A stretch of 51,410 nucleotides of DNA from Candidatus Brockarchaeota archaeon. Its GTDB lineage: Archaea > Thermoproteota > EX4484-205 > JAAOZP01. The stretch's first letter is position 1, and the number at the start of each line of letters is the position of its first letter. A program made the position numbers and the translations under genes. The notes beneath the pieces are model-generated. The model was not told the DNA's origin. It searched no databases and worked only from the letters and a program-made list of their open reading frames with translations. Below, piece by piece: positions 1 to 51,410 of this stretch. The stretch spans positions 1 through 51,410 of the forward strand of contig JAFNIQ010000007.1 in NCBI GenBank assembly GCA_017601395.1, written 5' to 3'.

Positions 1-1638
1 GGACAGTTCATGCTGGAGGATAAGCCGGTTGACCCTTTGGGTTTCGAGCCTCTGAAGCTCCTCCTCCAAGCCGGTGCACTCTGCAACGATGCTCGTTTAA
101 TAAAGCATGAGGTTGACAGCGCGCTCAGGTGGGAGATCCACGGCGACCCGACTGAGGGTGCTCTCGTTGTTGCAGCAGCCAAGGCGGGTATGGGAAAGGA
201 GGAGTTGGAAGAGCTTTATCCGCGTGTAGACGAGATCCCGTTCGACCCCGGTGAGAGATATATGGCTACTTTCCACAGGGCGCCGTCAGGAGGCGTAACG
301 GTTTTCGCTAAGGGTGCGCCTAAAACCATACTAGAGATGTGTTCAGAATACTTGGAGAACGGGGAGAAGAAAAAGCTGTCGGAGGAGAAAAAGGACGAGA
401 TTCTTGGGGTTGCCCGGAGCATGGCCGGCAGAGCCCTGAGGGTGCTCGCAGTAGCCTACCGGGAGATGGATGATGGAAAGTTGAAAGAGTTCAAGGCAAG
501 TATTCGCGTTAAACCCAGCATGGTGTTTATCGGTCTAGTTGGAATGATCGACCCTCCAAGACCTGAGGCGAAAACCGCGGTGCAGCTTTGCCAGAGAGCA
601 GGCATCAAGGTCGTTATGATAACTGGGGACCACAGGCTTACGGCACAGGCTATTGCAAGCGAGTTAGGGATCCTGAAGCCGGGCTTGAAAGTCCTGACTG
701 GCGTGGAGCTCGACCAGATGAGTGACGAGGAGCTGGATGCTGTGGTTGAGGATGTCGCGGTTTTCGCAAGGGTTTCACCCCTGCATAAGCATAGGATTGT
801 TCAAGCGCTGAGGCGCAGGGGGCACGTGGTGGCTATGACTGGAGACGGGGTTAACGATGCCCCAGCCTTAAAGACGGCGGAGGTTGGTGTCGCAATGGGC
901 ATTACTGGTACTGACGTTACGAAGGAGACTGCCGACATGGTTTTGACTGATGATAATTTCGCCAGCATTGTTAACGCTGTGGAGGAGGGCCGGGTGGTTT
1001 TTGAAAACATTAGGAAGGTTGTGAAATTCCTGGTTTCCACGAATCTTGGGGAAATAGTCACTATATTCGCCGCCCTGTTTCTACTACCTGATGCGCCCAT
1101 CCTGTTTACTCCAGTCCAAATCCTCTGGGTTAACCTTGTAACCGACGGCTTGCTGGACGTGACTCTAGCTATGGAGCCTAAGGAGGAGGATGTTATGGAT
1201 CAGCCTCCGAGGAAGCCTGACGAGAAGATAATTAACAGGGATATTCTGCTTAACACCCTCTACGTTTCAACATTCATGGCTATAGGGACTCTTTGGCTTT
1301 TCAAGACTGAGTGGATGAACGGGGATTTAACGAGGGCGCGGACAATAGGCTTCACAGTTATTTCAATGTTTCAGGTTTTCAACGCGTTGAACTGTCGCTC
1401 TAGAACCAAGTCGATTTTCAAAATAGGGTTTTTCACGAACAAGTATCTTTTCGCCGCTATCGTATCATCAGTCTCTCTGCAGGTGTTGGCGACAATACTG
1501 CCTTTCTTTCAAGTTGCTCTTCAAACTAAACCACTCACAGTATGGGACTGGGTAATCATAATTCTTGTTTCGGGCACAGTGTTCATCGCTGACGAAATGA
1601 GGAAGCTCGTTAGAAGCAAGTTGAAAAAAGAAGCGTAA
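1..1638 (+). CDS. Cation-transporting P-type ATPase (Ca2+-ATPase/PacL-like), 5' truncated by window start
   Basis: Motifs MITGDHRLTAQAIA, AMTGDGVNDAPALKTAEVGVAMGITGTDVTKE and C-terminal TM segments with NLVTDGLLDVTLAMEP; frame open to the window edge. Confidence 0.93.
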   Translation, partial: GQFMLEDKPVDPLGFEPLKLLLQAGALCNDARLIKHEVDSALRWEIHGDPTEGALVVAAAKAGMGKEELEELYPRVDEIPFDPGERYMATFHRAPSGGVTVFAKGAPKTILEMCSEYLENGEKKKLSEEKKDEILGVARSMAGRALRVLAVAYREMDDGKLKEFKASIRVKPSMVFIGLVGMIDPPRPEAKTAVQLCQRAGIKVVMITGDHRLTAQAIASELGILKPGLKVLTGVELDQMSDEELDAVVEDVAVFARVSPLHKHRIVQALRRRGHVVAMTGDGVNDAPALKTAEVGVAMGITGTDVTKETADMVLTDDNFASIVNAVEEGRVVFENIRKVVKFLVSTNLGEIVTIFAALFLLPDAPILFTPVQILWVNLVTDGLLDVTLAMEPKEEDVMDQPPRKPDEKIINRDILLNTLYVSTFMAIGTLWLFKTEWMNGDLTRARTIGFTVISMFQVFNALNCRSRTKSIFKIGFFTNKYLFAAIVSSVSLQVLATILPFFQVALQTKPLTVWDWVIIILVSGTVFIADEMRKLVRSKLKKEA

Positions 1639-1857
1639 TGATGTTGTGAAATATGGCTATAGGAAAGCTAAATGAGAGAACCACGATTTGCATCGAGTTT
1701 TCTCATAGTATCCTCTTCACTTAGATAGTGTTGGTTCGGCCGATGATTAAGCGTTTTAATCTGGCTTTCGAAACAAGGCTCAGTATAGTTCGATAGCAAT
1801 AAAAACTAAAGCAGTTCACGGATAAAGAATTACTGATAGCGTGAACACCAAGAACTA

Positions 1858-2607
1858 TTAAGTTTTTCGAGCCTTACTGTTTAGATGATCTTCATGGATC
1901 TTCCTGAATTCTTCAAGCCTGCTCTTAACTCTTTTAAGCACCTCTGAGGCGATAAATCTACTTTTTGCCCGATTATTGATTCTCAGCAGTATTTCTAGCT
2001 GAAGGGCTTGACCGTCCAGCTTGACTACTCGAAACTCAGGCTCAGAGTCGGGTGTGAACCCATCCTTAAGCTCGTTTCCTATGTCCTTCAAGATGTCTTC
2101 AAAGCGGGAGAAATCTATGGTGTTTTCCAAGGTTAGAGGTATGTGGATCCTTATTCCACCGGGATTCGTCCTGTTCACGAAGATGTCCTTGATGATCCTA
2201 GAGTTAGGTATGTTTACAACCTCGTTGTCCAGTGTTACTGGCACGGTGTTCATCAAGTTGATATCTATAACTCTACCGAAATATTCGTCTATCTGAACCC
2301 AGTCCCCGATTTTAAAAGGACTGTATATTGCGAGGGCTTCGCGTGCAGCTATGTTCAACAGTATATCCCTGACGGTGGCTATCAGCATTATTCCGCCAAG
2401 CAGTATTACAATGAGCAGTATTGTCAATTCCAGTCCAAGCTGGTCAAGGCACACCAGGATACCGATAAGCCAAGTTACCCATGATACGGCGCGTTTAACT
2501 TGGTGAGCCACCTGTTCGCCAAGCCTGCTAACAGCCTTAGATGAGATGCTTCCCAGTATCTTCGAAACTATCAGGGTTACGAGGAGCACTGAGCCTGCTA
2601 AAGCCAT
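1858..2607 (-). CDS. MscS-family small-conductance mechanosensitive channel (start uncertain; frame continues upstream without an ATG)
   Basis: ILLGGIMLIATVRDILLNIAAREALAIYSPFKIGDWVQIDEYFGRVIDINLMNT...DNEVVNIPNS is characteristic of MscS. Confidence 0.85.
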   Translation of the reverse strand: MALAGSVLLVTLIVSKILGSISSKAVSRLGEQVAHQVKRAVSWVTWLIGILVCLDQLGLELTILLIVILLGGIMLIATVRDILLNIAAREALAIYSPFKIGDWVQIDEYFGRVIDINLMNTVPVTLDNEVVNIPNSRIIKDIFVNRTNPGGIRIHIPLTLENTIDFSRFEDILKDIGNELKDGFTPDSEPEFRVVKLDGQALQLEILLRINNRAKSRFIASEVLKRVKSRLEEFRKIHEDHLNSKARKT

Positions 2608-2608
2608 T

Positions 2609-3188
2609 TTAACGAGGAAATCGTAGATGAAAGAAACGTCCAGCTGAAAGAAAAGCCCAATGTACCGCGATATTCATTCCAAACATCTTCAAGTACCCCA
2701 TTGTCCTCACCCCCCTGAAATTGATTATTGCAAACAGTATGAGGATGATGATCGCCAGCAAGTATGGCTCCAACCATCTCAAGAAATAGTTTATTGATAA
2801 GGCGAAGACTATTGCACCTAAGGCGCAATCCGTTATGCTCCCGATCCAGTCAAACCATCCTGCTAGAAACGTTGGGAAACCCTCGCCGAAAGCTATTTTA
2901 ACGAAACTTATAGCACCTCCGGCGCTGCTTAGCACCGTCGAGCCGAGCTCAGCGTAGGACAAGGTGTCAAAACAGGGTGAAAAGTGGCCCCAATAAGGAA
3001 AGTTAACATGATGCTCGGACCCGCAGCCCCAACTGCTCTCCCATTATGGCGAACATTGTCTCGCAGATGGCTGTGCCCACCCCTAGGAATGTTGTCTGTG
3101 CGAGATTTAAACTCCTTCTTAAAGTGATCTCCTCACGCCCAAAGCCCTCGTCATCAGAGTTCACCCTTGTGCCTTGCACAATACCCAT
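2609..3188 (-). pseudogene. Fragmented, truncated APC-family amino acid permease
   Basis: REEITLRRSLNLAQTTFLGVGTAI (N-term, ORF 3003-3188) continues in another frame as SYAELGSTVLSSAGGAISFVKIAFGEGFPTFLAGWFDWIGSI (ORF 2609-2962); the C-terminal two-thirds is absent. Confidence 0.75.
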
Positions 3189-3494
3189 ATCACGTTGCTT
3201 ATTAGGATTTTTGCTTCTTACAGGAAGGGAAGCGAGTAAACGGGAAACTTTACCATTAGGATTCCGTTCGGCAAGAATATGTGGAACAATGATTTATATG
3301 GTTTTAATCTGCTTTTTTAGAAGCGCAGTTAAATTTGAAAAATGTGATCCCGGACTTTTCAAAACGAGAGTTGCAAGCATCGTTGTAAGCGTTTGATTAG
3401 GAGGCTCGTGTAGAAGCCATAGGTTAGCTAGGAGCCTACGCTAGCCCAGTGGGATTGAGAAAAGTTTAAGCCTCGCTCCGCGTAGCGGTAAATA

Positions 3495-4388
3495 ATGGAT
3501 AAGACGGATATGATTCTATGTCAGCTTTTAATGTCGAATTCCAGAATGCCCTACCGCGAATTGGCTGATAGGCTGAATCTTTCTGTGACTGCTGTACACT
3601 CTCGGATTAAATCTCTGTTGGAGCAGGGTGTGATCCGCAGGTTCTCGGCCAAGGTGAGTTTAAGAGCGCTAAAAGCGCCTATTATCCTTGTTTTCGGCTT
3701 ATCCAAATCGGTTTCTCTTCAAGACTTAAGGAGGGAGCTTGCGGAACAGGGCTCGGTATACTGGCTTGGCGTAGGGGGAGGCAACTATCTCTACATAGGG
3801 GCATGCCTTCGGGAAATAGTTGGGTTAGAGAGCCTTGTAAGCCACCTGAGGGAGAAGGCTGACTTGCTCGAACCGACTGTCGGCATAGTTTCCCGCTACT
3901 CCCCGGGGGATGTTGGCCCGGCTGAAGGTAGACTCAGTAGCCTGGACTACCAGATAATAAGGAGTCTGAAAGATGATTCGCGTAAAGCTCTATCTGATGT
4001 TGCGGAGGAACTGGGGGTTTCTACTAAAACAGTGCGCCGCCGTCTCTCAAGGATGATGGAGCTGGGCCTCGTGGAGATGTCGATAGACTGGTATCCGGAT
4101 GCTTCTAACGATATAATCGCGATTTTGCATCTTAACCTGAAGCCTAGTATTAGAAGGAGTGATGCTGAGACGGTTCTGCTGAAGTACTGGCCGAACGTAT
4201 TCATTTCATGGAGCTTCAGCAATATTCCAAGCCTGATCCTGTCCTTCGCCTGGAGTAACACCATGAAGGAGTTGAAAGAACTCTGTGAGAATCTTGAGCA
4301 GGAGAATGTTTTCCAATCTGTTTCGCCAAATGTTCTCTACACGGGCTACGTTTTTAAAACATGGGTCGACCGGCTTGTTGAAAAATAG
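3495..4388 (+). CDS. Lrp/AsnC-like transcriptional regulator with two HTH domains
   Basis: N-terminal LLMSNSRMPYRELADRLNLSVTAVHSRIKSLLEQGVI and internal IIRSLKDDSRKALSDVAEELGVSTKTVRRRLSRM. Confidence 0.85.
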   Translation: MDKTDMILCQLLMSNSRMPYRELADRLNLSVTAVHSRIKSLLEQGVIRRFSAKVSLRALKAPIILVFGLSKSVSLQDLRRELAEQGSVYWLGVGGGNYLYIGACLREIVGLESLVSHLREKADLLEPTVGIVSRYSPGDVGPAEGRLSSLDYQIIRSLKDDSRKALSDVAEELGVSTKTVRRRLSRMMELGLVEMSIDWYPDASNDIIAILHLNLKPSIRRSDAETVLLKYWPNVFISWSFSNIPSLILSFAWSNTMKELKELCENLEQENVFQSVSPNVLYTGYVFKTWVDRLVEK

Positions 4389-4511
4389 GCTGCCTGTCCG
4401 CTTCTTAAACCTGAAGCTTTATGAAGAAGACTTTTAGAAAAACTGTTAGGCGCTTTCTTCAATAGGCCTGTTAACATACATCTATATTCTCTGTTTCAGA
4501 AGAATAAGCGT

Positions 4512-5267
4512 GTGCGAAAAATGGTTGAACCAGGGATCTTGATAGAGAGGCTCGTTAAGAAGTATGAAGATGTTACTGCGGTTGATGGTTTAAGCCTGCG
4601 GGTTGCGAGGGGCGAGCTGTTCGGGCTGCTTGGGCCGAATGGTGCCGGCAAGACAACGACTATAAACATTCTGTGCGGGCTTGTGAAGCCGACGAGCGGC
4701 ATAGTCTCAGTATACGGGTTTGACGTGCAGGCTGAGCTTTGTAAAGTCAAGCAGTTCATAGGCGTGTGCACTCAGGAAACAGCCGTCTACGATTACCTAA
4801 CTGGTTTGGAGAACGTTGAACTATTCGGGAGTCTTTACGCGATGCGAGGTGACGTGCTTAAAGCCAGGCGTAAAGCCCTCTTGGAGAAGATGGGGCTCAC
4901 CAAGGATGCGGAGAGAAGGGTTGGGAAATACAGCGGCGGTATGAAGCGCAGGCTTAGCCTAATACTCGCGCTGGTCCACGACCCCCAAGTGGTTTTCCTG
5001 GATGAGCCAACTGTAGGCATGGATCCGCAGTCTCGCCGTGCCGTCTGGGACTTCATAAGAGGGCTTAAGGCAGAAGGGAAGACAGTCATCTTAACAACGC
5101 ACTACATGGAGGAAGCTGAGGAGCTGTGCGACCGCGTTGGAATAATCGACCACGGCAAGCTGATCACCCTAGGGGCCCCAGGAGAGCTAATATCAGACAG
5201 CGGGGTTGGGAGCCTGGAGGAGCTGTTCATCAAGCTCACAGGAAGAAGGATAAGGGAGGAGGCCTAA
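4512..5267 (+). CDS. ABC transporter ATP-binding protein
   Basis: Walker A GPNGAGKTT, signature YSGGMKRRLSL, Walker B VVFLDEPT. Confidence 0.95.
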   Translation: MRKMVEPGILIERLVKKYEDVTAVDGLSLRVARGELFGLLGPNGAGKTTTINILCGLVKPTSGIVSVYGFDVQAELCKVKQFIGVCTQETAVYDYLTGLENVELFGSLYAMRGDVLKARRKALLEKMGLTKDAERRVGKYSGGMKRRLSLILALVHDPQVVFLDEPTVGMDPQSRRAVWDFIRGLKAEGKTVILTTHYMEEAEELCDRVGIIDHGKLITLGAPGELISDSGVGSLEELFIKLTGRRIREEA

Positions 5268-5268
5268 G

Positions 5269-6417
5269 ATGAGGATTCAGAGGATTCTCGCCATAGTTAA
5301 GAAGGAAGCAAAGAAGACTGTGCGCGACCCAGCTGTTCTATTCATGGTATTTCTTTTTCCAGTGGCATTCATGCTTGCTTTCGGCGCCTTCTTCGGCGGG
5401 GGTGGAGGCGAGCAACCCGTGTACGAGGTTGGGGTGGTCAACATGGATAAGGGGGATGCGGCGCAAACCCTGCTCACCATGTTGTCTAAAACCGGGCTGC
5501 TCAGCCCCAGGGTCTACGATGACAATAACACTGCTCAGGCTGACCTATCACAGGGCAAGGTTAAAGCAGTGATCATAATCCCGAGCGATTTCAGCCTAAG
5601 CCTTGCCTCCTATAGGGCGGCGCCTGGAGAACCGGGAAGGTGGTCGAATACAACCATCGCGCTATACTTGGACAAGGGCTCGCTCATCGCGATTCAAGCA
5701 GTGCCGCCCATGTTGCAGCAGGCGTTGGCGGCGGTCGCCGGCCTAGAGAGCCAAGCCCCCTTAAGCCCGTTACGCGTGGAGGTCGCTTCCCTAGTCGAGG
5801 TGAAGACGCTGTCTGTCTTCGAGTTCATGGCTCCAGGTATGTTCACCTTCGCGTCAATATACATTCTAATGATGGTTGCCCAGGCTTTCATCCAGGACCG
5901 TGAGAACGGCATGATGAAGAGAATAAGGACCACGTCGATAACCTCATTTGAGTTCATGATGGGCCAAGTCTTCTCATACATGCTGATAGCCCTCGTCCAA
6001 GCAGCACTGGTGTTCGCCACGGTCTATCTTCTGGGCTTCAGGCCGAACGTGGACTTAGGAACGCATTTGTTCGCGTTCACAATCCTACTGGTTTTCTCCC
6101 TGTCCAACGTTGGGTTCGGCCTGATAGCAGCCACGCTCGCAAAGTCACCCGGTGCGGCTACCGGATTCTCATTCCTGTTCCTGCTCCCACAGCTCTTCTT
6201 GGGGACCTTCGTCGGCATGTCGCTCTCCCAGACGGCTCAAATCGCCTGCAGGTTCGTACCCAGCTACTATGTTACTGATTCTCTAGTCTCGCTCTTCCTA
6301 AGGGGTGCGAGCATTCTAAGCCCAGCAATACTGTTGGACCTGGCAGTCGCATCCATGTTCTCCGTGGCAGTCTTAATTGCAGGCATATTCCTCTACGCGA
6401 AATACTTCAGGATCTAG
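5269..6417 (+). CDS. ABC-2 type transporter permease
   Basis: Immediately follows the ATPase gene; N-terminal TM, large extracytoplasmic domain and C-terminal TM bundle with QDRENGMMKRIRTTSIT. Confidence 0.9.
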   Translation: MRIQRILAIVKKEAKKTVRDPAVLFMVFLFPVAFMLAFGAFFGGGGGEQPVYEVGVVNMDKGDAAQTLLTMLSKTGLLSPRVYDDNNTAQADLSQGKVKAVIIIPSDFSLSLASYRAAPGEPGRWSNTTIALYLDKGSLIAIQAVPPMLQQALAAVAGLESQAPLSPLRVEVASLVEVKTLSVFEFMAPGMFTFASIYILMMVAQAFIQDRENGMMKRIRTTSITSFEFMMGQVFSYMLIALVQAALVFATVYLLGFRPNVDLGTHLFAFTILLVFSLSNVGFGLIAATLAKSPGAATGFSFLFLLPQLFLGTFVGMSLSQTAQIACRFVPSYYVTDSLVSLFLRGASILSPAILLDLAVASMFSVAVLIAGIFLYAKYFRI

Positions 6418-6467
6418 GAGAGTGCGACAATGAAACGGGAAAGGATTATGAAGATGGGGAGGAGGGC

Positions 6468-6824
6468 TTGCTGAATCCTGAGGCGCTGGTGAAGGAGGCG
6501 AAAGCGTCCAAGCACAGAGAAGTCTACAGAACCTTAGACAGTAGCCTAAGCTACAGAATAGGAGTTGGCGTTAGGCTCGATTCCTCGGAGAATTACTCTT
6601 TCTTCATCGAGGTCCTCTTTTATCTATGCCCTGCTTCCGGAAGCGTCGACCTGGAAACCCTTGATAAGTGTTTAGCCTGCTTGAAAGAATTGGAGAAACG
6701 GGGCTACTGCCTGACCTGTCAAGACGGGGGATGCATCTCCTGCGAGGCAACAGTGTCCATTGAGAGAGTATCAGAGGAATACTTCGCCGTCAGGTCGTTA
6801 ATCGCAAACATTCTAAACCCGTAA
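6468..6824 (+). CDS. Hypothetical cysteine-containing protein (TTG start)
   Basis: Uninterrupted 118-aa ORF just downstream of the ABC operon; Cys pairs CLACLKELEKRGYCLTCQDGGCISC. Confidence 0.55.
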   Translation: MLNPEALVKEAKASKHREVYRTLDSSLSYRIGVGVRLDSSENYSFFIEVLFYLCPASGSVDLETLDKCLACLKELEKRGYCLTCQDGGCISCEATVSIERVSEEYFAVRSLIANILNP

Positions 6825-6948
6825 TAGACGCTTCGAAGGTTTAAGCCACTGAACCTAAGCGTCTCTTCACCATTCATTCTAGATAAGAACCCGGCGACGG
6901 GTGTGATAACGCCTAGAGGTTTGCTCACAACCCGTGCGGGATACGGAG

Positions 6949-8826
6949 TTACGTTACCAGGCCTGCTTCCCTGAGCTTAGCCTCCACACCCGCCAGGCCG
7001 AGTCTCCGCAGGGTTTTCAGCGTCGGCACACCTTTTTCATCCCAGCCTACAGCCTTGAAGTATTTAAGTCTCTCTTTCTCAAACCTTTTCCTCCTGAGCC
7101 TCCTGCCCTTGAACGGCCCTGAGGGCAACGGTTCCCAGAACCTCGGCGGATTATCGTCGTCGACGAGGGGCCTCCACTTGAAGTCTGGACCGCCCAAGAG
7201 CAGCATCGCCCTCTGAAGCTGAAGTATCCTCAACGCTTTCTCCCCGTACCATTCCCTGAGCGTCATTCTCCAACCTGTTATCGCCTCGTGGAAGTCCAGG
7301 ATCTCCCTGTCCGTTGGGCCGAAGGCTGCGAAAACGCAGTATACTCCGCTGTCAGGCAGTATTGAGGAGAGCTCACCCTTGTCGCCTCTGCGAACGGGTG
7401 ATGCTGGCGAAGTATGGTCTCCCGCTTGAACGGAGCAGGCGTACGCGATGCTGCTTGAAATAAAGTCTCTCCCACTTCTGACTCCGTGCGCCCCTATTGC
7501 CATGCCCTTCTCTTGGACAGCGTACTTAAGCAGGTTCACGCGCTTCCTCTCGCCAAGCTTCAGGGCTGCGCGGTAAACCCCTTCAGCCAGAATGTCGCCG
7601 ATGCCTTGCCGGAAAGCCGTTTTCTCAGCTAGGGCTGCAAAACCCTTTGGATCACCCCATTTAAGCTCCAACCCGTCAAGGTCTTTCTTCGAAAGTATTT
7701 TCCTCTGGTAGAGCTCAGCCGCGAAGCCTAGGACCGCGCCCCCCTGTATTCCGCACAGGCCCAGCTCGTTGATAACGTAGGAAACATAGATGTTGTGCTC
7801 GGGTCTGAATATCCCCAGGTTTGTCCCAACGTATGCTTCAAGCTCGTAATCCGGGTTGTCGCACACAGCCCCCTTGAACCTGCCTTTTCTAAGCACCGCC
7901 AGCTTGAGGCAGGTCATCGCACAGCCGAAGTCGCCCCAGTTCTTCTTAACCCAGTGCTTGTCAAACTCCTCCCTCCTGTAGCTTCTCCTATTGTGCCACT
8001 CTGTCTGCCAGTTTCTAACCGGCTCGGAGCTTGTTTCAGCGCCGAACGAGTAGCCGCCGCCCCCGGTTCCCCAGCGTCTGAAACTAACGTTTTCCAAGCA
8101 GTCGTCAGCGAACCTGCGGGCTAGGCGGAGCATCCTCTCCCTGTCGTGAACATCCGGCAGCGGGCCGAAACCCTTCGCGACGATCGCCTTAAGGTTTTTA
8201 GAGCCCATTACTCCGCCGTAGCCGCCGTAGCCGGCTGCATGCGAATATTTTGACATTACTGCCGCGATCCTGCTCCTGTTCTCCCCAGCAGGCCCAATGT
8301 AGAGGATTGAGGGCTCCTTCGCCTCCCCGTAGCGCGGCCTGATTCTTGAAACTTTCCTCCTGGATTCTCCTATTAGGTAGCGCAGGGCTTCCCTCGCGGC
8401 AGCACCCCAGACCTGGGAAGCATCCTTTATCTCGACATGGTTGTCGCATATGAAGAGGTAGCAGGGCTTCTCCGCCCTCCCGGTTACCGTGATGCCGTCG
8501 TAGCCGGCGCACTTCAAGTCGACTCCGAACTCTCCTGCGACTGTTGAGCCCACTAGGCCGTTGCTCTGCGGAGACTTGCCGGAGACGCAGACCTTCGTCC
8601 CAGGGTAGTAGCCTGTCAAAGGTCCTGTGAGAACTAGCAGAATGTTCTCCGGGCCGAGCGGGTCAACATTCTCCCATTTAGCACCAAGCCTGTCCCAAGC
8701 TATCTTTGCCGCTAAGCCTCTTCCACCGACATAGTTCTTCAAATCCTCCTCGGGAACCCTGGTCTCCCTTATGCTTCCGCTTGAAAGGTCGACGTCTAAG
8801 AGTTTTCCAGCGTAACCCTTCATCAC
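6949..8826 (-). CDS. Aldehyde:ferredoxin oxidoreductase family (tungsten-pterin enzyme)
   Basis: GYAGKLLDVDLSSGSIRE, NYVGGRGLAAKIAWD, HAAGYGGYGGVMGSKNLKAI, YAVQEKGMAIGAHGVRSGRD. Confidence 0.93.
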   Translation of the reverse strand: MMKGYAGKLLDVDLSSGSIRETRVPEEDLKNYVGGRGLAAKIAWDRLGAKWENVDPLGPENILLVLTGPLTGYYPGTKVCVSGKSPQSNGLVGSTVAGEFGVDLKCAGYDGITVTGRAEKPCYLFICDNHVEIKDASQVWGAAAREALRYLIGESRRKVSRIRPRYGEAKEPSILYIGPAGENRSRIAAVMSKYSHAAGYGGYGGVMGSKNLKAIVAKGFGPLPDVHDRERMLRLARRFADDCLENVSFRRWGTGGGGYSFGAETSSEPVRNWQTEWHNRRSYRREEFDKHWVKKNWGDFGCAMTCLKLAVLRKGRFKGAVCDNPDYELEAYVGTNLGIFRPEHNIYVSYVINELGLCGIQGGAVLGFAAELYQRKILSKKDLDGLELKWGDPKGFAALAEKTAFRQGIGDILAEGVYRAALKLGERKRVNLLKYAVQEKGMAIGAHGVRSGRDFISSSIAYACSVQAGDHTSPASPVRRGDKGELSSILPDSGVYCVFAAFGPTDREILDFHEAITGWRMTLREWYGEKALRILQLQRAMLLLGGPDFKWRPLVDDDNPPRFWEPLPSGPFKGRRLRRKRFEKERLKYFKAVGWDEKGVPTLKTLRRLGLAGVEAKLREAGLVT

Positions 8827-9356
8827 CCTAACGCCTCCTTTAAAACCTCCTCCCCAAGGATTTTCAAAGCCGTCTCGCGAGTAAGCTCCATAGGAGTCTT
8901 CGCTAAAGTCCTGCGCGAAGCCACGCTTCCTATGGGGGCTAGCTCAAGAGCACTCCACCTGCCCTTTACGCACTCCTTAACGCAAGCCGGATCGCCACCG
9001 CAAAGATTACAGATCACTATACTTTTACTCCCGGGATGCAGGTGGGGAACCCTCCCGGGGCAGGCGTCCACGCATAGGCTGCATCCAGTGCATTTAGAGA
9101 TGTCTGCTTCAACAGCGCCGGTTCGACTGTTAACCAAGAGTGCTCCTGCTGGACAGGTTTTGACGCAGGGATAGTCTTCGCACTGGAAGCAGAGATGCGG
9201 GATTTCAACACCCGGGATAAGCATGAAAACCCTTATCCTAGAGGCCTCCGGCCAGATTCTACCCTCATGATGGAGGGAGCAGGCGATTTCACACCTTCTG
9301 CAGCCGCTGCATTTCTCATAGTTCCGCCTGATCCAAACCCTTTCTTCCCCAGCCAA
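8823..9356 (-). CDS. 4Fe-4S ferredoxin-type electron transfer subunit, partner of AOR (TTG start)
   Basis: CSGCRRCEIAC, CFQCEDYPCVKTCP, CTGCSLCVDACP, CNLCGGDPACVKEC; overlaps the AOR start. Confidence 0.9.
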   Translation of the reverse strand: MAGEERVWIRRNYEKCSGCRRCEIACSLHHEGRIWPEASRIRVFMLIPGVEIPHLCFQCEDYPCVKTCPAGALLVNSRTGAVEADISKCTGCSLCVDACPGRVPHLHPGSKSIVICNLCGGDPACVKECVKGRWSALELAPIGSVASRRTLAKTPMELTRETALKILGEEVLKEALG

Positions 9357-9417
9357 CTGTTTAAACAGTATTTCCTTGGAGAAAAAACTTTCGGCTTAGA
9401 AAACTGTTTAAACAGTT
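9355..9417. promoter_or_regulatory. Two near-identical palindromes, ACTGTTTAAACAGT (9356-9369) and AACTGTTTAAACAGTT (9402-9417)
   Basis: Direct reading; both lie between the end of the DRTGG gene and the start of the Fe-S/AOR pair; centres 47 nt apart. Confidence 0.6.
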
Positions 9418-9439
9418 CCTCCTAAAATACCACTGGAAG

Positions 9440-10510
9440 TTAAAAGTTCAGGATCTTCTCCCAGTCCACATTCTCCTGAACCAGCTTCCGAGCCGCGGCT
9501 ATGCGCGTCTTGTCCCTAGGCCTTATTTTTCCAACTATCTTCTGAATCATCTGCAGGGTTGTGTAAGTATCCTGGGGAACTACAAGCATCGGAATCTTAA
9601 GCTCATCCGCCCTGGGCAGTACTTTAACGCTTGGGCGCAGGTTCCCGGTCAATATTATGCCGGAGGCTCCTGCTTCAAGCGCCGCCAGCACTATGTCGGT
9701 CCTATCGCCACCGGTTACTATAAGCTCGTTCCTAACCCTTCTGAAGTACTGTATGGCGCTTTCAGGAGTCATAGCCCCTATTAGAACTGTTTCAACCGGT
9801 TTCTCAAGCCCTCCTTTTCCAGCGATGAGGTCTCCACCTATGGACTCATAAATCTCTCTGAAGGTGAGGGAGCTGAGCACCCTGTCCTCAGGCATGATCC
9901 CCAGTATTCTCAACCCTTCTTTTTCAAGCATGGGTTTCACAACTTCCCTTGCAAACTTGAACCTGTTTTCTTCAACACGGTTGAGAACGACTCCTGACAC
10001 CTTGACTCCCCAGCGTTCACAGTAGTCCCTCGCCTGAAGCGCCTCGTCGACGACGAAATCACTCTCGTATTTTAAAACTAGGAGGAGATCCGCATTGAAA
10101 AATGAGGCCAGCCGCGGAGCCTGACAGCCTAGGAAGGAGCCTGTTGAAAGCGTTTGAGCCCCCTCGATCAGCATCAGATCCTTTTCAGCAGAGGCCTCCT
10201 CATAAGACTCTAGAATGATATTTCTAAAGCGCGAGGGGTCTTCACCCCAGAAGTAGTCGAGAAAGCTTCCCCCGCATATTCTGAAAGGGCAGACCTCTAG
10301 ACCCGTCTTAAGCCCAAGGATTTCCCTCATTGTTTCAGAATCCTCGTCCACAAGCTCGCCCTTGGGGTTCGGCACACAGAAACCGCTGATCGGCTTGAAA
10401 TAACCTACTCGCATCCCTTTCTCCGTAGCCAGCTGCGCCAGGGAGATTATTAGCACGCTCTTCCCCGCCAGCCTGCTCGGCGAAGCCACGTATACTACTT
10501 GTCTCCTCAT
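9440..10510 (-). CDS. P-loop (BioD/CobB-like) plus DRTGG-domain protein, resembling the N-terminal part of phosphotransacetylase
   Basis: Degenerate P-loop SPSRLAGKSVLIISLA and C-terminal domain containing VTGGDRTDIVLAALEAGASGIILTG. Confidence 0.8.
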   Translation of the reverse strand: MRRQVVYVASPSRLAGKSVLIISLAQLATEKGMRVGYFKPISGFCVPNPKGELVDEDSETMREILGLKTGLEVCPFRICGGSFLDYFWGEDPSRFRNIILESYEEASAEKDLMLIEGAQTLSTGSFLGCQAPRLASFFNADLLLVLKYESDFVVDEALQARDYCERWGVKVSGVVLNRVEENRFKFAREVVKPMLEKEGLRILGIMPEDRVLSSLTFREIYESIGGDLIAGKGGLEKPVETVLIGAMTPESAIQYFRRVRNELIVTGGDRTDIVLAALEAGASGIILTGNLRPSVKVLPRADELKIPMLVVPQDTYTTLQMIQKIVGKIRPRDKTRIAAARKLVQENVDWEKILNF

Positions 10511-12630
10511 GTCTCAGTCTCACCTTTAGGCTTGGAAAGCGTTCCTCTTATATCTACTGCCATGCACCCTTTCCCCTCCTCGTAGGCGAACAGGGGGTTT
10601 ATTTCCATTTCTACCAGCTTCTTGAAGCGGCACATTAACTGGGAAAGCCTTGCCACCACGTTTACGACTGCCTCTAAGTCCGACGGAGGCTCGCCCCTAA
10701 CTCCTTTAAGCAGAGTGTACGCTTTAGTTTCAGAAATCATCTCCATAGCTTCTGAGAAAGTGAGCGGCGCCAGCCTGTACGAAACATCCTTTAGGAAGTT
10801 GACGTATATTCCCCCTAGACCGAACATTATCAGGGGGCCGAACTGCGGGTCTCTTACTGAGCCCACTATGACTTCCCTACCGGGGGGAGCCATTTTCTGG
10901 ATTAATGCGCCAAGTATTTTCGCCTGGGGCATTGCTGCCCTAGCCCTTCTCATTACCAGCTCGTAAGCCCCACTCGCCTCTTCAGGCGTTTCAACGTTCA
11001 GGATTACGCAGCCCATATCAGTCTTGTGCAGAATATCCGGGGAGATGATTTTCACCGCAACTGGGCAACCTATGGATTCAGCTATTTCACGGGCCTCGGC
11101 AGCGTTCCTGGCTATCCTTGCCTCAGGAACAGGGATCCCATATGCGGAAGCTATTTCGAAAGCCTCTTCTGAGGAAAGGTTGATCCTGCCTTCAGCCTCA
11201 ACTCTGGCTATCACCCTCGCCACAGCATCGTCGTCAACGTCAGTCAGGTTTACAGCCTGCTCCTCAGGCCGGCTGAGCATCAGGCTATAGTCGTACATTC
11301 CTCTAAGCGCGAAAGCCGCGGGCTCCGGGAAATCGTAGTTAGGCATCTTTCCCTCTCTAAGGATCCTTATCGCCGGAGACTCGTTGTCAAACCCCATGAA
11401 AACCGCTGTCACAGGCTTCTCAAACCTTCTTCCCATCTCCACAACGACGCGCGCAACCTCTTCGGAAGGGGTCATCGCCTGCGGCGTCAGTATGACGATC
11501 ACGCTGTTCACGTTCCTACTGCTTAAAGCAGCTTCAAGCGCAATCCTGTAGCGCTTCTCATCAGCGTCTCCAAGCACGTCCAAGGGATTGCTGATGCTTG
11601 CATGAGGTGGAAGTAGGCTGCTAAGCTTCTCCCTAAGATCCTGCTCCAGAAGAGGCAGGTCTAAACCCATTTTCTCACAAGCGTCCACAGCAAGGATCCC
11701 CGGGCCGCCGCCGTTCGTAACAACCATGACGCCGCTTCCCCTGGGCAACGGCTGGCCCTCGAAAGCTGAAAGCAGGTCGAACAGCTCCTTCATCGTGCTT
11801 GCCCTCAGGACCCCTGCCTTCCTGAAAGCAGCGGAGAAAGCAGTGTCAGACCCTGCCAGCGACCCAGTGTGAGAGGAGACCGCCCTAACACCGACCTCGG
11901 TAGTGCCGGCTTTCAACGCGACCACCGGCTTCCTCTTCGAGAGCCTCCGGGCAACGTTGATGAACCGCTCGCCGTTCTTCACGCCTTCAATATATATCCC
12001 GACGACCTTAGTGTTCTCCTCGTCGATCAGCGCTTCGAGAAAGTCAGCCGTGGTGAGGTCAGCCTCGTTGCCGACGCTTATGAAGTTCGCAAGGCCCATT
12101 CCGTTGAATCTTGACCAGTTCAGTATTGCGCTTCCAAGAGCCCCGCTTTGAGAAACGATTGAAACGTTTCCGGGCACCGGCATGGTTGAGGCGAAGGAGG
12201 CGTTCATACCGTTTCTAGAGCTTATGAACCCGAAGCAGTTCGGCCCCTGCATCCTCATACCGTACTCCCTGCATTTAGCGACAAGATCTCTTTCGAGCAG
12301 AGTCCCCTCCCTGCCGGTTTCACTGAAGCCCGCGGATATCACAATCAGCCCCTTGACGCCTTTTCTACCGCATTCTTCAGCAACGCTGAGAACAACCTTA
12401 GCGGGAACCGCGATAACAGCCAGGTCAACATCATCTTCAACATCCCTAATGCTCCGGTAACACCTGTAGCCAAGTATTTCCTGAGCGTTCGGGTTCACCG
12501 GGTAAAGCCTCCCTTTGAAGCCTGAGTCAACCATGTTCCGGAATACTCTATGGCCTACTTTCCCAGCCTCTCTGCTGGCCCCTATCACCGCGACCGATTT
12601 CGGGTTAAAGAACGCCTCAAGCCTCATCAT
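10507..12630 (-). CDS. Acetate-CoA ligase (ADP-forming), fused alpha-beta
   Basis: SVAVIGASREAGKVGHRVFRN, GLIVISAGFSETG, SQSGALGSAILNW; C-terminal ATP-grasp VKIISPDILHKTDMGCVILNV. Confidence 0.92.
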   Translation of the reverse strand: MMRLEAFFNPKSVAVIGASREAGKVGHRVFRNMVDSGFKGRLYPVNPNAQEILGYRCYRSIRDVEDDVDLAVIAVPAKVVLSVAEECGRKGVKGLIVISAGFSETGREGTLLERDLVAKCREYGMRMQGPNCFGFISSRNGMNASFASTMPVPGNVSIVSQSGALGSAILNWSRFNGMGLANFISVGNEADLTTADFLEALIDEENTKVVGIYIEGVKNGERFINVARRLSKRKPVVALKAGTTEVGVRAVSSHTGSLAGSDTAFSAAFRKAGVLRASTMKELFDLLSAFEGQPLPRGSGVMVVTNGGGPGILAVDACEKMGLDLPLLEQDLREKLSSLLPPHASISNPLDVLGDADEKRYRIALEAALSSRNVNSVIVILTPQAMTPSEEVARVVVEMGRRFEKPVTAVFMGFDNESPAIRILREGKMPNYDFPEPAAFALRGMYDYSLMLSRPEEQAVNLTDVDDDAVARVIARVEAEGRINLSSEEAFEIASAYGIPVPEARIARNAAEAREIAESIGCPVAVKIISPDILHKTDMGCVILNVETPEEASGAYELVMRRARAAMPQAKILGALIQKMAPPGREVIVGSVRDPQFGPLIMFGLGGIYVNFLKDVSYRLAPLTFSEAMEMISETKAYTLLKGVRGEPPSDLEAVVNVVARLSQLMCRFKKLVEMEINPLFAYEEGKGCMAVDIRGTLSKPKGETET

Positions 12631-12703
12631 GCATCATCGGTTCAGACTGTCCCTACGGGCCTCCACCTATGTTTATAAACTTGCAGCCTTAAGAATGCTC
12701 CGG

Positions 12704-14605
12704 ATGGCCAGGAAAGAGAGTTTGCGAGAAAGGCCTTACGATGAGAAGAAGGCTGGTCTCGAGGAGGCTTTAAGCTACATTAAGACGGGGGATCATATTT
12801 TCATAGGCTCAGCCTGCGGGGAGCCGCAGTACCTTGTGCACGGGCTTGTCGAGAAGGCTGAGCACCTGGCTGACAACGAGATTCTCCATGTTCACACGCT
12901 TGGCGTCGCGCCATACGCAAAGCCGATCTACTCGGACAGGTTTCGCCTGAACGCTTTCTTCGTAGGCGTGAATACTAGGGAGGCGGTTGCCGAGGGGAGG
13001 GCGGACTATACTCCTGTTTTTCTCTCCGACCTGCCGAAGCTGATATCAAGGGGAATGGTGCCGATAGACGTAGCGCTGATACAGGTGACGCCGCCGGATG
13101 AGCATGGTTTCTGCAGCCTAGGTGTCTCGGTTGAGATAACTAAGACTGCTGCGGAGAAGGCTAGGCTCGTGATAGCTCAGGTAAACCGTTTCATGCCGCG
13201 CGTCCTAGGGGACAGCTTCATTCATGTTAACGATATAGACGTGATTGTTGAGCATGATGAGCCGATTCTCGAGGCACCGCAGCCACCCAGGGATGTTGTT
13301 TCAGACAGGATAGCGAGATATGTTTCCGAGCTGGTTGAGGACGAGTCGACTCTCCAGATAGGGATAGGAAGCATACCTGACGCGGTGTTAAGCTCCCTTG
13401 AGGATAAGAAGGACCTCGGGATCCATACTGAGCTCCTTACGGAGAGCGTCGTTGACCTTGTGGAAGCAGGAGTCATAACATGCGCTAAGAAGACTCTTCA
13501 CAGGGGGAAGATAATTGCTTCATTCGCAATGGGTACTAGGCGCCTTTACGACTTCATAGACAATAACCCGATGGTGGAGTTCTACGAGTCCAACTACGTT
13601 AACAACCCGCTTGTAATCGCCCAAAACAGGAAGATGGTTGCGATAAACCAGGCTCTGGAAGTCGACCTTACGGGGCAGGTTTGCGCAGACTCGCTTGGAT
13701 ATGTTTTCTACAGTGGCTTAGGGGGCCAAGCGGACTTCGTAAGGGGTGCGAGGCTCTCCGAAGGAGGCAGGGCCATAACCGTCATACCCTCCACGGCTAA
13801 AGAGGGTGCAATCTCAAGGATAAAGTCAGTGCTAAGTGAGGGCGCCGGCGTAGTGCTAACCAGAGGTGACGTTGACTATGTTGTGACGGAGTATGGTGTT
13901 GCACGCCTCACCGGGAAGACAATAAAGGAGAGGGCGCTGGCTCTCATAGGCGTTGCCCACCCGAAGTTTAGAAACCAGCTTCTCGAATGGGCTAAGTCTC
14001 ACAAGTATGTGCCGGAGGAAGTATTGCCCTTCCCAGAGGTGGAGTATCCTGAGGAGTTAAAGCGATACGTTACTTTGGAGGATGGCACTAGGCTGCTCAT
14101 AAGGCCGATAAAGCCTTCAGACGCAACCATGAAGCAACACTTGTTCTACGCGCTCTCTAAAGATAGCGTGATGAAAAGATACTTGGGACCGTTGAAGTCT
14201 CTACCTTGGGACAGGGTTTGGCCGTACGTGATAGTTGACTATCAGAACGAGATGGTTCTAGTGGCCGTGGTGAGCGAAGAAGGTTTTGAAAGCATGGTTG
14301 GCATTGGCAGCTACTCCAGAATACCCGGTACCGAGCTGGCGGAAGTAGCTCTCGTAGTCAGGGACGACTGGCAGGGAAAGGGGATTGGGACAGAGCTCCT
14401 CAAATACCTTATTGAGCTGGCTAAGGCAAGGGGCTTCACTGGTTTAAAGGCTTGGGTTCTGGTTGAAAACACTAGGATGATGCATCTCTTCAGAAAGTGC
14501 GGTTACACTATGAGGTACAGGGTGGAGAACGGGGTCTACGAGGTTCTGATAGACCTAAGGCAGCCTGTTGAGACTCGGGAGACTTCAACCTCTGAAAGCC
14601 TGTAA
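12704..14605 (+). CDS. Acetyl-CoA hydrolase/4-hydroxybutyrate CoA-transferase family fused to a C-terminal GNAT acetyltransferase
   Basis: CoA-transferase: VTPPDEHGFCSLGVSVEIT, GLGGQADFVRGA, TEYGVARLTGKT; GNAT: ELAEVALVVRDDWQGKGIGTELLKYLIELAKARGF. Confidence 0.9.
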   Translation: MARKESLRERPYDEKKAGLEEALSYIKTGDHIFIGSACGEPQYLVHGLVEKAEHLADNEILHVHTLGVAPYAKPIYSDRFRLNAFFVGVNTREAVAEGRADYTPVFLSDLPKLISRGMVPIDVALIQVTPPDEHGFCSLGVSVEITKTAAEKARLVIAQVNRFMPRVLGDSFIHVNDIDVIVEHDEPILEAPQPPRDVVSDRIARYVSELVEDESTLQIGIGSIPDAVLSSLEDKKDLGIHTELLTESVVDLVEAGVITCAKKTLHRGKIIASFAMGTRRLYDFIDNNPMVEFYESNYVNNPLVIAQNRKMVAINQALEVDLTGQVCADSLGYVFYSGLGGQADFVRGARLSEGGRAITVIPSTAKEGAISRIKSVLSEGAGVVLTRGDVDYVVTEYGVARLTGKTIKERALALIGVAHPKFRNQLLEWAKSHKYVPEEVLPFPEVEYPEELKRYVTLEDGTRLLIRPIKPSDATMKQHLFYALSKDSVMKRYLGPLKSLPWDRVWPYVIVDYQNEMVLVAVVSEEGFESMVGIGSYSRIPGTELAEVALVVRDDWQGKGIGTELLKYLIELAKARGFTGLKAWVLVENTRMMHLFRKCGYTMRYRVENGVYEVLIDLRQPVETRETSTSESL

Positions 14606-14955
14606 AAATTTTCATTAAGCTGTTCCCACCGTTTAAACGGTTTTTAAACATGCTTATTCAGGCTGGCTCAAGTTTATCCTCCTGATTCCCTACGGAGGAA
14701 CCATTAATCTCCTGTAGAAAATCCTTCATACAAGTACCGTTTTCCACTCTCTACTAAACCGTTGTCGTCGAAAGCGAATCTCCGTTCGCCATTCAGGCTG
14801 ATCCGTCTGCTTATAACGAAAAAGGTCTTGGGGGATCTGGTCTTGGAGTATTTCATTCCGACGTTGAAAAGCCACCGGATGAGGCTGCTTATAAAAAGTT
14901 CCCTGAGGCCCGATAAATTTCTAATGTCATTAGAAGAAGTTTTTTATCTAGCCTA

Positions 14956-16362
14956 GTGATTTTCCACCAGCTATTGAATACCTGTATGTCAACCGGCCAC
15001 GGGTTTAAACCCGGGACTATTCAAAAAGAAAGAATAAAGCAGCTTAATGAGGCGAGTCTGAGGAATGGGAGCTACGTGCTCTACTGGATGCAGGCCTCCC
15101 CGAGAACCGAGTATAATCATGCTCTCGAATATGCTGTTGAAAAAGCAAATGAATTAAACAGGCCCCTCGTCGCTTTCTTCGGAATTACAGGCAATTTTCC
15201 CGAGGCCAATGAAAGGAGCTACTGGTTTATGCTTGAAGGCCTTCTCGAAACCAAGAAGTCCCTTGAGGAACGTGGAATACAGTTGGTTGTTTGGGGCAAG
15301 TCTCCGGAGAAGGGTATTCTGGAGTTGTCCAGAGGTGCGTCGCTCCTAGTGGGCGACAGGGGATACTTACGGATTCAGAAGAAATGGTACCAGTATGTAG
15401 CTGAAAAAGCACCCTGTCCCTTTATTCAGGTTGAAACCAATGTTGTAGTCCCTGTTGAAACAGCATCTTCTAAAGAAGAGTACTCTGCAAAAACCCTTAG
15501 GCCTAAACTCACAAGGGTTCTCGAAAAATACTTGGCTCCTTTGAGAGAGAGTAGCCTAAGGGTTCATTCTCTGGATCTGGAGTTTGAATCCGTCGAGCTT
15601 GAAAACCCTGAACGCTTGATCGACGAGCTTAATGTCGATAGGACTGTGAAGAGAGTTGAAAGCTTCAGAGGCGGGACTAGCGAGGCTAAGAAGCACCTAA
15701 GGGTTTTCATAAAGCGTAAGCTGGATGACTATCCCGAGCTTAGAAACGACCCTACGTTAGACTTTGTTTCAAACATGAGTCCATACTTGCATTTCGGACA
15801 GATTTCTCCAGTATACATAGCTTTAGAGATTTTGAAAACAGAAAGCCCTGGTAGAGGAGCCTATCTGGAGGAACTCATTGTAAGAAGAGAGTTGAGCATG
15901 AACTTCGTTTTCTACAACGAGAAATACGATTCTTTCAACTGTCTACCCGGATGGGCGAAAAACACTCTTATGGCGCATCGTAAGGACCGGCGGCCCTTCA
16001 AGTATGGCTTGGAGGAGCTTGAGAACGGAGAGACCCATGACCCAGTCTGGAACGCGGCTCAAAAGGAGATGGCTAAAACTGGAAAAATGCACGGATATAT
16101 GCGGATGTATTGGGCTAAGAAGATCATTGAATGGGTTGAAAGTCCTGTGGAAGCCTTCAGGTTAGCGCTATACCTTAACAATAAGTATGAGCTTGACGGC
16201 AGGGATCCGAATAGTTTCGCCGGAGTAGCATGGTGCTTCGGCAAACATGACCGTCCTTGGAAAGAAAGACCTGTTTACGGAAAGGTCAGATATATGAGTG
16301 AAAACGGCTTGAAAAGAAAGTTTGATGTTGGCAAGTATATTCGAAAGCTGCAATGTTACTAG
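14956..16362 (+). CDS. Deoxyribodipyrimidine photolyase, class II
   Basis: GSYVLYWMQASPRTEYNHALEYAVEKAN, YLHFGQISPVYIALEIL, MHGYMRMYWAKKIIEW, LNNKYELDGRDPNSFAGVAWCFGKHDRPW. Confidence 0.93.
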   Translation: MIFHQLLNTCMSTGHGFKPGTIQKERIKQLNEASLRNGSYVLYWMQASPRTEYNHALEYAVEKANELNRPLVAFFGITGNFPEANERSYWFMLEGLLETKKSLEERGIQLVVWGKSPEKGILELSRGASLLVGDRGYLRIQKKWYQYVAEKAPCPFIQVETNVVVPVETASSKEEYSAKTLRPKLTRVLEKYLAPLRESSLRVHSLDLEFESVELENPERLIDELNVDRTVKRVESFRGGTSEAKKHLRVFIKRKLDDYPELRNDPTLDFVSNMSPYLHFGQISPVYIALEILKTESPGRGAYLEELIVRRELSMNFVFYNEKYDSFNCLPGWAKNTLMAHRKDRRPFKYGLEELENGETHDPVWNAAQKEMAKTGKMHGYMRMYWAKKIIEWVESPVEAFRLALYLNNKYELDGRDPNSFAGVAWCFGKHDRPWKERPVYGKVRYMSENGLKRKFDVGKYIRKLQCY

Positions 16363-16400
16363 CAGCAAGATTTTTCACACCTATTTCCAATAACCTTTAT

Positions 16401-17267
16401 TCAAAGACTGGCAGCCATGATGGAACCGATTAGAATCAAAAACATCCAGAGGTTTACTTGCCTTATGGTTTTTAACGCCCTTTCTTTCGAGGGATTCTTC
16501 AAAAGGTAAAATATTGAGACAAGGAAACCTATTTCCGAAGCAATAACGGTTACTAGGGGAAAAGGCTCTGTTTTTTCAAATATTTTTAGAAAAAATAATG
16601 GGCCTAGAAAAACCGTTACAGCGTAGCACGCTGATCCTAGGATTGCGGCAACCAGAGGGCAGTGAACAATTGCGACACTCCTTATTTTCTTCAACCTGTC
16701 TCCCTCCATGTCATGAATGCTTTGAACTATTTCCCTGCCAAGATTAGAAAAGAAGCTAAGTATGAAAAACGAAAAAACAACATAACTTATGGAAGCAGTG
16801 GCTGAAAGAGCTCCGAATACGAAAGGCGTGGAGACGCAGAAGGCAACCATCATGTTCCCTAGAAGGCCGTAAGCCTTACCATATATGCTGTAAACAACCG
16901 ATAGGAAGAATGCGATTGAAAATACTGCAAATGCTTGAATATTCGTCGTTAAAGCGAATGAAAAACCTAGTAAAGCAAATATTAAACTTGAAACAAGCGC
17001 GGATCCTCTTGAAACAATTCCCGATGGAATCGGCCGATCCGGCCTGTTGATCCTGTCAATCTCAAAGTCAAAATAGTCGTTGAACGCAAAAGACGAAGCA
17101 GTAATGAAAAATGAGGCTAAAAACGGAAAAACAGCAAGAGGCAACGATGGTAAACCCTCCAAAGCAACCACTTGGCCCAGAAAGGCAGCTAAACCTATTA
17201 GAAAAGAGCCCAAAGGGCGGGTTAACTTTACGCAACCTAATATTAAAACGGCTTTTGATCTATGCAT
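16401..17267 (-). CDS. UbiA-family prenyltransferase (archaeal geranylgeranylglyceryl-phosphate geranylgeranyltransferase-like)
   Basis: NDYFDFEIDRINRPDRPIPSGIVSR and DMEGDRLKKIRSVAI motifs; multiple TM segments. Confidence 0.9.
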   Translation of the reverse strand: MHRSKAVLILGCVKLTRPLGSFLIGLAAFLGQVVALEGLPSLPLAVFPFLASFFITASSFAFNDYFDFEIDRINRPDRPIPSGIVSRGSALVSSLIFALLGFSFALTTNIQAFAVFSIAFFLSVVYSIYGKAYGLLGNMMVAFCVSTPFVFGALSATASISYVVFSFFILSFFSNLGREIVQSIHDMEGDRLKKIRSVAIVHCPLVAAILGSACYAVTVFLGPLFFLKIFEKTEPFPLVTVIASEIGFLVSIFYLLKNPSKERALKTIRQVNLWMFLILIGSIMAASL

Positions 17268-17368
17268 GCAGTTAGCATTTAAACATTACCCGTTTTTAAG
17301 ATTCTAATCCATCCAACTTTGAAAAGCATTCTTTATTAACCCGAGAAAACCATTTCTCTTGGTTTAGC

Positions 17369-18235
17369 ATGACGGTTAAGCCGATAATTCTGGATACTGA
17401 TATAGGTGACGATATAGATGATGCTTTTGCACTGTTGTTCGCGCTGAAGTGCAGCGAGCTGGAGCTTGAGGCAGTTACTGTCGTCTGGGGCGACGTTGAG
17501 ACGAGGGCCAGGCTGGCCTCCAAGCTCATATCAACACTAGGCTTGAAAACACCCGTGGCCCAAGGCTCCCCCCAGAGCCTCCTTGGGTTTAAACCCGGAT
17601 GGAAGCCCTGTCAAGCAGAGGTTTTAAAGGAGGGTGAGGCTTTTTCAAACATTCTGGAGACGCCGGCTTGGAACATTATTTCTGAGAAAGCCTGTGAAGT
17701 TGATGGGCTTGACCTTGTCAGCATAGGCCCTATGACGAACATTGCTTTAACACTACTCTTTAATCATGGTTTTGAGAAGAGGGTTGGGCTAACCTCGATG
17801 GCAGGGGTCTTCAAGGGTTCCGGCGCTGAATACAATGTTAAATGCGACCCTGAGGCTTTAAGCCTTGTTCTCAAGTCAGGTTTGAACCCTCTTCTAGTCG
17901 GCTTGGATGTCACGATGAAATGCGTAATGCCTATGAGCATGGTTGAGAAATTAAAGTCCAGCGGGAAGCCTGAGCACAGGCTTGTTTCAACAATGCTTGA
18001 CGCTTGGACTGGGAGCACCGGTTTCAGGCAGCCGGTTTTACACGACCCTCTGGCTTTAGCCACGCTGGTGGACTACAGGATTGTTAATGCTGAGAAAACC
18101 AGGGTTGAGGTTGAGCTTAAAGGAGAGTATACTCGCGGCTTCACTGTTATAACCAACGGCGCTCCTAATGCATCCGTGTGTTTGAATGTTGACGTCGACA
18201 GGTTTCTAAGGCTTTTCGAGGAAGTGGTTTTCTAA
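17369..18235 (+). CDS. Inosine/uridine-preferring nucleoside hydrolase family
   Basis: IILDTDIGDDIDDAFALLFAL, VDGLDLVSIGPMTNIA, HDPLALA. Confidence 0.92.
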   Translation: MTVKPIILDTDIGDDIDDAFALLFALKCSELELEAVTVVWGDVETRARLASKLISTLGLKTPVAQGSPQSLLGFKPGWKPCQAEVLKEGEAFSNILETPAWNIISEKACEVDGLDLVSIGPMTNIALTLLFNHGFEKRVGLTSMAGVFKGSGAEYNVKCDPEALSLVLKSGLNPLLVGLDVTMKCVMPMSMVEKLKSSGKPEHRLVSTMLDAWTGSTGFRQPVLHDPLALATLVDYRIVNAEKTRVEVELKGEYTRGFTVITNGAPNASVCLNVDVDRFLRLFEEVVF

Positions 18236-18293
18236 AGTCTTAACATGTTTTCACTGGGAAAACCTTTAAAAAGCAAACGTTCCTACCTGCTTC

Positions 18294-19346
18294 ATGGACG
18301 GGTTAAACTTTCTAAACGGGCCGCTTTCAAACCTGCCTAGGATAGTTCACGCTAAAACCAGAAGGTTCTCCTCCTTCGACAAGACTGGTGGCAACAAGGA
18401 TTACTGGATTATAGGCTCATGTGAAAAAGTGAATATTGCTGAAATCAAGGGCGCGGGAATAATAAGACACATATGGTTCACGGTGAGCTCCCTCAACAAG
18501 CTCTGCCTTAGAGACGCCGTGTTAAGAATGTACTGGGATGGTGAGCAGGATGCTAGCGTTGAAACACCTCTCGGAGACTTTTTTGGGGTCGGTCACGGTG
18601 TTGCAAATCATTTCGTTTCGCTCCCGTTAAGCATGGTGAGGGGACCCGGCAGAGGGGTCAACGCGGGGATGAACTGCTACTTTCCAATGCCGTTCTCAAA
18701 CGGGGCTAGGATAGAGGTTGAGAACGAGAAGGACGACGAGATTATACTTTACTTCCACGTGGACTACGAGCAGGTTGACGAAATACCTGAAGACTACGGC
18801 AGGTTCCACTGCTGGTGGAACAGGGAGAATCCGTGCACCCCGGTTGAACACAGCGGGGAGGGCTTAAACACTACTGGTGAAGACAACTATTTAATACTGT
18901 ACGCGGAGGGCGTAGGCCACTATGTGGGATGCGTTCTCAACGTGGACAATTTCAATGCTTTCCACCAGAAGTACACGTGGTTCGGAGAGGGTGACGACAT
19001 GATTTTCGTAGACGGGGAAAAATGGCCTCCCAGCATCCATGGCACCGGGACTGAGGACTACTTCTTGGCGGCATGGGGCTTCCCATGCGGGGAATACTCG
19101 GGGCCGTATCACGGTGTCTCGCTTGCTGGAGACACTGTAGAGTGGTCTGGAAAATGGAGCGTCTACAGGTTTCACATAGAAGACCCGGTTCGGTTCACGA
19201 AGTCGATCAGGGTGACTATTGAACACGGGCATGCTAACGACCAGGGTAACGATTATTCGAGCGTAGCATACTGGTATCAGTCTGAGCCCCATAAGAAATT
19301 CCCACCCCTGCCGAAGGCGCTGGACAGGAGGCCTAGAAGAGTTTAA
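18294..19346 (+). CDS. DUF2961-family protein
   Basis: IKGAGIIRHIWFTVSS, PLGDFFGVGHG, GTGTEDYFLAAWGFPCGEYSGPYHG are typical of DUF2961. Confidence 0.8.
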   Translation: MDGLNFLNGPLSNLPRIVHAKTRRFSSFDKTGGNKDYWIIGSCEKVNIAEIKGAGIIRHIWFTVSSLNKLCLRDAVLRMYWDGEQDASVETPLGDFFGVGHGVANHFVSLPLSMVRGPGRGVNAGMNCYFPMPFSNGARIEVENEKDDEIILYFHVDYEQVDEIPEDYGRFHCWWNRENPCTPVEHSGEGLNTTGEDNYLILYAEGVGHYVGCVLNVDNFNAFHQKYTWFGEGDDMIFVDGEKWPPSIHGTGTEDYFLAAWGFPCGEYSGPYHGVSLAGDTVEWSGKWSVYRFHIEDPVRFTKSIRVTIEHGHANDQGNDYSSVAYWYQSEPHKKFPPLPKALDRRPRRV

Positions 19347-19567
19347 AGCAAGCCTTAACCAGCATCGTCTGGAAATCTCTTTTTCCACGTTAAGCAAGCT
19401 TTCCACCCAGCATGCTCCTCCCACGCTTTATTATTCTTGTCTCATTACTCTATTGGTTTCAACAGAAGATTTTAACCCTTTGAGCTTTTTCTTGCCGCTG
19501 CCGTAATAACCTCAACTAAAAAGCTTATATTGCAGATGAAACAAATAATCACGATGGGTGTTTTGAA

Positions 19568-19867
19568 GTGTCAAGGCTATATCGATTATCTGGCTTCTCG
19601 GCTTTAATACTTGGTATTCTAGGCGTATTAGAATCGCTCTACCTTTTTGGAATTAAGGCTATTACAACATCCCTTGTTCGAGATGTGATAGGAAACGCTA
19701 TATGGTGTGTAGCTAGCTCGAACATGACGGCTTACGAGGATGTTGAAACTATGAACAAACGGCTCAATGAACTATCTTCACTAGCAGAAAAGCCGCTGCT
19801 ACTACTCTTTAGCCTGATACTGATATCGATATCGGTTATAATGATTAAAAGCCATAGCAAAAAATGA
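19568..19867 (+). CDS. Small hypothetical membrane protein (two predicted TM segments)
   Basis: Hydrophobic N- and C-terminal stretches in a 99-aa ORF. Confidence 0.4.
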   Translation: MSRLYRLSGFSALILGILGVLESLYLFGIKAITTSLVRDVIGNAIWCVASSNMTAYEDVETMNKRLNELSSLAEKPLLLLFSLILISISVIMIKSHSKK

Positions 19868-20130
19868 CAAATGGCACATCCACAGTTTCATATAAATCTC
19901 TAAAAAAGTTCGGGAATAAAATTAGGAGTTGAGACAATCTGCTTAGCCTTAAACCCATGTACACGCCTGTGGTAATTGACTGGCACGCGAAGTGCAACCC
20001 ACTGTTCCTATGTTTAGCGAATAATCGCGGTATCGTGAGATCCTCTGTGAGCCATAGACGTCACCTCTCAACTCCCGGAAACGGATGTTCACCTGGACTT
20101 AAGCTGAAGTAATTTGACCGGCAATGTAAG

Positions 20131-20166
20131 CGGGCCCGCCGCGATTCGAACGCAGAATCTTTGGCT
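20131..20166 (-). repeat. Degenerate 3'-half tRNA-Arg remnant (T-arm plus acceptor 3' strand), putative attachment-site duplicate
   Basis: Minus strand AGCCAAAGATTCTGCGTTCGAATCGCGGCGGGCCCG matches the 3' half of the tRNA at 22957-23049; no 5' half or anticodon loop. Confidence 0.8.
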
Positions 20167-20181
20167 ACCCCTTTAAAGTTT

Positions 20182-20850
20182 CTAAGAAAGAAGTGTTGCT
20201 AGCCTAACATAAACTTTATCCTTATAGGTGCTGATGCTCTCAATCTCCAGCCTTTCGATATCTATAAATAATTTATAACCGACTATGTGTTTTGCAAGCC
20301 CCTCATAGATTAAATTTTTGCTTAAAGAGTGAATAAAATTCTTGACGCGTTGAAAATCAAAATCAACAACATCCGTTATTATCTTATTAGCATAGTCGGA
20401 ATCAAGCTCACATTTCAAGGACATTTCTGGAACTACTATAATTTCCCTTCCTCCTGCCTTAGTTTTTACCCTTGAATCCATACCAAATTTCTCAGTAAGA
20501 ATTTGCCTATTTATTTTATATTCTTCTTCTACGTGCTCCAAATCATCTCGATATGATTCTTTCTCTGAATTCATATGGTCAGAGAGAAGGATTGTAACAA
20601 AGTCCACCTTAACATCACCCTCTAGATTCAAAGCTGCGTTTAACAGGCGTTCAGCTAAATCTCCTACCCTCTTAGGATTACTCGAATAAGCTGTTAAATA
20701 AAAGATAGTCCCCTCATCTCTTTCCCGGCCTGTAATCCCTATGACACATTCTTTTATTGTTTCTCTCCATCTTTTAGAAACATATTTCTCGCTATTTACT
20801 CTAACCGCCTCTAAGTCGTCCCCCCACATCCAGACTGTAGCGTGGCTCAT
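20182..20850 (-). CDS. Cassette ORF3, protein of no recognised family (ORF 20182-20874; ATG at 20850 or TTG at 20874)
   Basis: Directly downstream of the LAGLIDADG gene; C-terminal region conserved in the decayed copy (39428-39604). Confidence 0.65.
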   Translation of the reverse strand: MSHATVWMWGDDLEAVRVNSEKYVSKRWRETIKECVIGITGRERDEGTIFYLTAYSSNPKRVGDLAERLLNAALNLEGDVKVDFVTILLSDHMNSEKESYRDDLEHVEEEYKINRQILTEKFGMDSRVKTKAGGREIIVVPEMSLKCELDSDYANKIITDVVDFDFQRVKNFIHSLSKNLIYEGLAKHIVGYKLFIDIERLEIESISTYKDKVYVRLATLLS

Positions 20851-20874
20851 CTTATCCTCTGATGATCGTTTCAA

Positions 20875-21813
20875 CTAGCCCTCTCTTCCCTCCTCCTTTT
20901 CTTCTTCACTTTTGTATTTTAACCTTATACTTTCCAGTCTTTTTGCACGACCCGGGTGATAAGTACCTATTTCCTCTGCAAACCGAACGTATTCGTCTTC
21001 AGGAATAGAGAAAACATAGTAATTGTGTAGCGGAGGTTCTTTTTTAGAGACGTGAATCGGGTTAGGATGAAACCCTAGGAGTTTGAATGCTTCCCACAGT
21101 TCTTTTATCCCCTCTTCACAAGTTGACGATATTTTAATGGAGAAGCCTTCTTCACTTTTGCTTATATTCCCGTCTCCAGAAAAGAAACCTCTTAAATATG
21201 CTCTCAATCCATCTTTATCAAGATGTTTAAACGGAACGTGGAATTTAAAAGCCTTCGGCTTAATACCTAGGTCCAGAAGATCAAAATACACTCCTCTATC
21301 ATATGTTCTTGCTTCAAAATACTCCCTTCCATCCCTCTTCCTCTTATGGTAAACATGAGGTTCTATACCATAAACTTCCTTAAACAGATCATTATAGCGT
21401 TCAATGAGCTCCCTATGTTTCGAGGTGAAATGAACCTCAAAGTCAGGGTGCTCTCTAGTAGAATAAAGACCGCCGTCTGAAGCTATGAGACCACAGATTT
21501 CAGCTTTCCTAGAAGTCGTTATTTCTCTAAGCCCTTCTTCTGATACTTCTAACAGCGTCCCACGGCACAGTGGAAAAAGGAATCTATCCTCCTCAATTAT
21601 TGCTTTTGAGAATTTGCCGATGAGTTCACCTTTTTTAAGCAGCTCATATTCCTCCCTTTCCGTCTTTCGTATTTCATACTCTCCGAAAACTCTAATAGTT
21701 TTAGCTTCGTATTTTTCACACTTCTCACCATGAATTGTGGGTTCTTTCTCATATACCGATTCTCCTTGGCCAAATCTTCTTTCATATTGCCTTATGGCTG
21801 AGCCTCCGCCCAT
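20875..21813 (-). CDS. LAGLIDADG-type homing endonuclease-like protein
   Basis: Two LAGLIDADG-like motifs, ICGLIASDGGLY and LRAYLRGFFSGDGNI, about 100 aa apart with the expected intervening domain. Confidence 0.88.
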   Translation of the reverse strand: MGGGSAIRQYERRFGQGESVYEKEPTIHGEKCEKYEAKTIRVFGEYEIRKTEREEYELLKKGELIGKFSKAIIEEDRFLFPLCRGTLLEVSEEGLREITTSRKAEICGLIASDGGLYSTREHPDFEVHFTSKHRELIERYNDLFKEVYGIEPHVYHKRKRDGREYFEARTYDRGVYFDLLDLGIKPKAFKFHVPFKHLDKDGLRAYLRGFFSGDGNISKSEEGFSIKISSTCEEGIKELWEAFKLLGFHPNPIHVSKKEPPLHNYYVFSIPEDEYVRFAEEIGTYHPGRAKRLESIRLKYKSEEEKEEGREG

Positions 21814-21819
21814 TGATTC

Positions 21820-22884
21820 TCACTTGCTTAAGTCTAACAAGTTATGGACAATCAGAATCTTCATGCATGCTTCCTTCCCGTCTATCCATAAATCAAGCAA
21901 CTCCTGTGGCATTAACCCATTACAAGCCTTGCAATTACATTCATCAAACCTTATTTCAGGATCATTAAGCGGATATGGAAATCCGTTCTTAAAATAATTT
22001 CCATGCTTAGCTTCTATGAACCAAGAGAGATTACTGTAGCTTATTCCTTTATACTTCTGCTTTCGACCAACACCATAAACGAGTAGTTCAAAATAAATAC
22101 TACTATTCTTCAAGATCTTGAGAGCGTATGGAAGAAAATATCCTAAACCTCCTTCTTCAAAAAGTTCTCTTGCCGGCATTGCGAATGAAACATATCCCAT
22201 TTCAACCTGTTTCTTAATGGCCCAATCCATTTGTAGAAGGTTAGCACCCTTGACCAAGCCTATTACAGGGATGTTTAGCTTAAGAAAATCTTTTGCAAAA
22301 GATACAAGACGTATAGTTTGAGACCAAGATAAGAAAAGGGGGTCATCGGTATATGTGTAGTTATCTGGAATCATAGTAGCATCAGGCCTCAAATCCCTAA
22401 TCAGCCTGAAGTAATCCTCTAGCCTAAGCTTATCGATAAACTCATCCGGCATCACCGTAGATAAAACAATCTTCCCATTAAAACCTAGGAAATCATGAAG
22501 TCCCTTACTTGATGCTTTAGACAACATATTCTCATTTATGAGTAATTGCCAAAGGGGAACAAAGATCATAGGTGTTTGAAGACCTTCCCTCCAAAACCAG
22601 GACCTTCGATCTAAAATATCGATTTCAGGAACAAATTTAGGAAAACCTATCCTGGTTACTTGGTTCCTACTTGCTAAAGGAATGGATATAGGAGGTGGTC
22701 GGCCTTCACCTCCACTAGGACAATAGGGTCTTAACCGGCAGAAAGATTTAGGGTAAGTTAACCCCAAATGATGACTTCCACGAAGGCAACGAGCCACAAG
22801 GCATACGCCAATGATCGTGCAACGAGGACAGGGATTCTTAAAGTAGGGGCAGGACTTACATTCAACTCCACATCCACTTTTCAA
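21820..22884 (-). CDS. tRNA/DNA-guanine transglycosylase-like protein with Cys-rich N-terminus (DpdA-like or TGT-paralogue candidate; TTG start)
   Basis: C-terminal CNCKAC-x25-HN matches the TGT zinc signature C-x-C-x2-C-x25-H; GLHDFLGFNGKIV resembles archaeal TGT GLHEFLGFDGPI; N-terminal C-x3-C-x2-C-x6-C-x2-C-x5-C-x4-C. Confidence 0.75.
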   Translation of the reverse strand: MKSGCGVECKSCPYFKNPCPRCTIIGVCLVARCLRGSHHLGLTYPKSFCRLRPYCPSGGEGRPPPISIPLASRNQVTRIGFPKFVPEIDILDRRSWFWREGLQTPMIFVPLWQLLINENMLSKASSKGLHDFLGFNGKIVLSTVMPDEFIDKLRLEDYFRLIRDLRPDATMIPDNYTYTDDPLFLSWSQTIRLVSFAKDFLKLNIPVIGLVKGANLLQMDWAIKKQVEMGYVSFAMPARELFEEGGLGYFLPYALKILKNSSIYFELLVYGVGRKQKYKGISYSNLSWFIEAKHGNYFKNGFPYPLNDPEIRFDECNCKACNGLMPQELLDLWIDGKEACMKILIVHNLLDLSK

Positions 22885-22896
22885 GCTCCACTCTAA

Positions 22897-22910
22897 TCAC
22901 ATATAAAATG
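22897..22910 (-). promoter_or_regulatory. Putative TATA box for the cassette operon
   Basis: Minus-strand CATTTTATATG about 21 nt upstream of the TTG start at 22884, compatible with a nearly leaderless transcript. Confidence 0.45.
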
Positions 22911-22956
22911 TTTAATAACACTTTCTGACAGCTCGTAACAACGTTTTACGGGGTAG

Positions 22957-23049
22957 CGGGCCCGCCGCGATTCGAACGCGGGATCTTCGGCTCCGGAGGC
23001 CTGCGTGGAATGATCCTCGACGCCTTTATCCTGGCTTGGCCACGGGCCC
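22957..23049 (-). tRNA. tRNA-Arg(CCG) with an apparent 17-nt non-canonical intron in the 5' anticodon stem (23001-23017)
   Basis: Acceptor GGGCCCG/CGGGCCC, T-arm CCGCG-TTCGAAT-CGCGG; removing AGGATCATTCCACGCAG gives stem-loop TCGGC-CTCCGGA-GCCGA and a 76-nt mature tRNA; CCA not encoded. Confidence 0.88.
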
Positions 23050-23100
23050 TGTTAAACTTTATTTACATGGGCTTTTAAACCTAATTCGCCTCAACCAAGC

Positions 23101-24729
23101 ATGGGGAGCAGTAATAAGGGCAGGTTCGTGTTCTGGGCTGATGCGGTGGCCGATTCAGCGATTGCGCATGCTAGGAGAAACAGTATGCCTCTTGTAACCG
23201 TTAAGAGCGGCGGCTCCCCCTCCGGGGGGAAGCACATAGGCAACATGAACGACCAGATACGTGCCTTCTTCATACATGATGCTTTAACCAGGAAGGGTGT
23301 TCGCGCAAGGCTGATCTACACTAACGACGATATGGATCCTCTTAGAACTATTCCGCCTTCCGCGCCCGACGGGGACGGGGAGTGGCATGTTTTCACGGAG
23401 CAGGAGTTAGCGACGCTTGAAAAACACTTAGGCTGGCCGTACAGCCGTATACCGGATGTCTTCGGATGCCACAGGTCTTGGGGGGAGCATTTCAACTCCG
23501 TGATTCAAGACGGGTTGGGCAGAATAGGAATAGTCATGGAGAACTATGATAACAGCGAGTCTTACGCTAGCGGAAGGTTTCTCGAAGCCACTAGGCTGAC
23601 CCTCTCTAAGACGATGCTCGTAAGGGAGGTTTTAAGCAGGTTTCAGAGAAACGTTGAGAAGAACTGGATACCTTTCCACCCTGTCTGCGGCAACTGTGGG
23701 AAAATAACGACGACGGCTCTAAGCTTCGACCTTGGCAGCGAGACTGTTGAGTACGAGTGTAAAGGGAGGGTTCTAGCCGGGAAATACGTGATAAAGGGCT
23801 GTGGACACAGGGGTTTTTCAACGCTTAAAGAGGGTAAGCTTCCCTGGCGTCTAGAATGGGTTGCACAGTGGATGGTTTTCCAGGTTAACGCGGAGCCCTT
23901 CGGAAAGGATCATTACGAGGGCTCCTGGAAGTCTGGTCAAGCATTGGCTAGGGAAGTCTACGGGATAGAGCCGCCGGCAAGCCTCGTCTACGAGTTCTTC
24001 CTTGTTAACGGCGAGAAAATGTCGAGCAGAAAGGGTAACGCGTACATACTTCACGACCTGCTGAAGGTTCTTGAGCCCGAGGTGATAAAGTACCTCTACA
24101 CTAAGAGGCCGATGATGCAGAGGAATATCGACTTGAAGAATCTACACCTCCTAGTTGAGGAGTTCGACAGGTTTGAGGAGAGCTTTTTCAAAGGGGACTC
24201 AGAGGAGGCTGCGAGAATATATCCTGCGATAGTCGGGAAAGTCCCTGCGAAAAAGCCGTTGAGAGTGAGCTACCTGCTTGCAAGCTACGTCGTCCAGTTC
24301 TACCCGGTTGAGGAGGCTTACAGAAGCCTGGTTAGGGCAGGCGTCGTAAAAGAGGAGGCTTGTGAAGAAGACAGGGAGAGGGTGCTCCGGAGACTTTGGC
24401 TCGCTGGAAACTGGCTTTCGGCTTTCGCGGATGCCAGCAAGTACGTTTTAAAGAGGGAGCCCGTGGAAGTGGATTTAAGCGGCTTCAAACATGCCTTAAA
24501 GGAGCTCGTGGAAGAGTTGTCGTCGCTGAAAGAGTTTAACGGCGAGGAAATACAGAACATTATTTACTCCACTGCCCGTAGGCATGGCATCCCCTCGTCA
24601 AGCTTCTTCGAGAAGCTTTACATGGTTTTCACCGGAAGAGGAAGTGGCCCAAGGCTCGGCTACCTGCTTGCGACACTGGGCAGGGAACATGTAGTAACCC
24701 GGCTTAACACTCTTCTCCAAAAACCTTAG
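23101..24729 (+). CDS. lysS: Lysyl-tRNA synthetase, class I
   Basis: Class I signatures SGGSPSGGKHIGN and KMSSRKGN; VFWADAVAD N-terminus. Confidence 0.95.
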   Translation: MGSSNKGRFVFWADAVADSAIAHARRNSMPLVTVKSGGSPSGGKHIGNMNDQIRAFFIHDALTRKGVRARLIYTNDDMDPLRTIPPSAPDGDGEWHVFTEQELATLEKHLGWPYSRIPDVFGCHRSWGEHFNSVIQDGLGRIGIVMENYDNSESYASGRFLEATRLTLSKTMLVREVLSRFQRNVEKNWIPFHPVCGNCGKITTTALSFDLGSETVEYECKGRVLAGKYVIKGCGHRGFSTLKEGKLPWRLEWVAQWMVFQVNAEPFGKDHYEGSWKSGQALAREVYGIEPPASLVYEFFLVNGEKMSSRKGNAYILHDLLKVLEPEVIKYLYTKRPMMQRNIDLKNLHLLVEEFDRFEESFFKGDSEEAARIYPAIVGKVPAKKPLRVSYLLASYVVQFYPVEEAYRSLVRAGVVKEEACEEDRERVLRRLWLAGNWLSAFADASKYVLKREPVEVDLSGFKHALKELVEELSSLKEFNGEEIQNIIYSTARRHGIPSSSFFEKLYMVFTGRGSGPRLGYLLATLGREHVVTRLNTLLQKP

Positions 24730-24888
24730 TCGATGCAGCTTCCTCATTTTTCTATGTTCCGGTTGATGTTAACCTGCGAACACGTTTTACGGTTGAAAAT
24801 CAGTCGACTTTAGACGGATGTTTTCTGAACATCTAATTGTAAGGTTAAATACCGGTTTCCTGAAGAGGTGCAAACATTGGATTCAAGC

Positions 24889-25938
24889 ATGAGGGTTGGG
24901 ATAGTTGGCTACGGAGCATACGTGCCTAGGCTGAGAATCAGGGTTGAAGAGATAGCGAGAGTCTGGGGGCATGACGCCAACTCCTACAGGGAGGGGCTTG
25001 GAATAGAGGAGAAGTCTGTTCCGTCGCTAGACGAGGATACTGCCACGATAGCCGTTGAGGCTGCGAGAAACGCCATGAGGCGGGCGCTTGAGGTTAAGCC
25101 GAGCGAGGTCGGCGCCCTGTTCGTGGGCTCAGAATCCCACCCGTATGTTGTTAAGCCGACGGCAGCAACCGTCGCAGAAGCCCTGGGCTTAACGCCAAGC
25201 CTAACCGCGGCAGACACAGAGTTCGCCTGCAAGGCTGCGACAACAGCAATCCAAGCATGCTTAGGGATGGTTAAGGCAGGATACATAAGGTACGGTATCT
25301 CGATAGGGGCTGACACAGCTCAGGGAGCACCTAGGGACGCGCTCGAGTATACTGCTGCCGCAGGCGGAGCCGCTTACGTAATAGGCGCGGGAGAAGGTGT
25401 GATCGCCGAGGTTGAGGCAACATATTCCTACACGCAGGATGTCCCTGACTTCTGGAGGAGGGATGGCGCCAGCTACCCTAGGCACGCTGGAAGATTCACA
25501 GGCGAGCCCGCGTACTTCGAGCACGTTATAAACTGCACGAGAGGCCTGCTGGAGAAAACTGGGACAACACCTCGGGATTACGATTACGTAGTGTTCCACC
25601 AGCCTAACTCGAAGTTCCCGTTGAAAGCCGCCAGGGAGCTCGGCTTCGAGGATAAGAAGCTCCATCCTGGTCTCCTGGTCAACCGTCTCGGAAACACTTA
25701 CTCAGGCTCCTCTCTACTCGGCCTGGCGGCAGTACTGGATGTTGCAAGCCCCGGGGAAAGGATTCTGCTAACCTCCTACGGTTCTGGAGCCGGGTCAGAC
25801 TCCTTCAGCATAAGGGTGACGGAAGCCATAGACTATAAGAGGAAGCTGGCCCCGCCTGTGATATACTACCTGGATAAGCGTGAATACATAGATTACTCAA
25901 CCTATGCGAGGTACAGGAGGCTTTTCAAAGAGAGGTGA
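24889..25938 (+). CDS. Archaeal hydroxymethylglutaryl-CoA synthase
   Basis: [65 protein letters not shown]. Confidence 0.92.
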
Positions 25939-25945
25939 CCATGGT

Positions 25946-27112
25946 TTGAAGAGAGAGGTTGCAATAGTGGCTGTTGGCGCAACAAGGTTCGGGGAACACT
26001 GGAGCAAGGGTCTTAAGGACTTGGCGTGGGAAGCCGGGGTTCAGGCTGTTGAAGAAGCAGGCATAAGCGGAAAAGATATTCAGTACATTGTCTTCGGAAA
26101 CATGTCTGGAGGAATGTTCGAAGGACAGGAGCATGTTGGAGCCCTTGTGGCGGAGTTCCTAGGGTTGAACCCTGTGCCAGCTACAAGGGTTGAGGCTGCA
26201 TGCGCCTCCGGCGGGGTGGCTTTCTTCCAAGGCTACTTGGCTGTAGCGTCAGGCATGTATGACCTTGTGGCTGTCGGCGGGGTTGAGAAGATGACTGACG
26301 TTGAACCAGGACAGGCTACGGAGATTCTTTCAGCAGCAATGGACTATGAGTGGGAAGCATACTTCGGCGCCACTTTCCCAGGTGTTTACGCACTGATGGC
26401 AACCAGGTATATGCATGATTACGGCCTTAAGCCGGAGACGCTTGCCAAAGTCGCTGTTAAAAACCATTACCATGGAAGCATGAACCCGCTTGCTCACTTC
26501 AGGAACAGGATAACCGTGGAGGACGTGCTCTCCTCCCCCATCGTAGCCCATCCGTTGAGGAGGAACGACTGCTGCCCTGTTTCAGACGGTGCTGCCTGCG
26601 TGCTGCTCGCACCGCTGGATGAGGCGTATAAATACACGGACACGCCGATAATCGTTAAGGGTGTGGCGCAAGCATCAGACACGCTCAGCCTCCTTGAAAG
26701 GAGGGACATATGCACCCTGAACGCGACGGTGCAAGCTGCGGAGAAGGCTTTCGCGATGGCTAAGCTCGCCAGGAGGGATGTTGACTTGGTTGAGGTGCAT
26801 GACTGCTTCACGATAGCGGAGATACTGGCTCTAGAGGACCTTGGCTTCTGCGCCAAGGGGGAGGCGTTCAAGCTTTACGAGGAGGGGGAGACCTATGTTG
26901 GAGGCAGGTTGCCGGTGAACACCGACGGGGGGCTGAAGGCAGGCGGACACGCGGTCGGCGCAACCGGAGTAAAACAGATAGTTGAGGTCGTTAAGCAGCT
27001 GAGGGGAGAGGCGGAGGGCGGTAGGCAGGTCGACGGGGCTGAGATCGGCTTAGCGCACAACGTAGGCGGGTCGGGCGCCACTGCTGTCGTAACCATACTT
27101 TCAAGGAGGTGA
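25946..27112 (+). CDS. Acetyl-CoA C-acetyltransferase (thiolase); TTG start likely
   Basis: [52 protein letters not shown]. Confidence 0.92.
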
Positions 27113-27118
27113 AACGGC

Positions 27119-27586
27119 GTGAGTGTCTCCGGAGTGCCTAGACACTGGAGGAGCCAAAGGGAAAGATACAGGCTTCTCGGCACGTATTGCGAGAACTGTG
27201 GGACAAGCTTCTTCCCACCTAGGAAGATCTGCCCGAAGTGCCGGAGGAAAGGCAGGACTAGGGAGGTCGAGTTCTCAGGCAGAGGCAGGGTTTTCAGCTA
27301 CACGGTTATCCATGTCGGCTCTAAAACATTCGACGAGTATGCTCCATACGTCATAGGGCTGATCGAGCTTCAGGAGGGCCCAAGGGTCCTCTCGCAAATA
27401 GTGGACTGCAAGCCTGAAGACGTGCACATAGGGATGGAGGTTGAAGCCTGCTTCAGAAAGCTTTTCGAACAGGAGGACGGAGGGATAATAAGCTACGGCT
27501 TCAAGTTTAGACCAGTCGACGACAGCTGGGTTGAATACTACGAGAAGCTGCTTGCGGATAAGAAGGCTAGGGCTGCGCAAACCTAG
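27119..27586 (+). CDS. DUF35 Zn-ribbon/OB-fold protein partnering thiolase and HMG-CoA synthase
   Basis: RLLGTYCENCGTSFFPPRKICPKCRRKG; conserved archaeal three-gene order. Confidence 0.92.
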   Translation: MSVSGVPRHWRSQRERYRLLGTYCENCGTSFFPPRKICPKCRRKGRTREVEFSGRGRVFSYTVIHVGSKTFDEYAPYVIGLIELQEGPRVLSQIVDCKPEDVHIGMEVEACFRKLFEQEDGGIISYGFKFRPVDDSWVEYYEKLLADKKARAAQT

Positions 27587-27676
27587 TCTACGGGTTAACC
27601 GTGGTAGGAATCTTCCCCTAGGGTTGCAATCCGCTCGGCTTAATGTTTAAAAAACACTTCTACGCATTCTTCAGCA

Positions 27677-28516
27677 TTGCCGCCTCAGTGTAGAATTGGG
27701 CCAGCCGGGTTCCCGTTAAAAGGGCCACATGGGACAGACGCTATGCCCTACCTGAGGAAGATAGGGCTCAACGCGATGGAATACCAGGCTGTTAGAAGCC
27801 TTAGGATAAGCAGGAAGCCTGCCGTCGAGCTCGCCTCAACCGCGTCAGAGAACGATATTCTCCTGACTCTCCACGGCCCCTATGCGATAAACCTTTCCTC
27901 AGGCAGGAAGCTTGTTAGAAGGCAGAGCATCCGGAGACTAGTCAAGTCCGCTGAAATAGCCTCGTGGATGGGAGCCTTCCATGTGACTTTCCACCCGGGC
28001 TACTACAGCGGGCTTCCTAGGGAGCTTGCGATGCAGGCGCAGAAGGAGGCTTTTAAAAACGTGTTGGAGAAGATGGATGAGAAAAGGATTAGTGCGGAGC
28101 TGGGACCTGAGACAACAGGCAAACCGGACCAGTTTGGAACGCTTGAAGAATTGATCGAGCTTTCAAACACCTTTGAAAACGTTAGGCTTACTCTTGATTT
28201 TGCCCATGTTCACGCTAGGATGGGAGGCTCTATTAAAAGCCGCGGAGACTACGAGAAGATTCTCGACACGGTGGAGAAAACGCTTGGAAGCGAGAGAATG
28301 AGAAACCTGGTGGTTCATTTCTCAGAGGTTGAGACGACTTCAAAGGGTTTCGGGGAGAAGCGGCATCATCCTCTTGGAAGCGGTTACGGGCCTGACTTCA
28401 GAAAGCTTGCAGAAATAATAGTTGAAAAAGGATACTCGTTCATCATAATATGTGAATCCCCCCTGTTGGAGGTTGACGCGTTGAAAATGAAGAGGATGCT
28501 GACCCGGTTTAAATAA
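27677..28516 (+). CDS. Endonuclease IV-like TIM-barrel (AP endonuclease family 2)
   Basis: LLTLHGPYAINLSS, FHPGYYSG, ISAELGPETTGKPDQFGTLEEL, LTLDFAHVHAR, HFSEVETTSKG, HHPLGSGYGPDF. Confidence 0.88.
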   Translation: MPPQCRIGPAGFPLKGPHGTDAMPYLRKIGLNAMEYQAVRSLRISRKPAVELASTASENDILLTLHGPYAINLSSGRKLVRRQSIRRLVKSAEIASWMGAFHVTFHPGYYSGLPRELAMQAQKEAFKNVLEKMDEKRISAELGPETTGKPDQFGTLEELIELSNTFENVRLTLDFAHVHARMGGSIKSRGDYEKILDTVEKTLGSERMRNLVVHFSEVETTSKGFGEKRHHPLGSGYGPDFRKLAEIIVEKGYSFIIICESPLLEVDALKMKRMLTRFK

Positions 28517-28588
28517 TTGCGGCTTGATTTAGGGCTGGTCAGAAGGTTGAAGCAGACGATCTTTCCATCATGACGCTTAGCTGCGGCT

Positions 28589-29173
28589 TCACTGTTTAGA
28601 GAAGAAGGAGATTATTTCCCGGCAGAACTCGGGGAGATCATCTGGAACCCTTCCCGTTATTATGTTCCCATCCCTAACGGCTGGAACGTCTTCGAAAACC
28701 GCGCCCGCGTTAATCAGGTCGTCTCGAACAGCCTTGTATGCTGTGATCCTCTTGCCCCTAACTATGCCCGCCGAAATCAGCACTTGAGGACCGTGGCAGA
28801 TGGCTGCTATCAGCTTTCCAAGCTGATTCGCTCTCTTAACCAGCTCAATGACCTTCTTATTGGTCCGCAAGGCGTCTGGGGAGAATCCGCCGGGGAAAAG
28901 AAGGCAATCCACTTCCTCAGGTTTTATCTCTTCAAGCGTTTTTATAATGTAACGCTTACCGGGAGCCATGACTTCAAGGGGCACCGGCGTTCCGTATCTG
29001 CCGGATACAGGCTTCTCAGCGGAAGGCCTTGGATGCAGTCCGCTCTTAACCGGCACAACTGTGATCTTAGCTCCTTCTTCGCTCAAACGCAGTAAAGGAT
29101 ATAGCAACTCAACATCCTCAAACTCGTTGGCTACAATTATAACTACATTCTTTCCCATAAGACTCATGTACAA
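28589..29173 (-). CDS. DJ-1/PfpI-family protein
   Basis: CLLFPGGFSPDALR and LIAAICHGPQVLISAGIVRGKRITAY. Confidence 0.92.
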   Translation of the reverse strand: MYMSLMGKNVVIIVANEFEDVELLYPLLRLSEEGAKITVVPVKSGLHPRPSAEKPVSGRYGTPVPLEVMAPGKRYIIKTLEEIKPEEVDCLLFPGGFSPDALRTNKKVIELVKRANQLGKLIAAICHGPQVLISAGIVRGKRITAYKAVRDDLINAGAVFEDVPAVRDGNIITGRVPDDLPEFCREIISFFSKQ

Positions 29174-29325
29174 GAAAGAGCGGTCGAAATTTAAAAGCTT
29201 TTCGTCCTTAAAATTACTTGTGCAATATACATACCTATGTTAATACATTTACTGGTTTCAAACATATTCGTTACCCCGAAATTCGCGCTTTAGTAGTAAT
29301 ACTGTCCCACCGCTAGACAACGAAA

Positions 29326-30333
29326 CTATCTAAGTGTTAAGTTTCTGCATTTCACAGGGTCTACAACAATACCCTCAATCGGTTTCTTTTCTAAATAGTT
29401 GAAGATTGCTTCAACAATCGTCTCGTCCATGGCTGCCAGCGATTCCAGGGTATATGCTGCTATATGGGGTGTAATCACGACATTACTGTATTTCAGAAGC
29501 GGGTGCTCAAGACCTATAGGCTCATTCTCAACAACATCCAACGCTGCCGCGCTCACAATGCCTTTCTCTATGGCTTCAACGAGAGCATCTTGGTCTATGA
29601 GTTCTCCTCTCGCAGTATTAACCACTATAATTCCTCTCCTCGCGCCCATTAGCGTTTCCCTGCTAATGATATGATATGTTTCAGGACTAAGATTCGTATG
29701 GAGAGTAACTATATCGCTTTTAGCCATAAGTTCGATAATACTGGTAACCTGAGCAACCCCGAGAGCTCTCATCTTCTCCTCATGCACATAGGGATCGTAG
29801 GCGATTACTTTGGAGCCGAATCCTTTTCTAAGGATCTCAGCTACCTTGGAGCCAATATTACCGAAGCCTACAATACCGACTGTGAGGCTACTTATATTCC
29901 TACTCACGAATTTGGCGCGCTCTTGCCATCCGCCTTTTCTCACGGCATCGTTCGCTTCTGCGACACGTCTCAGTGCGGAAAGCATTAAAGCTACAGTATG
30001 TTCCGCAACAGCATCTCTTTCTTTATATCCAGGTATGGCGACGATTTTCACACCATGCTCTTCCGCAGCCTTTAAATCAACATTGTCTAAGCCTATGCCA
30101 TGCCTCAAAATCATGACAACATCTGCGTTACTTTTAAAGAACTCTTCCCCATATCGTGGTGTCACGCTTGCTACAACAAAATGGTATCCGGAGAGCTTCT
30201 CAGCCAATTCCTTCCCCGATACGTTCTTCGAGACTTCGATTTGATCCACGATGCATCTTGATGCAAGCCTACTTATAGCGTCAGTAAATCTACCGAAAGA
30301 TTTAGAGTTCACAATCGCTACGCGAGGCCTCAT
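29326..30333 (-). CDS. D-isomer-specific 2-hydroxyacid dehydrogenase (phosphoglycerate dehydrogenase-like)
   Basis: VGIVGFGNIGSKVAEILRKGFG, HTNLSPETYHIISRETL, VVNTARGELIDQDALVEAI. Confidence 0.92.
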   Translation of the reverse strand: MRPRVAIVNSKSFGRFTDAISRLASRCIVDQIEVSKNVSGKELAEKLSGYHFVVASVTPRYGEEFFKSNADVVMILRHGIGLDNVDLKAAEEHGVKIVAIPGYKERDAVAEHTVALMLSALRRVAEANDAVRKGGWQERAKFVSRNISSLTVGIVGFGNIGSKVAEILRKGFGSKVIAYDPYVHEEKMRALGVAQVTSIIELMAKSDIVTLHTNLSPETYHIISRETLMGARRGIIVVNTARGELIDQDALVEAIEKGIVSAAALDVVENEPIGLEHPLLKYSNVVITPHIAAYTLESLAAMDETIVEAIFNYLEKKPIEGIVVDPVKCRNLTLR

Positions 30334-31238
30334 CTTTCTAACCCTAAGCTTTCCGCGTATTCGATATAAGGCTCGGAGAACCTCTTGACCTCTAACTTTT
30401 CCTCCTCGGTGAGTCTCCTCAACTGTATTGGTGACGAACCGATGTCAACCCCCCTGAGTCTAAGTATTTCCCTTAGGACAACCTGGGTTTCAACCCCGAA
30501 TTTACTTAATTCTCTCCTGATTCTGTTTACAACGCCTTGAAGCTCGAAAGCTTTTTTAACATCCCCGTTTTTCACGGCGGAGTAAACCGATAAAGGAATT
30601 TCTGGAAACGCGTTGGCTATACCGCAAACATGGGCTTTAGCTCCAATTAAAAAGGTCACAGCTATTAGCGAGTCCCCGGCTCCTGCGACATAATGAGTCT
30701 TCCCAAACACATCAATGTAATTTTGAAGCTGTTCAACATCGTAACTCGTATCCTTTATACCTATTACACTCGGGACCTCTCTAACTATAGATTCGAAATC
30801 GTTCGGCGAAATATTATATCCCTGTCTACCCTTATTGTTGTACACCATTAATGGAGCACCAGCCTTTGAAAGATAGCTATAGTATGAAATCAGCCCCTCC
30901 TTGCCTGGTTTATGATAGATCGGGCCTACGGAACTGATTGCTCCGATTCCCAGGTTTGCCGCATGCTTCGCCAGCTCAAGAGCAGTCTTTACGTCTGTCG
31001 CACCAACGTGAGCAATCACGCTGGTTTTATCTGGAACGGTTTCAACTACTTTTTCAAGCATTCTTTCACGTTCATCTTTACTTACGAGTATTCCTTCACC
31101 ATAAGTCCCAAGGACAAAAAAGCCTTTAACCCCTTTCTCGATCAGGAAGTTTATTAGTGAGGAGACCCCATCTTCGTCGACTTCAACACCATCTTTAAGT
31201 GGAGTTATTATCGCCGTAACAATACCCTCAGGATACAT
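30330..31238 (-). CDS. DHDPS/N-acetylneuraminate lyase-family aldolase
   Basis: GIVTAIITPLKDGVEVDEDGVSSLINFLIEKGVKGFFVLGTYGEG, YNNKGRQGYNIS, VIGIKDTSYDVEQ. Confidence 0.9.
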   Translation of the reverse strand: MYPEGIVTAIITPLKDGVEVDEDGVSSLINFLIEKGVKGFFVLGTYGEGILVSKDERERMLEKVVETVPDKTSVIAHVGATDVKTALELAKHAANLGIGAISSVGPIYHKPGKEGLISYYSYLSKAGAPLMVYNNKGRQGYNISPNDFESIVREVPSVIGIKDTSYDVEQLQNYIDVFGKTHYVAGAGDSLIAVTFLIGAKAHVCGIANAFPEIPLSVYSAVKNGDVKKAFELQGVVNRIRRELSKFGVETQVVLREILRLRGVDIGSSPIQLRRLTEEEKLEVKRFSEPYIEYAESLGLER

Positions 31239-31263
31239 GATTATGCCCCTACCCAGTAAAAAT

Positions 31264-31274
31264 CCAAACTATAT
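31264..31274 (-). promoter_or_regulatory. Putative TATA box for the aldolase gene
   Basis: Minus-strand GACTTATATAGTTT about 30 nt upstream of the ATG at 31238. Confidence 0.45.
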
Positions 31275-31293
31275 AAGTCTTATCTTTATTTTT

Positions 31294-32805
31294 TCAAGAG
31301 TCTTTTCTTCCAACGCTTCTCAACAGCTTAACTAGTTTAAGGAAAGTAGCATAGTTTTCTTCATAAACAATTCTATTCTTCTCTATGGGCACAACTTTTT
31401 CCCTAACTTTAACCCATTTATTTGAAAACTCCTCTATGCTGGAGAGAGTTAAAGCGTTAAAGGCTAATGCTGCTGCACCGTAATTGGTAGCGTCTTCGCC
31501 TGTCGCTACAACGTTAATCTCACAACCGAGAACATCTGAAAGGATTTGCGCCCACAATCTAGATTTTGAACCTCCCCCAACCAAGTATACTTCGTCCAAG
31601 CTTATCGAGTTTTCCGAAAGCACATCGGCGATCGCTCTAATAACATACCCTACTCCCTCCATTATCGCCCTTATAAAATGAGCTCTACTGCATCTTCTCG
31701 AGATGCCGAGGAAAGCCCCTGTTAAATTCGGGTCTCTATAGGGGAACCTTTCACCAGTGAGAAAAGGTAGAAAGATAAGGCCCTCTGAACCGGGAAACGC
31801 TTTTTCTGCTTCTAAGTCGAGAATACTGTAAGGGTCTTTGCCAATGCTACTGCCGATTAGAGTTTCCATCTGACCGAAATTGTCTCTGAACCATCTTAAA
31901 CAGTCTCCACCACTATTCGAAGCGCCTCCCAAGGCGTAGAGCCCATTTGCCGCATAATAAGTAAAGAGCCGCATTTCCAAACTCTTGTCCAGAACCATTT
32001 TCCTAGAAAGCTTTCTAATAACGCCAGTGCTACCGATGTTTAAAACAGTGCCTTTTTCAGTTAAGCCTAGGCCGAAATTCTGTGCTGCACCGTCAAACGT
32101 TGCAAAGACGATTTTCACATCCGGATTAAACCCGTATTCTCCACAAACTTTAGACGGTATGGTGTCGAAGATTCTTCCACCTTCGCAAAGCCTTGGAAAC
32201 CTGTTTTCATCTATACCGAGTAAGTTAAGCACTTTCTCACTGTACTTAAGTTTCCTGAGGTTAACGACCCCGCCTCCACTGGCTGTGGCAAGATCTATAC
32301 ACGGCTCCGTTGTTAAACCAGTCTTCCACAATAAGTAATCCTTGCAAAACAAAAGATATTTGGCCTCTTTAAAAACACTAGGTTCCTTTTTCATGAACCA
32401 ATAAAGCTTGTACGGCATGAATACAAATATTGGAGGAGCCCCGGTTTCCTCGTATAGTTCATAAGGATTAGCTTTTTCCAGCAGCTCTTTTTCAACCTCT
32501 GCTGCTCTCGTATCGTGGTGCGTTATCACTTTAGTTAAGGGCGTCCCATCCCTGTCTGCGAGCAGCATGCTGTGATTGTAAGTCGTAACCGCTATTGCTT
32601 CAATGCTTCTCCCATACTTTTTGCCAAAATAATCCAGCATAGAGGTGAAAGACTCTAAAAGTTCTTTCGGCTCGTGCCCGGCAAACCTGTTTTCCAAGTG
32701 AAGCGTTAGCTCGTGAATCCTCCTCTCAACAACTTTCCCATCATTATTTATAACAAGGCCTTTCATATTAGTACTGCCGACATCGATCGTGAGAACTAAA
32801 CTCAT
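31294..32805 (-). CDS. FGGY-family carbohydrate kinase (xylulokinase-like)
   Basis: LTIDVGSTNMKGLVI, FDGAAQNFGLGL, NIGSTGVI, VYLVGGGSKSRLWAQILSDVLG. Confidence 0.92.
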   Translation of the reverse strand: MSLVLTIDVGSTNMKGLVINNDGKVVERRIHELTLHLENRFAGHEPKELLESFTSMLDYFGKKYGRSIEAIAVTTYNHSMLLADRDGTPLTKVITHHDTRAAEVEKELLEKANPYELYEETGAPPIFVFMPYKLYWFMKKEPSVFKEAKYLLFCKDYLLWKTGLTTEPCIDLATASGGGVVNLRKLKYSEKVLNLLGIDENRFPRLCEGGRIFDTIPSKVCGEYGFNPDVKIVFATFDGAAQNFGLGLTEKGTVLNIGSTGVIRKLSRKMVLDKSLEMRLFTYYAANGLYALGGASNSGGDCLRWFRDNFGQMETLIGSSIGKDPYSILDLEAEKAFPGSEGLIFLPFLTGERFPYRDPNLTGAFLGISRRCSRAHFIRAIMEGVGYVIRAIADVLSENSISLDEVYLVGGGSKSRLWAQILSDVLGCEINVVATGEDATNYGAAALAFNALTLSSIEEFSNKWVKVREKVVPIEKNRIVYEENYATFLKLVKLLRSVGRKDS

Positions 32806-32925
32806 TTTTTATATACTGTCTCTTATCTTTCAAACTCTTCTTAATAACTCTTCGACATGAATAGTACGTCTCTGCATCGTATTTTATATTCGTAATAATT
32901 ACTTTAAACCCTTCATACTTGAAAG

Positions 32926-33237
32926 GTGAGATGGGAGAACCGGAGAATAAAAGATTTTTATACGTTTTCAGGAGCTTTGAAAAACAGGTTGCCGCGTAAG
33001 GAGTCTCGCATACTTCTAGACGCTGAGGTCCTAGTGAGGCTCGCATACCTGACTATTACGGGTGAAACAGATCTGAAAAACCTTGAAACACTTAGGCGGA
33101 CGTATGACCAAGCCGGGGGCCAAACTATTACCGGCGAGCCTCCCCTTGAAGGCTCGCTTGAACTGACGCCGCTTGAAGACCTCCGCAGGTTCTTCGAAGA
33201 GACGCTAGGCTCCTCCGATGTTTTAAAGGATGAGTGA
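32926..33237 (+). CDS. Small hypothetical protein
   Basis: 103-aa ORF of mainly helical, charged composition; start uncertain. Confidence 0.4.
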   Translation: MRWENRRIKDFYTFSGALKNRLPRKESRILLDAEVLVRLAYLTITGETDLKNLETLRRTYDQAGGQTITGEPPLEGSLELTPLEDLRRFFEETLGSSDVLKDE

Positions 33238-33253
33238 AGACAGCGGCTTGACA

Positions 33254-35074
33254 CTATAGTTCTTCAAACTCGTATTCTTCAGGCTTCCTCGGAGCCAGCC
33301 TTTCTCTCGCGCGAAGAATTTTAAACACTATGATTATAACCACTATTAAAAAGGCTCCGATTATTATGAGAACCACGTTCAGCGACATTGGTATCCTTAT
33401 GGTTACCTCTCTCTCCGTCAGGAAGCTTACCTTAACAGTCGCCGAGTATCCCAGGTTGGTTACTGTGAGCGTCAGCTCCCCGCCGGCAACCCTGCTTATG
33501 TTAACAGTGCCGCCTGACGCGGTGACATACTTGGCCTGAGTATTATTCGTGAAGACAACCTTCAACTCGGCACCCTCTATGGGCATTGAAAACGGGTCGA
33601 CCACCTTCACGGATCCGCTTACAACGTTGCATGAAACCCTGATCTCCTTAGGCTCATTGACATAGACTATCATAGCCTCGTCGAGAACATTCAACCCTGC
33701 GTATTTAACCATCGTCAGCCTAAGGTCTCCCCCTGTTACCCAGAAGCCTCTTAAAGTCCCGTTGTAAACAGTGTTGTTGGGAAGCGTGCAAAGGTAGAAT
33801 GAGGGTTGTAGCGGAGCATTATCCTTATCAACGAAGCTCAGGTTAACCAGGTATTCCTTCCTATACTCTGCTGTCAGCCCAAGGTCTCCTTCAACAGTCA
33901 ACGCTAGCTGTGGAGAAAAAGTTGTCGAGCCTTCCTGCTTCCATCCGGTGAACACGTATCTAACACCTTCAGTAGGACGATGTATTTCCTGTGCCCTAAG
34001 GGTCTTAACGCCATACGTAGTGTAGAAAACCACCCCGGTTTCATCTGTTATTATCTGGCTTTCACCATCCAGCTCAACCGTTACACCGGGCGTGCTGAAC
34101 ACGCTTATCTTGGCAAGCCTGGCTGTGAAACTAGCCTGGCCGAAATTGTTATCTTCATCCGAGTCGTGAAACACGTTAAGCGCTTTAACCCATACTTTTA
34201 CAACGTGGCTGCCCTCGGTAACGTTTGGGATAATTTTCTCAAAGCGCACCCAGTCTGATTCAACCATAGGGGTTTTGAGCCCAAGCTGGCTGCCAGTAGT
34301 GTTCACGATCAAAGCATCGTCAAGCATGATGGTTATCAAGTAGTCCGGAATAGCCGCGTCCCCCTTGTTTCTCAACACTAGGATTAGAGTCAAGTTGGAG
34401 CCTGCGATGAGGCTCTTCTTATCCAAGTAGACTCCTTCAAGCGCGACGTCGCACCTAGTTGCCCAGTTGTCAGGAGAGGAGGCAACGCCCCAGCTGGACG
34501 GGTTGCTGAGAAGAGCGTCAGTAGGCCAAGAATAGTTAACCCCTACTCCGGAGGCGATCAGGGCGAACCCTAGTGTTTTAGGCGTGTTAGGATAAACATC
34601 CAGCTTCGACAACGGTATGGCCAGCTCAATAGTCCAGGAAACAGTTCCGTTAACAACCCTTAGGAGGATGTCGCCCGCAGGCTCCTCAAGCCATTCCTCC
34701 CCATGCCCGTAGAAGTATCTTAACACGCCCGACCTATTCACAGCATATCTAGTCGTGCTGACCGTGAGGATAGTGCTGTTTAAAAAACCAGTGTTAAACA
34801 GGAGGTCAACCGTTCTGCAAGCGTTGTTCAAAACTACTGTGAAAAACAGGTAGCTGTTATTATGGACAGCATACGCCTTCCCCCAGGGTAGGCTTAGCTG
34901 TTCAACGGGATACTCGCCTGGTGAAACAACCCCGTCTATCCTCGGGCTTCTGTAAAGCGGGATGCTTAGCTCCGACTCAGCTGAAACCCGTAGAGGCAAG
35001 TATACAGCTGCAACAAGAATGATTATAAGCAGTATCGCCGCGCTGCTTGCAGCTGCTCCCCTAAGCCGCTTCAT
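33254..35074 (-). CDS. Membrane-anchored extracellular protein with N-terminal DOMON/CBM9-like and CARDB-like domains
   Basis: Signal-like N-terminus; IPLYRSPRIDGVVSPGEYP; GVYLDKKSLIAGSNLTLILVLRNKGDAAIPDYLITIMLD...DSDEDNNFGQASF (CARDB); C-terminal TM plus basic tail. Confidence 0.72.
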   Translation of the reverse strand: MKRLRGAAASSAAILLIIILVAAVYLPLRVSAESELSIPLYRSPRIDGVVSPGEYPVEQLSLPWGKAYAVHNNSYLFFTVVLNNACRTVDLLFNTGFLNSTILTVSTTRYAVNRSGVLRYFYGHGEEWLEEPAGDILLRVVNGTVSWTIELAIPLSKLDVYPNTPKTLGFALIASGVGVNYSWPTDALLSNPSSWGVASSPDNWATRCDVALEGVYLDKKSLIAGSNLTLILVLRNKGDAAIPDYLITIMLDDALIVNTTGSQLGLKTPMVESDWVRFEKIIPNVTEGSHVVKVWVKALNVFHDSDEDNNFGQASFTARLAKISVFSTPGVTVELDGESQIITDETGVVFYTTYGVKTLRAQEIHRPTEGVRYVFTGWKQEGSTTFSPQLALTVEGDLGLTAEYRKEYLVNLSFVDKDNAPLQPSFYLCTLPNNTVYNGTLRGFWVTGGDLRLTMVKYAGLNVLDEAMIVYVNEPKEIRVSCNVVSGSVKVVDPFSMPIEGAELKVVFTNNTQAKYVTASGGTVNISRVAGGELTLTVTNLGYSATVKVSFLTEREVTIRIPMSLNVVLIIIGAFLIVVIIIVFKILRARERLAPRKPEEYEFEEL

Positions 35075-35134
35075 AACTCCTACGCGTAGGGAAACTCTTA
35101 AAAAGATTTTTTTGCAGCCGGAAAACAGTGGTTC

Positions 35135-36334
35135 GTGTTGAAAGAGGCATGCGTGCTGGCGTATTCAGGGGGTTTGGACACTTCAGTCATGATACCTTGG
35201 ATAGGGGAGAAATATGGAATGGATGTTATCGCCGTCCTCGTCGACGTCGGTCAGAAAGAGGATTTTGAGGCCGCTGTTGAAAGGGCTGAGAGGCTTGGCG
35301 CAGCAGAGGTTGTTAAAATAGACGCTAGGAGAGAGTTTGTTGAACAATATGTTTTAAGAGCTATTAAGGCTAACGGCCTGTATGAGGGTGTTTATCCAAT
35401 GGGCACTTCTCTTTCAAGACCCTTGATAGCATCAAAAATCGTCGAGGTGGCTGAGAAAAAAGGTGCTTCAACAGTTGCTCACGGCTGCACTGGGAAGGGT
35501 AACGACCAGGTTAGGTTCGAAGTGTCAATAAGATCGCTGAACCCTAGGCTTAGAATCCTCGCGCCCGTCAGGGAATGGGGATTAAGCAGAGATGGAGAGG
35601 TTGAATACTTGGAGAAGAAGGGTGTTAAAATGGACCGTGGGAAAAGCAGATTCAGCATAGACGACAATCTTTGGAGCAGGTCTATTGAGGGCGGTGAACT
35701 TGAGGACCCGTGGGTTGAGCCACCTGAGGAGGCATTCGTCTGGAGCAGACCAGTATCTAAGGCCCCGGATGAGCCGGAGTACTTGATTCTTGAGTTCGAC
35801 AAGGGTGTTCCGACAAGACTGAACGGGAAGAGGCTTGACCCTGTTGAATTAATACTACAGGTTAACAGAGTTGCTGGGTCACACGGCTTCGGTAGGATAG
35901 ACCACATGGAGGATCGCGTGGTTGGAATAAAGTCCAGAGAGGTTTATGAGGCTCCTGCAGCGTTAACCATAATAAGGGCACATCAGGATCTTGAGAAACT
36001 CGTGTTAACAAGGCTTGAGCTGGAGGAGAAGAGGAGGCTTGAAGCGACATGGGCTTGGCTTGTCTACTCAGGGTTGTGGTTCGAGCCTTTAAGAAGCGCT
36101 ATTGAAGCATTCATAGACTTCACGCAGGAGAATGTTGACGGCGAGGTTAAGGTTAAGCTGTTTAAAGGAGCGGCGTTAATCGTTGGAAGACGCTCTGCGA
36201 AATCGCTCTATGATGAGAAGAGAGCAACCTACTCATCCCTGTCAAGGTTCGACCAGACCTTGGCGGACGGTTTCATACAGCTCTGGGGTCTTTCAACCGT
36301 GAGGGCGAACGAGGTGCGTTATCGTAAAAGCTAA
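35135..36334 (+). CDS. argG: Argininosuccinate synthase
   Basis: VLAYSGGLDTSVMIPWI, YPMGTSLSRPLIA, AHGCTGKGNDQVRFE. Confidence 0.96.
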   Translation: MLKEACVLAYSGGLDTSVMIPWIGEKYGMDVIAVLVDVGQKEDFEAAVERAERLGAAEVVKIDARREFVEQYVLRAIKANGLYEGVYPMGTSLSRPLIASKIVEVAEKKGASTVAHGCTGKGNDQVRFEVSIRSLNPRLRILAPVREWGLSRDGEVEYLEKKGVKMDRGKSRFSIDDNLWSRSIEGGELEDPWVEPPEEAFVWSRPVSKAPDEPEYLILEFDKGVPTRLNGKRLDPVELILQVNRVAGSHGFGRIDHMEDRVVGIKSREVYEAPAALTIIRAHQDLEKLVLTRLELEEKRRLEATWAWLVYSGLWFEPLRSAIEAFIDFTQENVDGEVKVKLFKGAALIVGRRSAKSLYDEKRATYSSLSRFDQTLADGFIQLWGLSTVRANEVRYRKS

Positions 36335-36370
36335 ATTTATAAGCAGGAACATGTGGAATCTTCAACACTC

Positions 36371-36544
36371 ATGAAGACGGAATGCGAGGAGTGCTTAGCG
36401 GTGTTCGAAGTCCCTGATGACGCGATAGTGGGTGAAGTAGTGACCTGCCCAGAGTGCGGGTCAGACCTTGAAATAATAGAGATAAGTGGCGGCACAGTTA
36501 AGACGAGGAAGATTCAGCTTTCAGGCGAAGACTGGGGCGAGTAG
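36371..36544 (+). CDS. lysW: LysW amino-group carrier protein
   Basis: CEECLAVFEVPDDAIVGEVVTCPECGSDLEI and terminal EDWGE; TATA-like ATTTATAAG about 30 nt upstream of ATG 36371. Confidence 0.95.
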   Translation: MKTECEECLAVFEVPDDAIVGEVVTCPECGSDLEIIEISGGTVKTRKIQLSGEDWGE

Positions 36545-36553
36545 GCGTAGAAA

Positions 36554-37408
36554 TTGCCTTTAAGCATTTTTTATGACCAGATAAGGTTTGAAGAGAAGGA
36601 GCTTTTCAAAGCCGCTGAAAACCTTTCTATACCATTCAAAAAGCTGAACGTCGACGAGTACTCATTCACACTCGGCAGGAGGGTGCCTGAGCTCCAGGAT
36701 GTTGACGCGGCCCTCTTGAGATGCGTATCCTACTTTAAGTCACTCCATTTCTCAAGCTACCTTGAAGGGGTTGGAATAACGTCGGTAAGCTCCTTCAAAA
36801 CACTGCAGATAGCTGGCAACAAGCTCTTCACAACTGTTGAGCTCATGAAGAACAACGTGAAAACCCCTTTCACGGTAGTCTCCTTCTCCTACCAGTCTGC
36901 CCTAGACTCCTTCAGCAAGACAGGCTACCCGGCGGTGTTGAAACCCGTCATAGGAAGCTGGGGAAGACTAATCTCCCTTATAAAGGACAGGTATACTGCT
37001 GAAGCAGTGCTTGAAGACCGTTTATACATGTTTCCACTCTACCAGGTGTTCTACGTGCAGGAGTATGTTGAGAAGCCTGGCCGAGATATTAGGGCCACGG
37101 TAATAGGGGACGAGGTTGTTTCCGCAATATACAGGGTTTCCCCACCAGACCAGTGGAAGACAAACATAGCTATAGGCGGAAAAAGCGAGAAGGCAGAGGT
37201 CACCCACGAGCTTTCCGAAGTAGTGCTTAAAGCATCCAGAGCGGTAGGTGGAGAAATAGTAGGGATCGACGTGATGGAAAGCCCTAAAGAAGGCTATGTT
37301 GTTAACGAGGTTAATCCTACGCCTGAGTTCAGGGGGAGCATGGAGGCCACCGGCATTAACATTCCCGAGAAGATTCTCAAGTACCTTGTGTCCAAAATGA
37401 GAAAATGA
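36554..37408 (+). CDS. lysX: LysX/ArgX: alpha-aminoadipate (or glutamate)-LysW ligase, RimK-like ATP-grasp
   Basis: AGNKLFTTVELMKNNVKTPFT, VLKPVIGSWGRLI, YVEKPGRDIRATVIGDEVV, VNEVNPTPEFRGS; follows lysW. Confidence 0.93.
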   Translation: MPLSIFYDQIRFEEKELFKAAENLSIPFKKLNVDEYSFTLGRRVPELQDVDAALLRCVSYFKSLHFSSYLEGVGITSVSSFKTLQIAGNKLFTTVELMKNNVKTPFTVVSFSYQSALDSFSKTGYPAVLKPVIGSWGRLISLIKDRYTAEAVLEDRLYMFPLYQVFYVQEYVEKPGRDIRATVIGDEVVSAIYRVSPPDQWKTNIAIGGKSEKAEVTHELSEVVLKASRAVGGEIVGIDVMESPKEGYVVNEVNPTPEFRGSMEATGINIPEKILKYLVSKMRK

Positions 37409-37486
37409 GCCTGTCACAGAATTACAGTTCATCTTTTAAAGCAAGACGAGCTTATTTCAGAAGGAATATGATGAAGAGGAGGGCAC

Positions 37487-38540
37487 CGTGCGGCTCGACT
37501 GTAAAAACTGTTTCTACTTCGCCAAGATCTTTGTCATGGTTGCTCAGCCGGTTGTCTCGCACTTTCATGTAAAAGAGGCATATGTTATAGTGGAATAACT
37601 TCTCCAAGGATCTTCTGTAGGCTTAAGACTTACTGCCCGTTTAGAACCAAGGACAGGACTCCAGTTCAGCTTCCCGCATCTGGATAGAAAACCCATGACT
37701 ATGGTTTGCTTTCAAAAGTTTGTTTCGAGAATTGACATGACCGATCCCAGATCTTGGTTCTGGAAGCACGGTATTGAATTCCCAGCGATTTTCGTTTCTT
37801 TGGGAGAAATTCTACTTAACAAAAAAAGTATTGAATGAGGCTCTAAAGGGGTTACACGATTACTTGGGATTCAATGGAAGAATCTTTCTATCCTTGGTTA
37901 TGCCCGACGAACTCATCGATAAGCTATCCACCAAGGATTACCTTAAGCTAATTGGAGATCTTAGGCCCGATGCTACCATGATCCCGGATAAATTATACTT
38001 ACAGTGACGACCCCTTGTTCTATCTTGGTCGCAAACGACTTCCTTAAACTGGATACACCTCTAACAGGTTTGGTTAAGGGTGCTAATGCTCTGCAAATAG
38101 ATTTTGTTTTAGGAAGCAGATAGAGATGGGTTATGTTTCATTTGCCATACCCGCGAGGGAGCTTTTTAGAGAAGGTCAATTAAGCCCCTCTTTTCCAAAC
38201 AATCCCGTTGAAAACGCCCTATGGAGTCTAAAGAAGACTTAGGACCAATTTTGAGCTAACCATATATGGAGTTGGTGGGAAGCTGAAATATGAACAGTTA
38301 AGTTAAACTAATCTTTCATGGTTCCTAGACGCAAAGCACTGACTCTACTTTAGAAACGGGATACCATTCATGCTTAACGATCCAGAGGTTAGGTTTGAAG
38401 AATGCGATCGTGAAGTCTGTAAGGGAATGAGCCTTAGGAGATTATTGATCTTATGCTCAACGATAAGGAAGCAGGTTTTAGGATACTATTCCTCCACAAC
38501 CTGTTAGATATGCAGAGGGCCTTCCAAAAGAGGGGTTGAA
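37487..38540 (+). pseudogene. TGT-like protein remnant
   Basis: DCKNCFYF, DPRSWFWKHGIEFPAIFVSL, GLHDYLGFNGRIFLSLVMPDELIDKLSTKDYLKLIGDLRPDATMIPD, DFLKLDTPLTGLVKGAN, EMGYVSFAIPARELF, KEAGFRILFLHNLLDMQ spread over several frames. Confidence 0.85.
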
Positions 38541-38549
38541 AAGAAGGTA

Positions 38550-39436
38550 ATGGGTGGTGGAACTAGAGTAGGACAATGGAAAGAGAGGTTTTTCGAGAGT
38601 GAGATAGAGTTGAGGGAGCATTTAAAGAGGGAGCCTAAATCTGCAGAGAATATGGAAATGAGGTCTCCCACGTTATTGCAAGCTTTGGAGAATATGAAGT
38701 ACGTGGAACAGAGGAAGGATATGAGTTGCTCAAAGGAGAAGAAGTTATAGGAATTTAAGAATCCATAACTCAGGGTGATAAGATCCTCTTTGAGTTAAGC
38801 CATGCAGCATATCTAGAGGCATCCGAGAGAGATACTAGGGAAATACTTGCTCCTGAAAAAAAGCGGAGCTGTGTGGCTTAATAGCATCGGATGGTGGTCT
38901 CTATATGAGTGAAAAGTACCACCATCACCGTATATATCTCACCTCAGCAGATGGAGAAGTGGCTAAGCATTATGAAGAACTATTTGAGAAAACTTATCAT
39001 AAGAGACCACATAGATATAAATATGAACCGTCGTCATTCCCTCATTACTCTGAAGAAGTAGAGGATAGGGGGCATATTTTTGACCTGTGGGACCTTGGAA
39101 TTAAAGGATCACCTTATGAGTTCCATGCGCCAAAAGAACACTTGGACCTAAAGGGCGCGAGGACTTATCTTAGGGGCTTTTTCACTGGAGATGATGGTGT
39201 TGCTATGTGGTATGAGAAGCCCCAGGATAGGATACGTTTCTTCATACGCTTTAACTCCAAGTATGGAGAGGGATTAGAGGAGATAAGAAGTCTACTTATA
39301 GATTTGGACTTTCATCTCTTGAAATTCACGAGTATCATAGGGAGGATGGAACCTATTACTTTTTTGGAATCCGTGAAGAAGAACACTTAAAATTCATAGA
39401 GGCGATTTACGACCTTGGCTTCGGGCCTTGAAGGAT
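38550..39436 (+). pseudogene. LAGLIDADG homing endonuclease remnant with frameshifts
   Basis: MGGGTRVGQWKERF start; CGLIASDGGLY near 38872; HLDLKGARTYLRGFFTGDDGVAM; end continues in another frame as DGTYYFFGIREEEHLKFIEAIYDLGFGP-stop. Confidence 0.85.
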
Positions 39437-39604
39437 TTCGTCAAATCTTTGGGTTGTGAAATTATAAAGAGAGGTATTGCTGAAGAAGTAGCTGGTTACG
39501 AGTTGCGGGGAAGTGTTGAGGAGCTTAAAATCAATGATGTTGACGTGGGATACGATGGGGTTTACGTGTACTTGGGGTTGAATCAAGCTAAGTGTTCATT
39601 CTAA
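39428..39604 (+). pseudogene. ORF3 C-terminal remnant (59 codons)
   Basis: LKDFVKSLGCEIIKRGIAEEVAGYELRGSVEELKINDVDVGYDGVYVYLGLNQ aligns with VKNFIHSLSKNLIYEGLAKHIVGYKLFIDIERLEIESISTYKDKVYVRLATLL of ORF3. Confidence 0.75.
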
Positions 39605-39891
39605 ATGTCCTCTTATCCATATACACTGTTTACATTTCGTGAAGATAGGGGTGACTAATGTTTGAATACAGTCAGCAAAAGCTTCTGCCTACTCCTCTGG
39701 AACCCTGTTTCAGCGCGCGCTACGCGGATGGCTTGCGTGTCTAATCCGAAAAGGTTGTGAAAAATATAGTAAGCCATCGGTTGAGTCTAGCATGCGTCTG
39801 GCTCTAGTTAAACCCGGAGAAGCCTATAGCACGCTGGAGAAAATATGTCCTACTGTGCAGCAGAGGAGAAAAAGATTCTTAAACACCTAGT

Positions 39892-40968
39892 TTGGAGGAT
39901 TATGAGGTAAGGTTGGTTAAAGTAGCGGTGTACGGGGCAAGCGGGTACGTCGGAGGAGAGCTGCTTAGAATACTTCTATCGCACAGTAGTGTGGAAATCA
40001 CCGCGGCCACTTCTAAGAGGTTCAGCGGCATGCCTGTTCACAAGGTTCATCCAAACCTTAGGAAGGTTTGCCAGATGAGCTTCGTAGAGCCTAAGGTTGA
40101 GAACGTGGCTAATGCGGAAGTTGTCTTCACAGCACTTCCACATGGCCAGTCTACACACGTGGTTAAAACGCTTCTCGACAGGGGTTTGAAGGTGATAGAC
40201 TTGGGAGCGGATTTCAGGCTTAAAGACCCTTCTGCCTACGAGAAATGGTACGGGTTTAAACATCCCTACCCTGAGCTTCTGGAGAAGGCTGTCTACGGCC
40301 TGCCGGAGCTTCACAGAGACGAGATAAGGACTGCTAGTCTGATAGCAGTACCGGGCTGCATGGCTTCGGCGAGCATACTGGCACTAGTGCCCCCTGTTAA
40401 GAACGGTCTGGTAGACAGGAGCCAGATATTCATAGATGCTAAAATAGGCTCGTCGGGAGCCGGCTCCTCGCCAACCTTAGAAGGATACCATCCGGAGAGG
40501 TATAACGTGGTTAGGCCATATAAGCCGGCTGGGCACAGGCATGTCGCCGAGATAGTTCAAGAAGTTTCGAACGCTGCTGGCGGAGGAATAGTCATAGGCT
40601 TCTCGCCGCATTCTGTAAACATTGTGAGGGGGATACTTGTAACTGTTCACGCACGTCCATCCGGAAGGCTCCCGTCCTTTCCAGACCTGTGGAGGTGCTA
40701 CAGGCAGGCTTACGACAAGGAGCCGTTTATAAGGCTCGTAAGGGATCCGACGATGGTGCACGGCCTGCCTGATCCAAAGTACCTGATGGGCTCGAACTTC
40801 GCCGACATAGGTTTCGAGATAGACGCTGACTCTAACAGGGTAATCCTGTTCGCAGCCATAGACAACCTGGTTAAGGGGGCTGCTGGAAACGCTGTCCAGT
40901 GCTTCAACATTATCTTCGGTTTCGATGAGAAGGAGGGTTTAACCTTCCCAGGTCTACACCCGGCGTGA
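39892..40968 (+). CDS. lysY: LysY/ArgC: LysW-aminoadipyl (glutamyl)-phosphate reductase (start possibly 39913)
   Basis: VKVAVYGASGYVGGELLRIL, VPGCMASASILAL, KIGSSGAGSSPT. Confidence 0.93.
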   Translation: MEDYEVRLVKVAVYGASGYVGGELLRILLSHSSVEITAATSKRFSGMPVHKVHPNLRKVCQMSFVEPKVENVANAEVVFTALPHGQSTHVVKTLLDRGLKVIDLGADFRLKDPSAYEKWYGFKHPYPELLEKAVYGLPELHRDEIRTASLIAVPGCMASASILALVPPVKNGLVDRSQIFIDAKIGSSGAGSSPTLEGYHPERYNVVRPYKPAGHRHVAEIVQEVSNAAGGGIVIGFSPHSVNIVRGILVTVHARPSGRLPSFPDLWRCYRQAYDKEPFIRLVRDPTMVHGLPDPKYLMGSNFADIGFEIDADSNRVILFAAIDNLVKGAAGNAVQCFNIIFGFDEKEGLTFPGLHPA

Positions 40969-40972
40969 GTGT

Positions 40973-41776
40973 TTGAAGATGATAGTGGTTAAAGCAGGAG
41001 GAGCCCTGCTTGAAGAGGGCCCTCTTGAGAAGATAGTTGCGGACGTGGCTGAATACTCTAGAAGAGAGAAGGTCGTTTTCATCCACGGGGGTGGAGCGGA
41101 AGTGACGGAGACCTGTAGAAGGATGGGTATTGAACCGAAGTTCGTTGTCTCCGCCAGCGGGATGAGGAGCAGGGTGACCGACTGGGAGACGATGCAGGTT
41201 TACCTTATGACTATGGGGAGGCTCAACAAGCTCGTGGTCTCAAAATTTCTCAGGATGAATGTTAACGCTGTCGGCTTAACCGGTGTAGACGGGGCTCTGG
41301 CAAGCGCCAACAGAAAGGAGAAGATACTTGTCAAAAGAGAGGACGGCAGGAGAATACTCATGGACGGTGGGTTCACAGGGAAGATTGACAGGATTAACGT
41401 AGCCCTTTTGAAACTGCTCCTTGACAACGGCATTCTGCCGGTTCTAGCACCAATAGCCCTAGGCAAGGAGTTTGAGCCTCTCAACGTCGACAGCGACGCT
41501 TTCGCAGCCAAGGTTGCTTCAGCACTGGGGAGCAGCCTGCTATACCTTACGAACGTTGAGGGTCTTCTCGTAGACGGTAAGCTCGTCGAGTCGCTGACGA
41601 TGGCTGAAGCCTCGGTTCTTCTTCCAAGCATAGGCCACGGCATGATGAGGAAGGTGCAGTCAGCCGTGGAGGCGCTTCAAGAAGGGGCTGCTTCAGTGAG
41701 AATATCCTCCGGGCTCGTTGATAAGCCTGTTTCAAGCGCGCTGGAGAAAAAACTTGGGACACTCATATTTAAATGA
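40973..41776 (+). CDS. lysZ: LysZ/ArgB: LysW-aminoadipate (glutamate) kinase
   Basis: VVKAGGALLEEG, FIHGGGAEVTETCRRMGIEPKFV, amino acid kinase fold; in the lys cluster. Confidence 0.93.
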   Translation: MKMIVVKAGGALLEEGPLEKIVADVAEYSRREKVVFIHGGGAEVTETCRRMGIEPKFVVSASGMRSRVTDWETMQVYLMTMGRLNKLVVSKFLRMNVNAVGLTGVDGALASANRKEKILVKREDGRRILMDGGFTGKIDRINVALLKLLLDNGILPVLAPIALGKEFEPLNVDSDAFAAKVASALGSSLLYLTNVEGLLVDGKLVESLTMAEASVLLPSIGHGMMRKVQSAVEALQEGAASVRISSGLVDKPVSSALEKKLGTLIFK

Positions 41777-42993
41777 GGATGCTTAAAATGGTTGACCCCT
41801 ATGAGGTTGAGGACAGGCTTCTGCTTAAAACCTACGTTAAGAGAAGTATCGCAATAATAAGCGGGAAAGGGTCGGAGGTTTTCGACGATAAGGGTCGGAG
41901 GTTCATCGACCTGACTTCAGCCTATGGTGTTGCAATACTTGGCCACTCGAACCCTGTGATTGTCGAAGCGATCGTGAACCAGTTGAAGAAAATATCTTCC
42001 TGCCACGGCTCGTTCTACAATGATTCTCGGGCAGAATTCTTGGAGGAGACTTCCCGCTTCACGTCGCGTTTCTTCCCTAAGATGCTTCTCGTGAACAGTG
42101 GTGCGGAAGCCGTTGACCTCGCCATTAAAACAGCATTCAGGAAAACAGGGAGAAGCAAGATTGTTGCAGCCAAAAGAAGCTTCCACGGTAAGACGCTGGG
42201 AGCACTCAGCGCCACGTGGAACCCGGAGTACAAGAGGGGCTTGGAGCATGTTTTAAGTGAAAGGGTTGTATTTGCAGAGTACGGCGACGCAGAGGATTTG
42301 AGAAGCAAGGTTGACGAGGAGACTGCAGCTGTTATTCTTGAGCCTGTTCAAGGAGAAGGCGGAGTCAGGATTCCTCCAACAGGCTACTTGAAAGCAGCAA
42401 GGGAAATAGCCTCCGACAAGGGGGCACTACTCATACTGGATGAGATTCAAACAGGATTGAGGAGGACTGGAACCTTTTTCGCGTTTGAAAAAGAAGATGT
42501 TGCGCCGGATATTGCTCTCTTGGCTAAGGGGGTAGCCGGGGGGATCCCGGTTGGAGTCACGTTTTTCAGTGAGGAGGCGTCGAAAGTAGCTGAACCCGGC
42601 TTCCACACTTCAACATACGGCGGAAACCCTTTGGCCTGCGCCGCGGGTGCTGCAACCATGAGGCTCCTTAGGGAAACAGTCACCAGAGAGACTGTGGAGG
42701 AAAGATCTAGGGTTTTCAGAGAGAGGCTTGAAGCATTAAGAAACCTCAGGATCATCAGGGAGATAAGGATAAGCGGCCTCATGATAGGCATTGAGCTGAA
42801 AGTCAGGTCTAAGCCTCTCGTCGACCTGCTTGCGGAGAAAGGTATCCTGGTTTTAACAGCCGGCCCAACTGTGGTGCGCCTACTACCGTCGCTCAACATA
42901 CCGTTAAACCTTGTCGAGGAAGCGTGTAGCATCATTTTCGAAGCGATGAGGAGCTATGAGTCGAGGCTTGGAAGCAGTTCAACCGCTGGTTAA
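41773..42993 (+). CDS. lysJ: LysJ/ArgD: LysW-lysine/ornithine aminotransferase
   Basis: NSGAEAVDLAIKTAF, SFHGKTLGALSATWNPEY, LLILDEIQTGLRRTGTFFA, TSTYGGNPLACAAG. Confidence 0.95.
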   Translation: MRMLKMVDPYEVEDRLLLKTYVKRSIAIISGKGSEVFDDKGRRFIDLTSAYGVAILGHSNPVIVEAIVNQLKKISSCHGSFYNDSRAEFLEETSRFTSRFFPKMLLVNSGAEAVDLAIKTAFRKTGRSKIVAAKRSFHGKTLGALSATWNPEYKRGLEHVLSERVVFAEYGDAEDLRSKVDEETAAVILEPVQGEGGVRIPPTGYLKAAREIASDKGALLILDEIQTGLRRTGTFFAFEKEDVAPDIALLAKGVAGGIPVGVTFFSEEASKVAEPGFHTSTYGGNPLACAAGAATMRLLRETVTRETVEERSRVFRERLEALRNLRIIREIRISGLMIGIELKVRSKPLVDLLAEKGILVLTAGPTVVRLLPSLNIPLNLVEEACSIIFEAMRSYESRLGSSSTAG

Positions 42994-44056
42994 ACTCCTA
43001 ACCAAGTATTCGCCAAGCGGGAATGAGGAAGAGGCTCAGCAGGAAGTCTTCTCCCTTCTGCTCGCGAACGGTTTTGAAAACGTCAGGAGGGATCCTGCTG
43101 GCAACGTTCTAGGGGAGAAGGGGGACGGAGGCAGGACGCTGCTTTTCTGCTCCCACGTAGATACTGTGCCCGGGCTTATTGAAGTCAAGCTTGAATCAGG
43201 AAGAATATTCGGCAGGGGTGCTGTTGACGCTAAGGCTTCTCTCGTGGCAATGGCGCTGGCAGCGTCAAACTACGGTGGCAGGAGTCTCAGACTACTCTAT
43301 TCGTCAGTCGTCGGGGAGGAATCGGACAGCAAGGGGGTTAGGAGGCTTCTCGAAGAAATCCCGGCCCCAGACTACGTGATCATAGGCGAACCAACCGGGA
43401 TTAGGGCTGCGGCAGTAGCATACAGGGGTAGCGCAACAGTCAGCATAAGGGTTTCAACACAAGGCGGGCATTCGTCATCCCCTATGGATGATTTCAATGC
43501 TATCGTTCAAACAATGAGGCTCGTTGAACACGTTAAGACGAGAATGACCTTTTCTAAAGACCTTTTCTCAAACATAGGTGTCTCAATCACCATGATTAAA
43601 GGTGGCTACGGTGACTCCAGAATACCGGACTCCTGTGAGGCACGCCTGAACCTTCGCTACCCTCCACCCATAGGGTTTGAAAAGCTTTCCAGAATGTTCT
43701 CCACGGTCTTGAACGAGTATGTAGAGAACATGGGTGGAACCCTCAAAACGGATTATGATTTTATAGACCATTTAGACGGCTACGCTTCAGCCAAGGACCA
43801 GGTTTTGATAAACGCTGTCAGAGAGGCGGTTAGAAAAACCCTTGGGAGGGAGTTGCTGCTGATTAGGAAACTCGGGACATCCGATTTCAACTACACCGGC
43901 CTGAAATGGGGCAGGCCGCAACTAGCCTGGGGCCCGGGCGACCCTTCTCTGGCGCACAGCTCCCTGGAAAGCATCACGGTTGAAGAGTTCATGCGGGGCG
44001 TGGAAGCCTACAGGGTGTTTCTAAACAGCCTGGCTTCAAGCCTGGCCTCTGGTTGA
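42956..44056 (+). CDS. lysK: LysK: LysW-lysine/ornithine carboxypeptidase (M20 family)
   Basis: [57 protein letters not shown]-type C-terminus ([16 protein letters not shown]). Confidence 0.95.
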
Positions 44057-44100
44057 AAACAACTTTAAAAAACTTCATTGTGAAAAGATTGTTCAAGTTG

Positions 44101-44373
44101 ATGGTTAGGGCCCACGTGTATATAAGCGGCTTTGTTCAAGGAGTTTTCTTCAGGCATGAAACTAGGAGGCTCGCGCAAGCGCTAGGAGTCGGAGGATGGG
44201 TGAGAAACCTTCCAGACGGAAGAGTCGAGGCTGTTTTCGAAGGGGAGGAGATGCTTGTGAGAAAAATGATAGAGTTCTGCAGAAGGGGGCCGCCTGGAGC
44301 CAGGGTTACAGGGGTAAGCGTGGAGTGGGAAGAGTACAAGGGGGAGTTTAAAGGCTTCACCATAAGGCATTAA
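44101..44373 (+). CDS. Acylphosphatase
   Basis: [46 protein letters not shown]. Confidence 0.95.
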
Positions 44374-44430
44374 GCAGTTTCTACTCGCAGAATACTTTAA
44401 AAGCCCTTGCGGGCTGCAACTTTCGTTAAG

Positions 44431-44871
44431 ATGGTTAGGAAAGTGTTATTCATATGCGTGCAAAACAGTTTCAGAAGCCAGGTTGCGGAAGCATTCTTCA
44501 ACTCAAATCCTCCAGCCGGGTGGGTCGCGGTTAGCGCCGGCCCAAAGCCCGCTGAAAGCGTAAACCCTAAAGCTGTTCAACTATTGAAGGAAAGGGGGAT
44601 AGATATCTCTTGTAAGAGGCCAAAGAAGCTAACTAGGGAGATGGAGGCTGAGGCGGATATCGCGGTAATAGTATGCAGCGGCTCAGAATGCCCGGTGGTT
44701 AACGTGAAGCATGTTGAGAACTGGGGCATTGAGGATCCTGCTGAAATGAGCCTGGAGGATGCTCGTAAAGTCGTGAGCAGGATTGAAAAAATGGTTAGGA
44801 ACCTGGTTGATAGAATAGTGAGGGGGGAGGCTCCTTCCAGGGGAATCGGATTGAGCCTCGGCCAAATATAG
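44431..44871 (+). CDS. Low-molecular-weight phosphatase/arsenate reductase (ArsC)-like
   Basis: CX5R loop FICVQNSFRSQVAEAF, SGSECPVVNVKHVENWGIEDPA. Confidence 0.87.
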   Translation: MVRKVLFICVQNSFRSQVAEAFFNSNPPAGWVAVSAGPKPAESVNPKAVQLLKERGIDISCKRPKKLTREMEAEADIAVIVCSGSECPVVNVKHVENWGIEDPAEMSLEDARKVVSRIEKMVRNLVDRIVRGEAPSRGIGLSLGQI

Positions 44872-44909
44872 CCCGTAGCCGACGTATGGAACGGCTAACC
44901 CTTTAAAAC

Positions 44910-46013
44910 TCACTTGTAAACGGCTAGAGGCTTGCCAAGCAGTCCAGTATCCAGCTCAACCACTCCCAATCCGCTTTCCCTGGAGAACAGCCTCATAGAG
45001 TTTTCAACCCTTGTCCCTCCCTTCTTAACCAGCTTGTCGGCATGAAGCAGGTCGCAGTCCAAGTCCGCATAGCTCACGTTTCTAACTCCTGCTGCGAAAT
45101 GTGCTCCTGCAGCAATACCTATTTCAGACTCGCTCATGCATCCGATCATGCAGAATACTCCAGCAGCCTCAGCCACATCTGATATTTTCCTCGCCTTCAA
45201 TATTCCACCGCTCTTCGCAAGCTTAATGTTTATCAGGTCAACAGCCTCCTCCCGGATGAGCCTCAGCGCGTCGGAGGGCGAATGCACGCTTTCATCAGCC
45301 ATAACAGGTATTGGAGACTCCCTTCTAACCTTAGCCATGCCCTTCACATCGTGAGCGGGCACCGGCTGCTCGACAAACCGTATTTTAAACTTCTCCACCC
45401 TGTTTAAAACTTCAACAGCCTGCTCCGGGCTCCAACCCTCGTTCGCGTCAACCCTCATTTCAACATCCTCCCCCACGGCCTCGCGGACAAGCCTTATCCT
45501 CTCAACATCCTCAGAAGGGTTCACACCAACCTTAACCTTAAGAGCCCTGAAGCCTTTCTCCACAGCCTTAACAGCGTCAGCAGCCATCTCCCTCGGAGTC
45601 TTAATGCTCAACGTGAAGTCGGTTAAGACCTGCGTCCGGTAGCCTCCGAGAAGCATGAAAAGCGGTTTCCCAGCGGTCTTCCCGAGAATATCGTGCAGAG
45701 CAGTGTCAACAGCAGCCTTCGCAGCAGGGTTCCCCCCGATAACCCTGTCCATTGTCTCCACGTTCTGCTCTATCCGAAGAGGACACATGCCGATAAGCCT
45801 GGGCGCGATCCTGGATAATGCTTCTAAAACGGTTTCCACAGTCTCCCCGGTGACTCTTCTAGACGGAGACGCTTCCCCCCAGCCTTCAACACCGTAGTCC
45901 GTGACTATCTTCACAACAACGTTGCGACTTTTCTCGCTCGCACCCTGGGAAATCCGGAAGGGCTCGAAAAACCTTAGGGTCACGGAGTAAACCTCGACGC
46001 GTTCTATCCCCAT
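44910..46013 (-). CDS. Enolase-superfamily mandelate racemase/muconate lactonizing enzyme, dipeptide epimerase-like
   Basis: ALKVKVGVNPSEDVERIRLVREAVG (KxK), MRVDANEGWS, FVEQPVPAHD, VMADESVHSPSDA, NIKLAKSGGI. Confidence 0.9.
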   Translation of the reverse strand: MGIERVEVYSVTLRFFEPFRISQGASEKSRNVVVKIVTDYGVEGWGEASPSRRVTGETVETVLEALSRIAPRLIGMCPLRIEQNVETMDRVIGGNPAAKAAVDTALHDILGKTAGKPLFMLLGGYRTQVLTDFTLSIKTPREMAADAVKAVEKGFRALKVKVGVNPSEDVERIRLVREAVGEDVEMRVDANEGWSPEQAVEVLNRVEKFKIRFVEQPVPAHDVKGMAKVRRESPIPVMADESVHSPSDALRLIREEAVDLINIKLAKSGGILKARKISDVAEAAGVFCMIGCMSESEIGIAAGAHFAAGVRNVSYADLDCDLLHADKLVKKGGTRVENSMRLFSRESGLGVVELDTGLLGKPLAVYK

Positions 46014-46052
46014 CTCACCCGGACCACCCTAAGCATAGGCAGGAGCGTTCAA

Positions 46053-47324
46053 TTAGACGTTTACACTTGACATTTCAAAACCCCTATTCTTAAGGTATTC
46101 CTGAACCTTCTTCTTAACGTCCTCAGGGATCTCCCGTTTAAAAGGGAAGCTCTCCGCGTTAGCCATCCGCAGGAGAAACTCGCGGACAATGATCCCAACC
46201 ATCTTGAAGCCGATGGGTGCTGTAAACCTCGAGTCATCCTCAGGAGTGTGAATATGCACCCCCGCGCCGCTCCTCCGGTAGAAGCTTACAGACGGCACTC
46301 CTCTGTTGGAGAAGGGAATGCTGTCAGAGCTATACACGTCCTGAGACACGGAGAGGTTTACGCCGAGCTCCTTCGACATGGCTTCCAGATAAGTCTTCAC
46401 CTCTTGGGGTCCAGTTACCACGGCGTTACACCCGCCTATCGCACCCCCGTTCACATCAAGGTTGACCATCATCATTACTTTCTCAACCTCATCCTTATGC
46501 TTCTCCACGTAGTTAAAAGAACCCCTGAGCCCAAGCTCCTCGCCCGTGAAGAAAACAAACCTAACTGTTCTCTTCAAATCAAGACTGCTCATAGATTTAG
46601 CTAGCTCCATGAGCAGAGCCACTCCGCCAGCGTTGTCAACACCCCCCTTCACACCGTAGACAGTATCGTAATGCGCTCCGACGACTATTATCTCCTCAGG
46701 GTATTTAACACCCTTCTTCTCCACCACGATATTGCAAGTGTCAGCGTCGAACTCCTGTTGCGTGAGAACCAGCCTAGACTTGGAAGCATTATTCTTAACG
46801 AGCCTAAACGCGTCTTCAAAACTTATGAAGACCGTCGGCACCCTGAACCTCCTACTCACCTCGAAAAGCCTGTCGACCTGAGAAGGCTTCCTGAAAGGAG
46901 TGCCCTCGCTTAAAACTATTCCGGAAGGCTCATACTTGGAGAGTTCGAACAGCTTTTCAACAGTCGGCGGCGACTCTGAGAGAAGCAGTATCTCGCCCTT
47001 CGTCCGAGGCAGCAGCAGCGGGTCGCCGGTCTCAACGTACCGTAAGGGAGCTACAACGCCTTCTTCAGGGGTTGAACCACTGAAACCGACACCCCGGCAG
47101 TCAACCTCCTCGCTCCAAGGCTCTAAAACGTGAAACTCGTTCCTAAGAATCCGGAAGGTTTTAACAGTGAACTCTTCAAGCAGCGTCTTGTAGCCTGCTT
47201 TCTCCATGACGCTTACAATGTATCTCCGAGCCTCCTCCTCACCCGGGGTTCCAGCAAGCCTTTCATAAGAGGCTAAGCCCTTTAGGAAGCCGTAAGCTTC
47301 CTCCCCTAGGAACTCACTACTCAT
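46053..47324 (-). CDS. M28-family zinc aminopeptidase
   Basis: VVGAHYDTVYGVKGGVDNAGGVALLMELAKSM, FVFFTGEELGLRGSFNYV, SDSIPFSNRGVPSVSFYR, HTPEDDSRF. Confidence 0.93.
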   Translation of the reverse strand: MSSEFLGEEAYGFLKGLASYERLAGTPGEEEARRYIVSVMEKAGYKTLLEEFTVKTFRILRNEFHVLEPWSEEVDCRGVGFSGSTPEEGVVAPLRYVETGDPLLLPRTKGEILLLSESPPTVEKLFELSKYEPSGIVLSEGTPFRKPSQVDRLFEVSRRFRVPTVFISFEDAFRLVKNNASKSRLVLTQQEFDADTCNIVVEKKGVKYPEEIIVVGAHYDTVYGVKGGVDNAGGVALLMELAKSMSSLDLKRTVRFVFFTGEELGLRGSFNYVEKHKDEVEKVMMMVNLDVNGGAIGGCNAVVTGPQEVKTYLEAMSKELGVNLSVSQDVYSSDSIPFSNRGVPSVSFYRRSGAGVHIHTPEDDSRFTAPIGFKMVGIIVREFLLRMANAESFPFKREIPEDVKKKVQEYLKNRGFEMSSVNV

Positions 47325-47431
47325 GAGGTCTCAAGACCGTGCTGGCGAGTTAAAAACGTTGCGAAATCCGGAGAGGTTTATACGGTGGCAGGATTGAAGA
47401 AAAATTTATTTTCAACATTAGTGTAGCCCCG

Positions 47432-48547
47432 GTGATGAACGAGAGGGAGAGGCTGCTTAGGACACTGCAGTTTAAAGAGGTTGACAGGGTTCCGGACTAC
47501 GAGTTCGGCTACTGGAGTGAAACAATCGACCGCTGGCATGCTGAAGGCCTGCCCCTGCATCTCCACAGCATCCGAGACATTGAGGACTTTTTCATGCTTG
47601 AAGGCTGGGACACGATAGACATGCTTCCAGTGAACACCGGCCTATGGCCACCGCCGCCTTCGAGAAGGATCAGGGAGTTCGACGATAAGGAGGTTATTGA
47701 CGATGGTTTAGGAGGAGTCTACATAACTAAAAAATGGACCTCTACGATTCCACAGTACTTGAGGTACCCTATTAGAAGCAGAGAGGACTGGGAGAAAATA
47801 AAGCCGTTCTTCGACCCTGATACCCCGGGGAGAATGCCGTTGAGCTATGATGAGATAATAAAGATCTACAGCGAGAGGGATTATCCTCTAGGCATAAGCG
47901 TTGGAAGCCTCTACGGCTGGCTGAGAAACCTTATGGGCGTCCAAGGGATCTCAATAGCTTTCTACAGGGATCCCGACTGGATGGCTGAAATGATGGACAC
48001 GCTGGTAAACCTCTGGATAAAAATGATCAGGAGAGCTTTAAGAAACATCCGTGTTGACTTCGCAACATGGTGGGAGGACATGGCTTACAACATGGGGCCA
48101 CTCATCTCGGTGAAGCTTTTCGAAGAATTCATGGTTCCAAGGTATAAGAAGGTGACGGACGTGTTGAAGGAGTATGGTGTTGAAATAAACATTCTAGACT
48201 GCGATGGGAAGATAGATGATCTTGTCCCAGGATGGTTGAAGGCAGGAATAAACTGCATGTTCCCCATAGAGGCGAAGTACACGAGCCCAGTGAAGCTTAG
48301 AGAGAAGTATGGAGACAAGGTTCTCCTAATGGGCGGGGTTAACAAGCTGGCTTTGATCGAGGGGCCTAAGGCGATAGACAGGGAGCTTGAAAGCCTTTCG
48401 CAGCTAGTTAAAGAGGGCGGCTACATACCCATGGTTGACCACAGGGTTCCCCCAGACGTGTCGCTGAGCAACTACGTGTACTATCTGAAGGCTAAGAGAA
48501 AGATCATAGGTAGAAACGAGGAATTACCATATCCCAAAATTAAATAA
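47432..48547 (+). CDS. Uroporphyrinogen decarboxylase (URO-D)/corrinoid methyltransferase superfamily protein
   Basis: NERERLLRTLQFKEVDRVPDYEFGYW, WWEDMAYNMGPLISVKLFEEFMVPRYKKV, LMGGVNKLALIEGPKAIDREL. Confidence 0.88.
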   Translation: MMNERERLLRTLQFKEVDRVPDYEFGYWSETIDRWHAEGLPLHLHSIRDIEDFFMLEGWDTIDMLPVNTGLWPPPPSRRIREFDDKEVIDDGLGGVYITKKWTSTIPQYLRYPIRSREDWEKIKPFFDPDTPGRMPLSYDEIIKIYSERDYPLGISVGSLYGWLRNLMGVQGISIAFYRDPDWMAEMMDTLVNLWIKMIRRALRNIRVDFATWWEDMAYNMGPLISVKLFEEFMVPRYKKVTDVLKEYGVEINILDCDGKIDDLVPGWLKAGINCMFPIEAKYTSPVKLREKYGDKVLLMGGVNKLALIEGPKAIDRELESLSQLVKEGGYIPMVDHRVPPDVSLSNYVYYLKAKRKIIGRNEELPYPKIK

Positions 48548-49069
48548 GCATGGCGCTGTCCATTTGATTACTCTCTGTAATAGGTATTAGTTGCTAGAGA
48601 ACCTGTTCATCTTAGTGGGGCATGCAAGAATTGGCAGCGCAGGAAAGACCCGGAACACGGTTGCAAACATCTCTGAGAAGCTGGTTCAGGAGGGAGGGGA
48701 ATCTTTTTTTCAGAATTCTTCGATAAAACTGAGTGAGCGCTTAGAGAAGACCATTGAGGCAGGTTGCACGTGCTTGTCACAAGTCTTCCAAGAATGTCCA
48801 GCCTATACGGCCTCGCCTCAGCCAGATACTTCCACTCAGCCTCCAGAATGATTGAGGACTGCTTAACCAAGGCGTCGTAAATCCCGGTTTTCCTCGAGGT
48901 AAACACTGCAACACGACCGTTAAATGTTGAAAGCCGCCGGGGTTAAACGTGGCCGCTTTAAACCCCGTTTTGCACGACCATCCGGATAAGATGGTATGCC
49001 AAGGGAAAACCAGTTTACGAACACCTTTTAACGCTATGCATAACCCCAGCCGGTTTTAAACTCTGCCAT

Positions 49070-51343
49070 TTGCTCTGCTTCAACTCTAAAAAAGAATATA
49101 TAAGCGTAGCGTGTACCACGCATCGGACGTTTCCAACCGTCATCTACACGGGGAAAGGTTTTTCGTTAAAGCCTTATGTAAGGTTTCAAAACCCCTTCTT
49201 CTCGAGGATAAGGGGTTTGCACGAGCATCATGCGCACCACATAGCCGAGTTTAAAAACAGGCTTATTGCCAGCCTGATCCTTACAGTCCCTATCCTGCTT
49301 TTCTCAGAAACTTTTCAAACGATGATCCTCGGGGGTAAAGCAATAGTTTTCCCTATGCAGGAATACGTGTTGCTAATCCTATCAGCATCCATCTATGTTT
49401 ACGGAGGGTGGCCCTTCCTAAGAGGATTGGTGAACGAGTTGAAAAACAGGCTGCCAGGCATGATGACGCTCATCGGCACAGCCATAACGGTGGCGTTCAC
49501 ATATTCTGCCGCAACAGTTTTCATTTCACTTGGTATGGAGCTCTTCTGGGAGCTCGCCACCCTGATAGACGTGATGCTTCTCGGACACTGGATTGAGGCG
49601 AAGAGCGTTCTCGGAGCCTCAACAGCATTGGAGGAGCTTGTGAGAATAATGCCGACGACAGCCCACGTTTTAAAGAACGGTGAAACAGTCGACGTTCCGG
49701 TCTCAAAGCTTAAGCCGGGGGATGTTGTAGTCGTCAAGCCCGGAGAGAAAATCCCGTCTGACGGCACTGTTTTAGAGGGCTATTCCTTTGTGAACGAGGC
49801 TCTTCTAACAGGCGAGTCGAAACCAGTCGGCAAGCAGGAGGGGGCAAGAGTAATAGGGGGCTCGATAAACGGCGAAGGATCCCTGAAGATTCTCATCGAA
49901 AAGACAGGTGGGGAAACATATTTGGCTCAAGTATTAAAACTGGTTAAGCAGGCTCAGGAAAGCCGAACTAGAACCCAGGACTTGGCGAACAGGGCTGCAG
50001 CCCTGCTTTTCTACTTGGCTCTGACAATTTCAATAGCTGCCTACGTCACGTGGCTCGCCTACGGGAAGCCGGAGCAGGCTCTTGAAAGCATGGTTGCAGT
50101 ATTGGTCGTCGCCTGTCCGCATGCCCTCGGCTTAGCGATACCGCTGGTAGTCGCCATCTCAACCTCGATAACCGCGAAGAGCGGGATACTGATCAGGAAT
50201 AGGAAAGCATTTGAAACAGTTAGGAATGTGAGCGCTGTTGTTTTCGACAAGACCGGCACGTTAACCCTCGGCGACTTCGGCGTGAGCGACACTATCCCAC
50301 TGATCCCGGAGGAAGATCTTTTAAAACTGGCTGCAAGCGTCGAGCTGAAATCAGAACACGTTGCCGCCAGGGCGATAGTTGAGTATGCGAAGCGGAAGAA
50401 TGTGGAACTCCTTGAGGCAAAAGAGTTCAGAGCAATCCCCGGTAAAGGGGCTTACGGGAGGGTTGACGGCAAAGAGGTCTACGTCGGTGGAGTAAGCCTC
50501 CTGAACGACATGAAGATAAGCGTTGAAAACGATAAGATGGGCGAGCTTATGAAGCAGGGTAAAACCATGGTTTTCACGCTGGTCGACAGCAGGCTTGCAG
50601 GCGTTTTCGCCCTCTCGGACACTGTTAGGAAGGAATCGTATGAAGCGGTTGAGAAGCTTAGAAAGATGGGAATAAGGGTTTACATGCTTACCGGAGATTC
50701 GCAGGAAGTTGCGAAATGGGTTGCGGAAGAACTAGGTGTGGACGATTATTTCGCGCAGGTCCTGCCGCATGAGAAAGCAGAGAAGATCAGGCTTCTGAAG
50801 GAGAATGGCTTCAGGGTTGCCATGGTCGGGGACGGTGTTAACGACGCGCCCGCGCTCGTCACAGCTGACGTCGGCATAGCGATAGGCGCGGGCACGGATG
50901 TAGCGATAGAGAGCGCAGACATAATCCTTGTTAGAAACGACCCGAGAGATGTTCCAAAGATTATTGAGCTTTCGCGAAAAACATATTCTAAGATGGTTCA
51001 AAACCTCTGGTGGGCAACCGGCTACAACGTTTTAACCATACCACTGGCCGCTGGCGTACTCCATGATCTTGGCATAATCCTGCCGCCTTGGCTGGGCGCG
51101 CTAGTCATGTCGCTTAGCACAGTCATAGTTGCTTTAAATACTCAGACCCTGAGAAAATACGAGCCGGAGGGGATGCAGATGGAGAGGAGAAGAATGGTTA
51201 CCGACCCCGTGTGCGGGATGAAAATAGAGCCTGAAACAGCTTACAGCAGGCTGGAGTACAGTGGACAAACCGTATACTTCTGCTCTAGACACTGCGAGGA
51301 GGAATTCAGGAAAAACCCGGAAAAATATGGAAAAAAGAATTAG
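49070..51343 (+). CDS. Heavy-metal P1B-type ATPase, CopB-like (CPH motif), C-terminal YHS domain; true start likely near TTG 49217
   Basis: VVACPHALGLAIPLV, FDKTGTLTLGDFG, MVGDGVNDAPALVTADVGIAIGAGTDVA; His-rich LHEHHAHH N-terminus; C-terminal VTDPVCGMKI...YFCSRHCEEEFRKNPEKY; TATA-like ATATATAAG near 49097. Confidence 0.93.
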   Translation: MLCFNSKKEYISVACTTHRTFPTVIYTGKGFSLKPYVRFQNPFFSRIRGLHEHHAHHIAEFKNRLIASLILTVPILLFSETFQTMILGGKAIVFPMQEYVLLILSASIYVYGGWPFLRGLVNELKNRLPGMMTLIGTAITVAFTYSAATVFISLGMELFWELATLIDVMLLGHWIEAKSVLGASTALEELVRIMPTTAHVLKNGETVDVPVSKLKPGDVVVVKPGEKIPSDGTVLEGYSFVNEALLTGESKPVGKQEGARVIGGSINGEGSLKILIEKTGGETYLAQVLKLVKQAQESRTRTQDLANRAAALLFYLALTISIAAYVTWLAYGKPEQALESMVAVLVVACPHALGLAIPLVVAISTSITAKSGILIRNRKAFETVRNVSAVVFDKTGTLTLGDFGVSDTIPLIPEEDLLKLAASVELKSEHVAARAIVEYAKRKNVELLEAKEFRAIPGKGAYGRVDGKEVYVGGVSLLNDMKISVENDKMGELMKQGKTMVFTLVDSRLAGVFALSDTVRKESYEAVEKLRKMGIRVYMLTGDSQEVAKWVAEELGVDDYFAQVLPHEKAEKIRLLKENGFRVAMVGDGVNDAPALVTADVGIAIGAGTDVAIESADIILVRNDPRDVPKIIELSRKTYSKMVQNLWWATGYNVLTIPLAAGVLHDLGIILPPWLGALVMSLSTVIVALNTQTLRKYEPEGMQMERRRMVTDPVCGMKIEPETAYSRLEYSGQTVYFCSRHCEEEFRKNPEKYGKKN

Positions 51344-51410
51344 CCCTGTAAGTTGAATTAGAAACGAAAAACTGAGGGATGAGGACACATGTTGAAACAG
51401 TGTCCGAGAG

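Follow-up and report, generated by a model that had tools for sequence, protein, structure and literature searches.

A mobile element family with a homing endonuclease and no recognizable integrase behind tRNA genes of Candidatus Brockarchaeota

The window analyzed here is a stretch of 51,410 nucleotides of contig JAFNIQ010000007.1 from a Candidatus Brockarchaeota archaeon (GCA_017601395.1, hereafter G000; an assembly of 2.14 Mb in 156 contigs, ~91% complete). It contains a tRNA-Arg(CCG) gene on the minus strand (22956–23049), which was predicted with ARAGORN and which we regard as the functional gene, rebuilt beside the element described below. Intron prediction and comparison with relatives revealed a 17-nt non-canonical intron on the same strand (23002–23018), and splicing it out results in a 77-nt cloverleaf that folds as tRNA-Arg(CCG). 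This intron is absent in the related genomes G003, G004, and G007, and related introns are found in G005 and G006. A repeat search showed that the 3′ part of the gene (22955–22992, minus strand) recurs at positions 20129–20166, likewise on the minus strand, as a direct repeat of 38 nt with 92% identity and a core of 25 exactly matching nucleotides. Of the 38 positions of the distal copy, 35 match the tRNA 3′ part, 25 of them consecutively, in agreement with the 25 identical nucleotides and 10 matches among the next 13 counted in a preliminary description of this DNA. The next-best match on either strand of the window reaches at most 22 of 38 positions, and no third copy of the 24-mer with up to three mismatches was found in the whole 2.14-Mb assembly, only these two places. 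The remnant comprises the 3′ side of the anticodon stem, the variable loop, the T-arm, and the acceptor 3′ strand and has no 5′ half, the same extent as described before. Its T-stem (CTGCG/CGCGG), already noted as weakened, carries one mismatch; since the same remnant in G003 still pairs perfectly (CCGCG/CGCGG), the mismatch is most simply explained by decay. Rfam at the gathering threshold gave no match, the intron-bearing tRNA being among the misses.

Between the two repeats, the element carries three genes on the minus strand, encoding P0001 (21820–22884), P0002 (20875–21813), and P0003 (20182–20874). The preliminary description had recognized no integrase in this interval, and our profile and structure searches of all three proteins found no integrase match either. 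Pairwise dN/dS values among related copies of the element genes are mostly 0.1–0.4.

P0001 was assigned by profile, structure, and alignment as a protein of the TGT fold with a Cys-rich N-terminus and the TGT zinc motif. Its model matches 1iq8 with an E value of 3e-11 (Foldseek), its sequence matches ArcTGT by profile (2.8e-6) and TGT in PADLOC (2.8e-4), and the Pfam TGT family matches 17 of 18 P0001 copies at E values of up to 1 (best 2.3e-5). The zinc site CxCxxC...H is intact, with C316, C318, C321, and H347 invariant. P0001 thus shares the fold and the zinc motif of TGT/DpdA transglycosylases; however, alignments including host arcTGTs place Ser142 and Ser284 at both catalytic Asp positions, which in PhoTGT are D95 and D249. 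Because both catalytic aspartates are replaced, an assignment of P0001 as DpdA was rejected. At the sensitivity used, no match to P0001 was found in IMG/VR or in plasmids. Given the absent catalytic aspartates, P0001 points to a role of the TGT fold beyond base exchange, and our guess is that it perhaps binds tRNA or tRNA genes.

Motif alignment and a structure match identify P0002 as an I-DmoI-like LAGLIDADG homing endonuclease with two motifs, whose Asp113 and Asp214 are invariant across 14 copies. I-DmoI is its best solved relative (7e-9). P0002 shares the two acidic motifs with I-DmoI and other archaeal LAGLIDADG endonucleases, but it is a separate open reading frame between P0001 and P0003, outside any intron or intein, and differs by ~95 additional N-terminal residues that begin with a conserved MGGG. 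No match to P0002 was found in phage records at the sensitivity used. P0003 is a conserved protein of 230 amino acids, for which a confident model was obtained (pLDDT 92) and for which neither a significant fold match in the PDB nor a Pfam family was found. Weak matches to AAV Rep/HUH proteins (E > 0.3) were dropped, as no conserved HUH motif is present. We surmise that P0003 perhaps contributes to target specificity.

Comparison of the lysS/tRNA-Arg locus among relatives shows that the duplicated tRNA tail at 20129–20166 is one boundary of a 2.8-kb mobile element, the body of which (20167–22955) is present in G003 and absent from G004–G007. In G005, whose lysS product is 97% identical to that of the window (94% for G003), the site is empty: window positions 14000–19417 and 22950–26000 align with ~25 bp between the two blocks. 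In G004, G006, G007, and G001 the tRNA-Arg gene is likewise present and the element genes are absent, with a single tRNA 3′ end in G004–G007. The cassette-free genomes G004–G007 and G001 accordingly hold the tRNA copy only, the remnant being present together with the cassette in G003, so that the earlier proposal that the duplication defines an element boundary is confirmed by the relatives. The order in G003 is native flank, remnant, element, and tRNA, and in G005 the native flank is joined directly to the tRNA. As the alignment of G003 to the window begins at 20129, with the G003 native flank 34 bp away, the element extends from 20129/20167 to 22955. The flank behind the G003 remnant (TGCCTACAGGTTTGACAT) matches that behind the empty G005 tRNA (TGCCCCAGGTTTGACGC), showing that the remnant is the native tRNA-Arg 3′ end in a displaced position. 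The window additionally holds a 711-bp insertion (19418–20128) that separates the displaced tRNA end from the native flank. It is absent from G003 and G005, lies outside the element as delimited in G003, contains an open reading frame of 99 amino acids (19568–19867), and showed no similarity to the other loci compared.

At several loci the tRNA gene beside the element differs from the displaced 3′ end. In G003, the T-arm of tRNA-Arg (CTGGG/CCCAG) differs from that of its remnant; because both are fully paired, they represent two alleles rather than decay, and the 3′ half has been exchanged. No such exchange is visible in the window, since its tRNA and remnant share the same T-arm allele. The tRNA-Ala(CGC) gene of G005 equals its sister gene for 15 nt, then diverges, and has lost the intron. 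At a tRNA-Leu site of G000, the remnant retains the D-loop intron of the sister allele and the rebuilt tRNA is without it. Intron content and T-arm alleles of the orthologous tRNA-Arg, tRNA-Ala, and tRNA-Leu genes vary strongly among G000 and G003–G007.

The element belongs to a family, with ~30 other copies or remnants in Brockarchaeota genomes, nearly all of them abutting a tRNA 3′ end and a few located behind protein-coding genes. About 33 insertions, intact or partial, end ~5–250 bp from a tRNA gene in G000, G002–G005, G007, and G011, a count made by inspecting the loci, with intron-bearing tRNAs recognized partly by a simple T-arm finder. All named relatives carrying the element are Candidatus Brockarchaeota or metagenome-assembled genomes labelled Thaumarchaeota archaeon or uncultured archaeon within the genus of the window; G000 contains five copies of P0001, and individual relatives have up to five. 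Copies occur in both orientations, and all tRNA-adjoining insertions face the 3′ end of the tRNA. The targets are tRNA-Arg, tRNA-Ala (GGC, CGC), tRNA-Thr, tRNA-Leu, tRNA-Glu (CTC, TTC), and tRNA-Met. Direct repeats of the tRNA 3′ part were observed for Ala-CGC (52 nt), Leu (48 nt), and Met in G007 (53 of 53 nt identical), and shorter ones for Glu-TTC (27 nt), Ala-GGC in G003 (24 nt), and Leu in G002 (21 nt). Several tRNA-flanked copies show no detectable distal repeat; these have either decayed or never had one. Some apparently empty sites hold scraps of the element beside the tRNA (e.g. Ala-GGC in G005), some of those in 3′ flanks having been judged by eye, and this suggests repeated invasion and decay. 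At loci L074 and L148, element-end sequence lies inside the distal repeat, which complicates a simple reading as att repeats and which we read as candidate earlier insertions at the same site. L148, where the copy follows a HAM1-like gene, also contains an exact repeat of 33 nt (3103–3135 and 5756–5788): the beginning of P0001 is found a second time beyond P0003.

The family is also found at protein-coding genes, which are named here (methyltransferase-like, LysX-like, HAM1/RdgB-like, and zinc-ribbon-like) from readings of their sequences. In G000, G003, and G005, a methyltransferase-like gene that neighbors tRNA-Gly carries an element at its 3′ end; in G004 the site is empty. Here the 53-nt repeat consists of the 3′ terminus of the methyltransferase-like gene itself, and the displaced copy runs directly into the native flank and tRNA-Gly. 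We had considered these copies as Gly-type elements located 5′ of tRNA-Gly, an assignment that was rejected, the target being the 3′ end of the neighboring methyltransferase-like gene. The copies lie in L066 (6645–9610), L075 (7100–10290), and L069; in them P0002 takes its final codons from the displaced 3′ end, which is read there in a different frame, and the repeat copies are nearly identical within a genome and differ between genomes, as if recombining. The window itself contains a second, decayed (frameshifted) three-gene copy on the plus strand (37480–39600), which lies between the 3′ end of a LysX-like gene and an ArgC/LysY-like gene; at this position the copy in G005 is better preserved, and G004 retains a remnant. 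Further copies are found behind a HAM1/RdgB-like gene in G005, where both flanks are common to G004 and G006 and a related copy in G010 shares one flank, and at the 3′ end of a gene for a small zinc-ribbon-like protein in G003. Rfam returned no match for the copies without a tRNA neighbor. Because some lineages sit behind protein genes, the architecture of the element is tied to gene 3′ ends and not to tRNA as such.

To what extent the target is inherited with the element can be seen from the gene trees, in an analysis that omitted the methyltransferase-site lineage. The P0002 tree requires five changes of target isotype, the minimum for six states (mean of 9.5 after shuffling; 0 of 1000 shuffles), and the P0003 tree requires six (mean 12.7; 0 of 1000). 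The fit is weaker for P0001, with seven changes (mean 9.4; 15 of 1000). The host genome showed no such fit or clustering. Two Leu elements located at different tRNA-Leu genes (L065 and L076, in G000 and G005) are mostly 96–100% identical over ~1.8 kb; identity is ~96–100% in P0003 and most of P0002, with one 100-column block at 92%, and ~75% in P0001. The two are thus mosaics whose breakpoint lies near the junction of P0002 and P0001. Judging from these trees and alignments, we read P0002 and P0003 as the probable carriers of target specificity and P0001 as a shared, exchangeable core. Between G000 and G003, the dS of the Arg element (0.15–0.24) is lower than that of lysS (0.40), which is consistent with horizontal transfer.

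Precise insertion, displacement together with the native flank, spread in multiple copies to tRNA genes, swaps of 3′ alleles at some sites, and lineages of P0002 and P0003 specific to their targets are all shown by these comparisons. We consider it reasonably probable that the remnant represents the original tRNA-Arg 3′ end, pushed aside by the insertion, and that the element is driven by its homing endonuclease and carries a replacement tRNA 3′ end. For such a process, we infer cutting by P0002, homologous repair, and protection from renewed cutting by the new 3′ allele or an intron. The LAGLIDADG endonuclease would cut an uninvaded tRNA gene, and repair of the break would copy the element from a donor whose homology arms are the 5′ part of the tRNA on one side and the displaced 3′ end on the other. 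The product would contain, in this order, a rebuilt tRNA composed of recipient 5′ and donor 3′ parts, the element, and the 3′ end of the recipient, still attached to its native flank, and the new 3′ allele or intron would resist renewed cutting. Endonuclease cutting followed by repair from a donor is the best reading of the displacement, the native flank, the hybrid 3′ ends, the concomitant loss of introns, and the lineage-specific targets. Homing accounts for spread between alleles of one gene; a jump to another tRNA gene requires relaxed specificity or an extra step. An extended version, which we regard as a tentative possibility, sees in the family a categorically new kind of tRNA-targeting mobile element that unites the pseudo-TGT, as a tRNA-binding fold stripped of its chemistry, the homing endonuclease, and the protein of new fold in one recombination machine, with the spread of introns through host tRNA genes being partly an arms race with the element, since the cutting site would be lost once a tRNA gene acquired an intron or an altered T-arm.

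It is unlikely, in our estimation, that P0003, the pseudo-TGT P0001, or both constitute a new site-specific recombinase acting via a circle, with the endonuclease as an accessory. Such a role would be in line with the confident P0003 model lacking a solved counterpart, with the inheritance of P0003 together with the target, like that of P0002, and with its position as the tRNA-adjoining gene in many copies. In addition, contig L065 ends within its own 48-nt repeat, as a circle or a tandem array could cause, but a contig end is weak evidence, no recognizable recombinase residues are present, and endonuclease-driven repair gives the same anatomy by known chemistry.

Instead, the element could be integrated and excised in trans by a tyrosine recombinase (SSV/pNOB8-type or Xer) whose gene lies elsewhere, the tRNA 3′ repeats then being ordinary att sites. 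The repeats of 21–53 nt do resemble attL/attR, and PF00589 genes are present in G000 (two), G003 (one), G004 (one), and G005 (five). However, none was detected in G007 (92% complete), which nevertheless holds the copy with the perfect repeat at tRNA-Met. The target isotype tracks the P0002 and P0003 encoded by the element itself, six isotypes plus the 3′ ends of protein genes are too many targets for one integrase, and the elements encode an endonuclease instead. We therefore hold a recombinase acting in trans to be quite improbable, and the mechanism implied by the preliminary description, site-specific integration by an SSV/pNOB8-type integrase, perhaps in trans, found no support. Finally, tRNA fragments do occur in prokaryotic genomes, but a local duplication or decay of the tRNA gene unrelated to the three genes is hardly credible, as the presence or absence of the remnant tracks the cassette precisely in relatives and the pattern recurs at many tRNA genes.

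In bacteria and archaea, integrases classically target the 3′ ends of tRNA genes. The Brockarchaeota family resembles archaeal elements of the SSV/pNOB8 type in having a tRNA target and a directly repeated copy of the tRNA 3′ end on each side of the insert, but encodes no integrase, measures only ~2.8 kb, and is also found behind protein genes. The anatomy expected of endonuclease homing, as favored above, has a documented precedent in the mobile endonuclease open reading frames of fungal mitochondria (Allomyces atp6; Glomus atp6, cox2, nad3, and atp9), which replace gene 3′ ends (PMC3630166). Both have a free-standing, non-intronic endonuclease (LAGLIDADG or GIY-YIG in fungi) in the 3′ part of a gene, and in both a replacement 3′ end is brought in and the native 3′ end is displaced past the element. 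In contrast to the fungal cases, the present family resides in an archaeal chromosome, targets mostly tRNA genes of many isotypes, and consists of three co-inherited genes including the pseudo-TGT and a protein of unmatched fold. In Caldiarchaeum, an insertion at tRNA-Thr involves a predicted recombinase and a fragment from the 5′ part of a tRNA (PMC3293823). There, as here, intron-bearing and intron-free tRNA alleles are linked to the insertion of an element; the Brockarchaeota family differs in involving 3′ ends, a homing endonuclease, and many tRNA genes. Archaeal tRNA introns have been proposed to protect tRNA genes from mobile elements (Randau and Soll, cited in PMC3293823). We rate the family as a putative endonuclease-borne mobile element replacing gene 3′ ends, and its link to tRNA introns would follow this earlier proposal, for which the element is a concrete candidate agent that makes it testable. 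A search of open-licence PubMed Central found no published account of the element or of one combining a TGT with a homing endonuclease; as far as searched, an integrase-less family behind tRNA genes of Brockarchaeota was previously unreported. This recurrent family reaches tRNA 3′ ends without an integrase, apparently through homing driven by an endonuclease, and exchanges portions of essential tRNA genes in the process.

A second TGT-like family of ~640 amino acids, also without the catalytic aspartates, is encoded in L175 (1180–3087), L176 (1592–3523), and L089 (5423–7387). The two proteins of this family that were scanned show a weak C-terminal match to calcineurin-like phosphoesterases, and fragments of the family recur upstream of several tRNA genes.

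Follow-up and report, generated by a model that had tools for sequence, protein, structure and literature searches.

What kind of element is the broken three-gene cassette between the lysX-type and argC-type genes, and how is it related to the intact cassette 15 kb away? The window (the whole stretch of 51,410 nucleotides analysed here) comes from a Brockarchaeota archaeon (genome G000), and the named relatives are mostly Brockarchaeota MAGs. An earlier note on this DNA had described fragments of a TGT-like gene, a LAGLIDADG endonuclease gene and a third gene (ORF3), ordered as in the intact copy (copy 1) and placed on the opposite strand. The parts of this broken copy (copy 2) and its flanks are as follows.

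36554-37408, plus strand: left flank of copy 2, LysX/RimK-type ATP-grasp gene (Pfam; syntenic in G001 and G003-G007)
37468-38538, plus strand: TGT-like pseudogene of copy 2, with frameshifts and stops (tblastn to copy 1; G005 remnant)
38551-39405, plus strand: LAGLIDADG endonuclease pseudogene of copy 2 (tblastn, 41-46% to copy 1)
39396-39406, no strand: deletion junction of copy 2, most of ORF3 gone, about 600 bp (G005 comparison; 616-bp alignment gap)
39407-39604, plus strand: C-terminal remnant of ORF3 of copy 2 (profile and tblastn matches at 39419-39592)
39892-40968, plus strand: right flank of copy 2, argC-type semialdehyde dehydrogenase gene (Pfam)

Searches with the copy 1 proteins (tblastn) place all three fragments on the plus strand (TGT-like 37500-38530, LAGLIDADG 38550-39315, ORF3 39419-39592), and the tblastn and profile matches extend the homology of the two copies to all three genes. 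The TGT-like pseudogene is 38-59% identical to copy 1 (tblastn, several frames) and contains two TGA, two TAG and six TAA stops. The earlier note had counted 36 identities in a 47-residue TGT-like segment, which is exact, and had judged the endonuclease parts to be more diverged, which agrees with about 41-46% identity in the matched LAGLIDADG stretches vs. up to 59% for the TGT-like gene. The nearest relative of copy 2 is an almost intact cassette in G003 (C23b, L063 11038-13788; 82.6% nucleotide identity). Relative to this cassette, copy 2 has 20 indels, of which 16 shift the reading frame, and its LAGLIDADG gene has 10 stop-creating changes in frame (pN/pS 0.38), so the decay that had been proposed is real. 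The internal deletion thought to have taken most of ORF3 measures 616 bp; the orthologous locus in G005 (L108) still retains the deleted segment, and the alignments overlap by about 10 bp at the junction. Region 37481-39605 is a dead member of a mobile cassette family.

Orthologous sites in related genomes record the history of this insertion. In the outgroups G007 and G001 the lysX-argC site is empty, with the two genes adjacent across a gap of about 60 bp. G005 carries the same insertion (89% nucleotide identity, the value also found for its orthologous TGT-like remnant) with ORF3 still there. In G004, the TGT-like gene and most of the LAGLIDADG gene are gone, and a 220-residue ORF3 match remains in an open frame. 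Only the first 150 bp or so of the insertion are left in G006. Because the breakage differs in each lineage, a single ancestral insertion followed by separate decay routes in G000, G005, G004 and G006 is indicated, and an assembly error in copy 2 is unlikely. Because the site is empty in G007 and G001, the insertion took place within the genus. A lost tRNA gene beside copy 2 was considered and rejected, as neither occupied nor empty sites contain a tRNA or T-loop motif in any of the genomes. A non-coding sequence of about 170 bp that separates copy 2 from argC (window 39700-39880) is kept in G003, G004 and G005 and is absent from G006, G007 and G001.

The intact copy 1 and the tRNA sequences at its ends are all on the minus strand.

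20129-20166, minus strand: second tRNA-Arg 3' half, bordering copy 1 on the side away from the tRNA gene (direct repeat of 38 bp, paired with 22955-22992)
20182-20874, minus strand: ORF3 of copy 1, 230 aa, intact, no known fold (AlphaFold2, pLDDT 92)
20875-21813, minus strand: LAGLIDADG endonuclease of copy 1, 312 aa, intact (Pfam LAGLIDADG_3, 8e-20)
21820-22884, minus strand: TGT-like protein of copy 1, 354 aa, intact (profile match to archaeosine TGT 1iq8, E 9e-9)
22956-23049, minus strand: tRNA-Arg(CCG) gene, which contains a short insertion; copy 1 follows directly downstream (ARAGORN)

The earlier note had left open separate acquisitions or an old duplication. Identical gene order at a distance of 15 kb is what would be seen if copy 2 had arisen from copy 1 by local duplication and later divergence, but the trees make this extremely improbable. 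Copy 1 is a member of a tRNA-Arg lineage that G003 also has, and its TGT-like gene differs from the G003 orthologue by only about 9%; copy 2 falls in another clade, with G003 C23b and the lysX-argC remnants of G005 and G004, with strong support in both the TGT and the LAGLIDADG trees. The copy 2 insertion is also common to G004-G006, whose tRNA-Arg sites lack copy 1. Separate acquisition is thus the part of the proposal that stands. The orthologous tRNA-Arg(CCG) gene adjoins lysS in G001, G003, G004 and G007. Its short insertion near the anticodon is present in G000, G005 and G006 and absent from G001, G003, G004 and G007, and its T-stem alleles CCGCG and CTGGG alternate between species.

The window's genome contains about 12 cassettes or remnants, and cassettes range from 1.7 to 2.9 kb across the family. 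The earlier note had described two of them; the other ten or so, the neighbouring tRNA genes and the repeats derived from tRNA are additions to it. Contig ends fall inside several of them, and C45/C22, C100/C93 and C93/C111 are halves of single cassettes, as judged by shared flanks or trees. A tRNA gene lies directly beside 11 of the 12, including copy 1 (ARAGORN, introns allowed); the chance of this is about 2e-21, for a margin of 200 bp and an assumed archaeal number of about 46 tRNA genes (30 counted). The same partners recur in sister genomes: Gly(TCC) in four, Ala in three, and Glu(TTC), Glu(CTC), Met, Leu, Thr and Arg in two or more each. Two observations count against a model of insertion directed to tRNA 3' ends: the Gly lineage is located 5' of its tRNA, and neither the clade of copy 2 nor that of C10/C109 is at tRNA genes. 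Among 401 genomes of the phylum, ORF3 matches were confined to the same order, with none outside Brockarchaeota. No relatives occur in viral contigs or in a viral fold library, and a viral origin was rejected. Rfam gave no match in the window. The literature search returned no paper joining LAGLIDADG and tRNA-guanine transglycosylase, and the published description of Brockarchaeota does not mention such elements.

Some tRNA genes may carry more than one layer of cassette sequence. In two Gly cassettes (L012 6554-6610 and L065 7155-7225) a piece of the LAGLIDADG 3' end is repeated past ORF3, possibly left over from a previous cassette at that tRNA. Thr(TGT) cassettes or remnants (L064 2671-6471, L079 4936-5984, L086 111-1016) lie between two convergent tRNA genes. 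At the Thr(TGT) gene of G003, an intact cassette adjoins an older ORF3 remnant, which suggests that this site was invaded again.

At no fewer than seven loci, the tRNA 3' half is repeated in the same orientation at the far end of the cassette. The cleanest case is tRNA-Met in G007, where the repeat matches at 51/51 bp; others match at 51/52 (Ala, G005) and 48/48 (Leu, G000) or span 33-34 bp (Glu, G005 and G000) and 38-40 bp (Arg, the window and G003). Depending on the locus, a repeat starts anywhere between the anticodon arm and the T-stem and ends between the tRNA end and about +29; the Arg and Met repeats start in the anticodon arm and reach or pass the tRNA end. All repeats have in common a core of about 25 bp, the T-arm and the acceptor 3' strand, which is largely common to isoacceptors. 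The displaced Arg copy of G003 runs into host sequence that is found 3' of the tRNA in the empty G005 site, as expected if integration was a crossover inside this half of the tRNA. Occupied loci have a complete tRNA 3' half, in many cases with the same sequence as in empty orthologues. Cassettes lie outside the tRNA gene and are not in a self-splicing or BHB intron or in an intein; the tRNA introns are short insertions only. The Arg, Thr(CGT) and Glu(TTC) sites had suggested recoding of the T-arm ("cleave and rescue"), and this was rejected by a census of 141 tRNA entries: occupied Ala(GGC), Glu(CTC) and Gly genes share their T-arm with empty ones, and cassette-free tRNAs (Val, Ala TGC) vary equally in the T-arm.

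Cassette lineages, as read from the trees, follow the amino-acid identity of the tRNA and not the host: the TGT, LAGLIDADG and ORF3 trees require a minimum of 9, 6 and 7 label changes for isotype vs. 12, 12 and 14 for genome. A Gly unit, including its tRNA, is 92.6% identical at the nucleotide level between G003 and G008; similarity stops at both ends, with no homology in the flanks. G003 and G008 are members of different families, and between the window and G008 argC is only 55% identical. A Leu cassette is found at tRNA-Leu(CAG) in G000 and at tRNA-Leu(TAA) in G005, where the tRNA 5' halves differ, the match starts in the variable arm and dS is 0.04 for LAGLIDADG and ORF3. Ala cassettes at GGC and CGC genes are 90.4% identical, the match starting at the tRNA. 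Orthologous sites also show presence/absence alleles between related genomes. Judged by these sequence comparisons, the cassettes are mobile, moving between isoacceptor genes and crossing host families by horizontal transfer. With dN/dS at 0.09-0.38, purifying selection acts on each of the three genes. The earlier note had taken two copies in one window as the best evidence for a functional, mobile trio. Better evidence comes from the location of 11 of 12 cassettes at tRNA genes, the 3'-end repeats, the empty sites, the transfer between host families and the moves between isoacceptors. Mobility is upheld, but the trio is not indivisible, as LAGLIDADG plus ORF3 occur without the TGT-like gene inside a pristine repeat and ORF3 alone is often intact.

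The LAGLIDADG protein can be placed in the LAGLIDADG endonuclease family by its two motifs with acidic residues, and cleavage is predicted. Among 16 proteins, Asp113 is nearly invariant and Asp214 is invariant, so that both motif aspartates are conserved; the nearest solved relative is I-DmoI (E 5e-10). The TGT-like protein has the TGT fold (Foldseek to 1iq8, E 3.5e-12). Like archaeosine TGT, it has a CxCxxC...H zinc site (Cys316, 318 and 321 and His347, all invariant). In the HMM alignment to 1iq8 it differs in lacking the DSGSFQ motif that contains D95 and in having Ser284 at the position of D249; D95 and D249 are the catalytic aspartates of the P. horikoshii enzyme, and neither is conserved. 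It also has an additional Cys-rich N-terminus. A 643-aa fusion of a TGT-like domain and a metallophosphoesterase (L017 3592-5523, G000:C30) is 26-29% identical to the cassette TGT, and such relatives are found in several genomes; one of them lies within an open frame of 3129 aa that adjoins the tRNA-Thr cassette of G003 (C48:38802-39854). The ORF3 model (AlphaFold2, pLDDT 92) has no PDB or viral fold match at E<=0.001.

Cassettes without a TGT-like gene show which parts can be missing. The smallest unit, at tRNA-Met in G007, consists of LAGLIDADG and ORF3 inside the perfect 51-bp repeat; at an Ala gene of G003, LAGLIDADG and ORF3 are open and a TGT remnant adjoins. ORF3 is intact with LAGLIDADG broken or missing at 10 loci and the reverse occurs at one (sign test p 0.012, from a small count of related loci with no correction for their common ancestry), which does no more than suggest that ORF3 is retained longest after decay. 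None of the cassettes encodes an integrase or recombinase: they contain three ORFs only, none of which matches a recombinase family.

Integration by a tyrosine recombinase characteristically leaves a repeat of the tRNA 3' half, and such an enzyme could be provided in trans. The cassettes could accordingly be satellite-type elements that integrate via tRNA 3' halves by an in-trans tyrosine recombinase, in the style of pNOB8/SSV, with LAGLIDADG as cargo or regulator. The repeats are tRNA 3' halves, those of Arg and Met have the extent known from archaeal integrative elements, and Sugahara 2012 read a 1.87-kb repeated element at Caldiarchaeum tRNA-Thr in this way (PMC3293823). Against this, no cassette has a match to an integrase or recombinase family, the repeat ends differ between loci, and the smallest unit keeps LAGLIDADG and ORF3; we consider this explanation unlikely, at something like one chance in five.

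We favor instead, at a probability of about 0.68, mobile cassettes that are driven by the LAGLIDADG protein without an integrase of their own, are dedicated to tRNA 3' ends, and decay after insertion. The LAGLIDADG protein would cut the T-arm/acceptor segment of the cognate tRNA gene, and repair via the tRNA 3' repeat would then leave the cassette next to a whole tRNA gene. For the TGT-like protein, which some units can do without, the probable role is that of a zinc-bearing accessory with altered catalysis that binds tRNA or tDNA. After insertion, copies would decay, and copy 2 at its lysX-argC site is an example. In usual homing, insertion destroys the endonuclease site and so provides immunity. 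If the site lay wholly inside the repeat, the occupied allele would keep it, and this immunity would not be explained. Since insertion leaves the tRNA 3' half whole, either the real site straddles an end of the repeat, or the occupied allele is protected in some other way. ORF3 is probably a factor for self-protection or host protection, a role proposed because it is kept longest. A more specific version of the LAGLIDADG-driven reading is tentative, and we would sooner doubt it than adopt it: an integrase-free element class in which LAGLIDADG is specialised on the tRNA T-arm/acceptor with one lineage per amino acid, ORF3 is an immunity or antidote sparing the occupied tRNA gene and kept after the endonuclease dies, and an altered TGT relative was recruited as a tRNA/tDNA recognition partner.

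Low dN/dS, the TGT fold and isotype-specific lineages might also be expected of domesticated, tRNA-specific maintenance modules that modify or regulate the neighbouring tRNA, with isotype clustering by vertical inheritance; the Gly arrangement is conserved in four genomes. This is quite improbable given presence/absence at orthologous tRNAs, frequent decay without replacement, cross-family transfer, movement between isoacceptors, loss of the TGT catalytic aspartates, and units without TGT.

Free-standing homing endonuclease genes need no residence in an intron or intein. The cassettes resemble I-DmoI-type and free-standing homing endonucleases in their two LAGLIDADG motifs with conserved Asp, and homing endonuclease genes generally in presence/absence polymorphism, invasion-decay cycles and horizontal transfer. 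They differ in lying beside an intact tRNA with a duplicated 3' half and not in an intron or intein, in usually including ORF3 and in many cases a TGT-like gene, and in that the putative tRNA-borne site is not visibly destroyed. With pNOB8/SSV-type tRNA integrative elements they share the partial-tRNA direct repeat, the reconstituted tRNA and several copies per genome, but they have no integrase, only two or three genes, and lineages for seven amino-acid types. SegB is a GIY-YIG type endonuclease. It is located in a tRNA cluster in T4-type phage (PMC13096335) and is likewise a homing endonuclease linked to tRNA genes, but without a tRNA 3' repeat cassette. In the mitochondrial cob and atp6 genes of the fungus Endoconidiophora, endonuclease ORFs lie between the gene and a duplicated 3' piece (PMC6279837). 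The similarity is that an endonuclease ORF adjoins the host gene or separates it from a repeat of its 3' segment; the differences are that organelle protein genes are involved and that there are no partner genes. The Caldiarchaeum element shares the tRNA-Thr target; unlike the cassettes it repeats a tRNA 5' fragment, and its protein of about 270 aa was classed only by SVM (PMC3293823). Compared by description, it may be related to the cassettes.

Free-standing LAGLIDADG genes of other archaeal families are also found near tRNA genes: three of seven lie within about 100 bp of tRNA-Thr(GGT), tRNA-Met and tRNA-Pro.

L286 1305-2508, L289 290-1005, L290 865-2321: free-standing LAGLIDADG loci near tRNA genes in three families

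At L290, a second tRNA-like T-arm and 3' end lies 2.1 kb away.

Genes for tRNA are common integration sites in archaea, and the users of these sites known to us carry integrases. Here, in a single genome, endonuclease cassettes without an integrase occupy about one quarter of the tRNA genes, and each tRNA type has its own lineage. They amount to a naturally occurring set of LAGLIDADG proteins whose targets differ and can be predicted, all within the tRNA gene segment that is most conserved, and they offer a way to test how an element attacks an essential gene yet leaves that gene working. The finding possibly also bears on how archaeal tRNA genes become fragmented.
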